A stretch of DNA of 64,000 nt from Ignavibacteriales bacterium (GTDB taxonomy: Bacteria; Bacteroidota; Ignavibacteria; Ignavibacteriales; Melioribacteraceae), in contig JAPLFF010000003.1 in NCBI GenBank assembly GCA_026390775.1, positions 310,001 to 374,000 of the forward strand, read 5' to 3'. The position numbers were made by a program, and so were the translations under genes. This document shows, piece after piece, positions 1 to 64,000 of the stretch. The stretch's first letter is position 1. Each line of letters opens with the position of its first letter. Below the pieces are notes generated by a model, which was not told the DNA's origin, did no database searches, and saw only the letters and a list, made by a program, of their open reading frames with translations.

Positions 1-600
1 CCAACGCGTTGTTGTTGTTGCAATACCGGCGCCAGATAGACCCATTGCCGGGAAACCAAAATTACCGTAGATAAAAATCCAGTTTAGAAATGCGTTCAAT
101 AGATTTGCAGCGATTGCAATTACCATCGGCGGATTTGGAATTGATAACCCTTCCAGAAATTGTCGATAACACTGAAAAACCATAAACGGAATTACTGATA
201 GAGTTAAAATCTGTAAATATGGTATTGCTTCTCTAACAACTTCTTTTGGTTGATTCATGTGTGGGATAAGAAATGATAATGAGAAAGTGCCTAACATTAA
301 TACTATTGAGAATATCACATTGACCAGTAATGAATGATTCAGAATTTTTCCGCAATCATTTTGATTATTTGAACCTTTAGCAATTGCAATTAAAGGAGTT
401 GAAGCATATGTCATTCCAATGCCAACAACTATAACAAGAAAAAATAATCCATTCACTAGTGAAGCAGCGGCAAGAGAAGTATAACTGACTTTACCAACCA
501 TCAAACTGTCAACTACACCCATCATTACATGTCCCAATTGTCCTAAGGAAATTGGTAATGCAAGTTTGATAGTCTCTTTTATATGCGTTCTAAAATTCAT
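1..600 (-). CDS. MATE family efflux transporter, N-terminal 200 residues (runs off the window)
   Basis: The reading frame starts at the ATG whose complement ends at 600 and stays open to base 1, so only the first 200 codons are visible. The translation begins MNFRTHIKETIKLALPISLG and continues with GHVMMGVVDSLMVGKVS, the usual first-helix signature of MATE (NorM-like) multidrug/Na+ antiporters, followed by several hydrophobic helices. Members are inner-membrane exporters of about 450 residues with twelve helices, so somewhat less than half is present. It is divergent from the glycosyltransferase at 677. A second, complete MATE gene lies at 46375. The substrate cannot be inferred. The family call is secure. 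Confidence 0.9.
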   Translation of the reverse strand, partial: MNFRTHIKETIKLALPISLGQLGHVMMGVVDSLMVGKVSYTSLAAASLVNGLFFLVIVVGIGMTYASTPLIAIAKGSNNQNDCGKILNHSLLVNVIFSIVLMLGTFSLSFLIPHMNQPKEVVREAIPYLQILTLSVIPFMVFQCYRQFLEGLSIPNPPMVIAIAANLLNAFLNWIFIYGNFGFPAMGLSGAGIATTTTRW

Positions 601-676
601 CTTCTATGTTTTGTTAGATAAATAACTCTAAACGAAAATTAGTAAATTGTAGCCACAACTCATTATTAATATAGAA

Positions 677-2662
677 ATGAAATACTCAAAAATATTTGCA
701 TACGGTTTGCTTGCAATAATTATTGCTCTCTTTATTTCTAACATGCTTGATGTAAGATTTATTCAGGATGATGCTTATACTTCTTTGCGTTACGTAAAAA
801 TTTTTTTGGAAGGGAAGGGTTTGGTATTCAATGAAGGAGAGCGGGTAGAAGGATATACAAATTTTTTATGGATTATGATTTTAAGCGGAATAGAATTTCT
901 AAAACGAAATTTCCATCTTGCTTTTGATCTTGAAAATACCGCACAGTTATTGTCAATTATTTTTAGCATTTGTGTCTTAATCTTAACATATATCCTTTCT
1001 AAAATGATAAATCAAGAAAGAGAAAATGAGTCTTCATTAGAAAGAATTATTTATGAATTAAAAAATCTTTTACCGGTTTTCCTCTTAGCATTTTCAACTC
1101 CAATGGTTTATTGGGGAGTGAGTGCGATGGAAACAACTTTATTTGTTTCCTTAATCTTACTATCTATTATATATTACTTAAAAGGAGAGAACAGCAAGCC
1201 AAACATTGCTTTTGTTATTGTCTCGGTTTTGAATTCACTTCTACGTCCCGAAGGATTAATATTTTTTGTCCTGATAATATTTCATAAAATATTATTCAAT
1301 TTTTTCGAAAGGAAAGTACAGGAAGAGAAAAAATCCATATCAGTGATATTTGATAAGATTACCCGTAAAGAAATTTTATTTTTCCTTGTTCCTTTGGCTA
1401 CCTACATTATTTTCCGATGGGTTTATTACGGTTATCCTTTGCCCAATACATTTTACGCAAAAACAGAATTTACTCTTCAATTCTTACAGCGCGGAATAAA
1501 TTACTTCTATGATTTTGCACGCTCATATTTGTTATACGGATTTGTTTTAATTCTGCCGATAGTTTTATTCAGAAATAAAATCACTATTAAAAATTTCACA
1601 CTATTGTTTGGGTTGAACATTTCATGGACAGTTATTGTAATTTTAATAGGCGGAGATGTTCTTCCAATCCATCGTTTCTTTCTTCCTATTATGCCGATAA
1701 TTATGATTCTATTTGTTAAAGCTGTTGTTGAAATTATCGAAAAAATCTTTTCACGAAAAAAAATAATTCTTCAACCGGTTCTCATATTTGCTTTTGTTCT
1801 AATATCTCTGTTTGGTTATCTGAACTATGGCAATCAAAAAAATGAAATTATGAATAAGCGATCTTATGAAGCGGGGTTAGTGAAGAAAATGAAAATTTAT
1901 GCGGAATGGGTAAAAGAAAAGAGTGACCATAAAGAAAGAAAAATTTCCGTTGCTTTATCAACTATTGGCTCATTCTCATATTTCTCTGATGCAAAAGTAA
2001 TTGACCTTGTTGGACTAACAGATGAATATACTGCACATAACCCGAAAGAAGTTTATGGAATTAATGATGAACTTCCCGTTTTGTGGAAAGAAAGACATTA
2101 TAATTCTGAATATGTTCTTTCGCAAAAACCGGATTATATAATTTTCCCCGCCGGGGCAAAACCAAGCGCATTTGCAGAATGTGCCGTCTTTGTCCAAAAA
2201 GAATTTCAAAAAAATTATTATACACAATTGTTTTATTCTGAAGAATTGCATCAACTCTTACCTATATTCACTCGCCGGGAATTTCCAGTTGAAATTGAAG
2301 CATGTGATGTTAAGTTTATGAAATATTATATAAACGCCTATAATGATTTATTGAATATGATTTCAAGCGGAAACAAAAATAGTCTGCAAATGATTTTACA
2401 AGATTGCGATTTAATAATTCAATTTTGTCCGTCAAGAAAATCAGACGCACTTACAATAAAAGGTTTGGCATTCTATCATGCAGGGCAAATACTTGTAGCG
2501 GAACAATATTTAACAAAAGCTGTTGAACTTGATGAAACAAATTCTATTGCACGGATTTACTTAAAAAATATTTTTGTTAAACTTGGCAAAATTAATGAAG
2601 CCGGAAAACTTCTTGCTCAAATAAAAAGATATTCTCCCGATGCTCTGCCTAATTTGGAATAA
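677..2662 (+). CDS. GT-C type membrane glycosyltransferase with C-terminal TPR
   Basis: A 661-residue polytopic membrane protein. After the first membrane helix it carries QDDAY (Asp31-Asp32), the acidic loop-1 motif of GT-C enzymes that use lipid-phosphate sugars, followed by GLVFNEGERVEGYTNFLW (about 48-65). That second stretch resembles the AftB-type arabinofuranosyltransferase/ArnT-like group. About ten hydrophobic helices fill residues 1-375 and a soluble domain follows. The last about 75 residues form two TPR-like helix pairs. Such enzymes act on the outer face of the inner membrane, moving a sugar from a polyprenyl phosphate donor to a glycan or protein. Donor and acceptor are unknown. 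A UbiA-type enzyme that could make a pentose donor lies at 61089. The family call is likely; the specific reaction is inference. Confidence 0.7.
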   Translation: MKYSKIFAYGLLAIIIALFISNMLDVRFIQDDAYTSLRYVKIFLEGKGLVFNEGERVEGYTNFLWIMILSGIEFLKRNFHLAFDLENTAQLLSIIFSICVLILTYILSKMINQERENESSLERIIYELKNLLPVFLLAFSTPMVYWGVSAMETTLFVSLILLSIIYYLKGENSKPNIAFVIVSVLNSLLRPEGLIFFVLIIFHKILFNFFERKVQEEKKSISVIFDKITRKEILFFLVPLATYIIFRWVYYGYPLPNTFYAKTEFTLQFLQRGINYFYDFARSYLLYGFVLILPIVLFRNKITIKNFTLLFGLNISWTVIVILIGGDVLPIHRFFLPIMPIIMILFVKAVVEIIEKIFSRKKIILQPVLIFAFVLISLFGYLNYGNQKNEIMNKRSYEAGLVKKMKIYAEWVKEKSDHKERKISVALSTIGSFSYFSDAKVIDLVGLTDEYTAHNPKEVYGINDELPVLWKERHYNSEYVLSQKPDYIIFPAGAKPSAFAECAVFVQKEFQKNYYTQLFYSEELHQLLPIFTRREFPVEIEACDVKFMKYYINAYNDLLNMISSGNKNSLQMILQDCDLIIQFCPSRKSDALTIKGLAFYHAGQILVAEQYLTKAVELDETNSIARIYLKNIFVKLGKINEAGKLLAQIKRYSPDALPNLE

Positions 2663-2756
2663 TCTAAAAAGATTATGAAACTTTTTTTGAAAAACAGTTT
2701 TGTAAACAATGTAATTGTATCTATTTTTTAATCAGATAAAAAAGAAAGGTTGCTAT

Positions 2757-2921
2757 ATGGAAAATATTGGCTTTGGGGAACTTCTTATAATCGTACTAAT
2801 TCTTGTTTTGTTATTTGGCGGTAAGAAAATTCCGGAATTAGCAAAAGGAATTGGACAGGGTATTAGATCATTCAAAAAAGCATTAAGTGGAGAAGAAGAA
2901 GATAAATCCAAAAAAGAATAA
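2757..2921 (+). CDS. tatA: Sec-independent translocase subunit TatA
   Basis: A 54-residue protein starting [20 protein letters not shown], with one N-terminal membrane helix, then the [20 protein letters not shown] hinge and amphipathic helix and an acidic/lysine tail. This is the complete TatA/E architecture. TatA assembles in the inner membrane to form the channel that passes folded, twin-arginine proteins. An in-frame start at 2715 is possible, but the ATG at 2757 is preferred because a GAAAGG ribosome site lies about 8 bases upstream and the family begins right at this helix. No tatC is visible. The gene sits between the glycosyltransferase and htpG on the same strand. Confidence 0.93.
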
Positions 2922-3045
2922 TTAAATGAACTTTAATTATTCGGGTTGATGGAATAATCTTCTCTTCTTATTTTTGCACCAAATTAAACAAACAATATTT
3001 GTTTATCATTTCTTAGCAATTTCATTTAGCATTATGGAGGAAAGA

Positions 3046-4956
3046 ATGAGCGGGAGTCAAACTGCAAAAAAATATGAGTTCAAAGCGGAAGTTAAAAAGC
3101 TGCTTGATATCCTTGCCCACTCACTTTACACGAGTAGAGAAATATTTCTGCGGGAATTAATTTCAAACGCTTCAGATGCATTAGATAAATTTCGTTTCGA
3201 ATCGAACCGTGGCTCAGAAATATCCGATAAAGATTTACCGTTAGAAATTAAAATTGAATTCGATGAGAAGAATAAAATTCTCAAGGTTATTGATACTGGA
3301 ATTGGAATGACTCGCGATGAATTGATAGCAAATATTGGAACAATTGCAAAATCCGGTACTGAAGAATTTGTAAAGATGATAGCCGAAACTAAAGCTGATG
3401 CGGGTAATATTATCGGAAAATTCGGAGTCGGTTTCTATTCTGTTTTTATGGTTGCAAAAGAAGTTGAAATACAAACAAAATCTTTCCGCATTGATGAACC
3501 GGCTATCAAATGGAAGTCTGACGGATTAGGCGATTATGAACTTGAAGAACTTAAAGGTAAGCATTTACGCGGGACAGAAATTGTTATTCATCTTAAAGAT
3601 GATTCAGCAGAGTATGCACAAAAATGGCAGCTTGAAAATATTATTAAAAAACATTCCAATTTTATTTCCTATCCGATCTTACTCGGCTCTGAAAAGATAA
3701 ACACTGTAACAGCACTTTGGCGTGAACCGAAAAGTTCGATCAAGAAAGAACAATATGATGAGTTCTATAAGTTCCTTTCGTATGATAATGATCCGCCGAT
3801 GGATATTATTCATAAATCAGTTGATGCACCAATTCAGTTTAATGTACTTTTGTTTATTCCAAAAAAGAGTAGCGAGTTTTTCTGGTATGACCGCGAGAAT
3901 TACGGTTTAGATTTATATGTACGAAGAGTTTTAATCCAGCATAAGAATAAAGATTTATTGCCGGAGTATATGAGTTTTGTAAAAGGCGTAGTTGATTCCG
4001 AAGATCTTCCGTTAAATATTTCGCGCGAGACGCTGCAAGAAAATATTGTCTTCTCAAAAATAGCATCGAGTGTAACTGCGGCTGTATTAAGTTATCTCTC
4101 TGATAAAACTAAAAATGATTTAACTGGTTATATTGAATTTTGGAAAGAGCATGGGAAAATATTCAAACTGGGTTATCAAGATTTTACTAATCATGAAAAA
4201 TATATTGAATTGCTAAGATTCAATTCTTCTACTTGTAAGGATAAGGATGAACTTATTTCTTTAGCAGATTATTCTTCTCGTATGAAGGAAGGGCAGAAGG
4301 AAATTTATTATATAACCGGAGTGAATCGGGAAGCGATTGCTCTTGATCCTCACATGGAAATATTTAAGAGTAAAGGTTTGGAAGTTTTATTCTTACTCGA
4401 TCCAGTTGATGAATTTGTTATTCAAGCTATCCGTAAATACAAAGAATATGATTTTAAATCGGCAGATTTGGTGGATTGGAAGAAACTGAGCGACTTAAAA
4501 AATATTGAAGAGAAGAAAAGTGAATTGGATGATTTGAATAAAGATGATGAAAAGCATTTTTTCAGTCTGCTTTCTAAAATGAAAAGTATTTTATCCGATA
4601 GAGTCGAAGACGTAGTAAAGTCTAACAGATTGGTTGACAGCGCTTCCTGCGTTGTATCAAAGGATGAAGGGTTATCGGCTTCGATGCAGAAAATATTGAA
4701 AATGGCGAACAAAGAAATGGGCGAGCAGAAAAAAATATTTGAAGTTAACCCAAATCATAAATTGGTACGTAACCTTCTAAAAATATTCAAAGCTGATGCA
4801 GACGATGATTTTATCAGAAATGCAACCGAACAGCTTTTTGAATCCGCACTATTGCAAGAGGGAAGTCTGGACGATCCGCACAAACTTGTAAAAAGAATAA
4901 ATCAGTCTTTAGAGCAATCAAGTGAATGGTATGTTGAAGTAAAAAAATATAATTGA
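3046..4956 (+). CDS. htpG: Molecular chaperone HtpG (Hsp90)
   Basis: A 636-residue cytosolic Hsp90. The N-terminal GHKL ATPase motifs are all present: REIFLRELISNASDALDKF (N box), DTGIGMTRDELIANIGTIA and GKFGVGFYSVFMVA. They are followed by the middle domain (with SRETLQEN) and the C-terminal dimerisation domain. No eukaryotic MEEVD tail is present. The frame is open from 2974, but the ATG at 3046 is chosen because GGAGG ends five bases before it and the product MSGSQTAKKYEFKAEV matches the family start. A strong terminator follows at 4981. It uses ATP to remodel client proteins. Confidence 0.97.
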   Translation: MSGSQTAKKYEFKAEVKKLLDILAHSLYTSREIFLRELISNASDALDKFRFESNRGSEISDKDLPLEIKIEFDEKNKILKVIDTGIGMTRDELIANIGTIAKSGTEEFVKMIAETKADAGNIIGKFGVGFYSVFMVAKEVEIQTKSFRIDEPAIKWKSDGLGDYELEELKGKHLRGTEIVIHLKDDSAEYAQKWQLENIIKKHSNFISYPILLGSEKINTVTALWREPKSSIKKEQYDEFYKFLSYDNDPPMDIIHKSVDAPIQFNVLLFIPKKSSEFFWYDRENYGLDLYVRRVLIQHKNKDLLPEYMSFVKGVVDSEDLPLNISRETLQENIVFSKIASSVTAAVLSYLSDKTKNDLTGYIEFWKEHGKIFKLGYQDFTNHEKYIELLRFNSSTCKDKDELISLADYSSRMKEGQKEIYYITGVNREAIALDPHMEIFKSKGLEVLFLLDPVDEFVIQAIRKYKEYDFKSADLVDWKKLSDLKNIEEKKSELDDLNKDDEKHFFSLLSKMKSILSDRVEDVVKSNRLVDSASCVVSKDEGLSASMQKILKMANKEMGEQKKIFEVNPNHKLVRNLLKIFKADADDDFIRNATEQLFESALLQEGSLDDPHKLVKRINQSLEQSSEWYVEVKKYN

Positions 4957-4980
4957 TTATCCCGTAAAAGGTTTAATGCA

Positions 4981-5007
4981 CCTGCACTTTGTGCGGGCTT
5001 TTTTATT
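4981..5007 (+). terminator. Rho-independent terminator of htpG
   Basis: A seven-pair hairpin (CCTGCAC, loop TTT, GTGCGGG with one G-T pair) is followed by CTTTTTTATTTT. It begins 24 bases after the htpG stop codon and ends the htpG transcript. Confidence 0.85.
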
Positions 5008-5070
5008 TTAAATCAATTATGTTATGTTAGTTCTAATAGAATTCATTATTACACAAAATGGAAAAGAAAT

Positions 5071-6063
5071 TTGTTGAATAATTTTATCAATATTTATGAT
5101 TTCTTTGAACTGATCCGCATGTTAAAAACGAATCCCAAAATAATATCTAAAATTACAAACAAAATATTTTTTGGGCAGAAACAAAAAGTAAAATCAACAT
5201 GGGCACATACGGATTCCGCCCCAATTCATTGGTGGAATATACCGGAAGTTATTTCCCGGTGGAATTTTATGATTACCGGCGATCCGCAAAAAGAGTATTA
5301 CTGTTATTTCTCTGAAAAATATTTATCAGGATCGTCTCTATTAACTGCTTTATCTTTAGGGTGCGGGACAGGTCATAGAGAATTGAAATGGGCAGAGACG
5401 AAAAAGTTTAAAATGATTGATGCATACGATCTTTCTGAAACAAGAATTGAGTTTGCTCGAAAGATGGCAAAACAGAATAAAATGAATAGTATGATCAGCT
5501 ATCATGCTGAGGATATCTATAAAATTCCTCTTAAAGAAAATTATTACGACGTAATCTTTGGCGAACAATCACTTCATCATTTTACACCATTAGAAGAATT
5601 ATTTGTTCGGGTAAAAAAAATGATGAAACCAGGCGGTTATTTTGTTATAAATGAATATGTAGGATCGAATCGATTCCAATGGAAAGAAGAGCAATTGAAA
5701 GCTGCCAATGATTTGTTGAACCAGCTTCAAACAAAATATAAAACATACTGGCAGCAGAATACGATAAAAAAAAGAATTTTTAGTCCCAGCCGATTGCGGA
5801 TGTTATTAAATGATCCGTCGGAAGCTGTTGAATCTGAAAACATTCTACCGCTGATGGATAAACATTTCCAATTAATAGAATTAAAAAATTACGGCGGAAC
5901 AATTTTACAATTGGTATTTGATAAAATTGCGCATAATTTCTTGAGTGATGAACTTGAAACAAAAGAAATTCTATCGCGTTGTTTTAATTATGAGGATAAA
6001 CTTATTGCAGACGGTATATTGAAGAGCGATTTTGTTTTTGCCGTATTCAAAAATAAAAGCTAA
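5071..6063 (+). CDS. Class I SAM-dependent methyltransferase
   Basis: A 330-residue protein with the Rossmann-fold SAM methyltransferase core. Motif I is ALSLGCGTG (93-101), an acidic strand-2 region (IDAYDLSETRIEFARKMA) follows, then the AEDI motif and FGEQSLHHF, and post-motif MKPGGYFVINEYVG. This is the Methyltransf_11/25 type, acting on a small molecule or lipid. About 90 residues before the core and a C-terminal extension suggest a specialised substrate, which cannot be named. The start is uncertain: TTG at 5071 or 5074 (GAAAAG about 8 bases upstream) or the ATG at 5119. It stands between the htpG terminator and an unrelated permease gene. Confidence 0.8.
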   Translation: MLNNFINIYDFFELIRMLKTNPKIISKITNKIFFGQKQKVKSTWAHTDSAPIHWWNIPEVISRWNFMITGDPQKEYYCYFSEKYLSGSSLLTALSLGCGTGHRELKWAETKKFKMIDAYDLSETRIEFARKMAKQNKMNSMISYHAEDIYKIPLKENYYDVIFGEQSLHHFTPLEELFVRVKKMMKPGGYFVINEYVGSNRFQWKEEQLKAANDLLNQLQTKYKTYWQQNTIKKRIFSPSRLRMLLNDPSEAVESENILPLMDKHFQLIELKNYGGTILQLVFDKIAHNFLSDELETKEILSRCFNYEDKLIADGILKSDFVFAVFKNKS

Positions 6064-6125
6064 TTGTTTTTGCGGCACTTTATTAAATTATAAAGTAAAG
6101 TCATTTTAAAAACGAGGGACTAAAT

Positions 6126-7610
6126 ATGGCAAACAGCCCAACCTCAGTTCATCAAGAATCATCACAAGGATTTAAACGGGAACTCGGTTTATTCGATTCC
6201 ACTATGATCGTCATCGGCTCGATGATCGGCTCCGGAATTTTTATTGTCAGCGCCGATATTTCCAGAACAGTCGGCTCAAGCGGAATTTTATTATTGGTTT
6301 GGCTGATTACCGGAATAATTACACTTATCGGTGCATTAAGCTACGGAGAACTTGCTGCTATGATGCCCAAAGCCGGCGGTCAATATGTTTATCTCCGCGA
6401 AGCTTATAATCCGCTTGTTGGTTTTTTGTACGGATGGACTTTATTTCTTGTTATTCAAACCGGAACAATTGCCGCCGTTGCCGTTGCGTTCTCAAAATTC
6501 ACTGCAGTAATTATTCCTTCTGTTAGCACAAAAAATATTCTTTTCTCTCTATTAGGATTAAAAATTTCCGCCGGACAAATTCTTGCGATCTGCTCGGTAA
6601 TTATTCTTACATACATAAATATCCGCGGACTTCGTGAAGCAAAATTCGTTCAGGATATTTTTACAATTGCTAAAACACTTGCGCTCTTTGGTTTAATATT
6701 ACTTGGGTTATTTATTGGTGCTAATGCACAAGCTATCAGCGCAAATTTTTCAAACATGTGGGATGCAAAATGGCTGCACATTTCAAATGGAAAAATTGAT
6801 TGGGTGGAATCTCTTACCGGTTTTTCAATTGTTATAGCAATAGCAGTCTCAATGGTTGGTTCTCTTTTCTCCAGTGTAGCGTGGGAGAATATTACATTCA
6901 CTGCCGGAGAAATAAAAGATCCTAAAAAAAATATTCCACGAAGTTTGTTCTTAGGAACCTTGGTTGTTACAGTTCTCTACGTACTTGCCAATGTGGCTTA
7001 TCTTTGTGTCTTGCCATTAGTAGGTAATATTAATGGGAATGATGTAATGAGTTCGGGAATTCAGTTCGCTGCTGAAGACCGTGTTGGAACAGCCGCAGCA
7101 AATTTATTTTTTGGAGAACCTGCCGCTATAATTATGGCGCTCTTAATTATGGTCTCAACATTCGGATGTAACAATGGATTGATCCTTGCCGGTGCAAGAG
7201 TCTATTATGCAATGGCAAAAGATAATTTGTTTTTCAAATCCACCGGAACTTTAAACAAAAATTCCGTTCCGGCAAAAGCGTTGATCTTTCAAGGTGTGTG
7301 GGCAAGTTTACTTTGTCTCTCAGGTACTTATTCTCAGCTTCTTGATTACGTAGTTTTTGCTGTACTGTTATTTTATATTCTTACAATATTTGGGATATTT
7401 ATTTTAAGAAAGAAACGACCAGATGCAGAGAGACCTTATAAAGCTTTCGGTTATCCGGTTCTCCCGATTCTATATATAATTCTTGCCGCAACAATTGCTG
7501 GAATTCTTTTAATAGAGAAACCAGATTATACCTGGCCAGGTTTAATTATTGTTTTGCTTGGTATTCCGGTTTATATCGGATGGAATTATTTCCAAAAGAA
7601 AAAATCTTAA
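6126..7610 (+). CDS. APC family amino acid permease
   Basis: A 494-residue inner-membrane transporter with about twelve helices. The APC signature GSMIGSGIFIV in helix 1 (31-41) is followed by GALSYGELAAMMPKAGGQYV and AWENITFTAGEIKDPKKNIP, so it belongs to the amino acid/polyamine/organocation superfamily (LAT-like subgroup). It imports or exchanges amino acids; specificity is not predictable. GAGGGA precedes the ATG by seven bases. Its last four bases overlap the end of the convergent tonB gene, and no terminator separates the two. Confidence 0.92.
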   Translation: MANSPTSVHQESSQGFKRELGLFDSTMIVIGSMIGSGIFIVSADISRTVGSSGILLLVWLITGIITLIGALSYGELAAMMPKAGGQYVYLREAYNPLVGFLYGWTLFLVIQTGTIAAVAVAFSKFTAVIIPSVSTKNILFSLLGLKISAGQILAICSVIILTYINIRGLREAKFVQDIFTIAKTLALFGLILLGLFIGANAQAISANFSNMWDAKWLHISNGKIDWVESLTGFSIVIAIAVSMVGSLFSSVAWENITFTAGEIKDPKKNIPRSLFLGTLVVTVLYVLANVAYLCVLPLVGNINGNDVMSSGIQFAAEDRVGTAAANLFFGEPAAIIMALLIMVSTFGCNNGLILAGARVYYAMAKDNLFFKSTGTLNKNSVPAKALIFQGVWASLLCLSGTYSQLLDYVVFAVLLFYILTIFGIFILRKKRPDAERPYKAFGYPVLPILYIILAATIAGILLIEKPDYTWPGLIIVLLGIPVYIGWNYFQKKKS

Positions 7611-8281
7611 TAGAGTTTGAATGGAACTGGGATCTGTATCTGAACTTTCGCATATCGTCCTTTATCTTTCCCCGGTTTAAATCTTGAAGCTGATACTGCT
7701 CTAAGTGCAGCTTCATCACATCCTCCGCCAATACCTTTTGTTAGAAGAGTTTTTCTTACGGAGCCGTTCTCATCAACAAATGCAAGTACAAATACTGTTC
7801 CGGCAACACCATTTCTTTTTGCTTCAGCAGGATAAACAACCTGTGAAATAATTTTTTGCATTCCGCCAATTGGTTCAGGCATTTCATCAACAGCTACTAA
7901 ATATATTTCTTCCACTTTTGGCTTTGGTGGAATAAGTAAACTGGGTGATATTCCGGATTTATTTTCAGTTCCTGTCCCATCTCCGGTGCCAGTACCTTTA
8001 GTTCCGCTATCATTTAATGGCGTGGATAGTTTTTCACTATTAACATTTATCTTCTTGGTATTAATAAATTCATCAGCGGACTTCTTTGGTAATTCTGCTT
8101 TTTCACTTTTATTAATAAATGAATTTCCTTCACCGCTAGAACCTGAGTCTAAATGGAATTCAATTAATTGATTTGATTTTCCCAGTGAATGAAGCGCAAC
8201 AAAATAAAAAAACAGAATTAGCAGCGAATGTACAACAAATGAGATAATTGAAGAAAAGTATTTATACGGAATTTCATACAT
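7607..8281 (-). CDS. tonB: TonB family energy transducer
   Basis: A 224-residue protein with a short cytoplasmic start, one membrane helix (about residues 11-32), a periplasmic linker rich in Gly/Thr/Ser/Lys (including a GTGTGDGTGT run), a short Pro/Lys segment (PPKPKVEE) and a C-terminal TonB domain. That domain reads VYPAEAKRNGVAGTVFVLAF, then VRKTLLTKGIGGGCDEAALR and FKPGKDKG. It spans the periplasm to pass proton-motive energy from ExbB/ExbD to outer-membrane receptors such as the one at 22619. It is the last gene of an exbB-exbD-tonB operon. It converges on the permease gene with a four-base overlap. Confidence 0.93.
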   Translation of the reverse strand: MYEIPYKYFSSIISFVVHSLLILFFYFVALHSLGKSNQLIEFHLDSGSSGEGNSFINKSEKAELPKKSADEFINTKKINVNSEKLSTPLNDSGTKGTGTGDGTGTENKSGISPSLLIPPKPKVEEIYLVAVDEMPEPIGGMQKIISQVVYPAEAKRNGVAGTVFVLAFVDENGSVRKTLLTKGIGGGCDEAALRAVSASRFKPGKDKGRYAKVQIQIPVPFKLY

Positions 8282-8307
8282 AAATCAATTTGTATTATTC
8301 ATTTTCA

Positions 8308-8724
8308 TTAAGGAGTTTCTGTCTCAACACGAGTTGTTGATATCAAAAGTTTCACAGCTCCGGCTTTTTTAAGTTCATCAAGTAACTTAATAAATGAACC
8401 GTGTCTTACATTTTTATCAGCTTTTATAATAACATCCTTTGTTCCTTTGCTCTCAAATTCATTCTTCACATTCCATCCCACATCCAGAAGTTGAATTACT
8501 TTGCCGTTGATTATTACTTCATTGTTTTCTGTTAAATAAACTTCTATACCTTTGCTGACATCAGTTGCAGAATTGGTTGACTGAGGCAATTTGACTTTAT
8601 AGGAACCCATTATAAGGAACGGACTGGTTATCATAAAAATGATTAGCAGAACTAGAACAACATCTGTAAAAGGTGTAATATTAATTTCAGAAAATTCTTT
8701 CTCATCTATTTTATATCGTCTCAT
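8308..8724 (-). CDS. exbD: Biopolymer transport protein ExbD/TolR
   Basis: A 138-residue protein with one N-terminal membrane helix. The motif NITPFTDVVLVLLIIFMIT contains the conserved membrane aspartate that carries protons in the ExbD/TolR/MotB superfamily. A small periplasmic domain follows (IKADKNVRHGSFIKLLDELK, with the usual AD(K) motif). It works with ExbB as the proton channel that drives TonB. It starts three bases after exbB ends and is followed by tonB. Confidence 0.95.
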   Translation of the reverse strand: MRRYKIDEKEFSEINITPFTDVVLVLLIIFMITSPFLIMGSYKVKLPQSTNSATDVSKGIEVYLTENNEVIINGKVIQLLDVGWNVKNEFESKGTKDVIIKADKNVRHGSFIKLLDELKKAGAVKLLISTTRVETETP

Positions 8725-8727
8725 TTC

Positions 8728-9381
8728 TTATCCTTTAGAATTTTTCAAAGTGCGGATCAAATTTTGAATCGCTTCATCAAATAACGGTAAAGTAAGTTTT
8801 ATTCTTTTTGTAAAATAATTGTAGAATAATACGGACGGAACCGCAACGAATAAACCCGCCGCTGTTGCTATCAAAGCTTCTGCAATTCCGCTCATTACAT
8901 GAGCATAGTGTGAAGTATCAGTTGATGAGAGTGCACTGAATGATTTTATAATTCCTACAACGGTTCCGAACAAACCGATAAAAGGAGAGATGGCGCCTAA
9001 TGTTGCAAGTACACCCAATCCTTTTTCTAGTTTTACAATTTCCTGATCAAGTTTGTTATATGCTGATTCAAAAAGTTCTTCTTTAGTAAGATGGGTATTG
9101 TGAAATATATATTTAAATACATTAGCTAATGGAAGGCTCAATTTAAAGTATAAAGAAGGGACTCTGTAAGTCTTGCATACAGATAGTGCTCCTTTTAAAT
9201 CCCTTTCTTTTAACAAATCAGTAATTATATCTGAAAAATCGGTTACATATTTCTCCTTTAAGCAATTGAACTGGATAAATTTCTCGATAATAACTTTTAT
9301 AGAGAGTATAGAACAAACTAAAAGTATGAAAATAGTAAAACCGCCTTGCATTAATAATCCAAGTAAATTCTGGTCAAACAT
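8728..9381 (-). CDS. exbB: MotA/TolQ/ExbB proton channel family protein
   Basis: A 217-residue inner-membrane protein with three membrane helices and the MotA_ExbB domain. The hallmark region GVLATLGAISPFIGLFGTVV lies before helix 2, and GIAEALIATAAGLFVAVPSV covers helix 3, with the conserved Thr and Ala used in the proton path. It forms the pentameric core of the ExbB-ExbD motor. It is the first gene of the exbB-exbD-tonB operon, reading away from the dedA-like gene behind it. CTTAGGAGAG lies just before the ATG. Confidence 0.95.
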   Translation of the reverse strand: MFDQNLLGLLMQGGFTIFILLVCSILSIKVIIEKFIQFNCLKEKYVTDFSDIITDLLKERDLKGALSVCKTYRVPSLYFKLSLPLANVFKYIFHNTHLTKEELFESAYNKLDQEIVKLEKGLGVLATLGAISPFIGLFGTVVGIIKSFSALSSTDTSHYAHVMSGIAEALIATAAGLFVAVPSVLFYNYFTKRIKLTLPLFDEAIQNLIRTLKNSKG

Positions 9382-9415
9382 AATTCTCTCCTAAGGGAAA
9401 ATATTATAAGATTAA

Positions 9416-10060
9416 TTATTTATTAATATTTTTTTGTCGATGCTTTATAAATTCAATGAGTGCTGGTAATGTCGAAATTATTATTATTGCTATAATAACA
9501 ATTGAAAAATTATTTCTTATAACTGGAATATTACCGAAGAAAAATCCTCCATAAACAAATAATCCACACCAAAGAACTCCACCGGCAATATTAAAAAGAA
9601 TAAACTTTGAATATGTCATATCTCCAATTCCGGCAACGAAAGGTGCAAACGACCGTACTATAGGAACAAATCGTGCTATGATAATTGTTTTGCCGCCATA
9701 CTTTTCAAAAAATTGATGAGTACGATCAAGATATTCTTTCTTCAAGTAGCGTGAATTTTTTGCAAACAATTTTGGCCCGATATAATGACCGATCCAATAA
9801 TTAACTGTATCACCAATAATAGCAGCAATAGAAAACAGAAAGAATAAATAATGAACATTTAATGATCCTAATACTGCAAAAGTTCCGGCTGCGAATAAAA
9901 GCGAATCACCGGGAAGAAAAGGAACAAATACAAATCCAGTTTCGGCAAAAATAACCAGAAATAATATTCCATAAGTTAAAGTACCATACTGGTTAATTAT
10001 TTCATTTAAATATTTATCTAAATGAAGAAATAGATCAATTAAATATTGCAGAAATTCCAT
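9416..10060 (-). CDS. DedA family membrane protein
   Basis: A 214-residue polytopic protein with the SNARE-associated/VTT (DedA) domain. It shows FVPFLPGDSLLFAAGTFA near the N-terminus and the family motif ARFVPIVRSFAPFVAGIGDM. DedA proteins are inner-membrane transporters or scramblases linked to undecaprenyl phosphate recycling and phospholipid flipping, and they affect membrane potential and drug resistance. It lies on the same strand as the exb-ton operon, 34 bases upstream of exbB, so co-transcription is possible but a functional link is not implied. The exact role is unknown. Confidence 0.92.
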   Translation of the reverse strand: MEFLQYLIDLFLHLDKYLNEIINQYGTLTYGILFLVIFAETGFVFVPFLPGDSLLFAAGTFAVLGSLNVHYLFFLFSIAAIIGDTVNYWIGHYIGPKLFAKNSRYLKKEYLDRTHQFFEKYGGKTIIIARFVPIVRSFAPFVAGIGDMTYSKFILFNIAGGVLWCGLFVYGGFFFGNIPVIRNNFSIVIIAIIIISTLPALIEFIKHRQKNINK

Positions 10061-10340
10061 AACAGGCTACAGTTTTGAATTGTTAACAAAATTATAATTT
10101 CAACTTCTTAATACAAAAGTAAATAATTAATAACGGATTCCGAAAAGAAAAGAGATTAGAGAAATAAAAGTGGTCTGTGTGCAATAGCAAATAAGTCGAA
10201 CCGTTTAAAAGTGTTTAATCCAAAAGATGGGACAAAATAACATAAATGGATTCCCTTAATTATACGACTTTTCATCAAATAGCAATGAAAGATTTATTGA
10301 TCTATAAAATCTTGAATTGAAAATGGAGCTCAAGGGATTT

Positions 10341-11573
10341 TTAATTGAACAGAATATTAAATACCGAACCGATATTTTTTTCACTTTTCACTAACATGGT
10401 TAAATTATTTAAATCCGCATATTTTTTTATCAAAGCTAATGCTAGCCCGTTACCTTCATATCTTCTTGTATAACCGGTTTGTTCTTGTGTAAATGGTTCA
10501 AAAATATGATTTAAATAATCAGAAGAAATTCCAATTCCAGTATCAGTAATGCTAACACAAAGTTTTCCGTTCTCATCTAAAAATTGTCTTACTTGAATAC
10601 TGCCTTGCTCTGTAAATTTAACGGCGTTTTCAATTATCTCGGCAAATATCTGATGAATCATAAACTTATCACGAATGATTTGATTGAGATCAGTTGTTTT
10701 TTCAAAATGTATATCAACATTTTTCTTATGTGAAATATTTCGAAAATGTTCTAAAATAGGAAGCAGTATATCTTTTTCAAGTTGGATGATCTCATTATTC
10801 AGTTCATAATCACCGGAATTTATTTTTGACATTTCAATAATACCTTCGATCGTTCTTATTATTCTTTGACTGCCTCTTTCTAACATTTCCAATAGATCAT
10901 TCATCTCATCAGCGTCAAGATTGGTGGAGTTCATTTTCAATAATTGAGATCCGCTTAAAATAATATTTAAAGGAGTTCTGATTTCATGGGACATCTGTGC
11001 AAGAAAATGCGTTTTGAGAAGTGCGGTTTTCTCAGCTTCAATTTTAAGTAATTTCAATTCTTCATTAATAGAAATTTGTTTCTGAAGCATAAGAGCATTA
11101 TTAATAGCAATAGCTGAGTGAATTGAAAGTGCAATTAAAAATTTTTCATCTCGTTCGCTAAATTCTCCATTCTTGTTGTTTAATAATTGTAAGACTCCAA
11201 TGATTTCATCCCTATTATTTTTAATAGGGAAACAGATCATATCTTTTGTATCGTAACCTATTATCGAATCGAATTCCGGTTTGAATCTTGGATCAGATCT
11301 AACATTTTTAATATTAATCGTTTCACCTGTTTGAGCACAATAACCGGCAAGACCTTCGCCAATCTTTAAACGAATTTCATAAGTTCCGGTGCCCATTGCT
11401 ATCATTGACCATATTTCATTTTTGTTTTTATCAACAAGATATAATGTTCCCCTGTCGGCATTGGTAAGATCAACTGCAACATTTACAATATTTTTTAGGA
11501 CTTCTAGAAGTTCTATGTTGGAATTAACAAGTTCGGCAGCTTTAATTATTTTTTGAAGCTCATAACTATCCAT
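10341..11573 (-). CDS. Soluble GAF-domain sensor histidine kinase (orphan)
   Basis: A 410-residue protein without membrane helices. A GAF domain covers about 20-165, a short coiled coil 165-188, and the HisKA dimerisation domain follows with the H box AQMSHEIRTPLNIIL (phosphorylated His196). The HATPase domain has the N box EIIENAVKF, the G1 box DTGIGI and FEPFTQEQ. The G2 box reads GNGLALAL, where GTGLGLAI is usual. No response regulator is adjacent, so it is an orphan kinase sensing a cytosolic ligand or redox state through GAF. The 280 bases downstream (10061-10340) hold no gene that I can see. Confidence 0.92.
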   Translation of the reverse strand: MDSYELQKIIKAAELVNSNIELLEVLKNIVNVAVDLTNADRGTLYLVDKNKNEIWSMIAMGTGTYEIRLKIGEGLAGYCAQTGETINIKNVRSDPRFKPEFDSIIGYDTKDMICFPIKNNRDEIIGVLQLLNNKNGEFSERDEKFLIALSIHSAIAINNALMLQKQISINEELKLLKIEAEKTALLKTHFLAQMSHEIRTPLNIILSGSQLLKMNSTNLDADEMNDLLEMLERGSQRIIRTIEGIIEMSKINSGDYELNNEIIQLEKDILLPILEHFRNISHKKNVDIHFEKTTDLNQIIRDKFMIHQIFAEIIENAVKFTEQGSIQVRQFLDENGKLCVSITDTGIGISSDYLNHIFEPFTQEQTGYTRRYEGNGLALALIKKYADLNNLTMLVKSEKNIGSVFNILFN

Positions 11574-11670
11574 GTTTACTGCTTATGAATTGATTATTAG
11601 AACCGGAGATAAGTTAAAAGATTGTTTTTAGAATTCCAATAAATATTTTTTTGAAAAAAATGAACTGAAA

Positions 11671-11700
11671 TAAAAAAATCTTGCAAGGCAAGGTTTTTTT
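11671..11700 (-). terminator. Bidirectional-looking terminator behind the decayed tRNA-Ser
   Basis: CTTGC (11680-11684), loop AAG, GCAAG, with an A-run on one side and seven T on the other, so it can terminate in both directions. On the minus strand it follows the degenerate tRNA-Ser copy, as expected of that gene's original terminator. Confidence 0.6.
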
Positions 11701-11702
11701 AA

Positions 11703-11784
11703 CGGAGAGAGAGATTCGAACTCTCGGTAGCAGTTTCCCCTTACAGCGGTTTAGCACCCGGCAACTACCGGGTCAGCCACTCCA
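11703..11784 (-). pseudogene. Degenerate tRNA-Ser(GCT) copy
   Basis: On the minus strand the 3' half matches the intact tRNA-Ser at 16094-16182: T arm with TTCGAAT, variable arm, and GGGAAACTGCTACCGAGAG. A GCTAAACCG stretch corresponds to the anticodon region. The 5' acceptor strand and D-arm start are missing, the anticodon stem is broken by an inserted hairpin (ACCCGG...CCGGGT), and the acceptor/T stem is two bases short. It cannot fold as a tRNA and is read as a decayed duplicate. Confidence 0.8.
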
Positions 11785-11785
11785 T

Positions 11786-11848
11786 AAAATAAAAAAAATC
11801 TCAAGTGATTTAGAACTCTAAGAGCGGAGAGAGAGATTCTTCGAACTA
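11786..11848 (-). pseudogene. Second tRNA-Ser remnant: 3' end plus decayed terminator
   Basis: 11825-11847 repeats the tRNA-Ser 3' end (CGGAGAGAGAGATTC, then TTCGAACT after a 2-3 base duplication). 11786-11820 is a mutated version of the intact gene's terminator: CTCAAG...TTTAGAACT here, against GTTCTCAAG...TTGAGAAC at 16067-16086, with the same AAAATAAAAAA flank. The tRNA was therefore duplicated together with its terminator. Confidence 0.7.
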
Positions 11849-12512
11849 GGGGGAAAGTGTGCGTTTTTACTTCATAATGTGGCTTTTTTAAAAGTGATGT
11901 CCTAAAAGTGTCCCAACTTTTTTTGATGATTTTATAGATAAAGAGAAACCAGAAATTTCTTTAAGGATTCTTCGGAAAATCATGGATCTATTTTCCCTTT
12001 GTGAAAAATTTATCCGGGACTGAAAAATTTTAATGCTATTCCTTCATTACATTTTTGCAGAGTTATTGATTACTAATTAATTATAGTATTACATGGAGTT
12101 TTAGACATGATAGAAGATTTTTTCGAAATATGGATCGGGTCTTTGATCGTATAGATTTGCAAAGTGCAAAAGGGTGATACATCGGTCATCCTTTCAATAT
12201 TGCGATTTTTTTGTGAATGGAGTTTTGGATATTGAATATCAGAAGTACTTCTTGACATTAATAGTTAAAATCACTAACTATACAAAGTTATTCCCATATT
12301 AATTCCAGCCGCTATCAAAGAGAAATCTTTTAAGATTTATTTTCCCAAATGAAGATTTGTATTTGATATAGATTCTTCCTTTTCTCCTCAAAAAACTTAT
12401 TCCAATCTAGATCTAATAAAAATAATATGTTGTATCTATTCTTGCATATTTAAATAGTAAAACGAAATTGAGTTGACTTTACTATTAACAGATTAAGGGA
12501 AGGAATAAACCC
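11849..12512. other. Gene-free stretch upstream of the large secreted protein
   Basis: About 660 bases without a convincing gene. A 40-codon open stretch without a start codon (11901-12020, plus strand, encoding FIDKEKPEISLRILRKIM) could be a gene remnant. Other frames are short. It must contain the promoter of the gene at 12513, but I cannot point to one confidently. Confidence 0.5.
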
Positions 12513-15500
12513 ATGAAATCTTATCATGTATTTATGAACAAAATTATAACGGTAATGATCATATCATTTCTTCTTTTCTCAGGATCATTACTAGCACAGA
12601 TGACACCTCCTGGTAATGCACTCCAATTTGACGGAAGAGATGATTATGTAAATACCACTCTTTGGGCTAACGGTGGAACCTTCCCAAATACGATTTGGAC
12701 AATTGAGTGTTGGGTAAAAGGAACACACGACCCCGAGAGCTCAAAAATGGATGGACCCATTTATGGAGACCAGTCATTCGCAATACTCTGGGACTATCAA
12801 CCAAGTGAATTCAGAGGAACCGCATCAGTCTGCACTCGGTCAGGGAGTTATAGTTTTGCATCCTTTGGACCTCTCGTGGGTGGAGTCTGGTACCATCTAT
12901 CGGCAACATATGATAGATATAACTTAAGAGCATATAAAAATGGTGTCTTAGTTACTACAACATATGCACCTGGGGCTGCACCATATTACGCTGGTTATCC
13001 AGTATCAATTGGTAGCCATCCCTTACCTAGCAATGGTCACTTCCAAGGATTTGTTGATGAAGTTCGTATCTGGAATGTTGTTCGCACCGAAGATGAAATT
13101 CGTTCTAATATGAATAATGTTGTGAGTTCTTTATCGCCTGGACTTTTAGCATACTACAACTTCGATCAAACAAGAGGAGAAACTTTACCAAATTTAGTTT
13201 CAAGCAATTATACCGGTACATTGAGCAACGGGCCTATGTGGACCGAGAGCTATGCAATGGTTGTACCCGTCGCCAAACCTGCAACTGACGTAATGAAACA
13301 TTCTTTTACTGCAAACTGGAATGCGCCGGCAATTGGAACTGTTGAAAAATATTTCATAGATGTTTCTACAGATCCTAATTTCAATTCTTTTTTCCCGGGG
13401 TACAGTAATAAAGATGTTGGAAATACGCTTAGTTATAATATATCTGTGGTGAATTATGGCACTTACTATTATTACCGGGTTCGGGCTTATAAAGCTTCTG
13501 TTGGATATGGAAATTATTCTGCCGCGATTACTGTAGTTACTCTTCCGAACACACTTCCGATTGCAAATGCTGGTCCTGATCAGACTATTGATTGCGCTCC
13601 GATCTACGGTGCTACTTATGTTACCTTAGACGGAAGCCGTTCATACGATCCAGATCATGATCCGATCGCTAATTACGAATGGAAGGATTATACAGGAAGA
13701 ATAATTGATACCGGAGTTAATCCTCAGATTTATTTTCCCAGCGGAGTACATTCAATTTTTTTAACCGTGAAAGATGCGGAAGGGTGGCCAGGAGTAGCTG
13801 ATGAAGTTATTATTACTATAAATTCCGATCGCACTCCTCCGGTGCCTAACGTTCCTCAAGTTCCTGATATTGTTGGAGAATGCAGTGTAACACTTGTTTC
13901 ACCAATGGCAAGAGATAATTGTTCAGGAACAATTATTGGAACAACAACTCAACCGCTCTCTTATACTGTGCAAGGAACTTATACTGTAACTTGGAGCTAT
14001 GCTGATGCAAATGGCAACACCACTCAACAAATTCAAAAAGCAATTGTAAAAGATATAACTCCGCCAGTATTGACTGCGCCGAGTGCATTAACAACTTACA
14101 GAAATTCTATAGATGGTTATACAGGATCGATAGGCAGAGCATCGGCAATTGATAACTGTAGTGCAGCACCTGTGATTGCATGTGACGCGCCGCAGCTTTT
14201 TCCACTTGGAGTTACAAAGGTAACTTGGAGAGCAGTAGATGATGTTGGAAATATTTCAAGTGCAGAACAATTAGTTACAGTTGTTAACAGAGAACCGGTT
14301 GCAAATGCTGGAGTAGATCGACAATTTAATTGCATTTCAACTCCACAAATAAGCGTTACATTAAATGGCAGTGCATCGAGCGATGCTGATAGTGATCAAC
14401 TTATATATACATGGACTGAAAATGGAAATTCCATTGCTGGAGGAGTTACTCCTTCAATTAATTTAGGAGACGGCACTCATTCAATTCTACTTACAGTGAA
14501 TGATGGCAATGGTGGAATTGCTAACGATGAAGTTCTTGTAATTGTCAATTTAGATAAACAAGCTCCAGTTATTACTCTTCCTCCAGATGTTATTGTGGAA
14601 ACAAATATTTCTGGTGGATATATTGGAAATACTGGAACAGCTACTGCAATAGATATTTGTGATGGGCAAGTTTCTGTGACAAGTAATGCACCTCAAACTT
14701 TTCCAATTGGAATAACAAAAGTAACTTGGACGGCAAAAGATGCCGCTGGAAATATTGCAAACGCAATTCAACAAGTTACAGTTACAACCCATCCTCCATT
14801 TGCAAATGCAGGCAACGATCAAAAATTTGATTGCGCTCCAAAGAATGGCGTAACAGTTCAGCTTGACGGCAGCGCTTCAAGCGATCCGGATAACGATCCA
14901 TTAACTTTTGTTTGGTTGGAAAGTGGAAATACAATTGCATCTGGAGTTAAACCGCAAATAAATATATTCGGTGGTGTTCATACAATTAAATTAACTGTGA
15001 ATGATGGTTTTGGTGGAATTGCTGTTGATGAAGTTATTGTAACAGTAAATGTGGATAATGAAGCTCCGAAAATAATAGCGCCAAATGCGATAACAAAAAT
15101 TGCAAATATAGCTGGAGGATATTCTGGTTCTATTGGAACAGCGACTGCGATAGATAATTGTGATGGCTCTCCAGTAATCTCAAATAATACACCACAAATA
15201 CTTCCACTTGATATTACAAAAGTTGTATGGACTGCAACTGATGCAAATGGTAATTCAAGTAAAGCAGAACAACTTGTAACAGTTGAAGCCATACCGGTTA
15301 TAGTTGATGTAAAACCGGGTGAAGGTGATGCGCCTATTAATCTAAAAAGTAAAGGTAAAATTCCAGTAGCTATAATTACGGGTGGAGGATTTGATGCTGC
15401 AAATGTAGACAAGGCAACAGTAAAATTTGGGCCGAACAAAACTCCTGTATTGATGGGGAATTTGGAAGATGTAGATAAAGATGGTGATCTAGATTTAATG

Positions 15501-15929
15501 CTGCATTTTGATAATGAATCAACCGGTATTATTAAAACTGATACAAAAGTTGAACTGATAGGCAAAACAAAAACCGGAGTTGATTTAAAAGGTAGTGATA
15601 ATATTAAGATAGTAGGAAACTTGAAAAAAGAAAGAGCCGAAAGTGAAATTGATGAATTATTGCCAACCGAATATATGCTTTCACAGAATTATCCTAATCC
15701 TTTTAATCCAGTGACAGTGATAAAATATCAATTACCGGAAGCTGGATATGTTTCTTTAAAAGTCTATGATGTGCTTGGACGAGAAGTAGCAACTCTCGTT
15801 AATGAATATCAGCAGCCGGGTAATTTTGTAAAGATCTTTAATGGAAAATCTCTACCGAGTGGAATTTATTTCTATAGAATACAAACAGAACAATTTACCC
15901 AAACAAGAAAATTAATTTTAATGAAGTAA
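12513..15929 (+). CDS. Secreted LamG-FN3-PKD/HYR multidomain protein with type IX sorting domain
   Basis: An 1138-residue surface or secreted protein. A signal peptide (ending about LLAQ) is followed by a LamG/concanavalin-like domain (about 35-240: ALQFDGRDDYVNT, GFVDEVRIWNVVRTEDEI) and an FN3 domain (about 250-345). Then come alternating PKD-type (NAGPDQTIDC...LDGSRSYDPD) and HYR-type (AIDNCSAAP, TKVTW) units, three of each. After these is a domain with IVDVKPGEGDAPINLKSKGK and DVDKDGDLDLMLHF. The final about 80 residues are a type IX secretion sorting domain: SQNYPNPFNPVTVIKYQLP, VLGREVATLVNE and SGIYFYR. Likely an adhesin or carbohydrate-binding surface protein; no catalytic domain is seen. 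GGGAAGG precedes the ATG. Confidence 0.9.
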   Translation: MKSYHVFMNKIITVMIISFLLFSGSLLAQMTPPGNALQFDGRDDYVNTTLWANGGTFPNTIWTIECWVKGTHDPESSKMDGPIYGDQSFAILWDYQPSEFRGTASVCTRSGSYSFASFGPLVGGVWYHLSATYDRYNLRAYKNGVLVTTTYAPGAAPYYAGYPVSIGSHPLPSNGHFQGFVDEVRIWNVVRTEDEIRSNMNNVVSSLSPGLLAYYNFDQTRGETLPNLVSSNYTGTLSNGPMWTESYAMVVPVAKPATDVMKHSFTANWNAPAIGTVEKYFIDVSTDPNFNSFFPGYSNKDVGNTLSYNISVVNYGTYYYYRVRAYKASVGYGNYSAAITVVTLPNTLPIANAGPDQTIDCAPIYGATYVTLDGSRSYDPDHDPIANYEWKDYTGRIIDTGVNPQIYFPSGVHSIFLTVKDAEGWPGVADEVIITINSDRTPPVPNVPQVPDIVGECSVTLVSPMARDNCSGTIIGTTTQPLSYTVQGTYTVTWSYADANGNTTQQIQKAIVKDITPPVLTAPSALTTYRNSIDGYTGSIGRASAIDNCSAAPVIACDAPQLFPLGVTKVTWRAVDDVGNISSAEQLVTVVNREPVANAGVDRQFNCISTPQISVTLNGSASSDADSDQLIYTWTENGNSIAGGVTPSINLGDGTHSILLTVNDGNGGIANDEVLVIVNLDKQAPVITLPPDVIVETNISGGYIGNTGTATAIDICDGQVSVTSNAPQTFPIGITKVTWTAKDAAGNIANAIQQVTVTTHPPFANAGNDQKFDCAPKNGVTVQLDGSASSDPDNDPLTFVWLESGNTIASGVKPQINIFGGVHTIKLTVNDGFGGIAVDEVIVTVNVDNEAPKIIAPNAITKIANIAGGYSGSIGTATAIDNCDGSPVISNNTPQILPLDITKVVWTATDANGNSSKAEQLVTVEAIPVIVDVKPGEGDAPINLKSKGKIPVAIITGGGFDAANVDKATVKFGPNKTPVLMGNLEDVDKDGDLDLMLHFDNESTGIIKTDTKVELIGKTKTGVDLKGSDNIKIVGNLKKERAESEIDELLPTEYMLSQNYPNPFNPVTVIKYQLPEAGYVSLKVYDVLGREVATLVNEYQQPGNFVKIFNGKSLPSGIYFYRIQTEQFTQTRKLILMK

Positions 15930-15942
15930 GTTTACATATGTA

Positions 15943-15982
15943 AATAGGGAGTAACCTCTTTTGGTTATTCCCTATTTATTAT
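15943..15982 (+). terminator. Terminator of the secreted protein gene
   Basis: A 14-pair stem (AATAGGGAGTAACC with GGTTATTCCCTATT, one G-T pair, loop TCTTTT) is followed by TATTATTTG. It starts 14 bases after the stop codon. The T-run is interrupted, but the long stem makes termination likely. Confidence 0.8.
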
Positions 15983-16055
15983 TTGATTAGGAAGAAAGAA
16001 AGTTACCTCTGTACGTTATATTCCAAGTCGTTGTATGCAACTCAAGTCACTATTT

Positions 16056-16088
16056 AAAATAAAAAAGTTCTCAAGTCATTGAGAACTT
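16056..16088 (-). terminator. Terminator of tRNA-Ser
   Basis: Minus strand: GTTCTCAA, loop TGAC, TTGAGAAC (16067-16086), followed by TTTTTTATTTT. It lies directly behind the tRNA 3' end. A decayed copy occurs at 11786-11820. Confidence 0.85.
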
Positions 16089-16093
16089 TCTTG

Positions 16094-16182
16094 CGGAGAG
16101 AGAGAGATTCGAACTCTCGGTAGCAGTTTCCCACTACGACGGTTTAGCAAACCGTTGGTTTCAGCCACTCACCCATCTCTCC
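16094..16182 (-). tRNA. tRNA-Ser (anticodon GCT)
   Basis: A class II tRNA of 89 bases. The acceptor stem is GGAGAGA with TCTCTCC and discriminator G. The anticodon loop TTGCTAA has anticodon GCT and a five-pair stem (ACGGT/ACCGT). There is a long variable arm, and the T stem GAGAG/CTCTC encloses TTCGAAT. CCA is not encoded. It reads AGC/AGU serine codons. A terminator follows at 16056. Two decayed relatives lie at 11703 and 11786. Confidence 0.95.
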
Positions 16183-16274
16183 GTGCTGAAATTTTTTCAG
16201 TAAATTTTCGATGCAAATATAATACTTAACCCTGAATTATGTAGGGAAAAATTATTTATAAATCCGGACTTGTA

Positions 16275-17153
16275 TTATCCTCTTAACTTCTTTATTAAAA
16301 ATACTATCAAGAATAAAATGAAAGCAGTTACAACAGCAGTAGGACCGCTTGAAAAATCAAATTTGAATGCAAAGTAAATTGAAATCGGCGGAACAATAGC
16401 TCCTACCAAAACTGCAATTAGAAAAACATTTTTAACTTTTTTCGAAAGCAATATCCCGATGGAAGAAGGGATTATCAAATAAGCAAATGCAAAAACATCA
16501 CCCACGAAACGAGTTGTAAGAGAAATACCAGTTCCAACTACTATATAAAAAATAAGCAGCCATGTTTTGGAATTAATACCGTGTGCACTTGCTGACTCAG
16601 CATCAAAAGTAACAAACTGTAATTGTTTTCGAAAAATAGCAAATACAGAAAATGTAAAAATTAATATCATAGCAAGAATAAAAAATTCCTTTTGACTTAT
16701 GAATAAAATATCGCCTTTAAGAATTGTTTCCACTTCCGCAATATCTGCAATTGGACTTTTTTGAATAAACATTATTCTTGCGGCGATTGCTACAACGAAA
16801 ATAATTCCGAGAATTCCATCTTGAGTTAAATATTTTTGGTGGTGTGTTTGTGAAAAAACTATCACTGTCGAAATAGCAAATAACAATGAATAGAATATCG
16901 GTTCAAAATTATTGAGGAAATCATTTCCTTGAACTGTTATGCCCAATATGTTCGCAATGAAAGTTTCGATGTGAATAACGTGCAAGAATGAAAAAGCAAC
17001 TCCTGCAATTGCGACTTGGGTTAATACGGCACCAAGGAATACCACTCTTTGTGATACGATAAATATTCCGAGAAAGCTGCAGATAATTCCTGCCAAGATA
17101 CTTCCTAAAATTGCATAAGGAAATAATTCAATTAGTTGATGTATTGTTTCCAT
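16275..17153 (-). CDS. Metal ABC transporter permease (ZnuB/MntB family)
   Basis: A 292-residue inner-membrane permease of the ABC-3 family with eight or nine helices. Family stretches include GIICSFLGIFIVSQRVVFLG near the N-terminus and FDAESASAHGINSKTW, the cytoplasmic loop that meets the ATPase. It forms the channel of a Zn2+/Mn2+/Fe2+ importer. Its start overlaps the last base of the ATPase gene, so translation is probably coupled. The neighbours (ATPase, binding protein, barrel, small RAPP protein) form one minus-strand operon. Metal specificity is not certain from sequence; zinc is the first guess. Confidence 0.92.
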   Translation of the reverse strand: METIHQLIELFPYAILGSILAGIICSFLGIFIVSQRVVFLGAVLTQVAIAGVAFSFLHVIHIETFIANILGITVQGNDFLNNFEPIFYSLLFAISTVIVFSQTHHQKYLTQDGILGIIFVVAIAARIMFIQKSPIADIAEVETILKGDILFISQKEFFILAMILIFTFSVFAIFRKQLQFVTFDAESASAHGINSKTWLLIFYIVVGTGISLTTRFVGDVFAFAYLIIPSSIGILLSKKVKNVFLIAVLVGAIVPPISIYFAFKFDFSSGPTAVVTAFILFLIVFLIKKLRG

Positions 17154-17914
17154 TAATTTTTCTTTAAATGTTTTGGTGTAATAATATATTCGCCGTCAAT
17201 CTGTGATACGTGAAAGTCCGAAGAATAAGTGTTGCGCAAATTTGTCTCGGAAAGTATTTCTTCGATATTGCCGAATTGAAAGTAATTTTGATCTATTAGA
17301 ATAATTTTCTTGACGATGTTTGCTACATCAGTTAAGAGATGGCTTACGAGAAAGATCGTTAATTTTTTTTCGTTGTGAAGTCTTGTAATCAAATCTAAAA
17401 GGGAATAATGCGAAGGTGTATCCATTCCGTTGGTTGGTTCATCAAGAATTAATACAGTCGGTTCAACTGCTAACGCACGGGCAATTAATGTACGCTGTCT
17501 CTGTCCGCCGGAGAGCGAATTGTAATTTTTATCTTTCAATTCACTCATCCCGATATACGCAAGACTTTCTTCTACAATTCTTTTGTCTTCAGCACTTATT
17601 TTCTTAAACGGACCGGATAGAGAATATCTTCCCATCATAACAACATCGAAAACAGTATAAGGAAGAAGAGGTTGTACAGTATCGCGCTGAGGTACATAAC
17701 CAAATCGAATCTGATCTTTATATAGATTACCGCTGATAAGTTTGATATTTCCTAAAAGAGATTTTAGCAGTGTTGTTTTCCCGGCACCGTTCGGTCCAAC
17801 AATTCCTACAAAATCATTTTCGACTATTGAAAGATTAATACCTGATGCAATAACAGTTTTACCGTAACCGATAGATGCATCAGTAAATTTTATTATTTCC
17901 TTATTCATAATCAT
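17153..17914 (-). CDS. Metal ABC transporter ATP-binding protein (ZnuC/MntA-like)
   Basis: A 253-residue ABC ATPase. Walker A is GPNGAGKTTLLKSLLG, the Q loop lies in YVPQRDTV, the signature is LSGGQRQRTLIARAL, Walker B is VLILDEPTNGMD and the switch histidine is in LVSHLL. It drives metal import together with the permease and binding protein on either side. Its start codon overlaps the stop codon of the binding-protein gene (TAATG). A second in-frame ATG two codons later (17908) is an equally possible start. Confidence 0.94.
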   Translation of the reverse strand: MIMNKEIIKFTDASIGYGKTVIASGINLSIVENDFVGIVGPNGAGKTTLLKSLLGNIKLISGNLYKDQIRFGYVPQRDTVQPLLPYTVFDVVMMGRYSLSGPFKKISAEDKRIVEESLAYIGMSELKDKNYNSLSGGQRQRTLIARALAVEPTVLILDEPTNGMDTPSHYSLLDLITRLHNEKKLTIFLVSHLLTDVANIVKKIILIDQNYFQFGNIEEILSETNLRNTYSSDFHVSQIDGEYIITPKHLKKN

Positions 17915-18789
17915 TAACTGTTTTGAATGATTTGATTTATTATGTTATCCATCATATCAAAGTATGAGTTCACACCTTTTGATCCATAGATCGCAGTCGC
18001 AACTTTTACAACCTTAACTCCGGTTAACTGAGAAAGTTGATTCGGTGCGGAGTCGCTGTAGAAATTTTCCATCACAATTGTTTTGATTCCTTTACTCCTA
18101 ATTATTTGTACTAACTCAGCATTGTGAGAAGGTGATGGTGCTATACCTGGTTTAGGTTCAACAAATCCAGCGGCTTTTATGCCAAATCTTTCTGTAAAAT
18201 AAATCCAACTTGCATGAAAAAATAATAAAGATTTCCCTTTTACTTTTTGCATAGTGTTCGTCCACTCTTGCATTTTTTTATCTAGTCTGGAATTAAATTC
18301 ATCTAAGTTCTTTTTAAAGTAAGCTTCGTCTTGATGAGATTCACTTGCAAGAGTTTCATAAATTTCTTTAGCCATTACTTTTGCATTTTCCGGGTCAAGC
18401 CAATAATGTGGATTCCCAAAAGGGTGAACATCTCCATAACTTGCATCCGGTTTATAATTTGGGACTTCTTTTTTATCTATATCTGTTGCGAGATCAATAA
18501 CTTTCAAATTATTGTTTCGCGATCCATCAATAAGCTGATTAGACCACATTTCTAATCCCATTCCGATTCTAAAAAAAATATCTGCGTTGCGGAGTTTCAA
18601 CATGTAACTTGGTAAAACTTCTACAAAGTGCGGATCTTGATCACCGCGTGCGATGAAATCAACAGTAACTTTATCTTTACCGATTTCTTTAACTAAATCA
18701 TAAATAACAGTTGTAGATGCTACAACTTTTATATTTGCAAAATTTGTGCTGACGATTGCTATGAGTAATATTAAAATTATCTTTTTCAT
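17914..18789 (-). CDS. Metal ABC transporter substrate-binding protein (ZnuA/TroA-like)
   Basis: A 291-residue periplasmic protein with an N-terminal signal segment (MKKIILILLIAIVSTNFANI) and the cluster A-I ZinT/TroA fold. Probable metal ligands are His54 (DPHFVEV), His122/His128 (HPFGNPHYWLDP) and His192 (FFHASW), plus an acidic residue in the ENFYSD region. The His-rich acidic loop typical of many ZnuA proteins is short or absent, so zinc and manganese are both possible. It is co-transcribed with the ATPase and permease downstream and sits 14 bases after the barrel gene. Confidence 0.92.
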   Translation of the reverse strand: MKKIILILLIAIVSTNFANIKVVASTTVIYDLVKEIGKDKVTVDFIARGDQDPHFVEVLPSYMLKLRNADIFFRIGMGLEMWSNQLIDGSRNNNLKVIDLATDIDKKEVPNYKPDASYGDVHPFGNPHYWLDPENAKVMAKEIYETLASESHQDEAYFKKNLDEFNSRLDKKMQEWTNTMQKVKGKSLLFFHASWIYFTERFGIKAAGFVEPKPGIAPSPSHNAELVQIIRSKGIKTIVMENFYSDSAPNQLSQLTGVKVVKVATAIYGSKGVNSYFDMMDNIINQIIQNS

Positions 18790-18803
18790 TTTATCCTCTT
18801 AAC

Positions 18804-19973
18804 TTAAAATGGATGAGCTTTATGCGGCCCAAGTGAAAATAAAAATTGCAATTTAATTGTTGTTTCTGACGGACGGTTTGTACCATTGCCATAATTATAA
18901 AATAGATTCTGCAAACCTAAACGCACTACTGATGTTTCTTCAACCGGGTAATATGCAAACCAAGTTTCAATTCCTTGTGTGGAATTTTTATCATCATTAC
19001 TTAACGAATAAAATGTTGGTAAGTCTCCTAAGATGCCTGCTGTGTAATCATACTTAACTCCAAAACTAAATTGTTTTTGGAATTTATAATCTGCATAGAT
19101 AAAAAAGCCTGAGTTCGTTATTGTTTGTGTGGAAGCTTTGGTGAAATCAATTCCAATATTATCTATACGCGGTACACTGCGGTGATTTAAAATTCCTTCA
19201 CCTTGCAAAGTTAGAACAGTGTATGCGTCGGGCGAATACTTAAACTTAAAATCGAGACCGCCATAAAGATAATTGAATGTTTCTATGTCTGTTAAATTTC
19301 TTGGGATACTAAAAAGGATTAAATTTCCTTTTGAATAAGCTCCGTACGAACCGCTCAATCCGACCTCAAGATTTGTGTAATCATCAAGTGACCAAAATGT
19401 ACTAAGTCTTCCTACAAAAATTGGATTGATACCGCGATCTACAGCACTGCTATCCTTTTGCGGGATCATTGATCTTCCTTTAAATATTCCAAGATCAAGA
19501 TTTGTAAAAACATCACCCGTTGGCAAAAGAAAATTGAAACTAATTCCTACATCATTGAAGCCGCCGTCACCAAAAAATACCTGATGATATAACGGTCGTT
19601 CTAAAAACGGCCAAGCATGGGGGTGTACCGTATTCAACTTTCCAAAACCGACTAAAAATTTACCGGCTTTGATCTGCATATCAAAAGGAAGACCTCGTAA
19701 AATGTTTCCATAAAGTTCTTCCACACTAAAAGTATTTTGTTCGTATGAAATATTTGCTGCTGCCCGTGAATATGGATTTAAATATCCCTCAACAAATAAT
19801 TCCATTTCGGGATCGTTAAAATTTAATTTGCCGTATCCCGGTGAACCTTTTATGAAATTGGTAAATGTATTGAACGTCCCTATTAAACTAATATCCGGGT
19901 TTATACTTGATTGTGCGTATATGCTTCCGGTTACAACAAAAAATAACAATAGTGCAAATAATAATTTCTTCAT
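18804..19973 (-). CDS. Outer-membrane beta-barrel protein of the metal-uptake operon
   Basis: A 389-residue protein with a signal peptide (ending about SIYAQ) and alternating amphipathic strands throughout. It ends in Phe (GPHKAHPF), as BAM-dependent barrels do. Stretches such as IKAGKFLVGFGKLNTVHPHA and RPLYHQVFFGDGGFNDVGI, which are rich in His and aromatic residues, are distinctive. It is 15 bases upstream of the binding-protein gene and probably part of the same transcript. The context suggests an outer-membrane porin helping metal uptake, but this is inference. I do not recognise a named family. Confidence 0.75.
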   Translation of the reverse strand: MKKLLFALLLFFVVTGSIYAQSSINPDISLIGTFNTFTNFIKGSPGYGKLNFNDPEMELFVEGYLNPYSRAAANISYEQNTFSVEELYGNILRGLPFDMQIKAGKFLVGFGKLNTVHPHAWPFLERPLYHQVFFGDGGFNDVGISFNFLLPTGDVFTNLDLGIFKGRSMIPQKDSSAVDRGINPIFVGRLSTFWSLDDYTNLEVGLSGSYGAYSKGNLILFSIPRNLTDIETFNYLYGGLDFKFKYSPDAYTVLTLQGEGILNHRSVPRIDNIGIDFTKASTQTITNSGFFIYADYKFQKQFSFGVKYDYTAGILGDLPTFYSLSNDDKNSTQGIETWFAYYPVEETSVVRLGLQNLFYNYGNGTNRPSETTIKLQFLFSLGPHKAHPF

Positions 19974-20022
19974 AATAATTCCATTATTTATAAATAAAAA
20001 TATTAATTAATACGGAATTGGA

Positions 20023-20376
20023 TTATGAAAGCGGTGGTGCCCTTAAATCGAAATTGTAGAAATATTTGGTGAGATAAAGATTTGTATAATTTTTTTGTTG
20101 GATGGAAGATACTTCCGGTATTTCAACAGATAAATCAATTGTAGGTGTGTAAATAAATTTGTCTGTAGTAAAATAATAAAGCCGGCATTTGGAATTTTCA
20201 TCAAGGAAAGGATCTGCCTGTTTGTTGGAAGATTTTGATTCTTCTAAACGGTAGGAATTTCCATTTTGAAGATTGATCTTATGCGTATGAAAAGCGGCAA
20301 AAACTAAAAAGAAAGAATAGAAGATGAGAAAGGAGGTTGCTATTCTATTTATAAATATTTTTTTACGTTTCATCAA
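20023..20376 (-). CDS. Small exported or membrane-anchored protein with C-terminal RAPP motif
   Basis: A 117-residue protein with one N-terminal hydrophobic helix (about 13-30: FLIFYSFFLVFAAFHTH) and a soluble tail ending FDLRAPPLS. Short proteins with a membrane segment, a nearby His-x-His and a terminal RAPP motif are often found beside metal transport genes (DUF2946-like). The resemblance here is limited to this architecture. It is the first gene of the minus-strand metal-uptake operon and diverges from acs. The function is unknown; a metal-linked periplasmic role is inference from position. Confidence 0.6.
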   Translation of the reverse strand: MMKRKKIFINRIATSFLIFYSFFLVFAAFHTHKINLQNGNSYRLEESKSSNKQADPFLDENSKCRLYYFTTDKFIYTPTIDLSVEIPEVSSIQQKNYTNLYLTKYFYNFDLRAPPLS

Positions 20377-20527
20377 TTATTTTTATTTCTCACTTATGAA
20401 GATATAAAATAGAGTTCAAATAAAAAATACATTCTAACTTCTTATTGATTTTCTTACCATCCAAACGTAACTTCGTTCCCAAAGTAACAATTAAATAATT
20501 CTAATTTCTTTCTAGCCTGGAGTCTAT

Positions 20528-22420
20528 ATGTCTAACAAAAAATTATCCGGAGAAGTTTACTTTCCATCAGAAAAAGTTATCGAGCAAGCTCATATTAAGG
20601 ATAGGGATGATTTAGATAATAGGGCTAAAAAAGATTATTCCGGATTCTGGGGTGAAATTGCTAATGAACTTCACTGGTTTCAAAAGTGGGATAAAGTGAT
20701 TGATGATTCAAACAAGCCATTTTACAAATGGTTTACAGGTGCAAAAACAAATATTGTTTACAACTGTTTGGATGTTCATATAAAAACATTTCGTAGAAAT
20801 AAACTTGCACTTATTTGGGAAGGCGAAAATGGAGAAAGTAAAACGATGTCTTACTTTGCTCTTCACCGTGAGACATGCAAGTTTGCAAATGTATTAAAAA
20901 GTATGGGAGTTCAGAAAGGTGATAGAGTTACAATTTATATGGGACGAACACCTGAGATTATTATTGCGATGCTCGCTTGTGCAAGAATCGGCGCTGTTCA
21001 TTCAGTTGTGTATGGCGGTTTCTCAGTTGAATCCCTTGCAGAAAGAATTGAAGATAGTAATTCAAAAGTGTTGATTGTTTCAGACGGCGCTTATCAACGC
21101 GGAAAAATTGTTCCCTTAAAACAAATTGCAGATGAAGCTCTTCAGCGCTGCGGGACTATTGAACATTGTTTAGTTGTTAAGCGTACCGGACAAGAAATTA
21201 ATATGGAACAAGGTAGAGATATGTGGTATCACGAATTGATGAATCTTCCGATTGCAACAAAAAATAACAATCTGGAAATAGTAGATTCTGAAGACCCGCT
21301 TTTTATTTTATATACATCCGGCACAACCGGAAAACCGAAAGCAATTCTTCATACTCATGGCGGATTTATGGTCGGCACATACGCTACTCTAAAATATGTT
21401 TTTGATATTCATGAAGAAGACCGTTACTGGTGTGCCGCCGATCCCGGATGGATTACCGGGCACAGCTACATTGTGTATGCACCTCTTCTTAATGGAACAA
21501 CTTCTTTTTTGTATGAAGGCGCTCCAAATTTTCCGTATCCAAATCGTTGGTGGGCAATGATCGAGAAGTACGGAATTAATATTCTTTACACTGCGCCAAC
21601 TGCAATTCGTGGATTAATGCGGTTTGGGGAATCGTGGGTAAACCGGCATGATCTTTCTTCTTTGCGTTTGCTTGGTTCCGTTGGCGAACCAATTAATCCT
21701 GAAGCTTGGAAATGGTATTACCGTGTTGTAGGAAAAGAAAAATGTCCGATCATGGATACATGGTGGCAAACGGAAACCGGAATGTTCATGATTACTCCGA
21801 TGCCAAGTGATCCGCTGAAACCGGGTTCAGGTACAAAACCATTTCCTGGAATTGAAATGGATATTGTAGATGAATCTGGAAAATCTGTTAAGGCAAATGA
21901 AGAAGGTTTTTTAGTTATCAAAACTCCCTGGCCTGCAATGATAAGGACTGTTTACAGAGATGACGAACGTTATGTGAGTCAGTACTGGAGTAAATATCCC
22001 GGAGTTTATTTAACCGGTGACAGCGCACGCAGAGATGAAGACGGATATTTCTGGATTATCGGCAGAGTTGATGATGTTATAAAAGTTTCCGGTTACCGTT
22101 TGGGTACTGCAGAAATTGAAAGTGCATTAGTAAGTCATCATAGCGTTGCGGAAGCTGCTGCTATTGGTCTTCCTCATGAATTAAAAGGGAATGCAATTTA
22201 TACTTATGTTATTCTGAAATCGGGAATAGAAAAGAGTCAACAACTTATAGAAGAACTTCGTCAACATGTTAGTCATGAAGTTGGGCCGATAGCGAAACCG
22301 GAACATATTGAGTTTGTGGATTCACTTCCGAAAACTCGCAGCGGAAAAATTATGAGACGTGTGCTCAAAGCAAGAGCTCTTGGACAAGATCCGGGAAATA
22401 TCTCAACGTTGGAAGAATAA
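20528..22420 (+). CDS. acs: Acetyl-CoA synthetase (AMP-forming)
   Basis: A 630-residue cytosolic ligase that makes acetyl-CoA from acetate, ATP and CoA through acetyl-AMP. It carries the AMP-binding signature LYTSGTTGKPKAILHTHGG, the Acs-type DTWWQTETGMFMITP, and the hinge/A8 region YLTGDSARRDEDGYFWIIGR and DDVIKVSGYRLGTAEIESAL. The catalytic lysine is in RSGKIMRR (Lys607), the usual site of acetylation control. The length is slightly under the 650 of the E. coli enzyme. It is divergent from the metal operon. It could use acetate released by the citrate lyase encoded at 27325-30095 (inference). Confidence 0.95.
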   Translation: MSNKKLSGEVYFPSEKVIEQAHIKDRDDLDNRAKKDYSGFWGEIANELHWFQKWDKVIDDSNKPFYKWFTGAKTNIVYNCLDVHIKTFRRNKLALIWEGENGESKTMSYFALHRETCKFANVLKSMGVQKGDRVTIYMGRTPEIIIAMLACARIGAVHSVVYGGFSVESLAERIEDSNSKVLIVSDGAYQRGKIVPLKQIADEALQRCGTIEHCLVVKRTGQEINMEQGRDMWYHELMNLPIATKNNNLEIVDSEDPLFILYTSGTTGKPKAILHTHGGFMVGTYATLKYVFDIHEEDRYWCAADPGWITGHSYIVYAPLLNGTTSFLYEGAPNFPYPNRWWAMIEKYGINILYTAPTAIRGLMRFGESWVNRHDLSSLRLLGSVGEPINPEAWKWYYRVVGKEKCPIMDTWWQTETGMFMITPMPSDPLKPGSGTKPFPGIEMDIVDESGKSVKANEEGFLVIKTPWPAMIRTVYRDDERYVSQYWSKYPGVYLTGDSARRDEDGYFWIIGRVDDVIKVSGYRLGTAEIESALVSHHSVAEAAAIGLPHELKGNAIYTYVILKSGIEKSQQLIEELRQHVSHEVGPIAKPEHIEFVDSLPKTRSGKIMRRVLKARALGQDPGNISTLEE

Positions 22421-22618
22421 CCGCGTAGTATAAATTTAGATAGAGAAGAAATACTGCTTTAATTAAAGTTAAATAATGTTAAAAATAAATTTCGTTACTA
22501 CTTTTATCCTCTTATAAACAGTATATACTTTTTTTGGACTGGAAATTATCCAATAAAGGCTTATCTTTCTTTCTAAAGTTTATACTAATTCAGCTCTAGT
22601 CATTAATATTAACATTTA

Positions 22619-24868
22619 ATGAGAAAGGTTTTTTATTCACATCTGATTCAGCTTTTACTTTTCTTTCTGTTATTGCTTCCGATAAAAAATTTATTAGCAC
22701 AAGAAACCGGAACTCTACGCGGATTAGTTGTAGATTCCACTACTTCCGAAGCCCTCGCATTTTCCAGCGCATACATTAGAGAATTAAAAATCGGTGCCAA
22801 CACAGATGCACGTGGTTATTTCTTAATTACATCCGTTCCGGCAAATCAAAATTTAACTTTAGTTGTTTCTTACGTAGGATATAAAACTAAAAGTTTAAAA
22901 ATTAGAATTTCGGAAGGAAAACTAACACACTATAATATTTCCTTGTCTCCCACTCAGATTGAATTGCAAACCATTGAAACAATAGACAAACGCAATGTGG
23001 AAAAAAATGAAACAAATATAAGTTTACAAAGAATTGCCATACGTGATCTCGAAGCATTACCAAAAGGTGTTGAGACAGATGTTTTTCGATCAATAAAATA
23101 TTTACCAGGCATTCAATCAACAGGTGACGTGTCAGCACAATATTATGTACGAGGTGGTGCAAGTAATCAGAATCTTGTTATGATAGATGGGATAACTGTT
23201 TACAATCCTTTTCATGCGCTAGGTTTATTCAGTGTTATAGATCCAGATATGATCAACAATATTGAATTTTATAAAGGGGGATTCAGTGCTGAGTACGGAG
23301 GAAGGCTTTCGTCTGTAATGAAAATTGTGACTAATGATGGTAATAAAAATACTTATGGTGCTAAAGCAACTGCAAGTTTACTTTCTGGTAAATTACTTCT
23401 TGAGGGGCCAATTCCTTACGGTTCATTTATTATAACAGGTAGAAAAAGTTATTCAAATGATATCATAAAAAAATTTATGAATAATCAAACTATTCCGATT
23501 GATTTTTATGATCTCTCATTCAAATTGAATTATTCCAATCCTGAATTTATTTTAGGAAGTAAATTTTCAGTAAATGGATTTTCAAGTGCTGATAATATAA
23601 TACACAATGATCCTCGTATTGAAGATTATAAATGGTCAAACAACATTTTTGGATTCAAATGGTTTCAACTTAGCGATAGCCCACTTTTTTTTGAGGTTGG
23701 TGTTTCAGTAAGCAGTTTCAAAGGCGAAGTACTTCCTAAACTTAGCGATGCACGGTCAACAAAAAATGCTGTTAATGATATAGGCATGCAAATGGATTTT
23801 ACATACATGTTTGATTCTAAAGATGAGATTGATGCAGGCTTTCATATAAAACAAATCCAAACTGATTTATTTCTTGAAAACTCAACTAATATTCCGGTTA
23901 ATTTGGGCTCTTCAGCAGCCAACATTATTTTTTATTCTAAATATAAATTAATGCGATGGGATTTCTTTGGTCTCGATGCGGGAATTAGGATTAATCTTAC
24001 CTCACTATCACGCAATCCCAATGCAAACATAGTTGAACCAAGACTAAATTTTACTTTGCGTCTGTTGTCTCAGGTATCTTTAAAAGGGGCAGTCGGAATA
24101 TATCAACAGGAAATAACAACAATTAGCGATGAGAATGAAATCATTAACATTTTTGAACCTTGGATAATTACACCTCCGTATTTAACACCATCAAGAGCTA
24201 TACATTATATACTTGGTCTCGAAGCAGAACCACTTAATAATTTTAGTCTTACAGTGGAAGGATATTATAAGTATATAAATAATCTTCCGTTATTAAATGA
24301 AAATAAAGTACTTTGGTCTGATCCGGATTTTGTAGCAGGTAATGGAGAATCATACGGTTTAGAAGTATTTACAAAAATTAATCCTGATCCAATAAATTTT
24401 ACGATTTCTTATACATATGCACATGCTTATAAGGAACTGGATGGATTACGTTATTACCCGCGATATGATATTCGTCATTCTTTAAACGTAGCACTAGAGT
24501 TCAATTTGGGTGATGGTTGGAGATCGAGCGCAGTATGGATGTATAATTCAGGATTACCTTTTACTCAAATCCTTGGGTATTATGATAAATATTACCTCAG
24601 TAATATTTTTGCAGCCTGGAATCGGTACGATCCACGACAGCCATTTACTATTCTTGGGATTCAGAATCTTGGTAGATTGCCTGATTATCATCGCCTCGAT
24701 TTAACATTATCAAAGAAATTTAAAATAAACCCTTTGACAGTGACCATAGATTTGAGCGTAATAAACGTTTACAACAGAGAAAATATATTTTACTTTAAAC
24801 GCGATACAGGAGAAAGAGTAAACATGTTACCATTTCTTCCTTCTGCGACAGTTAGAGTTGAATTATGA
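22619..24868 (+). CDS. TonB-dependent outer-membrane receptor with carboxypeptidase-regulatory-like domain
   Basis: A 749-residue receptor. Signal peptide 1-28 is followed by a CarboxypepD_reg-like domain (about 30-115: TGTLRGLVVDSTTSEALAFS), a plug (about 130-240: EALPKGVETDVFRSIKYLPG, YYVRGGASNQNLVMIDG, FYKGGFSAEYGGRLSSVM) and a 22-strand-type barrel. It takes up an unidentified ligand across the outer membrane using TonB energy. Its stop codon overlaps the start of the DUF4249 lipoprotein gene (ATGA), so the two are translationally coupled, a pairing common in Bacteroidota. A PEGA/propeller lipoprotein follows. Confidence 0.92.
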   Translation: MRKVFYSHLIQLLLFFLLLLPIKNLLAQETGTLRGLVVDSTTSEALAFSSAYIRELKIGANTDARGYFLITSVPANQNLTLVVSYVGYKTKSLKIRISEGKLTHYNISLSPTQIELQTIETIDKRNVEKNETNISLQRIAIRDLEALPKGVETDVFRSIKYLPGIQSTGDVSAQYYVRGGASNQNLVMIDGITVYNPFHALGLFSVIDPDMINNIEFYKGGFSAEYGGRLSSVMKIVTNDGNKNTYGAKATASLLSGKLLLEGPIPYGSFIITGRKSYSNDIIKKFMNNQTIPIDFYDLSFKLNYSNPEFILGSKFSVNGFSSADNIIHNDPRIEDYKWSNNIFGFKWFQLSDSPLFFEVGVSVSSFKGEVLPKLSDARSTKNAVNDIGMQMDFTYMFDSKDEIDAGFHIKQIQTDLFLENSTNIPVNLGSSAANIIFYSKYKLMRWDFFGLDAGIRINLTSLSRNPNANIVEPRLNFTLRLLSQVSLKGAVGIYQQEITTISDENEIINIFEPWIITPPYLTPSRAIHYILGLEAEPLNNFSLTVEGYYKYINNLPLLNENKVLWSDPDFVAGNGESYGLEVFTKINPDPINFTISYTYAHAYKELDGLRYYPRYDIRHSLNVALEFNLGDGWRSSAVWMYNSGLPFTQILGYYDKYYLSNIFAAWNRYDPRQPFTILGIQNLGRLPDYHRLDLTLSKKFKINPLTVTIDLSVINVYNRENIFYFKRDTGERVNMLPFLPSATVRVEL

Positions 24869-25833
24869 AGAAATGCTTTTTTACAATTGTCATGATAATC
24901 ACTTCGGTCCTATTTTTTTCTTGTGAAGAAAATTTAAATCCTTATGGTGATTTCAAGGAAAAATATGTTCTAAACTTTATCATACGGGGAGATACAACTT
25001 TCCAAACAGCTACGTTAAGTAAAGATTATGTAGTTTATAATGCGGATCCATACTCCAATACCGATGACCATTCGGTGAAAGGAGCAATTGTTAGAATTTG
25101 GCAAAAAGATCAAGTACATTTTCTCCGCGATACAACCATTCAGAGACCTGGACCGACAAACTATCAAACGCCTTATTCTGTTTATTATATTAATAATTTT
25201 CAACCTGAAGAGAATTCAAAAATTGATATTGAAGCGTTGCTTCCAAATGGAAAAAGATTAACGTCTTCATCAACAGTACCAAGCAAGGTAAATTTTAATT
25301 ATACACTTACCGATACGATTATACCAATGCCCGGTAAGAAAATAGTTAGTACATTTTGGGCAACTGATAAACAAAATGAAGTTACATTACCAAGATTAAT
25401 GATCCTATATTATACTTATTCCACAGGAGTAAAAAAATTAAATAAATTTATTATTCCTCTTAGCTATTTGAATATAGATAATAATCTAGTACCTAATTAT
25501 CCCACACCTTCGTTGATGCAAGGATATACTGTTGATCTTGCAACCGTAAACAAATCCATGGAGTTGCTTTCGGCAGGAGACCCAAACAAAAGTGGTTATG
25601 AAATATTAGTTGCGATTATAGAAGTGTATTCGTTCGATACAAATCTTAGTCTTTATTATAATTCAACTGCTAGAAGTGGGGATGTTTATTCAATTAAATT
25701 AGATGAAACCGATTATTCCAACATTAATGGCGGTTTTGGCATTTTTGGAATTTATATGAAGAGCCAATGGGCAATTAGATTTTCAAACGACTTTATTAAA
25801 TCATTCGGATATACACCTGCTTTTAACAATTAG
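24865..25833 (+). CDS. DUF4249-like lipoprotein partner of the TonB receptor
   Basis: A 322-residue lipoprotein with lipobox VLFFSC (Cys20) after a hydrophobic signal. The N-terminal domain (YVLNFIIRGDTTFQTATLSKDY, then VKGAIVRIWQKDQV) matches the DUF4249 pattern of an Ig-like module facing the receptor. These proteins are surface- or periplasm-anchored partners of TonB receptors with unknown ligands, in the manner of SusD but unrelated in fold. It overlaps the receptor gene by four bases, and the next lipoprotein gene begins four bases after its end. Confidence 0.75.
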   Translation: MKKCFFTIVMIITSVLFFSCEENLNPYGDFKEKYVLNFIIRGDTTFQTATLSKDYVVYNADPYSNTDDHSVKGAIVRIWQKDQVHFLRDTTIQRPGPTNYQTPYSVYYINNFQPEENSKIDIEALLPNGKRLTSSSTVPSKVNFNYTLTDTIIPMPGKKIVSTFWATDKQNEVTLPRLMILYYTYSTGVKKLNKFIIPLSYLNIDNNLVPNYPTPSLMQGYTVDLATVNKSMELLSAGDPNKSGYEILVAIIEVYSFDTNLSLYYNSTARSGDVYSIKLDETDYSNINGGFGIFGIYMKSQWAIRFSNDFIKSFGYTPAFNN

Positions 25834-25837
25834 TTCA

Positions 25838-27304
25838 ATGATTATGAGAACAAAAATATTTTTAGCAATTTTTTCACTTATTATTTTTTGTATTAGTTGC
25901 GACAAAGAAGTTTTCACTGGTGTAATAGAATCTTCTATAGAACAAGATGGTAAAATCTTTATTCAAAGCAATCCTTCAGCTGCAAAAATATTTTTAGGTA
26001 CACATAATATGGGGCAGATTACTCCAGATACATTGGTATGGCTCAGATCAGGTGATTATGATATAACATTAAAATTAGATTTTTATAAAGATACATTAAT
26101 AAGAATAAATGCAAATGATGGTAAAGTCACAAATGTTTTTGTAGACTACACTACTAATCCCGGTCACTATGGAAAAATTGCCTGTTATTCTATTCCTAAT
26201 GGTGCTGATCTCTATTTGAATAATTTGAAGATGAATAAAAAAACGCCTTATACAATCTCTGGTTTAACCCCAGGATATTATAATGTCAAATGTACTTTCC
26301 CTGAGTTCAGATCTGATAGTTTAAAGGTTGCTGTATATGGGGGAAAGGTATCAAATGCTAATCTTATCTTGGAGGATACTACTAAGTATGTGAGTTATAC
26401 AACTCGTAATTCCGGAATAAACGATGATTATTTAACGTCGATTGTAATCGATAAAAACAATAATAAATGGATTGCTACTGTTGATAAGGGTCTAAACAAA
26501 TTTGACAGCAAGAATTGGTTTTCTTACAATACTAATAATTCACTTAGGTCTAGCTACATAAACTGTTTGGCTATAGATAATCAGAATAATCTTTGGGTTG
26601 GATTTTCAAACGGTCTAATGATGTACAACGGGACTAACTGGACTGATTTTTCTGGGGATATTCAAAATCGTTTTGTAACAGCTATAAAATTTGATAAAGT
26701 TGGAAATGGTTGGATTGGAACGCAAAAAGGATTAGTAAAATATGATGGAATTAACTGGCGGATTTACTCAACTTCTAATTCTGGTTTAGCCTCAGATTAT
26801 ATAACATGTTTGGATATTGCTACTGATGGCAAAATATGGATTGGAACTGATTTAGCTGGTATATGCGTTTTTGATGGGTTAAATAGTTGGCAGGTTTGGA
26901 ACATGCTTAATATGCAGCTAGGGCAAAATTTAGGAAATGTTATTTATTCTATTGCATGTGACTTTTATGGGACGATTTGGGTCTCTCATGCTAGCGATGA
27001 TAAACTTGGTTACCGAGGAGGTATTAGTCAATACAATGGTAATAAATGGAATATTGCTTCATTTGCTGGATTCTCAAATGATGGTGTTCATTATATTTAT
27101 GTTGATGAAAATAATGCTAAATGGTTTTGCAGTGTTGGAGGTTTAGGTAAGTTTACATCTGCAAATGGATTTTCATATTATAGTAAAATGTATACCGGTC
27201 TACAATCCAATAATATAGTTAGTGTTGCTCTGGATAAATCCGGTAATCTTTGGATTGCAACTTATGGCGGTGGCCTTTCAAAATTTAAGAAAGGAAATTT
27301 TTAA
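25838..27304 (+). CDS. Lipoprotein with two PEGA domains and a beta-propeller
   Basis: A 488-residue lipoprotein with lipobox FCISC (Cys21). Two PEGA domains follow (about 40-95: IFIQSNPSAAKIFLGTHNMG; about 110-175: CYSIPNGADLYLNN, TPYTISGLTPGYYNVK). The rest is about seven two-component-regulator-type propeller blades, seen as repeated [N/G]xxWIGT or WVGF units such as NNKWIATVDKGLNKFD, NNLWVGFSNGLMMYNG and GKIWIGTDLAGICVFDG. It is probably a sensory or structural surface protein. It is the third gene of the receptor/DUF4249 unit. The start may be 25838 or the ATG at 25844. Confidence 0.85.
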   Translation: MIMRTKIFLAIFSLIIFCISCDKEVFTGVIESSIEQDGKIFIQSNPSAAKIFLGTHNMGQITPDTLVWLRSGDYDITLKLDFYKDTLIRINANDGKVTNVFVDYTTNPGHYGKIACYSIPNGADLYLNNLKMNKKTPYTISGLTPGYYNVKCTFPEFRSDSLKVAVYGGKVSNANLILEDTTKYVSYTTRNSGINDDYLTSIVIDKNNNKWIATVDKGLNKFDSKNWFSYNTNNSLRSSYINCLAIDNQNNLWVGFSNGLMMYNGTNWTDFSGDIQNRFVTAIKFDKVGNGWIGTQKGLVKYDGINWRIYSTSNSGLASDYITCLDIATDGKIWIGTDLAGICVFDGLNSWQVWNMLNMQLGQNLGNVIYSIACDFYGTIWVSHASDDKLGYRGGISQYNGNKWNIASFAGFSNDGVHYIYVDENNAKWFCSVGGLGKFTSANGFSYYSKMYTGLQSNNIVSVALDKSGNLWIATYGGGLSKFKKGNF

Positions 27305-27324
27305 TTTTATTAGATTCATAAAAT

Positions 27325-28881
27325 TTACATCTGAAGTTGATATACGGAATCTAGGACAGTTCCATCGACCCATTTAACAACTGCAACTGCTTTTTTCTTA
27401 TCAACTTTTGGTTTTGCAGGTGGACCGCCGCAGATTTCGTATACTTCTTTTTGAATCTCCTTTATAGAACGAATTGGTAACGAAGAATTTTTGACTGCGT
27501 TTAATAAATCTTTTCTTTTTGGATTAATGGCAATTCCTCTTTCTGTAACGATTACATCAATTAATTCTCCCGGTCCGCAGAGTGTTGTTACTTCATCAAG
27601 TATTACCGGAATTCTATCGCGAAAAGAAGGTACCGCGATGATTGTACATTTTGAGTAAAGGCAATTTTGCCATCCTCCGATTCCATGAAGCAAATATCCA
27701 TCCGAATGCGAAACAACATTTGCATTAAAGTTTATATCAACTTCCGTTGCACCAAGAATAGCAGCATCAACCATAGAAGCAAAATTTCCTTTACCATGAT
27801 AATTGTAACTTGTAAACGGAGTTGTCATAACATGATTCGAATTATCACGCATTGATCGTACACCATCAAGATCGAAAGTTTGTCCGTCAAGAATGTAATC
27901 TGTCAGTCCTTCTTCCAATAATTCAACTAAATATTTTGTAGAGCCGCCTCGAATGAAACGAGCTTTAATTCCTTTTGCTTTCATGATTTCTTTTAAGAAA
28001 AGAATAACAGCTAAGTTTGTTCCGCCTGCACCTGCTTGATATGAAAATCCGTCCTTAACAATTCCAGCTTCGTTCATAAACTTTGCGATATATTCAGCAA
28101 TTAAAAGTCTATCCGGACTTTTAGTCATTTCAGTTGTACCGCTAACAATCTTTGAAGTATCGCCAAGAGAATCAACATGAACAACATAATCAACATTGTT
28201 GCCTTGGATTTGCCAAGGTACACATGGAAATTGAACGAGGTTATCTGTAACAACAATAACTTTGTCAGCATATTCTGAATCAGCAAGTGCAAAACCAAGT
28301 CCGCCGCAAGCAGATTTACCATTTACACCATTTGCATTTCCAAATGGATCGGCAGTTGGTGCTGCGATTACTGCAATATCAATATGAACTTCACCATCTT
28401 GGATTGATTGATATCTTCCTCCGTGAGAACGAAGAACGCCGATACCTTTCATCTTTCCCTCGGTTGTAAATTTTCCGAGAGGACCATTCATGCTTCCTTC
28501 AATATGGTGAATTGTTCCGTCTCTTAAATATCTAATTAAATACGAGTGACAAGGAAAAGATGCGCTTGGAAACCAACGAATATTTTTTACGCTCATCGAA
28601 TGAATTGTATCAAATAAAATATTTGTCAGTTGATCTCCATTTCTAAGGTGATGATGTGTAGAAATTGTCATTCCATCTTTTAGTCCCGCTTTCTTAAGAG
28701 CATCTTTCAAACTTTTTACTTCTTTATTTCCATCAGCAGGATATTCTGCGCATGATCTGATTGGAGGGTTAGCAATTCTTCCACCTGATTTATATTTATC
28801 AACACCCTTAAACGAAATTTGTTTTTGTCCGTTGATAATTGTTGGAACTAATCTTCCGACAGCATTTTTTATCAGTTTCAT
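27325..28881 (-). CDS. citF: Citrate lyase alpha subunit (citrate CoA-transferase)
   Basis: A 518-residue CitF. Family stretches include TISTHHHLRNGDQLTNILFD, HHIEGSMNGPLGKF, SHGGRYQSIQDGEVHIDIAV, APTADPFGNANG, SYQAGAGGTNLAV and HSDGYLLHGIGGWQNCLYSK. It exchanges acetyl on the acyl-carrier subunit for citrate, after which CitE cleaves citryl-ACP to oxaloacetate and acetyl-ACP. The gene begins at the last base of the CitD-CitE fusion gene (ATG overlapping the stop), so the two are co-translated. It is the final gene of the minus-strand cluster and converges on the propeller lipoprotein gene. Confidence 0.94.
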   Translation of the reverse strand: MKLIKNAVGRLVPTIINGQKQISFKGVDKYKSGGRIANPPIRSCAEYPADGNKEVKSLKDALKKAGLKDGMTISTHHHLRNGDQLTNILFDTIHSMSVKNIRWFPSASFPCHSYLIRYLRDGTIHHIEGSMNGPLGKFTTEGKMKGIGVLRSHGGRYQSIQDGEVHIDIAVIAAPTADPFGNANGVNGKSACGGLGFALADSEYADKVIVVTDNLVQFPCVPWQIQGNNVDYVVHVDSLGDTSKIVSGTTEMTKSPDRLLIAEYIAKFMNEAGIVKDGFSYQAGAGGTNLAVILFLKEIMKAKGIKARFIRGGSTKYLVELLEEGLTDYILDGQTFDLDGVRSMRDNSNHVMTTPFTSYNYHGKGNFASMVDAAILGATEVDINFNANVVSHSDGYLLHGIGGWQNCLYSKCTIIAVPSFRDRIPVILDEVTTLCGPGELIDVIVTERGIAINPKRKDLLNAVKNSSLPIRSIKEIQKEVYEICGGPPAKPKVDKKKAVAVVKWVDGTVLDSVYQLQM

Positions 28882-30095
28882 TACTTATTCCAATTTTTAT
28901 CTAAAAGATTATTTAAGATCGCTAACTTAATTGTATGTTGTGCACGTTTAACAACCGGTGCATCTATCATTTTACTGCCGAGAGCTACAACGCCAAGTCC
29001 GTTCTTTTCAGCTTCATTGAATGCAAGAACAATCTTTTTTGCTTTCTCGATTTCTTTTTCAGGTGGTGCAAATGCATCATGTACAACTTTTATCTGACGA
29101 GGATGAATACAACCTTTCCCTTCAAATCCAAGAGCTTTGGCTTCAAGAACACTACCTTTTAATCCTTCCATATCATCAACATCTGAAAAGACAGTATCAA
29201 TTGCTTGAACTCCGGCAGCTTTTGCTGAATTAACAACAGCGCTTCTTGCATAAAAACTTTCTTTACCTTCGTTTGTTCTTTCAACCCCAAGATCGGCAGT
29301 GTAATCTTCAAGTCCAACTGCAAGAGCACAAACTTTATCGGAAGCATTGGCAATCTCGTAAGACTTAACAACTCCGAGCGCACTTTCAATTATCGGCATT
29401 AAATATATTTCTGCCGAGATATTATTCATCGCTTTAATAACATTTATTTCTTCCTCAACATCTTTAACTGTTATTGCGGATTCACACTTCGGTATGAGAA
29501 TAACATGTATGTTATGAGGTACAACAAATTTCAAATCATTTAATCCCATCGGCAATTGATTGATTCGTACCATTCTTTCTGCGCCGTAGAAATCAACTGC
29601 ACAAAGGGCATTACGTACTAAATATCTTGCAGAATCTTTTTCAGTTGGTGCAACACTGTCTTCGAGGTCTAGAATTATTCCGTCAGGTTTATGCAGACCG
29701 GCATTCGAATAAAATTTTGGCTCATTACCCGGAAGATAAAGTCTGCTTCTACGCATTCTATCTCTTTGAGTTAAGTAATAATTATTTTTATTCATTGATG
29801 GGAGAAATTCTCTTGGATCATCCGGTCTAAGTTTTTTATAAGCAGCTTCAAATCTTGCAGCAAGTGTAAACGGAAGTGCACCATAATCTTCAACCAATAT
29901 TTCGGCATGCTTGATTTCAAAGAAATCGCATATCAATATTATCATATCATTGATGTCTTGACCGTACATTGAATTAACTTTGCTCTGAACGGAAGATTTA
30001 ATCCCTTTGATTTTTGTTAACTCAATTTCAACGAAGCAATCGGAGCGGACATTACTTCCGCGTTTTCCTGCCGATCCCTTTTTTACTCCTAGCAT
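28881..30095 (-). CDS. citE: Citrate lyase: gamma (acyl carrier) and beta subunits fused
   Basis: A 404-residue fusion. Residues 1 to about 95 look like CitD: AGKRGSNV places Ser14 where the prosthetic phosphoribosyl-dephospho-CoA is attached in CitD, and DYGALPFTLAARFEAA matches its DKGAL...AR region. Residues about 113-404 are the CitE/HpcH-type lyase (RSRLYLPGNEPKFYSNAG, DGIILDLEDSV, MPIIESALGV, GLEDYTADLG, KGCIHPRQI). It cleaves citryl-ACP to oxaloacetate and acetyl-ACP. The start at 30095 has AAAGGTG just upstream and lies inside the end of the PrpD-like gene (44-base overlap). No citC, citX or citG is seen here. The fusion is seen directly; activity is inferred. Confidence 0.88.
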   Translation of the reverse strand: MLGVKKGSAGKRGSNVRSDCFVEIELTKIKGIKSSVQSKVNSMYGQDINDMIILICDFFEIKHAEILVEDYGALPFTLAARFEAAYKKLRPDDPREFLPSMNKNNYYLTQRDRMRRSRLYLPGNEPKFYSNAGLHKPDGIILDLEDSVAPTEKDSARYLVRNALCAVDFYGAERMVRINQLPMGLNDLKFVVPHNIHVILIPKCESAITVKDVEEEINVIKAMNNISAEIYLMPIIESALGVVKSYEIANASDKVCALAVGLEDYTADLGVERTNEGKESFYARSAVVNSAKAAGVQAIDTVFSDVDDMEGLKGSVLEAKALGFEGKGCIHPRQIKVVHDAFAPPEKEIEKAKKIVLAFNEAEKNGLGVVALGSKMIDAPVVKRAQHTIKLAILNNLLDKNWNK

Positions 30096-31590
30096 TTTTC
30101 ACCTTTTTGTTTACTACAGATTTCTTTTTCTTAACTGCAGATTTTTTTATTGTAAGCTTAGACATAAAATACCTTGCATTCAAATTATCACAATTAAAGA
30201 TCATCTCTTTAATTTCTTGCTGTTGTTTCTTTGATAGGATATTATCTGATAATCCATTGAATTTATTTTCTAGGTCTTCGATTGTCATCGGTTCGCGCGG
30301 ATCACCTTTCGGATATTCCAAATATTTAGAAAACTCTTTTCCGTCTTTTGTCCTTATAACAACTTTTGATGGCTGCTTTGCCGGGAACATATTTCCAAAT
30401 TCCAAAGATGCTTCACCTTTGATCTTATCAATCACTACCCAGATTCTTGGGTCTCTCATTTTTTCATCACTGAACGATTGAGTTGTGATCTTTCGGTCTA
30501 CTATTACCGCTGCGATACAGTAGGGGAGTGAGTGATCTGCAGTTTCTCGGGATTCCGGACGATATTTATGAGGATCAAATAATATATCATAAGCTCTTGC
30601 GATAGTTGTTAAAGTTACAGATTCGATTTCATCATATTTAATATCGTTATATTTTACAACATCAAGAGTAGCCGAGATGTGAGTATGAGTTAGCGCTTCG
30701 GTCGGGTATGCTTTCATACTGCATTCTAAAATTTTCCAACTCTTACCCAAATCTTTAGTCAACGCATCCAAATCCCAAGACCATTCCGATTTACCTTCTC
30801 TTCCTTTCATTATTACAGGTTTTAATTTTTCTTCTTTTGAATTCCATCCGCCGAAGCAATCCATAAATCCTTCTTTGCCTTCAAAAACTTTTTCTGTTCC
30901 GGTATAACCCTTTTGCGCCATCAATGCGGCAAATACTCCGCTTTGTGTTGCCATCGGATCAACAGTATTTTTCATCATTGTAAGTTTGCCGGCAGTCGGA
31001 CAGCCGATTGTATGATTATGTGAGCCGCTGATTCCAATTACATTTACCATTTGATCAACTGTTAATCCTAAAATTTTTCCGGCAACAATAGGAGAAACAA
31101 ATTGTGTCAATGTTGCATGATGCCATTTGCGTTCTCGTACTCCCGGTTTTGCAAATAAGCATAATCTTTGTTCGAACTCGTAGGCAAGAACGATTGCAAC
31201 GATTACCTCTTTCATTGATGCGCCAACTAACTCAGCAACAGAAAGTGCGGCTGGAATTATATCTGAAGGATGTGATGGATCTTCCTTCCAATAAATATCA
31301 TTGAAGTCGAGTGAACGTATCATCAAAGAGTTTACAAGCGTTGCATTTACTGCCGGAATTTTTTCACCAAAGGCAAATACAGTTGCTTCCGGTTTACCTC
31401 CCATCTGTTTATAAATATTGCGGATGATATTTACATCTTTTGTTTTGTAAGCACCAAATGCACAGCCGATCGAATCATATAAATATCTTTTGACTTCATT
31501 GATTACTTCCTTCGGTAAATCTTCATATTTCAAGTTGACTGCAAACTCTGAAATTACTCGTGAAATGGATTTTCCCATGTTTGTTTCCAT
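30052..31590 (-). CDS. MmgE/PrpD family protein (2-methylcitrate dehydratase / cis-aconitate decarboxylase-like)
   Basis: A 512-residue protein of the MmgE/PrpD fold, with YLYDSIGCAFGAYKTKD, RSLDFNDIYWKEDPSHPSDI, GISGSHNHTIGCPTAG, KNTVDPMATQSGVFAALMAQ, the catalytic-region KAYPTEALTHTHI and DHSLPYCIAAVIVD. Characterised members dehydrate 2-methylcitrate or decarboxylate cis-aconitate. The last about 33 residues are an unusual Lys/Arg-rich tail (KKSAVKKKKSVVNKK). The gene's 3' end overlaps the CitD-CitE start by 44 bases in another frame. Placement between citrate-lyase and aconitase-family genes argues for a tricarboxylate substrate; which one is unknown. Confidence 0.85.
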   Translation of the reverse strand: METNMGKSISRVISEFAVNLKYEDLPKEVINEVKRYLYDSIGCAFGAYKTKDVNIIRNIYKQMGGKPEATVFAFGEKIPAVNATLVNSLMIRSLDFNDIYWKEDPSHPSDIIPAALSVAELVGASMKEVIVAIVLAYEFEQRLCLFAKPGVRERKWHHATLTQFVSPIVAGKILGLTVDQMVNVIGISGSHNHTIGCPTAGKLTMMKNTVDPMATQSGVFAALMAQKGYTGTEKVFEGKEGFMDCFGGWNSKEEKLKPVIMKGREGKSEWSWDLDALTKDLGKSWKILECSMKAYPTEALTHTHISATLDVVKYNDIKYDEIESVTLTTIARAYDILFDPHKYRPESRETADHSLPYCIAAVIVDRKITTQSFSDEKMRDPRIWVVIDKIKGEASLEFGNMFPAKQPSKVVIRTKDGKEFSKYLEYPKGDPREPMTIEDLENKFNGLSDNILSKKQQQEIKEMIFNCDNLNARYFMSKLTIKKSAVKKKKSVVNKKVKNARSKKGIGRKTRK

Positions 31591-31834
31591 AGTTTTTATA
31601 TTGATGAATTTCTAAAAGAAAAAGAAAAGCGTGAGAACTATTTATTTTGCCAGTTAGTTTCGAAAACTTTTGGAAAGTTGAGCCAAGGGAAGAGTTGTTT
31701 TGAAGTATTTGATTTTTTCTTTTGCATAAAAATTTGTCAGACTGAAATATTTTTGATGCTAAATTATCGTTTTGCTTTCAGTTTAGCAATTCGTTTCTAT
31801 CGTCTAAAAATGACTTAAATATTAAAATTCTCAA

Positions 31835-33808
31835 TTATAAATTTCTCTTGACCCATTCTTCCAATCCGCCGGTAACAATAAGTTCTTGAGCAGCTTCGCC
31901 CACCGGATCAATAGAATAAGTTTTGTTATTTGCTTTCAAGACAGAATTTTGAAAATCTATCTTGGCAGTAATTTCTGTCTTAACAGTTAGTTTATCTTTG
32001 CTGTACTTAGCTTTCAAATCATCAACTAATTCGGGACATTCAATAACAAGAAAACCGTTGTTGAGTGCATTGCGTTTATATGTTTCGTTGAACGAACCGG
32101 CAATTACTAAACTGATACCGCGATACTTAAGAGCTGTTGCAGCTTGTTCACGCGAACTTCCGGTTCCAAAATTGAATCCGCCGACAAGAATATCTCCGTC
32201 ATTTACAATCTTGCCAAACTCAGAATCGTAATTTTCCATTACAACTTTAGCTTGATCTTGCGGGGTCATATCATCATTGTACGTGTACTTGCCAGGATAA
32301 ATTCCATCTGTGTTCAAATTATCTTGATAGCAGAAAATTAATTCACCGCTAAGTTGAGAAGGGAATCCATCTATGATATTAACTTTCGTTTTAGTTTTTT
32401 CTTTTTTGGAATTTATTTTTATTTCACCAAGTATTTTGCCTGGAGAATCTTGAAAATCGAAACTAATAAAACCGGCTAAAGCAGAAGAAGCAACAACAGC
32501 CGGAGAAGCGAGATATGCTTGAGCATTCGGCGAACCCATTCTTCCTTTGAAATTTCTGTTGGTTGCAGAAATACCAACTTCACCATCTTCAAGCAAACCA
32601 GTTCCAAGTCCGATACATGGACCGCAGCTTGGCGGGAGGGGAATTGCACCGGCATCAATTAAAATTTTCCAATCACCTCGCCTTTCACTTTCTGCCTGTA
32701 CTTCACTCGATGCTGCGGCAATATAAAATTTAACATGCCCGGCAAATTTTTTACCTCGAACAACTGATGCAGCTTCTGCAATATCATCAACCCGGGAATT
32801 CACACATGAGAGTAAATATGCTTTGTTGATCTTCACTTGTTTCTTCTTGATCTCTGAAATCGAAGTCATAGTTTTTACTGTGTTCGGACCGGAAACATGT
32901 GGTTCAATTGAGGAGAGATCAATTGAAAGCTCTTTTGCATAGAAAGCATTTGCATCTGCTTTCAATTCTGACAATTCTTTTTCGAGTTGAGCAATTTTTT
33001 TTTCATTTATGCGTGGATGAATACCATTCCCATCAATATCAGAATGAACTCCTTCTAATCCGCGAAGAGCAATAAGTTTTGCGCGACGCTTCAACCATTC
33101 GATTGTGATTTCATCAATTGGAAATACGCCTGCCATTGCACCCCATTCTGTTGTCATGTTCGAGATTGTAAGTCTCTGATCAATTGCTAATTGTTTTATT
33201 CCATCGCCGACAAACTCAATTGCATGATTTAAAACTTCATCATGATTAAAAAATCCACAGAGAGCAATAATAATATCTTTACCTGTCACACCAGGTTGGA
33301 GTTTCCCTTCCAATTCTACTTTTGCAATCGGAGGAACTTGCCACCATGTACGCGATGTCGCCCAAATAGCAGCAGCATCAGTACGGACGATTGGAGTTCC
33401 AAGACAACCAATTCCGCCATACATATTTGAATGACTATCGGATGCAACCGCCATAGTTCCGGGCCAAGCATATCCTTCTTCGATCATAATTTGATGTCCG
33501 ATACCACGACCCGCTGGATAAAAATCTGCACCCATTGATTTTGAAAATTCTTCTATCTTTTTGTACTTCTGTAAATTTTTTTCATCTTTGTTTTGAATAT
33601 CATGATCGAGAGTGTGAACAACTTGCCTGGAATTTGCAAGTTTAGTGGCGCCAATACTTTTAAATTTTGGAATTACAGCACCGGTGTTATCGTGTGTCAT
33701 TACATAAGCAGGACGAATTGAAATGTAGTTTCCTGCATGAACAATATGATTGGGTGATAATCCTACTGCATGTTTCTGAGCAATCTTTTCGATTAATGTC
33801 TGGTTCAT
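31835..33808 (-). CDS. Aconitase-family hydratase, resembling homoaconitase (Lys4-like)
   Basis: A 657-residue single-chain aconitase-superfamily enzyme. The 4Fe-4S ligands are Cys335 (LLSCVNSRVDDI), Cys395 and Cys398 (PPSCGPCIGLGTG). GRGIGHQIMIEEGYAWPGTM, SDSHSNMYGGIGCLGTPIVR and TDAAAIWATSRTWWQVPPIA are, to my recollection, closer to fungal homoaconitase than to AcnA/AcnB. The C-terminal swivel domain has GSSREQAATALKYRGI. It isomerises citrate/isocitrate or a homologue such as homocitrate. The context with citrate lyase and an isocitrate-type dehydrogenase fits either. 31591-31834 downstream holds no gene. Confidence 0.85.
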   Translation of the reverse strand: MNQTLIEKIAQKHAVGLSPNHIVHAGNYISIRPAYVMTHDNTGAVIPKFKSIGATKLANSRQVVHTLDHDIQNKDEKNLQKYKKIEEFSKSMGADFYPAGRGIGHQIMIEEGYAWPGTMAVASDSHSNMYGGIGCLGTPIVRTDAAAIWATSRTWWQVPPIAKVELEGKLQPGVTGKDIIIALCGFFNHDEVLNHAIEFVGDGIKQLAIDQRLTISNMTTEWGAMAGVFPIDEITIEWLKRRAKLIALRGLEGVHSDIDGNGIHPRINEKKIAQLEKELSELKADANAFYAKELSIDLSSIEPHVSGPNTVKTMTSISEIKKKQVKINKAYLLSCVNSRVDDIAEAASVVRGKKFAGHVKFYIAAASSEVQAESERRGDWKILIDAGAIPLPPSCGPCIGLGTGLLEDGEVGISATNRNFKGRMGSPNAQAYLASPAVVASSALAGFISFDFQDSPGKILGEIKINSKKEKTKTKVNIIDGFPSQLSGELIFCYQDNLNTDGIYPGKYTYNDDMTPQDQAKVVMENYDSEFGKIVNDGDILVGGFNFGTGSSREQAATALKYRGISLVIAGSFNETYKRNALNNGFLVIECPELVDDLKAKYSKDKLTVKTEITAKIDFQNSVLKANNKTYSIDPVGEAAQELIVTGGLEEWVKRNL

Positions 33809-33818
33809 AATTTATTCC

Positions 33819-33848
33819 GTGAAAAGTCAAAGGTTAAAAGTGAAAATG
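33819..33848. repeat. GTGAAAAGTCAAAGG-type repeat, right arm around the four-helix-bundle gene
   Basis: A short-period purine-rich stretch (GTGAAAAGTCAAAGG, then TTAAAAGTGAAAATG) between the hydratase start and the four-helix-bundle stop. Its first 16 bases (33819-33834) are the exact reverse complement of 34266-34281 on the other side of that gene. Confidence 0.8.
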
Positions 33849-33849
33849 A

Positions 33850-34203
33850 TTAAGTCCTTTGAATTAATTTTGACATCATTGCAAATATTTGATTTATAAG
33901 AATATTTAATTTATCAATTTGTTCAATATTGATATAAGATAATCGCTGAGCAATTTCAATCTGCGCATCTATTTCAACCAAAGATGATCTTGATATTTCA
34001 TAAAATCGTTTTCTTTCGAGACTACTTTTACGAGCAGAACCTTCTGCAATGTTAGATATTACTGAAACCGCAGCTCTTCTAAGCTGACTGCTTAATCCAA
34101 AAATTTCTTCTTTTGGAAAATTTTTTGTAATACGATATATCTCGGTAACTAATTCAAAACTTCTATTCCATACCTCTAATTTTTTATGATTAAGCTCCAG
34201 CAT
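33850..34203 (-). CDS. Four-helix-bundle protein (S23/23S rRNA IVS-type family)
   Basis: A 117-residue protein with the family's VWNRSFELVTEIYRITKNFP, LSSQLRRAAVSVISNIAEG and RFYEISRSSLVEIDAQIEIA segments, forming four helices. The family (also called intervening-sequence protein) includes genes embedded in 23S rRNA insertions and many stand-alone copies. The related Avd protein of diversity-generating retroelements binds nucleic acid. The function of stand-alone copies is unknown. Here it interrupts a metabolic gene row and is flanked by a 16-bp perfect inverted repeat, which suggests that it arrived as a cassette. Confidence 0.9.
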   Translation of the reverse strand: MLELNHKKLEVWNRSFELVTEIYRITKNFPKEEIFGLSSQLRRAAVSVISNIAEGSARKSSLERKRFYEISRSSLVEIDAQIEIAQRLSYINIEQIDKLNILINQIFAMMSKLIQRT

Positions 34204-34239
34204 TTTACCCCCTCATTTATTTTTAAAGTTACTGTATTC

Positions 34240-34290
34240 TTTTCACGTTTGATGATTGACCTTTCACCTTTGACTTTTCACCTTTCACGC
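34240..34290. repeat. TTTCACCTTTGACTTTTCACC-type repeat, left arm around the four-helix-bundle gene
   Basis: Repeated 7-10 base units (CTTTCACCTTTGACTTTTCA and similar). 34266-34281 is the exact inverse of 33819-33834. 34273-34287 is also identical to 51080-51094. The TGA stop codon of the HD-like gene (34285-34287 on the minus strand) lies within this repeat. Confidence 0.8.
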
Positions 34291-34818
34291 CTTAAACGGT
34301 TCGAATGAAACAAAATCTGCATGATGAACAATTATTGATTCAACACTGCGTTTGCCTAGATCACCTTCTTTTGAATGATAAGCGATTATGTGTAAAACTT
34401 CTGGCGGTAAACCGAAACGATCTGCTATTGCAACTCCACTGAATGGATGGCGAAGTAATTTACCTGTTGGACTTGTAGTTAACTTACCATCAACTTTATC
34501 ATATTCGATCAACTTTCCTACATCAATTAAAATTGCACCGGCAATAAGATAATCCATATTGATTTGTATCGAATCGCCGAAATTTCCTTTCATTCTTTTT
34601 GCAATTTCAACTGCAAGCTGTACACAAGTACGCTTATGATTCATGAATGAAATGTTGCAGTCTTTTATCAGTAGAGAAAATGGGATCACTTCTAGATCTT
34701 CAATTGATAAAACTGAATTTTCTATTGCATATATCCAGCAATCAATTACTTTCTCTCTAAGCACACTATCGTTAAGCAACTCAATTTCCGGCCAGAGTTT
34801 TTTTACTATTTCTTTCAT
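34285..34818 (-). CDS. HD-superfamily-like protein with degenerate HD motif
   Basis: A 177-residue protein laid out like HDIG phosphohydrolases: His61 (FMNHKRTC), then GAILIDVGKL, where the HD dyad reads Ile98-Asp99, then LRHPFSGVAIADRFGLP (His124) and AYHSKEG (His148). Loss of the first dyad histidine suggests altered metal binding, possibly a single-metal or non-catalytic regulatory protein. Substrate unknown. It stands between the dehydrogenase gene and the hydratase gene of the cluster. Its stop codon is provided by the flanking repeat, so its original C-terminus may have differed. Confidence 0.75.
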   Translation of the reverse strand: MKEIVKKLWPEIELLNDSVLREKVIDCWIYAIENSVLSIEDLEVIPFSLLIKDCNISFMNHKRTCVQLAVEIAKRMKGNFGDSIQINMDYLIAGAILIDVGKLIEYDKVDGKLTTSPTGKLLRHPFSGVAIADRFGLPPEVLHIIAYHSKEGDLGKRSVESIIVHHADFVSFEPFKA

Positions 34819-34828
34819 GGTTACTCCG

Positions 34829-34883
34829 TAAGAGGTAAGAGGCGAGAAGCTAGAGGTTTAACTTCTAACCTCTTGCCTCTAGA
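34829..34883. repeat. AGAGGTAAGAGGC-type imperfect inverted repeat
   Basis: Purine-rich units (AAGAGGTAAGAGGCGAGAAG) face a complementary arm (AACCTCTTGCCTCTAGA), giving a hairpin with about 11 of 12 pairs in its best part. It fills the gap between the HD-like gene start and the dehydrogenase stop and resembles the other short-period repeats in this window. Confidence 0.7.
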
Positions 34884-34886
34884 TTT

Positions 34887-36065
34887 TTATAATTTATTAA
34901 TAACGGCATCCGTCAATTGTTGTGTAGAAACTGCACCACGTTGGAAAACATCCGCCCCACCTTTTAATTTTAACATATCATAAGTGCGGACTTTTCCTTC
35001 CTCAATAACTTTTGCAATTGCATTTTTTATTTTTGAAGCAATTTCTTTTTCACCAATATGTTCCAGCATCATAACAGCACTCATAAACATAGCAATTGGA
35101 TTAACAATTGATGGATTTAATTTTTCATATTTTGGTGCTGAGCCATGAGTAGGTTCAAACACTGCAACTTCATCACCAAGATTTGCACTGCATGCAAAGC
35201 CAAGTCCGCCTATCAATCCGGCAAAACCATCGCTTATAATATCTCCAAACATATTTTCTGCAACGATAACTCCGTACTCTTCCGGATTTTTAGTAAGCCA
35301 CATCATCTGCGCATCAATATTAGTATCCCACAAAGAAATTTTTGGATATTCTTTCGCAATTTCTTTTGCAATCTTAAACATCATACCTGATGTTTCTCGA
35401 AGTACATTTGGTTTTTCGCACAGGGTAACATTTGAATATCCAAATTTTTTGGCATACTCAAAAGCCGCACGGATAATTCTTTCACTCGCTTTTTTTGTTA
35501 CGATTCTTGTTGAGATAGCCATCTCTTCACTTGGCACATGTGCGAATGTTTTCATTCTTGGATTTGTTTCAAATGCGTCACGAACAACTTTAGGCGGATT
35601 AGTCCATTCAACACCGGCATATAATCCTTCCGTATTTTGTCTGAAAATAACTGTGTTCACCATCGGTTCTTCAAATCCACCTTCTGCACTTCTACGTATA
35701 AAGTTTAAAGGATTTCCCTTAAAAGAAATACAAGGACGAATACAAATATCTAAATTAAATTTTTGTCTTAGCGAAACGATTGGTGAAAAATAAATGTATC
35801 CTTTTCCTTGAAGTGAGGCACTAAGTTCTTTTTCAGCAGCATCTTTAGGTTTGCTTGTAATAGCACCAAACAAAGCAATTTTGTAATGTGAAATTAGATC
35901 AACAGTTCTTTGCGGAAGTGCGTTTCCTTCTTTGCACCAAAAATCCCATCCGATATCGCCCCAAACATAATTAGCTTTGAACCCGGTGGCTTCTAATAAT
36001 CTTATTGATTCTGGTAATACTACTTTTCCAATTCCATCTCCGGGAAGGGCAACAATTGTTCTCAT
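34887..36065 (-). CDS. Isocitrate/isopropylmalate-family dehydrogenase
   Basis: A 392-residue beta-decarboxylating dehydrogenase. The N-terminal nucleotide-site motif is LPGDGIGK, the substrate arginines lie around FNLDICIRPCISF, and FRQNTEGLYAGVEW is the Tyr region. The metal-binding segment includes NIDAQMMWLTKNPEEYGVIV and NMFGDIISDGFAGLIGGLG, and FEPTHGSAPKYEKLNPSIVNP is the cofactor loop. It differs clearly from the E. coli-type Icd at 49764. Likely substrates are isocitrate, homoisocitrate or a similar 2-hydroxy-tricarboxylate, with CO2 release or fixation. It is the first gene of the cluster running down to citF. Confidence 0.88.
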   Translation of the reverse strand: MRTIVALPGDGIGKVVLPESIRLLEATGFKANYVWGDIGWDFWCKEGNALPQRTVDLISHYKIALFGAITSKPKDAAEKELSASLQGKGYIYFSPIVSLRQKFNLDICIRPCISFKGNPLNFIRRSAEGGFEEPMVNTVIFRQNTEGLYAGVEWTNPPKVVRDAFETNPRMKTFAHVPSEEMAISTRIVTKKASERIIRAAFEYAKKFGYSNVTLCEKPNVLRETSGMMFKIAKEIAKEYPKISLWDTNIDAQMMWLTKNPEEYGVIVAENMFGDIISDGFAGLIGGLGFACSANLGDEVAVFEPTHGSAPKYEKLNPSIVNPIAMFMSAVMMLEHIGEKEIASKIKNAIAKVIEEGKVRTYDMLKLKGGADVFQRGAVSTQQLTDAVINKL

Positions 36066-36172
36066 GATAAGTCCTCAATAATTAGAAAATTTTGTAATGC
36101 AACTTAGAGAGTATAGTACAATTTGGCAAGGTAAAGAGATTAGAGTTGAATGAATTGTAAAATTATTTTTGA

Positions 36173-38158
36173 TCAAAACTTGAAATCCAACTGAAAACTT
36201 AATCTATTATCAACATTACTGTTAATAAGTGTATCACCACTTCCCATAGTTTTATCATTTGGTTTGATTAGCTCTGAATATTTCATCGAAAGTGATAGAC
36301 CGAATGATGTGTTGTATCTCGCAACCAGATACCATCGCATTCCATCGCCGTAAAGAGCAGGGTTAGACATTACTCCTGTCAGATCATTTTCAAATTCATA
36401 AACACGTGAATCATATGAATCAGTTTGGAAGAAAACTATTCTACCGGAAAAACTTAGCGAAGCTGTAGGCGCATATTTTACATCTTGAAAAATCAATAAT
36501 CCTCTTTCACTTTCACTAATAGTAGTTGTATAAATTTTCACAAATTCAATTCTTGATCTCATCTGGACGAAATTAGACAACTTGTAAAGTAATTCCGTTC
36601 TCAAATTGTCTTTTCTTCTACTGAGTACACCGTATTCTCCATTTAATGCGGCAACACTTTCTTTTAATTGATTTGTATATCTTAAACGGAATTCCGTATC
36701 ACGGAATGGTTTTACAGAATAGTAGATTAAAAATTCATTCCCTTTAATCGCGAGAGGTAATTTTTCATCACCGATCGGATACTTAAATTGATCGTAATAG
36801 AAATTAAATTTACCGTAGATTGTCTGCCACCTAAAACCGGTATAAAAACCGGATTCATTTTGAGTTCCATCTTTCTCTCCAAAACCGTTTGAGTGTAAGC
36901 TCCAATAATCATAAGGATAATTTCTGTAAGAAAAGAGAAGAGAGAAATTTTTATCAACGGCGATTTCTGCGCTGTTTATTGTAGCAAGAGAGATTTTATT
37001 ATATGCAGCTTCTCCGCTTAAATAAATTTTTCCAAATGAAAAATTGTAATTACCAGCAAAGTAATCGAATCTACTTCCGGATGGATCAAGCAAGGAGTTA
37101 TATTGAAAATCATTTCCAAAAGTTGAATTGTAGTATAGAAGACCAACCGACCCGGTCTCACCAAAAGTATAATCGGCAGATATTCCAAATAATTTTTCAT
37201 TTATTATTCTTTTGTGTGCAACTTCGGAAGAATCGCGGTGAAGTCCGTCTAATCTTATTGAAGTGATTTGATTTGTAGATTTATCAATCGAACCGTCTAA
37301 ATTTCTTACTGAATAAAATGTATAGAAGTTTATATTATTAAAACTAAACTGCACTGCAGCACCGCGTAGGAACATGTTCTCATCTGGACTTAAATATGGA
37401 ATGATACCTTTACCATTTCTTGGAAGTATCCCAACAGTTTCAATTCCTTTGCTGATTGAATACCGGCTCCAAAGCGCAAGACCATGACCAAACTCGAACA
37501 AGAAATCTCCCGCAACAAAATTTTTAATAAAACTAATATCTCTTGCATAGAAATGAAATGTAGTGAAATCGTTAAATGATTTTTCTCCGGGATCTTTTTC
37601 TGCTAAAACTCCAACACGAATATTATTGTCTTTGCTCACAACGAAACGATTATAAATTTTCCAGCTTGAGCCGTAATATTTCCCATCACTAAAAGCTTTG
37701 TCCTGTTGAAGATCATAAATACCACGGGAACGAAGTGTGAAATCAATTGCCTTAAAACTTTTATTTATCGAATCAAAAAAAGATACATCTTTAACATCGC
37801 CAAAAATCAAATAGGGAATTATTCGATCAATCAATTCCTCGCTAACACCTTCGACCGATCTTAAATCGTTCTCGTTTTTAATTCCACCCAATAAATTTCT
37901 CTGTCTAACAATTGCTATTGCCGATTGCCTATCAATATTTGGTATCTTCATTAATTCTGCAATTGAAGCTGTGTTGACAGCAATTTTATTTTGCATCAGA
38001 TATTCAACCAGATCATAGTACTCCACACCTTCTTTATCTGTTGTTGCATCCTCGAGGACATCGTAAAGATTTTTTTGCAAAGCGGTGCTATCAACTTGTG
38101 AGTGTATTGTAAGTGTAAAAGAAAATATTATTATTAGTAGGAATAAGAAGTTCATCAA
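36173..38158 (-). CDS. Helix-hairpin-helix outer-membrane protein
   Basis: A 661-residue exported protein. After the signal peptide (ending about IHSQ), residues about 54-120 hold two helix-hairpin-helix modules (AVNTASIAELMKIPNIDRQS and GIKNENDLRSVEGVSEELID). The remaining about 530 residues are beta-strand-rich with alternating aromatic residues and end LSFQLDFKF, as in an outer-membrane barrel. This combination is common in Bacteroidota/Ignavibacteria, and the function is not established. The HhH pair resembles ComEA, so DNA or protein binding in the periplasm is possible. The next gene downstream is a PorV-like barrel three bases upstream of this start. Confidence 0.8.
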   Translation of the reverse strand: MMNFLFLLIIIFSFTLTIHSQVDSTALQKNLYDVLEDATTDKEGVEYYDLVEYLMQNKIAVNTASIAELMKIPNIDRQSAIAIVRQRNLLGGIKNENDLRSVEGVSEELIDRIIPYLIFGDVKDVSFFDSINKSFKAIDFTLRSRGIYDLQQDKAFSDGKYYGSSWKIYNRFVVSKDNNIRVGVLAEKDPGEKSFNDFTTFHFYARDISFIKNFVAGDFLFEFGHGLALWSRYSISKGIETVGILPRNGKGIIPYLSPDENMFLRGAAVQFSFNNINFYTFYSVRNLDGSIDKSTNQITSIRLDGLHRDSSEVAHKRIINEKLFGISADYTFGETGSVGLLYYNSTFGNDFQYNSLLDPSGSRFDYFAGNYNFSFGKIYLSGEAAYNKISLATINSAEIAVDKNFSLLFSYRNYPYDYWSLHSNGFGEKDGTQNESGFYTGFRWQTIYGKFNFYYDQFKYPIGDEKLPLAIKGNEFLIYYSVKPFRDTEFRLRYTNQLKESVAALNGEYGVLSRRKDNLRTELLYKLSNFVQMRSRIEFVKIYTTTISESERGLLIFQDVKYAPTASLSFSGRIVFFQTDSYDSRVYEFENDLTGVMSNPALYGDGMRWYLVARYNTSFGLSLSMKYSELIKPNDKTMGSGDTLINSNVDNRLSFQLDFKF

Positions 38159-38161
38159 AGA

Positions 38162-38977
38162 TTAATTATTTGTAAAATGAATGATTAAACCAAACTGATG
38201 AGTTAAACCAAGATCGGGATGTGAGAAAAAAGCATAATCAACTTGAACGAACTGATAAATAATTCCAATACCACCCGAGTAAGTATTCGGTTCGTTCGAT
38301 GTCCCAATCCTAAGTTTGAAAAAATCCACCATTGAATATTCAGTACCTAATCTGATTGATGGATTAAAACCAATTTCCTTTTTTACGGCTGCACTGAATA
38401 CAAGATCTTTAACAAATTTTAGATCTGCACCAAGCCAAAATACAGTTGGTATATCGTTAGATTCATTTGTTATTGATGATCTGGTTACATTATTAATAGC
38501 AAATCCAATTCCTATCTGATCATTCAACTTTGCAATAGCTCCAACGTTGAAAACAATAACACCTTTACTACCGTAATTTTTTATCGAGATGCTATGATAA
38601 ACTGAGCTCAATCCGATGAAGAAATTATTTGCGATCTTTTTTCCGTAGCCGATAGCAAACTTATTTTCTTTATAAAGTTCGAAACCATAATTACTGTAAC
38701 CTGCGCTGAAAGAGCCAAATTGGGTTGGTTCGCAATATGCAACAAATGCATTAGCAAGTTCTTTAACTCCAAACGGAGCGGGTGAATAATAAAAACCAAT
38801 TTCACGCGTCTTTAATAGAGCCAAACCTGCGGGATTATTAAATAATGAAAAAACATCATTAACTGAAGAAACATCAGAGTGAGCTAAAGCAATTTGTCCT
38901 GCCCCAGGTTGTTCTTGCGCGAAACTTTCACCCACAAACTTTAGTAGAAGGCAAAAGAGTACAAAAACGTATTTCAT
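38162..38977 (-). CDS. PorV/PorQ-like outer-membrane protein
   Basis: A 271-residue protein with a signal peptide (ending FAQEQ) and a FadL/PorV-type start: GAGQIALAHSDVSSVNDVFS, then LFNNPAGLALLKTREIGFYY. This is the UPF0164/PorV-PorQ signature of short barrels associated with type IX secretion. It lies immediately upstream of the HhH barrel gene in the same direction (three-base gap), so the two are probably made together. PorV-like shuttles carry type IX cargo, while others are simple barrels; which applies here is not settled. Confidence 0.75.
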   Translation of the reverse strand: MKYVFVLFCLLLKFVGESFAQEQPGAGQIALAHSDVSSVNDVFSLFNNPAGLALLKTREIGFYYSPAPFGVKELANAFVAYCEPTQFGSFSAGYSNYGFELYKENKFAIGYGKKIANNFFIGLSSVYHSISIKNYGSKGVIVFNVGAIAKLNDQIGIGFAINNVTRSSITNESNDIPTVFWLGADLKFVKDLVFSAAVKKEIGFNPSIRLGTEYSMVDFFKLRIGTSNEPNTYSGGIGIIYQFVQVDYAFFSHPDLGLTHQFGLIIHFTNN

Positions 38978-39053
38978 ATATCTAACTTAAATGATTGTTT
39001 AATTTTTTCCAAATCTCTATTTTGAAATGTGAAATAAAGATTGGAGTGCAGGT

Positions 39054-39944
39054 ATGAAAAAAATATTTGTTGTTTTTTGCATAATTACCTTTCTTCCTGC
39101 TTTTCTTGTTGCTCAGGAACTTGATGCAACTGTTATCGTGAAGGATGAACAACTTGATATTTCTTCGCGTGAACGAGTGAACAATTTTAAGGATCAAATC
39201 CAGGACTATCTTAATAACACAAAATATACCCGCAAAGCATGGGAAGGTGAAAAGATCAAATGTACATTCAATATTTTTTTTAACGGATCGAGCGATGAAG
39301 TAAGTTATTCAGCGCAATTAGTTGTATCCAGCCAAAGACCAATCGAAGGAACTCAACTCAATTCATTAACGATGAGCATTCTCGATAATTCATGGTCATT
39401 CAAGTATCAGAAGAATCAAGCAATGTATTTTAATCAAACAGATTTTGATCCGCTTACCAGTCTTCTCGATTTTTATGCATACATAATAATTGGATTCGAT
39501 TTTGATTCTTATTACAAATTAGGCGGTACTGAATATTTTCAAAAAGCACTAGACATAGCAGCTAAAGGAGGCAGCAGTTCACCTAAGGGCTGGCAATATG
39601 AAAGCACTGCATATAATAGAAGAGCATTGGTTGATAATTTATTAAATGCAAAGTATCAGCAATTCCGCCAAGATTATTTTGATTACCACTATAACGGACT
39701 CGATCTTTTCCATACCGAAGACCAAAAACAAAGTGCATACAATAATATTGTGAAGTTGATTAATAATTTAGAAAAGATGAGAGATCAGATAGATACGAGA
39801 AGTGTTTTGATGAAAATATTTTTTGATGCTAAGGCGGGTGAGTTTATAGAATATTTAAAAAACTATCCTGATAAATCAATTTTTAATACTCTAAAAAAAC
39901 TTGATCCGCCACATATTTCAAAATATGATGAAGCGATGAAGTAG
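39054..39944 (+). CDS. DUF4835 family protein (PorD-like, type IX secretion associated)
   Basis: A 296-residue exported protein (signal peptide ending LVAQ). It matches the DUF4835 layout: an N-terminal strand domain (ELDATVIVKDEQLD), a middle with KCTFNIFFNG and SSQRPIEGTQLNS, then LLDFYAYIIIGFDFDSYYKLGG, KGWQYESTAYNRRALVDNLL and YFDYHYNGLDLF. The family is found across Bacteroidota, and PorD was linked to gliding/type IX secretion (established only in part). It is divergent from the PorV-like gene and ends one base before the convergent acyltransferase gene. Confidence 0.8.
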   Translation: MKKIFVVFCIITFLPAFLVAQELDATVIVKDEQLDISSRERVNNFKDQIQDYLNNTKYTRKAWEGEKIKCTFNIFFNGSSDEVSYSAQLVVSSQRPIEGTQLNSLTMSILDNSWSFKYQKNQAMYFNQTDFDPLTSLLDFYAYIIIGFDFDSYYKLGGTEYFQKALDIAAKGGSSSPKGWQYESTAYNRRALVDNLLNAKYQQFRQDYFDYHYNGLDLFHTEDQKQSAYNNIVKLINNLEKMRDQIDTRSVLMKIFFDAKAGEFIEYLKNYPDKSIFNTLKKLDPPHISKYDEAMK

Positions 39945-41066
39945 TTAAATACCAATTTCATAAACTCGGTATTTTTTATAAATCTCACCATTCATTACCT
40001 GAGCACCGCGGTTCATCATATCGTTATCTTCTAATATCCAGCTTGCTTCACCAAGAAAAATTCCGTTTTGTGCAGCACGGTTAACTATCTCCCAATAAAA
40101 TACTGCATCAAGTCCGCGCTTTTGGTATTCAGGAATTATTCCAAGTGTTAGAATTCTTGACCACGTCATTTTTTTCTTTTGTGTATAAAGTTTTAAGAAC
40201 CCAAATGGGAAAAGTTTTCCGTTCATAGATTTAAAGATTTGATTGTAATCCAACATAACCAAAGCAAAACCGGCAAGTTTATTATCAATCTCTCCAAATA
40301 AAAGAAGAGAAGGTTCAACAAGCGGTTTTAAATCTTTTGCCATAGCATCAACTTCTTCTTCTGTGAATGGAACAAAACCCCAGTTCGGTGCCCAAGCTTT
40401 ATTATAGATATATTTAATTTTTTCTACTTCTTTCTTGTACTCTTTCATGTTAATTGGATAAACTTTTATTCCGGAACGTTTTTGTGCAATCTCAGCAACA
40501 CGTTTTAGTTTATCAGAAGAGAGAACTTTTTTGCTCTCTAGTTTGTATGCATAAAGATCTTTTGCTTTTTTGAATCCGTAATTATCACAAAGAGCTAAAT
40601 AGTATTTCGGATTGTAAGTCATCAGTAAACGCGGTTCGTCGTCGAATCCATCAAGTAACATAGCGTACTCATCGTTTGAAGAAGGATTTGCCGGTCCGCG
40701 CATTGCATCGCATCCTTTGGATCTTAACCATTCTTTTGCAGTTTCAAAAAGTTTGTTCGCAACTTCTTGATCATCTATACATTCAAAAAATCCGAAGAAT
40801 CCTACTTTATCATTATGATATTTATTGTGAAGATCATTTTTTATTGCAGCAATTCTCCCGACAAGCTCACCGTTTCTTTCGGCTAAGTACATCTCCATTG
40901 CGGCATGTTTGAAGAATGGATTTTTATTCTTATCAAGAATTTTTTTCTTATCGAAGATTAAAGGCGGGACCCAATGAGGATAATCTTTGTAGATTTTCCA
41001 TGCGAATTTTATGAATGTATCAACGTCCTTTTTAATGCGGACGGTTCTAATATTTATTTGTGACAT
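39945..41066 (-). CDS. GNAT-like acyltransferase, candidate bacterial ceramide synthase
   Basis: A 373-residue cytosolic protein of GNAT-like fold. The N-terminal part has WKIYKDYPHWVPPLIFDKKK and MYLAERNGELVGRIAAIKND. A middle section has MRGPANPSSNDEYAMLLDGF, and the C-terminal acetyl-transferase-like module has ILTLGIIPEYQKRGLDAVFY, the acyl-CoA binding region. Such proteins are often beside serine palmitoyltransferase in Bacteroidota, and the Caulobacter ceramide synthase is a GNAT-type protein. It follows the palmitoyltransferase gene on the same strand here. Assignment as ceramide synthase is inference from context; a plain N-acyltransferase is the safe call. Confidence 0.65.
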   Translation of the reverse strand: MSQINIRTVRIKKDVDTFIKFAWKIYKDYPHWVPPLIFDKKKILDKNKNPFFKHAAMEMYLAERNGELVGRIAAIKNDLHNKYHNDKVGFFGFFECIDDQEVANKLFETAKEWLRSKGCDAMRGPANPSSNDEYAMLLDGFDDEPRLLMTYNPKYYLALCDNYGFKKAKDLYAYKLESKKVLSSDKLKRVAEIAQKRSGIKVYPINMKEYKKEVEKIKYIYNKAWAPNWGFVPFTEEEVDAMAKDLKPLVEPSLLLFGEIDNKLAGFALVMLDYNQIFKSMNGKLFPFGFLKLYTQKKKMTWSRILTLGIIPEYQKRGLDAVFYWEIVNRAAQNGIFLGEASWILEDNDMMNRGAQVMNGEIYKKYRVYEIGI

Positions 41067-41088
41067 CGAAATTCCATATCTAATAAAT

Positions 41089-41136
41089 AAGGCTGCTGAG
41101 ATTTTTGTTCTAGATATTAAATCACAAAGCAGCCTT
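41089..41136 (-). other. Nine-pair hairpin between the palmitoyltransferase and acyltransferase genes
   Basis: AAGGCTGCT (41089-41097) pairs perfectly with AGCAGCCTT (41128-41136) around a 30-base loop. On the minus strand TTATTTATTAG follows, which is too poor in T for a sure terminator. It may be an attenuator or a processing site separating the two genes. Confidence 0.5.
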
Positions 41137-41147
41137 TCAAAGATTTT

Positions 41148-42341
41148 TTAGATTAAGCCGATTTCTTTACCAATTTTTTTGAATGTGTTAATTATAAAAT
41201 CTAAATGTTCATCTTCATGAGTTGACATATAGCTCGTTCTCATCATCTGTCGTCCTTGAGGAACACCAGGAGAAATAAATACATTTACGAAAACACCGGC
41301 ATCATAAAGTTTACGCCACATTGCAAAAGCTAATTCATCATTTCCAACAATAACAGGAACGATAGCTGTTCTCCCATCAATTATCTTAAAGCCGGCTTCG
41401 GTTAATTCTTTTCTTACTTTGTTTGCATTATTAATCAACTTTGGAACTCTCCAAGGTTCTTTTTTCAAAATATCTAAAGCAGCAAGAGCAGCAGCAACAG
41501 CCGCTGGAGTTGGAGATGCACTGAATATTAATGCTGCTGAATGATGCTTGAGATAATTAATAACTCTTTCTTTACCGGCTACAAATCCGCCGAGTGATGC
41601 AAATGTTTTACTGAAAGTTCCCATTGTTAGATCAACCTCATTTTCCAGATTGAATTCGCTTGCTGTTCCTCTTCCACCTTTACCGATTACACCGACAGCA
41701 TGAGCATCGTCTATTAATGTTTTTGCATTGTATTTCTTAGCCAAAGCTACAAGCTTTTCTAGATTAACAATTTCTCCTCCCGTACTAAAGACACCATCGC
41801 TAACAATTAGCTTACCTGCATCTATTGGTAATTTCTGTAAAACTCTTTCGAGGTCATCCATATCGTTATGTTTGTAACGTTCAAGATTTGCAGTAATTCC
41901 TTTAGCCATCATCTGTCCGGCAACAATACAAGCATGATTATCTTTATCGGAAACAACGTACTCATCTCTCCCTTGAACCAAAGTTGGAATTATTCCTTGA
42001 GCGGTTTGATATCCAGTAGAAAATAGAAGGACTGCTTCAGAACCAAAAAATTCTGCAAGTTTTTTTTCTAGCTCTATGTGTAGATCTAAAGTTCCTGTAA
42101 GATAACGGGAACCTGAACAACCGGTTCCATATTTTTCAACAGCTTTAATAGCAGCTTCTTTAACCAATGGATGAGCAGTGAGTCCTAAATAATTATTTGA
42201 CCCCGCCATTACCATTTTTTTGCCTTCGATTTGAACAACTGGACCTTCGTTCTCTTCTATGGCGCGGAAATATGGATACAACCCCAATGCTTTGACATCG
42301 TCTGCACGCGTGAAATCATAACATTTTTGAAATAGGTCCAA
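41148..42341 (-). CDS. spt: Serine palmitoyltransferase-like alpha-oxoamine synthase
   Basis: A 397-residue PLP enzyme of the KBL/BioF/SPT family. The PLP lysine is Lys245 in [12 protein letters not shown]; His136 (DKDNHACIV) stacks on the cofactor; DDAHAVG (211-217) holds the ring-binding Asp and His. [32 protein letters not shown] and [17 protein letters not shown] are typical. The start [20 protein letters not shown] and the [13 protein letters not shown] region resemble Bacteroidota serine palmitoyltransferases more than BioF as I recall them. It condenses an amino acid, probably serine, with an acyl-CoA to 3-ketosphinganine. No bio genes are nearby, and the acyltransferase and SDR neighbours support sphingolipid synthesis. 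Confidence 0.8.
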
Positions 42342-42461
42342 AATTCCTCCGGATTATTTTTCTTGTATTAAATTTTCTATTTTTAGATTGCTTGAAATTC
42401 GAGTAAATGATTTTACGAGCGTCAATATAATGAAATTATATTTATAATTAATAAAACGTAT

Positions 42462-43448
42462 ATGAAAAATATCTCTGTTGTAACCGGTGCTTCAGGTTTC
42501 GTAGGCAGTCACCTTGTTGATAAACTATTAGCTGAAGGTCATCAAGTTAAGTGTATCTTAAGAAAAACAAGCTCTAAGCGCTGGTTAGAAAATAAACCTG
42601 TAGAAATTATTGATACCGGGTTATTCGATAAAGATACTCTTAAAAAAATCCTCAAAGATGCTGATTATCTTTTTCATGTGGCAGGAGTAGTAAAAGCAAA
42701 AAATAAAGAAGATTACTTTAAGGGGAATGTTGAAACAACACAAAATCTTTTGGATATACTTTCTGAAGTTAATCCAAATATAAAACGTGTTGTTATTGTA
42801 AGCAGTCAAACTGCATGCGGTCCTTCGCTTGATGGGAGACCTGTTACAGAAGAAACAAAAGAGCATCCCATTACAACTTACGGAAGAAGTAAGTATGCCC
42901 AGGAACAATTAGCAAAAAAGTATATGGATAAACTTCCGATTACTATTATTCGTCCGCCTGCTATTTATGGTCAGCGCGATACCGAGATCTATCTTTTTTT
43001 CAAAACTTATAAACAAGGATTAATGGGTCTAATCGGTTTTGATAAAAAACAAGTTAGTATTGTTCATGTTGAAGATTTGGTAAACGGAATTTATTTGGCG
43101 GCTACATCTAAGAAATCAATTGGACAAACATATTTTATTGGAAGTGAACAATATTACAATTGGAAAGAAATCGGTGAAGTTTGTCATAAAGCATTCGGGA
43201 AGAAAGCTTTCACAATAAAAATTCCTCACTTTATTGTTTACACTGTAGCGGCAATTGCACAATTTTTTGCACTCTTCAGTTCGAAGGCTGCAACATTTAA
43301 TTTAGAAAAAGCACGTGATTTTGTTCAGAGCGCTTGGACGTGTGATGTTTCAAAAGCAGTTGATGATTTAGGATTTCGTCAGAATGTTTCTTTGGAAGAT
43401 GGAATGAAGCGGACAATTGATTGGTACAAAGAAATGAAATGGCTATAA
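42462..43448 (+). CDS. NAD-dependent epimerase/dehydratase-type SDR, candidate ceramide pathway reductase (CerR-like)
   Basis: A 328-residue extended SDR. The nucleotide motif is VTGASGFVGSHLVDKLL, FHVAGVVKAKNKEDYFKGNV lies where NAD(P) contacts occur, and SSQTACGPS, Tyr140 and Lys144 (TYGRSKYAQEQ) form the catalytic set. The proline-rich RPPAIYGQRD and a C-terminal hydrophobic segment (FIVYTVAAIAQFFALF) follow. In Caulobacter an epimerase-like SDR (CerR) reduces the ketone of N-acyl 3-ketosphinganine. This gene is divergent from the palmitoyltransferase gene (120-base gap), so the same role is plausible. The exact reaction is not proven by sequence. Confidence 0.75.
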   Translation: MKNISVVTGASGFVGSHLVDKLLAEGHQVKCILRKTSSKRWLENKPVEIIDTGLFDKDTLKKILKDADYLFHVAGVVKAKNKEDYFKGNVETTQNLLDILSEVNPNIKRVVIVSSQTACGPSLDGRPVTEETKEHPITTYGRSKYAQEQLAKKYMDKLPITIIRPPAIYGQRDTEIYLFFKTYKQGLMGLIGFDKKQVSIVHVEDLVNGIYLAATSKKSIGQTYFIGSEQYYNWKEIGEVCHKAFGKKAFTIKIPHFIVYTVAAIAQFFALFSSKAATFNLEKARDFVQSAWTCDVSKAVDDLGFRQNVSLEDGMKRTIDWYKEMKWL

Positions 43449-43520
43449 TTAATTGAGAATTTAGAATGGCGAATTGAGTCTTAAATTAATTATCAATTCT
43501 CAATTCGCAATTTTCAATTA
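43449..43520. repeat. AATTGAGAATT-type inverted repeat between convergent gene ends
   Basis: Two arms (TTAATTGAGAATTTAGAATG, then GCGAATTGAG; and CAATTCTCAATTCGCAATTT, then TCAATTA) are inverse and imperfect. It begins directly after the SDR stop codon and includes the stop codon of the convergent cytochrome-like gene. A relative lies at 45491-45526. Confidence 0.75.
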
Positions 43521-43930
43521 TCCTTAGCTCCTTCTTGAATCCATATTTTTATTCCATTAATCTGATTTGTATTAAGTGGCTTATAAGGTGAACCAAGCGG
43601 CGGCATTATATTTCCGCTTGTTCCTTCTATAGACCAAACAAGTTTACTGTTCTGCGGCAATCCGGGAAAAACCACTTGACTGTTTGCTCTTGTGTTTGAC
43701 CACGATGTTAAACTTAATCCCGCTGCACTTGTCTGATCATCATGGCATCCGGCACCTGTGCAATGTGCTGTTAGTACCGGTTGAATATATTGTGCGTATT
43801 TAACATTAGACGATGGAATTATTATGTTATCAATTCCTGTTATGTTCGCTGTGTCATCGCATGCTGATATAAACATTATACTGAAAAGAGAGAGTATTAA
43901 AAAAATATTTATTGCTGATCTATATTTCAT
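43514..43930 (-). CDS. Small lipoprotein with cytochrome c-like motif
   Basis: A 138-residue protein with lipobox FISAC (after a hydrophobic signal) and the stretch IQPVLTAHCTGAGCHDDQTS. The heme-like motif is C-x4-C-H rather than the usual C-x2-C-H, and the downstream MPPLG methionine could be the sixth ligand. The WIQEGAKDN end matches PSCyt1/'cytochrome c-type' domains of Planctomycetes and Bacteroidota. It is probably an outer-membrane-anchored monoheme domain, if heme is attached at all. The stop codon lies within an AATTG repeat. No redox genes are nearby. Confidence 0.7.
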   Translation of the reverse strand: MKYRSAINIFLILSLFSIMFISACDDTANITGIDNIIIPSSNVKYAQYIQPVLTAHCTGAGCHDDQTSAAGLSLTSWSNTRANSQVVFPGLPQNSKLVWSIEGTSGNIMPPLGSPYKPLNTNQINGIKIWIQEGAKDN

Positions 43931-44055
43931 TTATTCTAGCCGTTGTTTAATACAAAGATATTTTTGTTCTCTATCTAATTCAATTCTTTTATTGGGGTAT
44001 CAAAAATTATTCATTATTTTTCTATTAATGAAAATCATTATATAAGGAATATGAA

Positions 44056-45396
44056 ATGAAAGTTCCTGTCAAAATCTATTTTATCTGTATTCTCTTTTTC
44101 TTATCGGCTGAGTTATTTGCTCAAGATCTCTTGCAAGCCGGTCCGATGGTTGGTTATAGCTCAATGCGAGAATCAGTACTTTGGGTACAAACTAAATCAT
44201 CCGCAAAAGTTAAATTCGTTTATTGGAATGTAAATGATCTCCAGAGAAAATATTCTACAAAAGAAATAATTACAAAAGATGAAGATGCGTTTACTGCTAA
44301 ATTGATATGTGATCAATTAGAGCCGGGGCAAAAATATAATTATGAACTTTATCTTAATGGGAAAAAAGTTGTACGTCCATATGATCTGAAATTTCAAACT
44401 CAAGAACTTTGGCAGTGGAGAAAAGATCCGCCGGAATTTAATTTTGTAACCGGAAGCTGTTTGTATATAAATGAACCTATATATGATAGACCGGGAAAAC
44501 CTTATGGTTCTGAATTCGAAATCTTAGAAAGTATTTATGATAAACATCCTGACTTTATGCTTTGGCTTGGTGACAATCTTTATTTACGTGAAGTTGATTT
44601 CGATTCTTGGACTGGAATTATTAAAAGATATACACACGACCGCGCTTTGCCTGAACTGCAACCGGTTCTTGGTTCGATGTCTAACTATGCAATTTGGGAT
44701 GATCATGATTATGGTCCCAATGACAGCGACAGAGGGTTTTATTTAAAAGATAAAACTTTAACAGCATTTAAACTTTTCTGGGCAAATCCTTCTTATGGAA
44801 TTAATGGGAAACCGGGGATTACAACTTTTTTCCAGTGGGGAGATGTAGATTTCTTTTTGCTTGATGACCGTTATTACAGAACTCCTAACGATCGTAAAAC
44901 CGGTGATAAAGAAATGTTTGGCAAAGAACAAATTCAATGGTTGATTGATAACCTTGTTAAAAGTCAAGCGCCCTTTAAAATAATTGCAACCGGCGGACAA
45001 ATGCTAAATCCCGTTGAAAAAGATTACATAGAACTTTATAACAGATTTCCTGAAGAGAAAGCCAAACTTCTTAAACTAATTCAGGATGAAGGTATTGAAG
45101 GCGTAATATTTTTAACGGGTGATAGACACCATTCAGAATTAACAAAACTTGAGAGAGCCGGGGCTTATCCGTTATATGATTTTACTATTTCGTCTTTCAC
45201 TGCCGGAGTTTCACCCGGTAAAGATGAATTAAATAATTTGAGAGTGCCTGGTAAAATTTCCGATGAGCATAACTTTGCAATTTTCAACATAAGCGGAAAA
45301 AGTAAAAACAGAGTTATGAAATGCACAGTATATGATGTAAAAGGGAAAGAGTTATGGAATTATATTATCAATGAAAATGATTTGAAGAACAAATGA
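44056..45396 (+). CDS. PhoD-like alkaline phosphatase D family phosphoesterase
   Basis: A 446-residue exported enzyme (signal peptide ending LFAQ). An N-terminal Ig-like domain (about 25-120) precedes a metallophosphatase domain with GSCLYIN, MLWLGDNLYLREVDFD, AIWDDHDYGPNDSDRG, LLDDRYYRTP and FLTGDRHHSELTKL, which supply the metal-binding Asp, Asn and His residues of the PhoD family. It hydrolyses phosphodiesters or monoesters in the periplasm or outside the cell. AAGGAA precedes the ATG. No phosphate regulon neighbours are visible. The 133 bases downstream contain AT-rich inverted repeats and then tRNA-Ala. Confidence 0.9.
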   Translation: MKVPVKIYFICILFFLSAELFAQDLLQAGPMVGYSSMRESVLWVQTKSSAKVKFVYWNVNDLQRKYSTKEIITKDEDAFTAKLICDQLEPGQKYNYELYLNGKKVVRPYDLKFQTQELWQWRKDPPEFNFVTGSCLYINEPIYDRPGKPYGSEFEILESIYDKHPDFMLWLGDNLYLREVDFDSWTGIIKRYTHDRALPELQPVLGSMSNYAIWDDHDYGPNDSDRGFYLKDKTLTAFKLFWANPSYGINGKPGITTFFQWGDVDFFLLDDRYYRTPNDRKTGDKEMFGKEQIQWLIDNLVKSQAPFKIIATGGQMLNPVEKDYIELYNRFPEEKAKLLKLIQDEGIEGVIFLTGDRHHSELTKLERAGAYPLYDFTISSFTAGVSPGKDELNNLRVPGKISDEHNFAIFNISGKSKNRVMKCTVYDVKGKELWNYIINENDLKNK

Positions 45397-45490
45397 TGTT
45401 TTGATTGGTGATGAGTTGTTAGTGATTGTTTCAATGATTGACAATTCGAATACTGATTATTAGTTTTGATTCATTCGAATTTGTTTTTTG

Positions 45491-45526
45491 CAATTCTCAA
45501 TTAGCAATTCTCAATTCTGAATTGCA
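45491..45526. repeat. CAATTCTCAATTAGCAATTC-type repeat
   Basis: Tandem 12-13 base units (CAATTCTCAATT, then AGCAATTCTCAATT, then CTGAATTG) just upstream of tRNA-Ala, sharing CAATTCTCAATT with the repeat at 43449-43520. Confidence 0.7.
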
Positions 45527-45529
45527 TTT

Positions 45530-45602
<73 letters not shown>

Positions 45603-45603
45603 C

Positions 45604-45632
45604 AAAAAAAGCGACATAAGTCGCTTTTACTT
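45604..45632. terminator. Bidirectional terminator between tRNA-Ala and the XRE gene
   Basis: AAAAAAAGCGAC, loop ATAA, GTCGCTTTTA: a stem of at least nine pairs with T-runs on both strands. It serves tRNA-Ala on the plus strand and the convergent regulator gene on the minus strand. Confidence 0.85.
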
Positions 45633-45662
45633 TAATAACAAGTTCCTTATTAACCAACTTGT

Positions 45663-46208
45663 TTAATGCCCACTCTCAGCTTTTTTTGTTAGGTCCGCTA
45701 TTTGTGTAAAACTTGATTGCAGCTTTCTTAATTCAGTTTCTAATTTGTAAATCTTGTAAGATTCAATTGATTCTTTTCCGCCAAGAAGCCAATTAACATC
45801 GCATCCTAATTTTAAAAGTTTAACTAAAATTCTTGTCCCAGGTTCTCTTTTTCCGCTGATGTATTGTTGTAACTGCTGCGGGGAAATCTTCATTGCTTCG
45901 GCAAGCTTTTTTAATGTGCCGTATTTTCTTTTTGCAAACAAGCGCAACCTTTCACCAACGCCAAGTTGAAGTTTATCATCAGTGAACAAATCTATACTGT
46001 CAACGTAATCGCCTTCAAAAAGATTTAGCTCAAATTGGTAATCATCAATTATTTTTTTTATTTGATGATAAAGTTCATCATCAAATTGCGGACTCTCGTT
46101 GAGTAAATAGGTAAGTGTTTGGACTTTAATACCAAGTTTCTCGGCAATCATGTTTTGTTTGATGCCGAGCGTGTGGACAAGATATTTTATTTCTTCCTGC
46201 TTTGTCAT
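45663..46208 (-). CDS. XRE family regulator with two helix-turn-helix regions
   Basis: The 181-residue product starts MTKQEEIKYLVHTLGIKQNM. A first HTH-like region (about 10-35: IKQNMIAEKLGIKVQTLTYL) and a second XRE/Cro-type HTH (about 85-140: RLRLFAKRKYGTLKKLAEAM, then KISPQQLQQYISGKREPGT) are seen, with a C-terminal helix of coiled-coil type. A longer form starting with TTG at 46274 is possible, but the ATG at 46208 gives the better domain start. It is a DNA-binding regulator of unknown target. It is divergent from the MATE exporter gene, which it might control (inference). Confidence 0.8.
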   Translation of the reverse strand: MTKQEEIKYLVHTLGIKQNMIAEKLGIKVQTLTYLLNESPQFDDELYHQIKKIIDDYQFELNLFEGDYVDSIDLFTDDKLQLGVGERLRLFAKRKYGTLKKLAEAMKISPQQLQQYISGKREPGTRILVKLLKLGCDVNWLLGGKESIESYKIYKLETELRKLQSSFTQIADLTKKAESGH

Positions 46209-46374
46209 TTTTATTTTAGACCTTTTATAAAGCAGTTGCTTATGCAAAATAGCAAACCTGATTCCATCTGGCAAGTTTTATCTATACCTGTAACATTAAT
46301 GATGGCGATAAGTCTAAATTTCACAATAAATTCTGTTATGAAGTTTCATTGTTAATTCAATATCTTAGTAACAT

Positions 46375-47724
46375 ATGAAATTACAGTTCAATAAAGATCA
46401 TAAATACATTCTTCACTTAGCCCTACCTGCAATTGCTGGATTATCAACTCAAATGGTTGTTTCGCTTGTTGATACTGCAATGGTTGGCCGTCTTTTTAAC
46501 GCCGAGTATTATCTTGCAGCAATGGGTATTGGTGTATTTGCCACCTGGGCTGTTGTAAGTCTATTCTCAAGTCTTGCAACCGGAACTCATGTATTGATTG
46601 CAAGAAGATTTGGTTCAAAAGAATTTGATAAATGCGGTGATGTTCTTAATACTTCTCTTATTATAGCTTTGTTAATAGGAACTGTTATTGCTTCCATTGT
46701 TGTTGCATTTTCTTTCGACATCGCTAATTTCTTTGCAGTTGATCCCAAAGTTGGATTCTATGCCGGACAGTTTTTGCATTACCGTTTTATGGGGATTCCG
46801 TTTTTTCTAATAACAGTTTCCTATCGTGGATTTTTCTTCGGGATAGGGAAGACAAAGATTTTTATGTATTCCGCAATTCTTATAAACTTCCTGAACATAA
46901 TCTTCAATTATTTTTTCATCTATGGCGGATTTGGTATGAAGGGCATGGGTCTCGCCGGATCCGGACTTGGTTCTACAATCGCAACAATTTGCGATGCTTT
47001 TTTTTATTTCACTGTTTCATTGTTACCTTCATTCAGACATAAATTTAATTACTTCAGAAATTTTAGATTTAATAAATCAATTGCTTCTTCGATAATAAAT
47101 ATTTCACTTCCGGTATCACTTCAAAATATTTTTATACTTGTTGGATTCTTAAGTTTTATATCTATTACCGGATTTATCGGAACAGCAGAACAAGCAGCAA
47201 GTACAATTATTTTTTCTGCACTACAATTTTCTCTTATGCCTTGTTTCGGATTTGGAATTGCCATTCAAACTCTTGTTGGCAATAGTATTGGAAGTGAAGA
47301 TATTGATAAAGCAAAATATTATGGTTATGAAACTAGTAAACTTGCAAGCATATTTACTCTTTTTGTAGCAATCATTTTCGTAACTATTCCAAGATTAGTT
47401 CTTCATCTTATTACTAATGATCAGGTTGTTATTGAAACAGCTGTGCCGGCATTAAGAATAGCCGGAATTGGACAAATATTTTATTCGGTAGGAGTTGTAC
47501 TCGCAAATGGATTACAAGCTGCAGGTCAGACTCTTTATGTAATGTTGTCCGAGGTAATTGTTAATTGGTTTGTTTTTGTCCCCATCGCTTATTTCTTGGG
47601 AGTCTATCTGAAATTTGGTTTGTTAGGCGCTTGGTCTGCACTTCCGTTTTACGTCGTCCTTTATGCGGGTGTTATTTTTTTAAAATTCAAATTTGGCAAT
47701 TGGAACAAGTATAAGCGTGTGTGA
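46375..47724 (+). CDS. MATE family efflux transporter
   Basis: A 449-residue inner-membrane exporter with twelve helices. ALPAIAGLSTQMVVSLVDTA, then MVGRLFNAEYY, marks helix 1. LFSSLATGTHVLIARRFGSK and PCFGFGIAIQTLVGNSIGSE are family signatures of the two halves, here in the DinF/NorM-like branch. It exports drugs or metabolites in exchange for Na+ or H+. It is divergent from the XRE regulator (166-base gap). Another MATE gene begins at 600. No strong Shine-Dalgarno sequence is seen before the ATG. Confidence 0.93.
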   Translation: MKLQFNKDHKYILHLALPAIAGLSTQMVVSLVDTAMVGRLFNAEYYLAAMGIGVFATWAVVSLFSSLATGTHVLIARRFGSKEFDKCGDVLNTSLIIALLIGTVIASIVVAFSFDIANFFAVDPKVGFYAGQFLHYRFMGIPFFLITVSYRGFFFGIGKTKIFMYSAILINFLNIIFNYFFIYGGFGMKGMGLAGSGLGSTIATICDAFFYFTVSLLPSFRHKFNYFRNFRFNKSIASSIINISLPVSLQNIFILVGFLSFISITGFIGTAEQAASTIIFSALQFSLMPCFGFGIAIQTLVGNSIGSEDIDKAKYYGYETSKLASIFTLFVAIIFVTIPRLVLHLITNDQVVIETAVPALRIAGIGQIFYSVGVVLANGLQAAGQTLYVMLSEVIVNWFVFVPIAYFLGVYLKFGLLGAWSALPFYVVLYAGVIFLKFKFGNWNKYKRV

Positions 47725-47775
47725 CATAAAAAACTTGACAATCTTATCCACGAAGGATATATTTATTACGTAAAA

Positions 47776-48174
47776 ATGAAGAAAACTACATATTTCATAT
47801 TGTTTATCATTCTTTCCGCTTTAATAACCTACGCGGGAGTTGATCTGTTAAAATTTTCGGCACACAGCCAAGATGGAAATGTTGTTGTTTCGTGGCAGAC
47901 TATAACTGAATCAAATCTTAATTATTTTGTTGTTGAAAGAAAAACTGTTAACGGCAGTTTTATGGAAATTGGAAATGTATCGCCTCGATCAGATAAAAAT
48001 TATGAATATGTTGATCAATCTGCATTTAAAACTTCAGATCAATTATACGTTTATAGATTGAAGATAGTTGATAACGACGGTTCTGTTTCATATTCTCAAG
48101 TAGTATCGGTTACACATAGTAATATATCAAGCGTAAAGAGAACATGGGGAAGCATTAAAGCTTTATTCCGTTAA
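47776..48174 (+). CDS. Small exported FN3-like protein
   Basis: A 132-residue protein with a signal peptide (ending about ITYAG) and one fibronectin-III-like domain: KFSAHSQDGNVVVSWQTITE, then SNLNYFVVERK, YEYVDQSAF and YVYRLKIVDNDGSVSYSQVV. This resembles the Ig/FN3 modules placed before type IX sorting domains in this phylum, but no sorting domain is present. It ends with a basic RTWGSIKALFR tail. The function is unknown. It lies 51 bases after the MATE gene and 51 bases before maf. Confidence 0.75.
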   Translation: MKKTTYFILFIILSALITYAGVDLLKFSAHSQDGNVVVSWQTITESNLNYFVVERKTVNGSFMEIGNVSPRSDKNYEYVDQSAFKTSDQLYVYRLKIVDNDGSVSYSQVVSVTHSNISSVKRTWGSIKALFR

Positions 48175-48225
48175 TCTTTTCATCCGCATTGAACCACTTC
48201 TTATTTTAACCGATAAAAATTTTTC

Positions 48226-48804
48226 ATGTTCAAAACAAACCTTCAAATATATTTAGCTTCAAAATCGCCCAGACGGAGAAAGCTGCTTAAACAATTAGGC
48301 ATTTCCTTCAAATCATTTTCAGTTGATCTTAAAGAAGAAGTCTTAGACGGAGAACATCCTGTACAAACAGTCCGCAGACTTGCTCTCCACAAATCTGAAG
48401 CAGCTAGTTTGAAAGTGAGGAAAGGAATTATAATAACTGCCGATACAATTGTAGTTCTTAATAAAGAAATTATCGGAAAGCCCAAGGATGAAAAAGATGC
48501 TTACAATATCTTATTAAAACTAAGTGGAAAGACACATCTTGTTTTTACCGGATTTGTTGTGAAAAATTTGATGAACGGGAAAAGTGTTGTGGATTATGAA
48601 AGAACAAAAGTTACATTCAGAAAATTAACATCAAAAGAAATTAACGATTATATTAGAACTGGCAGTCCAATGGATAAAGCCGGAGCTTATGGTATTCAAG
48701 ATGATTTCGGTGCAGTGTTTGTAGAAAAAATTGATGGCTGCTATTATAACGTTGTCGGTCTTCCGCTGGCAAAACTTTATGGATCACTAATGGAAATTTT
48801 GTGA
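48226..48804 (+). CDS. maf: Maf-like nucleoside triphosphate pyrophosphatase
   Basis: A 192-residue Maf/HAM1-like enzyme. The N-terminal ASKSPRRRKLLKQLG is the Maf signature, followed by AADTIVV-type ITADTIVVLNKEIIGKPKD, SGKTHLVFTGF, the catalytic Asp region and GAYGIQDDFGAVFVEKIDG, then YYNVVGLPLAKLY. It hydrolyses dTTP/UTP or modified NTPs to the monophosphate and restrains mutagenic nucleotides. It lies one base before the start of the flippase-like gene, in the same direction. Confidence 0.94.
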   Translation: MFKTNLQIYLASKSPRRRKLLKQLGISFKSFSVDLKEEVLDGEHPVQTVRRLALHKSEAASLKVRKGIIITADTIVVLNKEIIGKPKDEKDAYNILLKLSGKTHLVFTGFVVKNLMNGKSVVDYERTKVTFRKLTSKEINDYIRTGSPMDKAGAYGIQDDFGAVFVEKIDGCYYNVVGLPLAKLYGSLMEIL

Positions 48805-48805
48805 C

Positions 48806-49771
48806 TTGTTTGAAAAACTAAAAAAAAATCTAATAATATCTCTTCTTCTTACCGCACTAATTATTTTTCTCTTCGGTGTACTCACTGATTTTAATTCTAT
48901 AATTAATTCTTTCAAACAGTTTAACTGGCTTTTACTACCTGCCTTGTTATGTCTGTCTTTAGGTAATTATGCATTTCGATTTATTAAATGGGAATACTAT
49001 TTAAAATTATTAAAGATCAAAATTTCAAGATTACTCTCTATTAAAATATTTTTTTCCGGTTTGGCAATGAGTGCATCTCCTGCAAAAATGGGAGAGGTAC
49101 TAAAATCATTATTGCTTAAAGAAATAATAAATGAACCGATCTCTAAAACGGCATCAATAATTTTTGCAGAACGATTAACAGATCTTTTATCACTAACTTT
49201 TCTTGCATTAATAGGCGGATTATATTTCCATTATAATAGTGTATTAATTTACGTTGTCGGTTCTTTCTTCATCATTTTGATAATTGTAATTAGCAACCGG
49301 GCAATTGCTGAACGCATAATAATGTTTTCTGCAAAAATACCTTTCATAAAAAAACAAATTTCTAATATTAAAAATCTTTATGAAAGCGCTTATATATTAC
49401 TGCAACCTAAAGCAATTTTCTCAATGCTCGGTGTAAGTATTTTTTCATGGTCCTTTGAGTGCTTTGGATTTTATTTGATTCTCTTTAACTTTGAACAGGG
49501 TTTTTCGATTCTATGGACTACATTTGTTTATGCATTTTCTATAATAGTCGGTGCGGTTTCTATGTTACCGGGTGGATTAGGTGTAACGGAAGGTTCATTA
49601 AGTTTAATCTTGATTAAAGGCGGTATTCCTAACGAGACCGCAATTGCTACAACGATTATTATTAGAATGGTAACTTTATGGTTTGCGGTAATTCTGGGTT
49701 TAGTTGTTTTGTTCTTTCTTCGCAAAGAATATAAAAATTCATTGAATAAAACACGGAGTAATAATGGCTAA
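48806..49771 (+). CDS. Lysylphosphatidylglycerol synthase TM/AglD-like (flippase-like) membrane protein
   Basis: A 321-residue protein with about eight membrane helices, of the UPF0104/LPG_synthase_TM family. [20 protein letters not shown] and [17 protein letters not shown] occur early, and [20 protein letters not shown] is the signature near the end. Characterised relatives flip or synthesise lipids or glycolipids; this one has no catalytic C-terminal domain. The start is TTG at 48806, one base after maf ends. Its end overlaps the icd start by eight bases, so the three genes are probably co-transcribed. Confidence 0.88.
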
Positions 49772-51014
49772 GTACAAAAAAATAGTAGTTCCAAAAGAAG
49801 GCGAAAAGATTACGATTAAAGACAGTAGGTTGTCAGTTCCAAATAATCCGGTTATTCCTTTTATAGAAGGAGACGGAACAGGCCCTGATATTTGGTTTGC
49901 ATCTAAAATGGTTTTTGATGCCGCTGTTGAAAAAGCTTACAATGGAAAAAAGAAAATTGTTTGGATGGAAGTGTTTGCTGGAGAAAAAGCTGTAAAGACT
50001 TACGGAAAGAATCAATGGCTTCCGGGTGAAACTCTTGATGCAATCAAAGAATACATGATTGCAATTAAAGGTCCGCTTACCACGCCTATCGGAGGCGGTA
50101 TTAGAAGTTTAAATGTTGCTCTCAGAAAAGAACTTGATCTCTTTGCTTGTGTCCGCCCTGTAAAATATTACAAAGGAACACCAAGCCCGGTAAAGCGTCC
50201 GCAAGATTTAGATATTGTAATTTTTAGAGAGAACACGGAAGATGTTTACGCAGGAATAGAATTCAAAGCTGAATCAAAAGAAGCAACAGATCTCATCAAG
50301 TACATTAACAAAAAATTTCAGAAAAAAATCCGTATGGAATCCGGTATAGGAATTAAGCCGATGAGCAAGTTCGGAACTGAAAGACTTGTAAAGAAAGCAA
50401 TTGAATATGCAGTCGCTAACAAAAGAGAAAGTGTTACACTTGTTCACAAAGGTAACATCATGAAGTTTACCGAAGGTTCTTTTAAAGAGTGGGGATATGA
50501 AACTGCTAAAAAATATTTTGGCGATGTTACTGTTTCTGAAGATGATCTCTGGAAGAATTATAATGGCAAATTACCTCAAGGAAAAATTTTGATCAAAGAT
50601 CGTATCGCTGATAGCATATTCCAACAAGTTTTGCTACGTCCAACCGAATATTCCATTTTGGCTACACCAAACTTAAATGGCGACTATTTATCTGATGCAA
50701 CTGCAGCTCAAGTTGGCGGTTTAGGAATTGCGCCGGGCGCTAATATGAGTTATTTCGGCGGAGTGTTTGAAGCTACACACGGAACCGCGCCAAAATATGC
50801 CGGACTTGATAAAGTTAATCCGGGTTCAGTTATTCTTTCTGGCGTTATGATGTTTGAATACATGGGCTGGAAAAAAGCTGCTCGATTAATTGAAAAAGCT
50901 ATCGGTAAAGCAATCAAATCTAAAACAGTTACTTATGATTTTGCACGTTTGATGAAAGGTGCAACCGAATTAAGTTGTTCTGATTTTGGAAGAGCAATAA
51001 TTAAAAATATGTGA
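49764..51014 (+). CDS. icd: NADP-dependent isocitrate dehydrogenase
   Basis: A 416-residue enzyme with the same length and layout as E. coli Icd. It has [12 protein letters not shown], the phosphorylatable serine region [20 protein letters not shown] (Ser115), [36 protein letters not shown] and [19 protein letters not shown]. It converts isocitrate to 2-oxoglutarate and CO2 in the TCA cycle (reversible). The start overlaps the flippase-like gene by eight bases. A different dehydrogenase of the superfamily is at 34887. A long inverted repeat follows eight bases after the stop. Confidence 0.96.
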
Positions 51015-51021
51015 CAAAAAA

Positions 51022-51102
51022 GCCGTGAGACATGAAAGGTCAGAGGTGAAAAGAATTAAAGATTTTACTTTTACCTCTCACTTTTCACCTTTCATGTTTG
51101 AT
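51022..51102. repeat. CATGAAAGGTCAGAGGTGAAAA-type inverted repeat after icd
   Basis: The arms CATGAAAGGT (followed by CAGAGGTGAAAAG) and CTTTTACCTCTCACTTTTCA, then CCTTTCATG, are inverse. Outer ten-base arms pair perfectly and the inner part imperfectly. 51080-51094 is identical to 34273-34287 beside the four-helix-bundle cassette. Confidence 0.8.
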
Positions 51103-51209
51103 TAACACCCGTTCACATCAAATTTTCCTACAGACCTTTCTATCCTTGATTTTAGAGCCCACTGTTTATATTTTAACACCACTTCAAATAAAACTGATGG
51201 AGGTTTGAG

Positions 51210-51629
51210 ATGAATAATGAAGAAAATGGAATTGGTAAAGGATTATTGATAGGTTTTTTGACAGGCGCTGCTGTAGGTTCAATCATCGCTCTTCTATTTG
51301 CGCCAAAGTCCGGTAAAGAATTACGCGAAGAAATTAAAAACAAATCGCAGGATTTTATGGAAGATGCGGAGAACTATGTAGCAAACGCAAAAGACAAAGC
51401 ATCACAACTCATAAATGAGGGTAAAAAAAAATCCGAAAAATTGGTATCTGATACAAAAGAAAAAGTAGATACTCTTTTAGGTGAAGCTGAAAAGATTTTA
51501 AGCGATGCAAAAGGTAAAGTCGGTAATTATACACAAGCCGGTAAAGAAAAAATTGAAAAAGAAGGTGAACGGCTGAAAACAGCAATTAGAGCTGGCATGG
51601 ATGCTTATAAAACAGAGAAGGACTCATAA
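51210..51629 (+). CDS. YtxH domain protein
   Basis: A 139-residue protein with an N-terminal glycine-rich membrane helix (GLLIGFLTGAAVGSIIALLF, then APKSGKELREEI), the YtxH signature, followed by a long charged amphipathic helix with near-heptad repeats (lysine/glutamate-rich, about 45-135). Such proteins are small membrane-anchored helical proteins linked to stress or envelope behaviour; no biochemical role is known. GGAGG precedes the ATG. The DUF948 gene follows after six bases, an arrangement frequent in many phyla. Confidence 0.9.
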   Translation: MNNEENGIGKGLLIGFLTGAAVGSIIALLFAPKSGKELREEIKNKSQDFMEDAENYVANAKDKASQLINEGKKKSEKLVSDTKEKVDTLLGEAEKILSDAKGKVGNYTQAGKEKIEKEGERLKTAIRAGMDAYKTEKDS

Positions 51630-51635
51630 AAATTT

Positions 51636-52016
51636 ATGAATATAATAGATATTCTTCTTATCATATTAATCCTATCGGCTTCTACTTTATGTATTTTCCT
51701 AATTATTTATTTGAAGAAATTAGTCGATCATGTAGAAGCTGTACGCAAAGATGTTCACGAGCTGGTTGAAAAAACAACTCCCGTTTTTGAAAATCTAGAT
51801 GATGTAACGCGAAGAGTAAATCGCATTGTCTCGGAAGTCGAAAATTATTGGAATGAAATTGACAGCTCGATCAAAAAAGTGCGTGAACAGATTTCCGGTC
51901 TCACTTCTCTAAAAAGATATATTGATGCGGAGAATCCAGTCTCAGAACTCATCAAAAATGTTAAAGCTTTCACAAAGGGCTTCATTACTTTTTGGAAGAC
52001 GATAAAACACAGGTAA
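51636..52016 (+). CDS. DUF948-like membrane-anchored coiled-coil protein
   Basis: A 126-residue protein with an N-terminal membrane helix (IIDILLIILILSASTLCIFL) and a long helical tail (LKKLVDHVEAVRKDVHELVE, RVNRIVSEVENYWNEIDSSI) of the DUF948 type. It partners the YtxH gene before it, and the two are probably co-expressed. The molecular role is unknown. The EF-G paralogue begins 32 bases later on the same strand. Confidence 0.85.
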   Translation: MNIIDILLIILILSASTLCIFLIIYLKKLVDHVEAVRKDVHELVEKTTPVFENLDDVTRRVNRIVSEVENYWNEIDSSIKKVREQISGLTSLKRYIDAENPVSELIKNVKAFTKGFITFWKTIKHR

Positions 52017-52048
52017 TTTTTCTTGTTCAAACATAAGGAGAATCAATT

Positions 52049-54145
52049 TTGAAAGAGTATAACGCAGATGCTATTAGAAATATAGCGTTTATTGGTCACG
52101 GTGGAAGTGGGAAAACTACGATCTCGGAAATTCTTTTATTCACTGGCGGAGAAATTAATCGTATTGGTAAAGTAGAAGAAGGCAACACTACTTCCGATTT
52201 TAATGCAAACGAAATCGAAAAACGGATTTCAATTGCAGCTTCAACTCTTCATCTGGAATGGAATGCTACAAAAATAAATATCCTCGATACGCCGGGTTTC
52301 CCTGATTTTATCGGACAGGTTATTTCTTCTCTGCATGTAGCAGATTTGGCTGTTTCAGTCATAAAAAGTTTTGAGGGAATTGAAGTAGGTACAGAACAAA
52401 CATGGGAGTATGTAAGAAAGTATAAACTACCGGCGGCAGTTATTATTAATAAAGTTGATAATGAGCATTCAAAATTTTTTGAAACTATTGCACAAGCTAA
52501 AACTCGTTTGAGCCATGATATAACTGTTGTTTCGTTCCCGGTAAAAGAAGGTTTGAATTTCAATTCTGTTATTGATCTGGTAAAAATGAAAATGATAACG
52601 TATGCAGATGCCGGTTCTAAAAAATTTACTGAAGAAGATATTCCTACTGACTTAAAAGTACACGCAGATAAACTTAGAGAGGTTCTTGTTGAAAAAATCG
52701 CTGAGGCAAACGAAGAATTAATGAATAAATTTTTTGAAGAAGGAGCTTTGAGCGATGAAGAAATTCAGAAAGGATTGAAAGCTTCGATACTAAGCGGCGG
52801 ATTGATTCCGGCTTTTGCCTTTGCCGCAACTAAAGGAATTGGACAAAACACTTTTCTCGATTTTGCAGTAAAATATTTTCCAGCACCGAATGAAAGAGAA
52901 CCAATTGAAGCATCAATGAAAGACGGCGGTAAAAAAGTTAAATTAACTTGCGATGTAAAAGGCGAACCCGCTCTGCTTATTTTCAAATCATTATCTGAAC
53001 AGCATGTTGGAGAACTTTCAATATTCAAAGTTTACTCAGGCTCATTAGCACCAGGACTAGATCTTCAAAACACTCACAGAGATAAAATCGAACGGCTAGG
53101 ACAAATTTATGTATTGAACGGACATAACAGAAAAGATATTACAAAATTAAATGCAGGCGATATCGGCGCAGTTGTAAAATTGAAAGATAGTCACACCGGA
53201 GATACTCTTAGTTCGAAAAATTTTACAATACTTCTGCCTGAAATCCAATATCCTGAACCTGTAATACGTTTTGCTGTCAAACCTAAAGCAAAAGGCGATG
53301 AAGATAAAATTTCCGCCGCATTACATACCGCTCACGAAGAAGAACCAACACTGAGAACAAAATTTGACCCAGAAATTTCACAAACTGTAGTTTCAGGACA
53401 GGGTGAGCTTCAACTTAATCTTGGAATCAAATTATTAAAAGATCGTTACGGTGTTGAAGTTGAATTAGTTGAACCGAGAATTCCGTACCGCGAAACTATA
53501 AAAGGAAAATGTGAAGACTCAGAATACAAACACAAAAAACAATCGGGTGGACGCGGACAGTACGGGCATGTTCATTTAAAATTAGAACCAATGCCGCGCG
53601 GAAGCGGATATGAATTTGTTGATGACATCGTCGGCGGTGTTGTCCCGGGTCGCTTCATTCCTGCTGTAGAAAAAGGATTGAAAGAAATTATGACCAAAGG
53701 AATTCTTACTGGAAGTAAAGTTGTTGATGTTAAAGTTTCTTTGTTCGATGGAACTTACCATGCTGTTGACTCTGACGAAGTTTCATTTAAAATTGCCGCA
53801 TCAATGGCTTTTAGAAAAGGATTTATGGAATCTAAACCGATGCTTCTTGAACCGATCTATGATATCAATGTTAAGATTCCTGATAAGTATATGGGCGATG
53901 TGATGGGCGATATTTCCGGAAGACGCGGTAAAATCCAAAACATGGATTCGGAGAATTCATTTCAAATAATCAAAGCTAAAGTACCCCTGGCAGAACTTCA
54001 CAAATACTCTACTCAACTTCGCAGTTTAACTTCAGGGCGCGGAATGTTTTCGATGAGTTTCTCTCATTATGAAGAGGTTCCTAAGGAAACAGAAACAAAA
54101 GTAATCGAAGAATATCAAAAACATAAAGAAGAAGAAGCAGAATAA
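52049..54145 (+). CDS. EF-G-like translation factor GTPase (paralogue)
   Basis: A 698-residue five-domain protein. G1 is GHGGSGKTT (16-24; the usual EF-G sequence is AHIDAGKTT), G3 DTPGFPDF and G4 NKVD. Then come domain II, domain III and the domain IV/V fold (SGGRGQYGHVHLKLEP, GGVVPGRFIPAVEKGLKEI, IYDINVKIPDKYMGDVMGDI, SGRRGKI). It belongs to the EF-G2-like branch, different from the housekeeping fusA. The role is possibly translocation or recycling under particular conditions. The start is TTG at 52049 with AAGGAG eight bases upstream. Confidence 0.9.
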   Translation: MKEYNADAIRNIAFIGHGGSGKTTISEILLFTGGEINRIGKVEEGNTTSDFNANEIEKRISIAASTLHLEWNATKINILDTPGFPDFIGQVISSLHVADLAVSVIKSFEGIEVGTEQTWEYVRKYKLPAAVIINKVDNEHSKFFETIAQAKTRLSHDITVVSFPVKEGLNFNSVIDLVKMKMITYADAGSKKFTEEDIPTDLKVHADKLREVLVEKIAEANEELMNKFFEEGALSDEEIQKGLKASILSGGLIPAFAFAATKGIGQNTFLDFAVKYFPAPNEREPIEASMKDGGKKVKLTCDVKGEPALLIFKSLSEQHVGELSIFKVYSGSLAPGLDLQNTHRDKIERLGQIYVLNGHNRKDITKLNAGDIGAVVKLKDSHTGDTLSSKNFTILLPEIQYPEPVIRFAVKPKAKGDEDKISAALHTAHEEEPTLRTKFDPEISQTVVSGQGELQLNLGIKLLKDRYGVEVELVEPRIPYRETIKGKCEDSEYKHKKQSGGRGQYGHVHLKLEPMPRGSGYEFVDDIVGGVVPGRFIPAVEKGLKEIMTKGILTGSKVVDVKVSLFDGTYHAVDSDEVSFKIAASMAFRKGFMESKPMLLEPIYDINVKIPDKYMGDVMGDISGRRGKIQNMDSENSFQIIKAKVPLAELHKYSTQLRSLTSGRGMFSMSFSHYEEVPKETETKVIEEYQKHKEEEAE

Positions 54146-54166
54146 ATTTATTCTGATTAAATTGCG

Positions 54167-54198
54167 GGTGGAAGTAACATCAACTTCCGCCTTTTTTA
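54167..54198 (+). terminator. Terminator abutting the HIT gene start
   Basis: GGTGGAAGT, loop AACATCA, ACTTCCGCC: nine pairs including one T-G, then CTTTTTTA. It ends only about four bases before the ATG of the next gene, so that gene has no ordinary ribosome site of its own and its transcription must come from elsewhere or from read-through. Confidence 0.8.
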
Positions 54199-54201
54199 TT
54201 T

Positions 54202-54714
54202 ATGGATAAACTCTGGTCACCTTGGCGGTCTAACTACATCGAATCTTTCAAAACAAAAAAAGATTCTGATGCATGTATTTTTTGCGAGGCGTTAAAGCTT
54301 CCAATCAAAAGCAACAAATCGTTAATTGTTTTCAAAAACGATTTATGTTATGTGATGCTGAATTTGTATCCTTACAACAGCGGACACTTAATGGTCATTC
54401 CAAATAAACACGTTAGTGATATTCATGCTTTGAGCCGGAATGAATTGAATGAAATGATGAGTACAGTTCGTCTTTCAATGAAAGTTTTGGAAAAATCCAT
54501 GAAGCCGCAAGGGATGAACTTTGGTGCAAATCTTGGTAAAGCCGCCGGCGCCGGAATAGATTCGCATCTTCACTTTCATGTTGTACCGAGATGGAGCGGC
54601 GATATTAATTTTATGCCGGCTATCGGTGAAGTAAAAATTATTTCTCAAGATTTACTAGTAAAAAAAAAAAAACTTATTAATTCTTTTAACGAAATTCTAA
54701 AAACAGACAAATAA
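54202..54714 (+). CDS. HIT family hydrolase
   Basis: A 170-residue histidine-triad protein. The N-terminal CIFC (Cys25, Cys28) is probably part of a zinc site. YPYNSGHLMVIPNKHVSDIH is the nucleotide-binding region and SHLHFHVVPRW (His122/124/126) the catalytic triad. The layout matches the Ap4A-phosphorylase/HIT-like group that cleaves dinucleoside polyphosphates or AMP conjugates. The ATG at 54202 lies next to the preceding terminator's T-run and lacks a Shine-Dalgarno sequence. The glycerate kinase gene starts five bases after its stop codon and is probably translated from the same message. Confidence 0.92.
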   Translation: MDKLWSPWRSNYIESFKTKKDSDACIFCEALKLPIKSNKSLIVFKNDLCYVMLNLYPYNSGHLMVIPNKHVSDIHALSRNELNEMMSTVRLSMKVLEKSMKPQGMNFGANLGKAAGAGIDSHLHFHVVPRWSGDINFMPAIGEVKIISQDLLVKKKKLINSFNEILKTDK

Positions 54715-54719
54715 AAATA

Positions 54720-55895
54720 ATGGACGTAAAAAAATTTAATATCTTAATTGCCCCGAACAGTTTTAAGGGATGTGCTGACTCGGTTGAGATTACTGAGTAT
54801 ATCAAAGGATCATTGTTCAAATTACTGCCGGAAGAGATAAAATCTAAAATTGATTTTTTACTGAAGCCAATTTCTGACGGCGGTGACGGTTTTCTACAAG
54901 TATGTCAGAGAAACTTTGGTGTGGAATTTCTTCATTTTGAAATCTCAAATCCTTTCAATGCAGACAAATTTTTCTGCCCGGTCGGATATTATCAGGAAAC
55001 TAAAACCATTTATATTGAATCGGCAGAAGTCTTAGGTATGAAATTAATTCCGGAAGAATTTAGAAGACCAATGTCACTTTCATCAAAAGGTATGGGTGAT
55101 TTGTTACTTCAGATATATGATTTTGTGATGGACGGAATTATGGATGTTGAAAAAGTAATTATTGGAATTGGCGGGACCGGGACTAATGATCTTGGTATGG
55201 GAATGATGGAAGCATTTGGTCTTGAGTTATACGATTCGAAAGATAATATGTTGGAAGTCAAGCCAAGAAACTTTTCTAAGGTGGAGAAAATTGTTGTCCC
55301 GGAAGTAACACTGCCATACAAAATAGAAATGATTTTAGATGTTGAAAATCCATTACTTGGAATTGACGGAGCCAGTTTGCTATTTGCCGAACAGAAAGGT
55401 GCTACCGATGAAGAAGCAAAGGAAATGGAAAAAGGATTTTCACATATTCTTGATGAACTTGAGATAGATGATGATTCACAATCCAATATGAATGGTGCAG
55501 GCGGCGGTTTAGCTGCGGCAATGAAAATGTTTTTTAATGCTGATGAAAAATATGCAGATCAGTTCATAAAAGAAGATTTGAAAGTTGATGCTGCTAATTA
55601 TAAAGTTGATCTTGTCATTACCGGTGAAGGTAAATTAGATTCACAAACATTTCTAAACAAAGGTGCTTTCATAGTCGTTAATGAATTCGCGCAAAAAGAT
55701 ATTCCGATTATTTTTCTATGCGGTGCGAGTGAAGGCGATCTGCCTAAAGTGGAAAATCTTAAAGTGATAGAGATTTCGGAATACTTTGATACAATTGAAG
55801 AATCAATTGAGAAGATTGATAAAGGCATTGATATAGCAAGCAGAAAGATCAGCAAAGAAATTATACAGCTTTTTGCGAAAAAGAACGCTATCTAA
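54720..55895 (+). CDS. Glycerate kinase (GarK/GlxK family)
   Basis: A 391-residue GarK-type kinase: LIAPNSFKGCADSVEI at the start, LLKPISDGGDGFLQV, IIGIGGTGTNDLGMGMMEAF, NGAGGGLAAAMKMFF and LVITGEGKLDSQTFLNKG. It phosphorylates D-glycerate, typically to 2-phosphoglycerate in this family. Five bases separate it from the HIT gene. No other glycerate or glyoxylate genes are close. Its stop is followed by a CTTTGCG-rich repeat. Confidence 0.93.
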   Translation: MDVKKFNILIAPNSFKGCADSVEITEYIKGSLFKLLPEEIKSKIDFLLKPISDGGDGFLQVCQRNFGVEFLHFEISNPFNADKFFCPVGYYQETKTIYIESAEVLGMKLIPEEFRRPMSLSSKGMGDLLLQIYDFVMDGIMDVEKVIIGIGGTGTNDLGMGMMEAFGLELYDSKDNMLEVKPRNFSKVEKIVVPEVTLPYKIEMILDVENPLLGIDGASLLFAEQKGATDEEAKEMEKGFSHILDELEIDDDSQSNMNGAGGGLAAAMKMFFNADEKYADQFIKEDLKVDAANYKVDLVITGEGKLDSQTFLNKGAFIVVNEFAQKDIPIIFLCGASEGDLPKVENLKVIEISEYFDTIEESIEKIDKGIDIASRKISKEIIQLFAKKNAI

Positions 55896-55909
55896 AAATG
55901 TTGATATTC

Positions 55910-56003
55910 ACTTTGCGATCTTTGCGAAAAACTTTGCGCACTTTGCGTTTTGCTTTTTAACCGCAGAGAACGCCAAGAAGGCGCAGAGTACACAAAGATT
56001 AAA
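55910..56003. repeat. CTTTGCG-type intergenic repeat with complementary CGCAGAG arm
   Basis: Four ACTTTGCG/TCTTTGCG units (55910-55950) are followed by TTAACCGCAGAG, AACGCCAAGAAGGCGCAGAG and TACACAAAG. Such runs occur in intergenic regions of several bacterial phyla and do not encode protein. It lies between the glycerate kinase stop and the thyX start. Confidence 0.8.
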
Positions 56004-56029
56004 TCCTATAATCATAAGACAGAATTAAA

Positions 56030-56950
56030 ATGGAAAATCAAACAGAGACTTTTGAAAAAATAAAAATAGATGCGTTAGAAGAAATTCTTGGGAAGAAATT
56101 TCCCGTACTAGATGATGGTTTTGTCCGCGTTGTAGATTATATGGGCGGTGATGAAGCTATTGTTCAGGCAGCACGAGTTTCTTATGGCAAAGGAACGAAA
56201 AAAGTTTCTGAAGACCGCGGGTTAATTCGATATCTGTTAAGAAACTTCCACACTACTCCTTTCGAAATGAGTGAAATAAAATTGCATGTTCGTGTTCCGA
56301 TGGATGCATGGCGGCAATGGATACGCCATAGAACTGCAAATGTTAATGAATACTCAACTAGATATTCAATTGCAATTGATGCATCACAAAAAACTGATGC
56401 AGGTAATTGGAGAATTCAAGCAATGGATAATAAGCAGGGAAGTGAAGGATTTTTTGATAACGCGATTGGCAGCAAACTAACTGAACGTGAAGTAGAACTT
56501 CAGCAATTTGCTCGCGAGATCTATCAAGAAAGATTACAGCTTGGTGTTGCAAGAGAACAAGCACGTAAAGATTTACCGCTTTCAACTTACACAGAAGCGT
56601 ATTGGAAAATTGATTTACACAATCTTTTAAATTTTCTTGCCCTTCGTATGGATAATCATGCTCAGTTCGAGATCCGCAGTTATGCAAATGTCATTGGCAA
56701 TGAAATTGTTTCGAGATGGTGTCCGATAGCTTGGGAAGCATTTAAGGATTACAGAATGAACTCAATGAGTTTTTCTTCTCTTGAACTGCAGATACTTAAA
56801 CAATTAGTAACCGGTAATAAACAAGCAGCACTTAAATTGGCGGAAGATTTCGGCTGGCTCAATAAAATTAATGATAAACTTTCCAAAAACCGTGAAAGAA
56901 TTGAGATGGAGGAAAAGCTTATTGAGTTAGGTATTGAAAAGCCATGGTAA
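56030..56950 (+). CDS. thyX: FAD-dependent thymidylate synthase ThyX
   Basis: A 306-residue enzyme with the defining RHRx7S motif: RHRTANVNEYS (Arg99 to Ser109). FHTTPFEMSEIKLHVRVPMD precedes it and GVAREQARKDLPLSTYTEAY, then LRMDNHAQFEIRSYANVI, follow. It is longer than the typical 210-250 residues, with extra N- and C-terminal segments. It makes dTMP from dUMP using methylenetetrahydrofolate and FADH2, yielding tetrahydrofolate. folA follows 90 bases later, although ThyX does not generate dihydrofolate. Confidence 0.95.
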   Translation: MENQTETFEKIKIDALEEILGKKFPVLDDGFVRVVDYMGGDEAIVQAARVSYGKGTKKVSEDRGLIRYLLRNFHTTPFEMSEIKLHVRVPMDAWRQWIRHRTANVNEYSTRYSIAIDASQKTDAGNWRIQAMDNKQGSEGFFDNAIGSKLTEREVELQQFAREIYQERLQLGVAREQARKDLPLSTYTEAYWKIDLHNLLNFLALRMDNHAQFEIRSYANVIGNEIVSRWCPIAWEAFKDYRMNSMSFSSLELQILKQLVTGNKQAALKLAEDFGWLNKINDKLSKNRERIEMEEKLIELGIEKPW

Positions 56951-57039
56951 GAGAAAGATTCTTTTTGTGAATTAATTATTGGATTGTAGGTTTCTTTCGA
57001 GAAAAATATATCAACATCAGCTTTAGCGGGTATTAGTTA

Positions 57040-57522
57040 TTGGAAAAAATAATTATCGCTGCCATTTCAAAGAACAACGTAATCGGGAAAGATGGCAAGG
57101 TACCTTGGCATTCTAAAGAAGAGTTACAGCATTTCAAACAAACTACAATGAGCTTTCCGGTAATAATGGGAAGAAAAACATGGGAAGCTATCGCTAAACC
57201 GCTCAAAGGAAGATTAAACGTAGTAATAACCCGCGATCAGAGTTTTTCAACGCAATTTCATGAAGTAATTGTTTTTCAGTCACTTCATCTTGCGTTTAGT
57301 TATTTTAGCACCAGCATTTATAATAAAGTGTTTATTATAGGAGGCGGTGAAATATTCTCGGAAGCTATTGATAAAGTTGATTCATTAATTTTATCTGAAA
57401 TGAATTTTGAAACTGAAGGAGATATATTCTTTCCGGAAATTGACGGAACGAAATGGACACTTGATACAAACGAATTATTTACTGATTTCACAGTCCATCA
57501 TTATATTAGAAAACAAAATTAG
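57040..57522 (+). CDS. folA: Dihydrofolate reductase
   Basis: A 160-residue DHFR: IIIAAISKNNVIGKDGKVPW at the start, the acidic active-site position in SKEELQHFKQTT, VIMGRKTWEAIAKPLKGRLN for NADPH, and VFIIGGGEIFSEAI. It reduces dihydrofolate to tetrahydrofolate. The start is TTG at 57040 (no ATG is available in frame), with only a weak ribosome site. It stands between thyX and mutL, and mutL begins 17 bases after its stop. Its presence beside thyX is unusual because many ThyX organisms lack folA. Confidence 0.94.
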   Translation: MEKIIIAAISKNNVIGKDGKVPWHSKEELQHFKQTTMSFPVIMGRKTWEAIAKPLKGRLNVVITRDQSFSTQFHEVIVFQSLHLAFSYFSTSIYNKVFIIGGGEIFSEAIDKVDSLILSEMNFETEGDIFFPEIDGTKWTLDTNELFTDFTVHHYIRKQN

Positions 57523-57538
57523 AAAGTATAGGTACTGA

Positions 57539-59386
57539 TTGTCTCAGAAAATAAAAATATTACCGGAAATTCTTGCTAACAAAATAGCAGCCGGCGAAGT
57601 TGTAAACAGGCCTGAATCCGTTGTAAAAGAGTTAATGGAAAACGCGATTGATGCAGGAGCGTCAACTGTTGAAGTGATGATAAAAGGTGCAGGCAAAACT
57701 TTAATACAAGTTTTTGATGACGGCGAAGGAATGAGTGAGCAAGATGCGGTTCTTTCTATTCAAAGACATGCGACGAGTAAAATTACAACACTTGATGACC
57801 TTGAGGGAATTAGAACATTTGGTTTCAGAGGTGAAGCGTTGGCCTCAATTGCCGCTGTTAGTATTTTTGAATTGAAAACTGAACGTAGAGATGAAGAGCT
57901 AGGTACTTTCTTAAAGATTGATGAAAACTCCAACATCGTAAAAGAAAAAGGATCTTTTGCAAAAGGCACGTCTATCGCCGTGAAGAATCTTTTTTACAAT
58001 GTTCCTGCACGCCGTAACTTCTTAAAGACTAATCAAACCGAACTTAAACATATTATTGAAACATTTAAGAAAATTTCTCTCAGTCATCCTGAAATTGCTT
58101 TCAAGTTTTACAACGATGATGATATAGTTTTCGATTTTCCTATCGGAACTATTCAAGAAAGAATGAAACATGTCTTTGCAGAGAATATTCTAGATGCAAT
58201 TCTAGAAGTAAAAGAAATTACAGATTATATTTCCATCACAGGATTCGTAACCAAACCCGCCTATCTACGCAGAAGTAAAGGTGAACAATACTTTTTCCTG
58301 AACAAAAGATATGTACAAAGTAAAATTATTAATCATGCTGTTTTTACTGCTTATGAACACGTTCTGGAAAAAGGCGATTATCCATTCTTCGTTTTGTTCA
58401 TGACAATTGATCAGAAAAAAGTGGATGTAAATGTTCATCCGTCAAAATTGGAAGTTAAGTTCGAAGATGAAAAAGAAATTTATTCTTTCGTTCAGGCTGT
58501 TATTAAAAAAACACTTGGAAGTTATGATCTTGTTCCTAACATAACTTTTGATGGGTCACAAACCGAGAAAGAATCTTTACGATACCGGAAATATTCTCCG
58601 AGTGATCGTCAAGATTTTAGCGACAGACCATTTACTGCCAGATCTAGTGATGGAGAACGCCGCGCTCCAATAATGAGCGAAGAAGAAATGGACCGGATGT
58701 TCGATGATCTGAATCAAGAAATAAAATCGTCAGCGCCATCTTCGCCGGTTTCTACTCCCTTCGATGAAAAACAAACAACGGAAGTTTATCATGAAAGCGG
58801 GATTTCACAAGAATTCGAGACACCGTTTCTAGTTTTGCTTCACAATAAATACATTCTATCACAAATAAAAAGCGGATTAATGATAATTGATGCTCACGTT
58901 GCCCATGAACGTATTCTTTATGAAGTAGCGATGCAATCTTTTGAAGCAAACATTCCGTTTGCACAGCATCTTCTTTTTCCGCAGACAGTGAATCTTGATC
59001 CGGCTGATTACCAGTTGATGAAAGAATTAGAACCTTATCTTACAAATCTGGGCTTTGAAATTAAATTCCAAGTAAAGAATAAAATTGTAATTGTTGGAAT
59101 CCCATCGGATGTAAAAGTTGAATATGAAGTTGAAACGTTGCTGGATATTCTTAATGAGTATAGGAAAAACGAACAGCATAATCAGCTTGAAGTACGCGAC
59201 AATCTTGCAAAATCTTTTTCATGCAAAGCAGCTATTAAAGCCGGAGATAAACTTACCGAAAAGGAAATGAGAATTCTTGTTGACAAACTTTTTGCAACGT
59301 CTATGCCATATGTTTGCCCACATGGCAGACCAATAGTAATAAAAATTCCTCTCGAAGAGTTTGATAAAAGATTTGGAAGGACTTGA
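57539..59386 (+). CDS. mutL: DNA mismatch repair protein MutL
   Basis: A 615-residue MutL. The N-terminal GHKL ATPase has ELMENAIDAGAS, DDGEGMS, RHATSKI and TFGFRGEALASIAAV. A linker follows (about 335-430), then the C-terminal dimerisation/endonuclease domain. The metal-site motifs are present in modified form: DAHVAHERILYE (from Asp451, usual form DQHAx2Ex4E), SCKAAIK (Cys562) and CPHGRP (Cys593). It is therefore probably a nicking-competent MutL, not the E. coli type. The start is TTG at 57539, 17 bases after folA. Confidence 0.96.
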   Translation: MSQKIKILPEILANKIAAGEVVNRPESVVKELMENAIDAGASTVEVMIKGAGKTLIQVFDDGEGMSEQDAVLSIQRHATSKITTLDDLEGIRTFGFRGEALASIAAVSIFELKTERRDEELGTFLKIDENSNIVKEKGSFAKGTSIAVKNLFYNVPARRNFLKTNQTELKHIIETFKKISLSHPEIAFKFYNDDDIVFDFPIGTIQERMKHVFAENILDAILEVKEITDYISITGFVTKPAYLRRSKGEQYFFLNKRYVQSKIINHAVFTAYEHVLEKGDYPFFVLFMTIDQKKVDVNVHPSKLEVKFEDEKEIYSFVQAVIKKTLGSYDLVPNITFDGSQTEKESLRYRKYSPSDRQDFSDRPFTARSSDGERRAPIMSEEEMDRMFDDLNQEIKSSAPSSPVSTPFDEKQTTEVYHESGISQEFETPFLVLLHNKYILSQIKSGLMIIDAHVAHERILYEVAMQSFEANIPFAQHLLFPQTVNLDPADYQLMKELEPYLTNLGFEIKFQVKNKIVIVGIPSDVKVEYEVETLLDILNEYRKNEQHNQLEVRDNLAKSFSCKAAIKAGDKLTEKEMRILVDKLFATSMPYVCPHGRPIVIKIPLEEFDKRFGRT

Positions 59387-59455
59387 TCACTTTCGTATTT
59401 TTTCTACAATTCACTTTAGAAATATGAGTAATTCAATTTGAAAGTCGAGGTTTTA

Positions 59456-61111
59456 ATGTCTTTAGATAAATATAATAAAGCAAAAAAAGCATACATTAAT
59501 AAACTTTTGAAGTCGGATGAAACCGGAATGAAATTTTCTACAGTATCCGGCGAACCGATCAATCCGCTTTATACTCAAGATGATATTGGAAATAATAATC
59601 AACTTGAAGAAATTGGATTCCCGGGAGAATATCCTTACACACGGGGGATTCATACAAACGGTTACCGAGGGAAGAATTGGACAATGAGACAGTTCGCCGG
59701 ATTCGGAACGCCTGAAGATACAAACCAGCGGTTCAAATATTTACTTGAGCATGGACAGACCGGACTTTCTGTTGCATTCGATCTTCCCACATTAATGGGG
59801 TGGGATGCAGATTCACCGATGAGTCAAGGCGAAGTAGGAATTTGCGGAGTTGCTGTCTCTTCACTTCAAGACATGGAAATTTTATTTGATGGTATTCCAC
59901 TTGACAAAGTCTCAACATCAATGACGATCAATTCTCCGGCAGCAATGATCTTTGCATTTTATCTTGCAGTTGCTCAGAAGCAAGGAGTAAGTTTTGATAA
60001 ACTTCGCGGCACTCTTCAAAACGATATTTTAAAAGAATACATAGCTCAGAAGGAATTTATTTTTCCACCGCGTCCTTCAATGAGAATTATAACTGATATG
60101 ATAGAGTACTGTGCAAATGAAGTACCTCAATGGAACCCGGTTTCAATCAGCGGTTACCATATTAGAGAAGCCGGATCTACTGCTGCACAAGAACTTGCAT
60201 ATACTTTAGCGGATGGATTTGCATACATTGAAGCTTGTCTGGAAAGAGGAATGGATATAGATTCTTTTGCACCGCGTCTTTCATTTTTCTTTAACTCACA
60301 TTTAGATTTCTTTGAAGAAATTGCAAAGTACCGTGCGGCAAGAAGAATTTATGCAAAGAGATTGCGTGAAAAATATGGAGCTAAAAATCCAAGATCGTGG
60401 TGGCTGCGGTTCCATACTCAAACTGCGGGATGCACATTAACCGCTCAGCAACCTGAAAACAATATTGTCCGCACTGCTTTTCAAGCAATGGCAGCAGTAC
60501 TTGGCGGTACGCAATCGCTCCACACAAACTCGATGGATGAAACATTGGCATTGCCGAGCGAGAAAGCAGTTAAGATTGCTCTCCGCACGCAGCAAATTCT
60601 TGCTTATGAAACAGGAATAATAAATACTGTTGATCCTCTCGGCGGAAGTTATTTTGTTGAATCACTTACGAATAAAATGGAAACGGAAGCAAATAGAATT
60701 TTCGGTGAGATTGATTCTCTTGGTGGAGTTATAGATGCAATCGAACACGGATATTTTCAGAAAAATATTGCTGATTCGGCTTACCGATATCAGAGAGAGT
60801 TGGAGAAAAAAGAAAAATTTATTGTTGGGATTAACGAGTTTGTAGAAGAAGAAAGCAAAATTGATATTCCAATTTTAACAATTTCTCCGGACGTGGAAAT
60901 CCAACAGAAAAAAAGATTAGCGGAACTGCATCAGAGCAGAAACCAAAATGAAGTTGAAATTAGTTTGAAAGAAATAAGTGAAGCTGCACTTAATGGAAAT
61001 AATTTGATGCCGGTTTTTGTAAAGGCGGCAAATAATTATGTTACTCTGGGCGAAATGGTTGGTGAATTGAAACAACACTTCGGGACTTATGAAGAAACTG
61101 TGGTTTTCTAA
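59456..61111 (+). CDS. Methylmalonyl-CoA mutase large-subunit-like protein (no B12 domain)
   Basis: A 551-residue acyl-CoA mutase barrel: [119 protein letters not shown] and [18 protein letters not shown]. It ends before any DxHxxG cobalamin-binding domain, so a separate small subunit must supply B12. It rearranges methylmalonyl-CoA/succinyl-CoA or a similar pair (ICM-like enzymes share this layout). The frame is open from TTG 59438, but ATG 59456 has GAGG five bases upstream. The gene overlaps the UbiA gene by 23 bases. Confidence 0.9.
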
Positions 61112-61979
61112 TATATCTGTTTTTATAAAATTAATTAGAGTTACCAGCTGGCCTAAGAATTTTTTTGTCTTCGTACCGGCAGTCTTCTCAAAACATATTT
61201 TTAGTTTAGATTATTTTCTTACTGTATTGCTGGGATTTTTTACATTCTCGATCGCTTCAAGTGCAGTGTATGTATTTAATGATATTATTGACGCGCCAAA
61301 AGACAAATTCCATCCGTTAAAAAAGAATAGACCTATTGCAAGCGGGACTGTCTCCAAATTTACTGCAACAGTAATATCGGCTATTTTCTTTTTAACACTT
61401 GCAGCAATTACATTGCAAATGTCTCTTTATTTTAGTTTGATCGTATGGGCTTATGTTATCATAAATATTTTTTACACTTCATTCTTAAAAGAAGTTGTGA
61501 TAGTTGATATATTTTGTATTGCATCGGGATTTATGCTTCGTGTAATTGCCGGTGCATTTTTAATTTCGGTTGATATATCAAATTGGTTGATACTTACTAC
61601 AATGTTCCTTTCACTTTTTCTAGCTGTAATGAAACGACGTGTGGAGATTGCAAATAGTTCTAATCCTTCAGAGCAAAGATTAGTTCTTAAAGACTATTCT
61701 CTAAGTTTCATTGATCAAATTGCAGCTATGACCGGAAGCGGAGTTATTTTAAGTTATGCTTTGTATTCTGTTGCTGATAGAACAGTCCATTTTTTTGGTT
61801 CTGAAAATTTAGTATTTACAACTACGTATGTGATTTTCGGAATTTTTAGATATATGTACTTGGTCTATAAAAAAGACAAAGGTGAAAACGTAATTGAAGT
61901 ATTAATGACTGATATTCCCATGATAATTAATTTAGTTCTGTACATAGTAACAACTATGTTTATCATTTACTCAAGATAA
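61089..61979 (+). CDS. UbiA-type prenyltransferase, decaprenyl-phosphate phosphoribosyltransferase-like
   Basis: A 296-residue membrane protein with eight or nine helices. The Asp-rich motif [13 protein letters not shown] (Asn64, Asp65, Asp68, Asp72) is followed by KKNRPIASG, and the second acidic region [14 protein letters not shown] fits the DPPR-synthase branch of the UbiA family. There the enzyme transfers phosphoribose from PRPP to decaprenyl phosphate, the first step to decaprenylphosphoryl arabinose. The substrate here is inferred. It overlaps the mutase gene by 23 bases. An AftB-like GT-C enzyme that could use such a donor is at 677, 58 kb away. Confidence 0.8.
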
Positions 61980-61997
61980 TATGATTAGGAAATTGAA

Positions 61998-63233
61998 ATG
62001 ACCGATTATCTGCTAAGCTTATTTATTTTACTTTTACTAAGCGCATTTTTCTCATCTTCCGAGATTGCTTTTATTGTTGGGAATAAAATTAAAATAGAAA
62101 TTCGCGCACGGAAGAAAAATTTATCCGCTCTGAACGCAAGATATTTTATCAATAACCCCGATCAATTTTTCTCCACAATATTAATTTCAAATAGTACTGT
62201 TAATATTGCTTTTGCATCACTCAGCTCTATATTTCTTCCTAAATTATATGGATTCAAGGAATTCGAAATTCTCTTGATATCCACTGCACTAATTCTTCTG
62301 TTTGGTGAATTGATCCCGAAATATTTTGGTAGAGAACTTGCGGACCGGCTTGTTATGATCGTAGCAATTCCATTGAGGGTGATTGCTATTGTACTATATC
62401 CGTTGGTAAAAATAACATCTAAAATATCTTCAGTCTTAAGTAGAACGAACTTAAAAGAGGAAGAAGAGATACAGCATCTATTCGATAAAGAAGATATCCA
62501 GAATTTAATTGAAGAAAGTTCCGAAGCCGGAAAAATGGATGAAGAACAATCTGATATTATCAGCAAAGTTATTGACATACGCGAACAGCGGGTCTACGAA
62601 GCAATGACCCCGCGTACCGATATTGTTGGAATTGAGATTACATCAACAATGCAAGAAGTATTAAAAACTTTTATTGATTCCGGTTACTCAAAACTTCCGG
62701 TCTATGATGAAAATTTGGATGACATCAAAGGTGTGGTTTTTGGTAAAGATATTTTTAAGCAGCCGACTGATCTTAAAACCGTTATGCGTGATGTTGTCTT
62801 TGTACCTGAAACCAAAAAAAGTTTGGAAATGCTTAATGAATTTTTAGATAAACAATTTTCAATTGCAATTGTGGTTGATGAATTTGGCGGGACTGCAGGA
62901 ATGCTTACCGTCGAAGATTTGATAGAGGAATTATTTGGCGAGATACGAGATGAGTTTGATGATGTAGAAGAAAAAATTGCCAAAAAGATAGATGCTAATT
63001 CTTACTTAGTTAATGGTAAAGTAGAAATAGATTATCTGAATGAAGAATTAAATTTTCAAATACCCGAAGGAGATTATGAAACTATTGCCGGTTATGTAAC
63101 GTTTAGAATTGGAAGAATCCCTGTAAAAGGAGAATCATTCAAGATTCATAATTTATCGGTTCAAATATTAAAAGCAGACAAAACTAAAATAGATTTATTG
63201 AAACTTACACTAATTCCGGAAACGGAAATTTAA
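61998..63233 (+). CDS. CNNM/CorC family protein (hemolysin-like, DUF21-CBS-CorC_HlyC)
   Basis: A 411-residue inner-membrane protein. A DUF21/CNNM membrane domain (about 1-190, with FFSSSEIAFIVGNKIKIEIR) is followed by two CBS domains (about 200-320: EAMTPRTDIVGIEITSTMQE and IAIVVDEFGGTAGMLTVEDL) and a CorC_HlyC transporter-associated domain (about 330-411: VNGKVEIDYLNEELNFQIPE). Family members export Mg2+/Co2+ or modulate transport. It starts 18 bases after the UbiA gene and is followed 27 bases later by the rhodanese gene. Confidence 0.92.
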   Translation: MTDYLLSLFILLLLSAFFSSSEIAFIVGNKIKIEIRARKKNLSALNARYFINNPDQFFSTILISNSTVNIAFASLSSIFLPKLYGFKEFEILLISTALILLFGELIPKYFGRELADRLVMIVAIPLRVIAIVLYPLVKITSKISSVLSRTNLKEEEEIQHLFDKEDIQNLIEESSEAGKMDEEQSDIISKVIDIREQRVYEAMTPRTDIVGIEITSTMQEVLKTFIDSGYSKLPVYDENLDDIKGVVFGKDIFKQPTDLKTVMRDVVFVPETKKSLEMLNEFLDKQFSIAIVVDEFGGTAGMLTVEDLIEELFGEIRDEFDDVEEKIAKKIDANSYLVNGKVEIDYLNEELNFQIPEGDYETIAGYVTFRIGRIPVKGESFKIHNLSVQILKADKTKIDLLKLTLIPETEI

Positions 63234-63260
63234 CCAGATCAAATTCAGAAAGTAAAAAAT

Positions 63261-63614
63261 ATGGCATCACTCTTATCCTCTCTCTTTGAAAATCATAATT
63301 ATATACCTCACTTTGATTCAGATTCATTTGAAAGAATGATGAATGAAGAAAAGAAATCTATTCTTTTAGATGTGAGGACACTTGAAGAGAATAAAACTTT
63401 AAGAATACCTAATTCAAAGCTAATAGATATTCATAAACCTAATTTCTTAGATCAAATACGTAAACTTGATCGTTCAAAATCTTATTTTATTTATTGCCGT
63501 TCCGGAAGTAGAAGTTATTCAGCTTGCAGACAAATGAAAAGTTTGGGATTTGAGAAAGTTTACAATCTAAAAGGCGGGATTATTAACTGGGGTGGTGAGA
63601 CTGAACAAGGATAA
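63261..63614 (+). CDS. Rhodanese-like domain protein
   Basis: A 117-residue single rhodanese domain: SILLDVRTLEENKTLRIPNS, YFIYCRSGSRSYSACRQM (active-site Cys79 in CRSGSR) and VYNLKGGIINW. It may transfer sulfane sulfur to an acceptor or act as a redox/persulfide adaptor; the partner is unknown. No signal peptide is evident, so it is cytosolic. It follows the CorC-type gene closely and precedes tgt. Confidence 0.9.
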   Translation: MASLLSSLFENHNYIPHFDSDSFERMMNEEKKSILLDVRTLEENKTLRIPNSKLIDIHKPNFLDQIRKLDRSKSYFIYCRSGSRSYSACRQMKSLGFEKVYNLKGGIINWGGETEQG

Positions 63615-63667
63615 TTACTTTTTCTCGACTCAGTTCCTTTTGCCTTTGCATGCAAATCATGTTATGA

Positions 63668-64000
<333 letters not shown>

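What the first reader, a model, noticed from the sequence alone, without database searches (positions are those of the whole stretch)
39945..43448. Probable ceramide/sphingolipid biosynthesis cluster
A serine-palmitoyltransferase-like enzyme, a GNAT-like acyltransferase and an SDR of epimerase type lie together. These are the three activities of the bacterial ceramide pathway worked out in Caulobacter (Spt, bCerS, CerR). Sphingolipids are well known in Bacteroidota but, as far as I know, little described for Ignavibacteria.
Basis: partly seen in the sequence, partly recalled or inferred. Interest (0 to 1): 0.65.

Follow-up and report, generated by a model that had tools for sequence, protein, structure and literature searches.

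The report
Three-gene bacterial ceramide synthesis cluster
This is an ordinary-looking set of three genes for making ceramide, the backbone of sphingolipids, found in nearly all sampled members of one class of environmental bacteria; in some relatives the first two enzymes are joined into one protein, which bears on a dispute about the order of the steps.

Summary
The PLP enzyme falls in the SPT clade; KBL, BioF and the sulfonolipid enzyme CFAT fall outside, and it has Ala where CFAT has Lys. The GNAT has one match in each of 10 sphingomonad genomes, and the SDR is the clear best match in the window's genome to a sphingomonad SDR beside spt. In 149 class genomes, SPT and GNAT are adjacent and co-directional in at least 93; the SDR is divergent beside SPT in 69. 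Most likely this is a complete ceramide backbone pathway. Genetic potential in 'Ignavibacter' is already in print (PMC10667739). The newer point lies in relatives: in two families, 17 of 18 genomes carry SPT and GNAT in one open frame with a 19-38 residue linker. Three literature searches showed no report of this. It favours acylation before reduction, the disputed order.

The parts
41148..42341 (-). Serine palmitoyltransferase (SPT): PLP-dependent alpha-oxoamine synthase, predicted to make 3-ketosphinganine; PLP lysine K245, A275 at the position that is Lys in cysteate acyltransferases
39945..41066 (-). Tandem-GNAT N-acyltransferase, predicted bacterial ceramide synthase (bCerS/CerS), 81 bp downstream of SPT on the same strand
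42462..43448 (+). Extended short-chain dehydrogenase, predicted 3-keto(dihydro)ceramide reductase (CerR), divergent from SPT; TGASGFVGSH and YGRSK motifs, no signal peptide apparent by eye
42342..42461 (.). 120-bp divergent intergenic region; holds a GGAGG ribosome-binding site 5 nt before the TTG start of SPT
   Evidence: promoter and terminator matches not above shuffles

Best explanation
The three genes encode a complete bacterial ceramide backbone pathway. SPT condenses L-serine with a long acyl thioester to 3-ketosphinganine. The tandem GNAT adds the second acyl chain to its amino group. The SDR reduces the 3-keto group to give dihydroceramide. Shown here: gene families, clade membership, conserved linkage, and (in relatives) physical fusion of the first two enzymes. 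Inferred: substrates, products, the step order, and that the lipid is made.
For: SPT clade of 82 rows (SH-aLRT 95) holds the window, PDB 3a2b and sphingomonad SPT; KBL, BioF, PDB 7poa and CFAT rows are outside. Ala at the SPT/SulA-diagnostic site in 82 of 82 SPT-clade rows, the window included; Lys in 9 of 9 CFAT-clade rows, one of which hits PDB 28eh best; diagnostic from PMC9304779 (passages). Linkage in 149 genomes and in 21 of 30 SPT-bearing genomes of other families. SPT in 142 of 149. GNAT: one match in each of 10 sphingomonad genomes, E 1e-52 to 1e-64; for 7 of 7 sphingomonad GNATs the best of 21 paralogs ranks 50th or lower of 75. A sphingomonad SDR beside spt hits the window SDR at 8.6e-30, next best 6e-4. 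SPT-GNAT fusion read in 17 of 17 loci fetched, with the seven checked SPT residues kept.
Against: The SPT scores below NCBIfam's cut-off (480 vs 640 bits); no class genome of 149 passes it. Ala at the diagnostic site also occurs in three rows outside the SPT clade (L236, L248, L251), so it excludes CFAT but does not prove SPT. Caulobacter's own bCerS and CerR were not compared; sphingomonad genes stand in for them. In the GNAT tree the sphingomonad proteins do not join the window's clade to the exclusion of a 13-row paralog clade (support 91/42). In G388 the SPT-adjacent SDR was only second best. The best NCBIfam label of the SDR is HpnA, far below cut-off. Genes are unlinked in families such as f6 and f7. 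G310 (98% complete) has GNAT and SDR but only a 3e-74 match to the SPT model; G079 has the GNAT but no SPT match. No lipid data.
Confidence: 0.87

Rival explanations
1. Sulfonolipid (capnine-type) pathway: the PLP enzyme is a cysteate-C-fatty acyltransferase (SulA/CFAT), with GNAT and SDR finishing a sulfonolipid.
For: Same enzyme logic; nine CFAT-clade rows came from genomes of this phylum.
Against: Window enzyme has Ala275, not Lys, at the diagnostic site and lies in the SPT clade, apart from the CFAT clade.
Confidence: 0.03
2. The PLP enzyme makes 1-deoxysphingoid bases or another amino-acid variant (alanine, lysine), so the product is a deoxy- or modified ceramide.
For: PMC11334938 (section 20) notes that Spt can take alanine and hypothesises others such as lysine; the window's branch is distinct from the solved SPT.
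Against: The seven checked residues match SPT; nothing points to a specific alternative.
Confidence: 0.07
3. SPT plus GNAT make the acylated keto-base, but the divergent SDR serves another pathway and a different SDR (as BT_0972 in Bacteroides) is the reductase.
For: The SDR is within 500 bp of SPT in only 69 of 149 genomes; BT_0972 is not clustered with SPT in B. thetaiotaomicron (PMC9278070, passages); G160 has SPT and GNAT but no SDR match at 1e-62.
Against: Reciprocal best match to a sphingomonad SDR beside spt; divergent in all 69 close cases.
Confidence: 0.1

Closest known systems
Caulobacter crescentus spt / cerS (CC_1154, bCerS) / cerR (CC_1164)
   Same: Same three activities; cerR and cerS are described from one genomic region (PMC11324152, passages).
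   Different: Here three genes with an 81-bp SPT-GNAT gap and a divergent SDR; no ACP/ACS gene among the neighbours looked at. The SDR shows no signal peptide by eye, while Caulobacter CerR is reported periplasmic (PMC11087976, passages). Sequences not compared.
Sphingomonad spt region (L091-L170)
   Same: An SDR relative just upstream of spt in 46 of 80 loci, a GNAT relative in 32 of 80, mostly 3-10 kb downstream; many loci are cut by contig ends or the 10-kb flank.
   Different: GNAT 31-34% and spt-near SDR 28-32% identical to the window's; SDR co-directional with spt, not divergent.
Bacteroidota SPT-GNAT-SDR loci (L259, L260, L261, L267)
   Same: SPT followed directly by GNAT; SPT over the NCBIfam cut-off.
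   Different: SDR follows the GNAT on the same strand and is 31-33% identical to the window's.
Alistipes SulA / CFAT (PDB 28eh)
   Same: Same PLP fold family.
   Different: Lys at the diagnostic position, separate clade.

Membership tests
Serine palmitoyltransferase | Groups with characterised SPT, not KBL/BioF/CFAT | tested here: met
   SPT clade 82 of 105 rows, SH-aLRT 95 (quick method)
Serine palmitoyltransferase | PLP Lys, His stack, Asp/His pair, Arg, and Ala (not Lys) at the SulA K281 site | tested here: met
   pattern NHDHKAR in the window; Ala also in 3 rows outside the clade
Serine palmitoyltransferase | Score over the NCBIfam SerpalmtaseCFB cut-off (a naming threshold) | tested here: not met
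   480 of 640 bits; met by 7 of 48 other genomes of the phylum
Serine palmitoyltransferase | Condenses serine with long acyl thioester | not testable with these tools
   needs an assay
Bacterial ceramide synthase (bCerS) | Relative of the spt-region GNAT of sphingomonads, nearer to it than other GNAT paralogs are | tested here: met
   single match in 10 of 10 genomes, within 10 kb of spt in 6; paralogs score lower in 7 of 7 queries
Bacterial ceramide synthase (bCerS) | Strict orthology by tree, and direct comparison with Caulobacter CC_1154 | tested here: inconclusive
   deep fork weakly supported (91/42); the Caulobacter protein was not fetched
Bacterial ceramide synthase (bCerS) | Structural match to a solved bCerS | tested here: inconclusive
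   none found by sequence (none; best E 0.0012, short GNAT); tandem GNAT fold, Z 25.3 to 7q3a, about 16 to N-myristoyltransferases
Ceramide reductase (CerR) | Reciprocal best match with an spt-linked SDR | tested here: met
   best match within 2.6 kb of spt in 7 of 10 genomes, within 17 kb in 2, second best in 1
Ceramide reductase (CerR) | Periplasmic location as in Caulobacter | tested here: inconclusive
   Rossmann motif at the N-terminus, one hydrophobic stretch about 252-276; no signal-peptide program or assay was run
CFAT/SulA | Lys at the diagnostic site | tested here: not met
   Ala275
KBL / BioF | Groups with E. coli Kbl or BioF | tested here: not met

The most novel reading that the evidence does not exclude
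In two families of the class, nature has fused SPT to the ceramide synthase in one event, giving a bifunctional enzyme that hands 3-ketosphinganine straight to N-acylation. This makes acylate-first, reduce-last the native order in this lineage, the window's unfused pair included.
Probability: 0.5. Interest if true: 0.65.

Novelty: new member of a known kind. Interest (0 to 1): 0.45.

Why it matters
It makes the gene set for sphingolipid synthesis a near-universal trait of this environmental class (SPT in 142 of 149 genomes) rather than a rarity. It links to green sulfur bacteria, where an aminoglycosphingolipid was reported in Chlorobium limicola (Jensen 1991, as cited in PMC11762602). The literature openly disagrees on whether bacteria reduce or acylate the keto-base first (PMC11087976 and PMC11324152, passages). 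A natural SPT-ceramide synthase fusion gives a single protein on which that can be tested directly.

Tried and rejected
Sulfonolipid reading: rejected by residue and clade. KBL/BioF reading: rejected by clade. Neighbours as a larger lipid operon: among 29 loci compared with the window, only the three core genes (and an antisense shadow frame) recur widely. A branched-chain aminotransferase follows the GNAT in 7 of the 29 but not in the window. Promoter and terminator scan: no excess over shuffles. AlphaFold2 of the fusion: mean pLDDT 59.3 with 11 sequences, uninformative. Literature searches for a bacterial SPT-ceramide synthase fusion listed no report, though one search listed only 10 of 1,295 papers; the key paper, Stankeviciute 2022, is not held, so a mention there cannot be excluded.

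Co-loss was weaker than I first wrote. G097 and G362, both listed 100% complete, lack all three genes only at the thresholds used: G097 has a GNAT match at 8.8e-61, and both have about 1e-98 to 1e-100 matches to the SPT model, in the range of KBL-type rows but not examined. The co-absence test (Fisher p 2e-7 for SPT and GNAT) is further weakened by incomplete assemblies and kinship. The 30 residues checked (one of the 31 listed was a repeat) were picked as conserved in an alignment that already held sphingomonads, so they are no independent test: of the two sphingomonad rows printed, L127 has 30 of 30 and L091 has 28.

Full report
What is there. One search shows three intact ORFs filling 39945-43448 of the window: a 373-aa GNAT protein and a 397-aa PLP enzyme on the minus strand, 81 bp apart with the PLP gene first, and a 328-aa SDR on the plus strand, with 120 bp between the PLP gene and the SDR. 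Pfam and NCBIfam call them acetyltransferase, aminotransferase I/II (best model SerpalmtaseCFB, 480 bits, cut-off 640) and NAD-dependent epimerase/dehydratase. Left of the cluster lies PorD of the type IX secretion system (39054-39944), over its cut-off. The window lies in a 3.0-Mb genome, G000; its only other match to the SPT model at E 0.001 is a 28-bit one.

Is the PLP enzyme an SPT? The closest solved chain is 3a2b (E 1.6e-109), the Sphingobacterium multivorum SPT (so named in PMC9304779). In a 105-row tree (quick IQ-TREE) an 82-row SPT clade (SH-aLRT 95) holds the window, 3a2b, eight sphingomonad SPT and seven Bacteroidota SPT that pass the NCBIfam cut-off. E. coli Kbl and BioF, PDB 7poa and nine CFAT-type rows lie outside; the tool warns that a few long rows have unsure places. 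PMC9304779 (passages) gives Lys281 of SulA against Ala in Spt as the mark that separates sulfonolipid from sphingolipid enzymes. At that column the window has Ala275, all 82 SPT-clade rows have Ala, and all nine CFAT-clade rows have Lys. Three rows outside the SPT clade (L236, L248, L251) also have Ala, so this excludes CFAT but is no proof of SPT. One CFAT-clade row hits the cysteate acyltransferase 28eh best.

Is the GNAT a ceramide synthase? At E 0.001 it has exactly one match in each of 10 sphingomonad genomes, 31-34% identical, E 1e-52 to 1e-64. It lies within 10 kb of spt in 6 of the 10, 20 kb in one, farther in two, and on another contig in one. In a GNAT tree (82 rows) a 54-row clade (99/95) holds the class, the green-sulfur-type rows and all but one of the SPT-adjacent proteins of the phylum; one paralog, L291, falls inside it, and one SPT-adjacent protein, L262, falls with paralogs. 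The sphingomonad rows sit outside this clade, and whether they or a 13-row paralog clade lie closer is not resolved (91/42). By plain similarity the answer is clearer: for 7 of 7 sphingomonad GNATs the best of 21 paralogs ranks 50th or lower of 75, behind nearly all SPT-linked and class rows. AlphaFold2 gives a confident tandem GNAT (pLDDT 94.7) matching 7q3a at Z 25.3 (rmsd 3.3, 304 aligned) and N-myristoyltransferases, which carry long acyl chains, at about Z 16. A fold shows no function. The PDB holds no close sequence relative (none; best E 0.0012).

Is the SDR the reductase? A sphingomonad SDR lying about 1 kb from spt, searched against the window's genome, finds the window SDR at 8.6e-30; the next match is at 6e-4. 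In reverse, the window SDR's best match lies within 2.6 kb of spt in 7 of 10 sphingomonad genomes and within 17 kb in two more; in G388 the adjacent SDR is second best. PMC11324152 (passages) names CC_1164 as dehydrogenase CerR and CC_1154 as N-acyltransferase CerS in Caulobacter. Their sequences were not compared here, so the sphingomonad genes are stand-ins.

How widespread is it? Of 149 class genomes, 142 have an SPT of this type (counted), 143 the GNAT at E 1e-85 and 143 the SDR at 1e-62. SPT and GNAT lie within 500 bp in 93, always same strand with GNAT downstream; 12 of these are fused, and five more fusions are missing from the count because one search's list was cut. The SDR lies within 500 bp of SPT in 69, always divergent. 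In some families (f6, f7) none are close. Against tight coupling: G310 (98% complete) has GNAT and SDR but only a 3e-74 match to the SPT model, and G160 has no SDR at the threshold. G097 and G362 (listed 100% complete) lack all three at the thresholds but keep weaker matches, such as a GNAT at 8.8e-61 in G097, so I do not rest on co-loss. Outside the class, 30 of 48 genomes of the phylum have such an SPT, and in 21 of these 30 the GNAT is within 500 bp. Five of six genomes with a chlorosome protein (of 51 searched), presumably green sulfur bacteria and kin, have SPT inside the same 45-row clade as the window, though unlinked to the GNAT. The sixth, G079, has the GNAT only. PMC11762602 (passages) cites an aminoglycosphingolipid from Chlorobium limicola.

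A natural fusion. In families f12 and f13, 17 of 18 genomes (the exception, G349, is 67% complete and has no SPT of this type) have SPT and GNAT in one open frame of about 800-950 codons, stop to stop. I read all 17 loci: no internal stop, a linker of 19-38 residues between the profile matches, SPT residues NHDHKAR complete in 17 of 17. SPT domains form one clade (17 rows, SH-aLRT 99), and so do the 11 GNAT domains put in the GNAT tree (100/98), which fits one fusion event. Fifteen of the 17 genomes have a second GNAT match. In Caulobacter, Spt and bCerS are cytoplasmic and CerR periplasmic; the step order is disputed (PMC11087976, passages; PMC11324152, passages). A fusion of steps one and two fits acylation before reduction. 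It does not prove it, since the fused partner could also act after reduction, and the window's own pair is unfused. The fusion model was too poor to use. Searches listed no report of such a fusion; one central paper is not held.

What is known. PMC10667739 (passages) states genetic potential in 'Ignavibacter' and correlates monoglycosyl ceramides with Ignavibacteriales. PMC11334938 (section 20) counts Spt-like proteins in MAGs of 38 phyla of the Black Sea. It repeats that the three genes are not close together in sphingolipid-producing Bacteroidota; the class here, and loci L259, L260, L261 and L267, are counter-examples at phylum level. So the window itself is a new member of a known kind; the fusion in its relatives is the part worth following.

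Noticed in passing
L071-L081, L253-L258 (families f12, f13 of the class): SPT and GNAT fused in one open frame with a 19-38 residue linker in 17 of 17 loci read; 15 of these 17 genomes also have a second GNAT match.
   Followed up: yes
L083, L084, L087, L088, L090, L269, L272: A branched-chain amino acid aminotransferase (named by NCBIfam in L083; the others by similarity) follows the GNAT on the same strand within about 0.5 kb in 7 of 29 loci, five families; it could supply iso-branched acyl chains to the sphingoid base.
   Followed up: partly
window 42339-42355 and SPT genes of the class and relatives: SPT starts with TTG behind a GGAGG site; TTG (37) or GTG (22) stands at the aligned start in 59 of 96 ORFs parsed, ATG in 2. 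A kept weak start codon may set enzyme level.
   Followed up: partly
G005, G010, G020, G087, G280, G079: Chlorosome-bearing genomes have an SPT close to the window's in 5 of 6; G079 keeps the GNAT without a detected SPT.
   Followed up: partly
L259, L260, L261, L267: Other families of the phylum carry SPT, GNAT and an SDR in a row on one strand, against the printed remark that these genes are not close together in sphingolipid-producing Bacteroidota.
   Followed up: partly
G219:C210, G254:C158, G179:C1:441694: Alpha-oxoamine synthase matches sit in open frames of 1113-1171 aa, so possibly fused to something else.
   Followed up: no
window 39054-39944: PorD of the type IX secretion system lies next to the cluster, over its NCBIfam cut-off; a relative is also present in loci L082 and L270.
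   Followed up: no
G070:C4:73010-74185 (L047): A second, divergent SPT-like gene (526 bits) in a genome that also has the linked one.
   Followed up: no
G097, G362: Two genomes listed 100% complete have no SPT, GNAT or SDR at the thresholds used, only weaker relatives: possible losses of the pathway.
   Followed up: no
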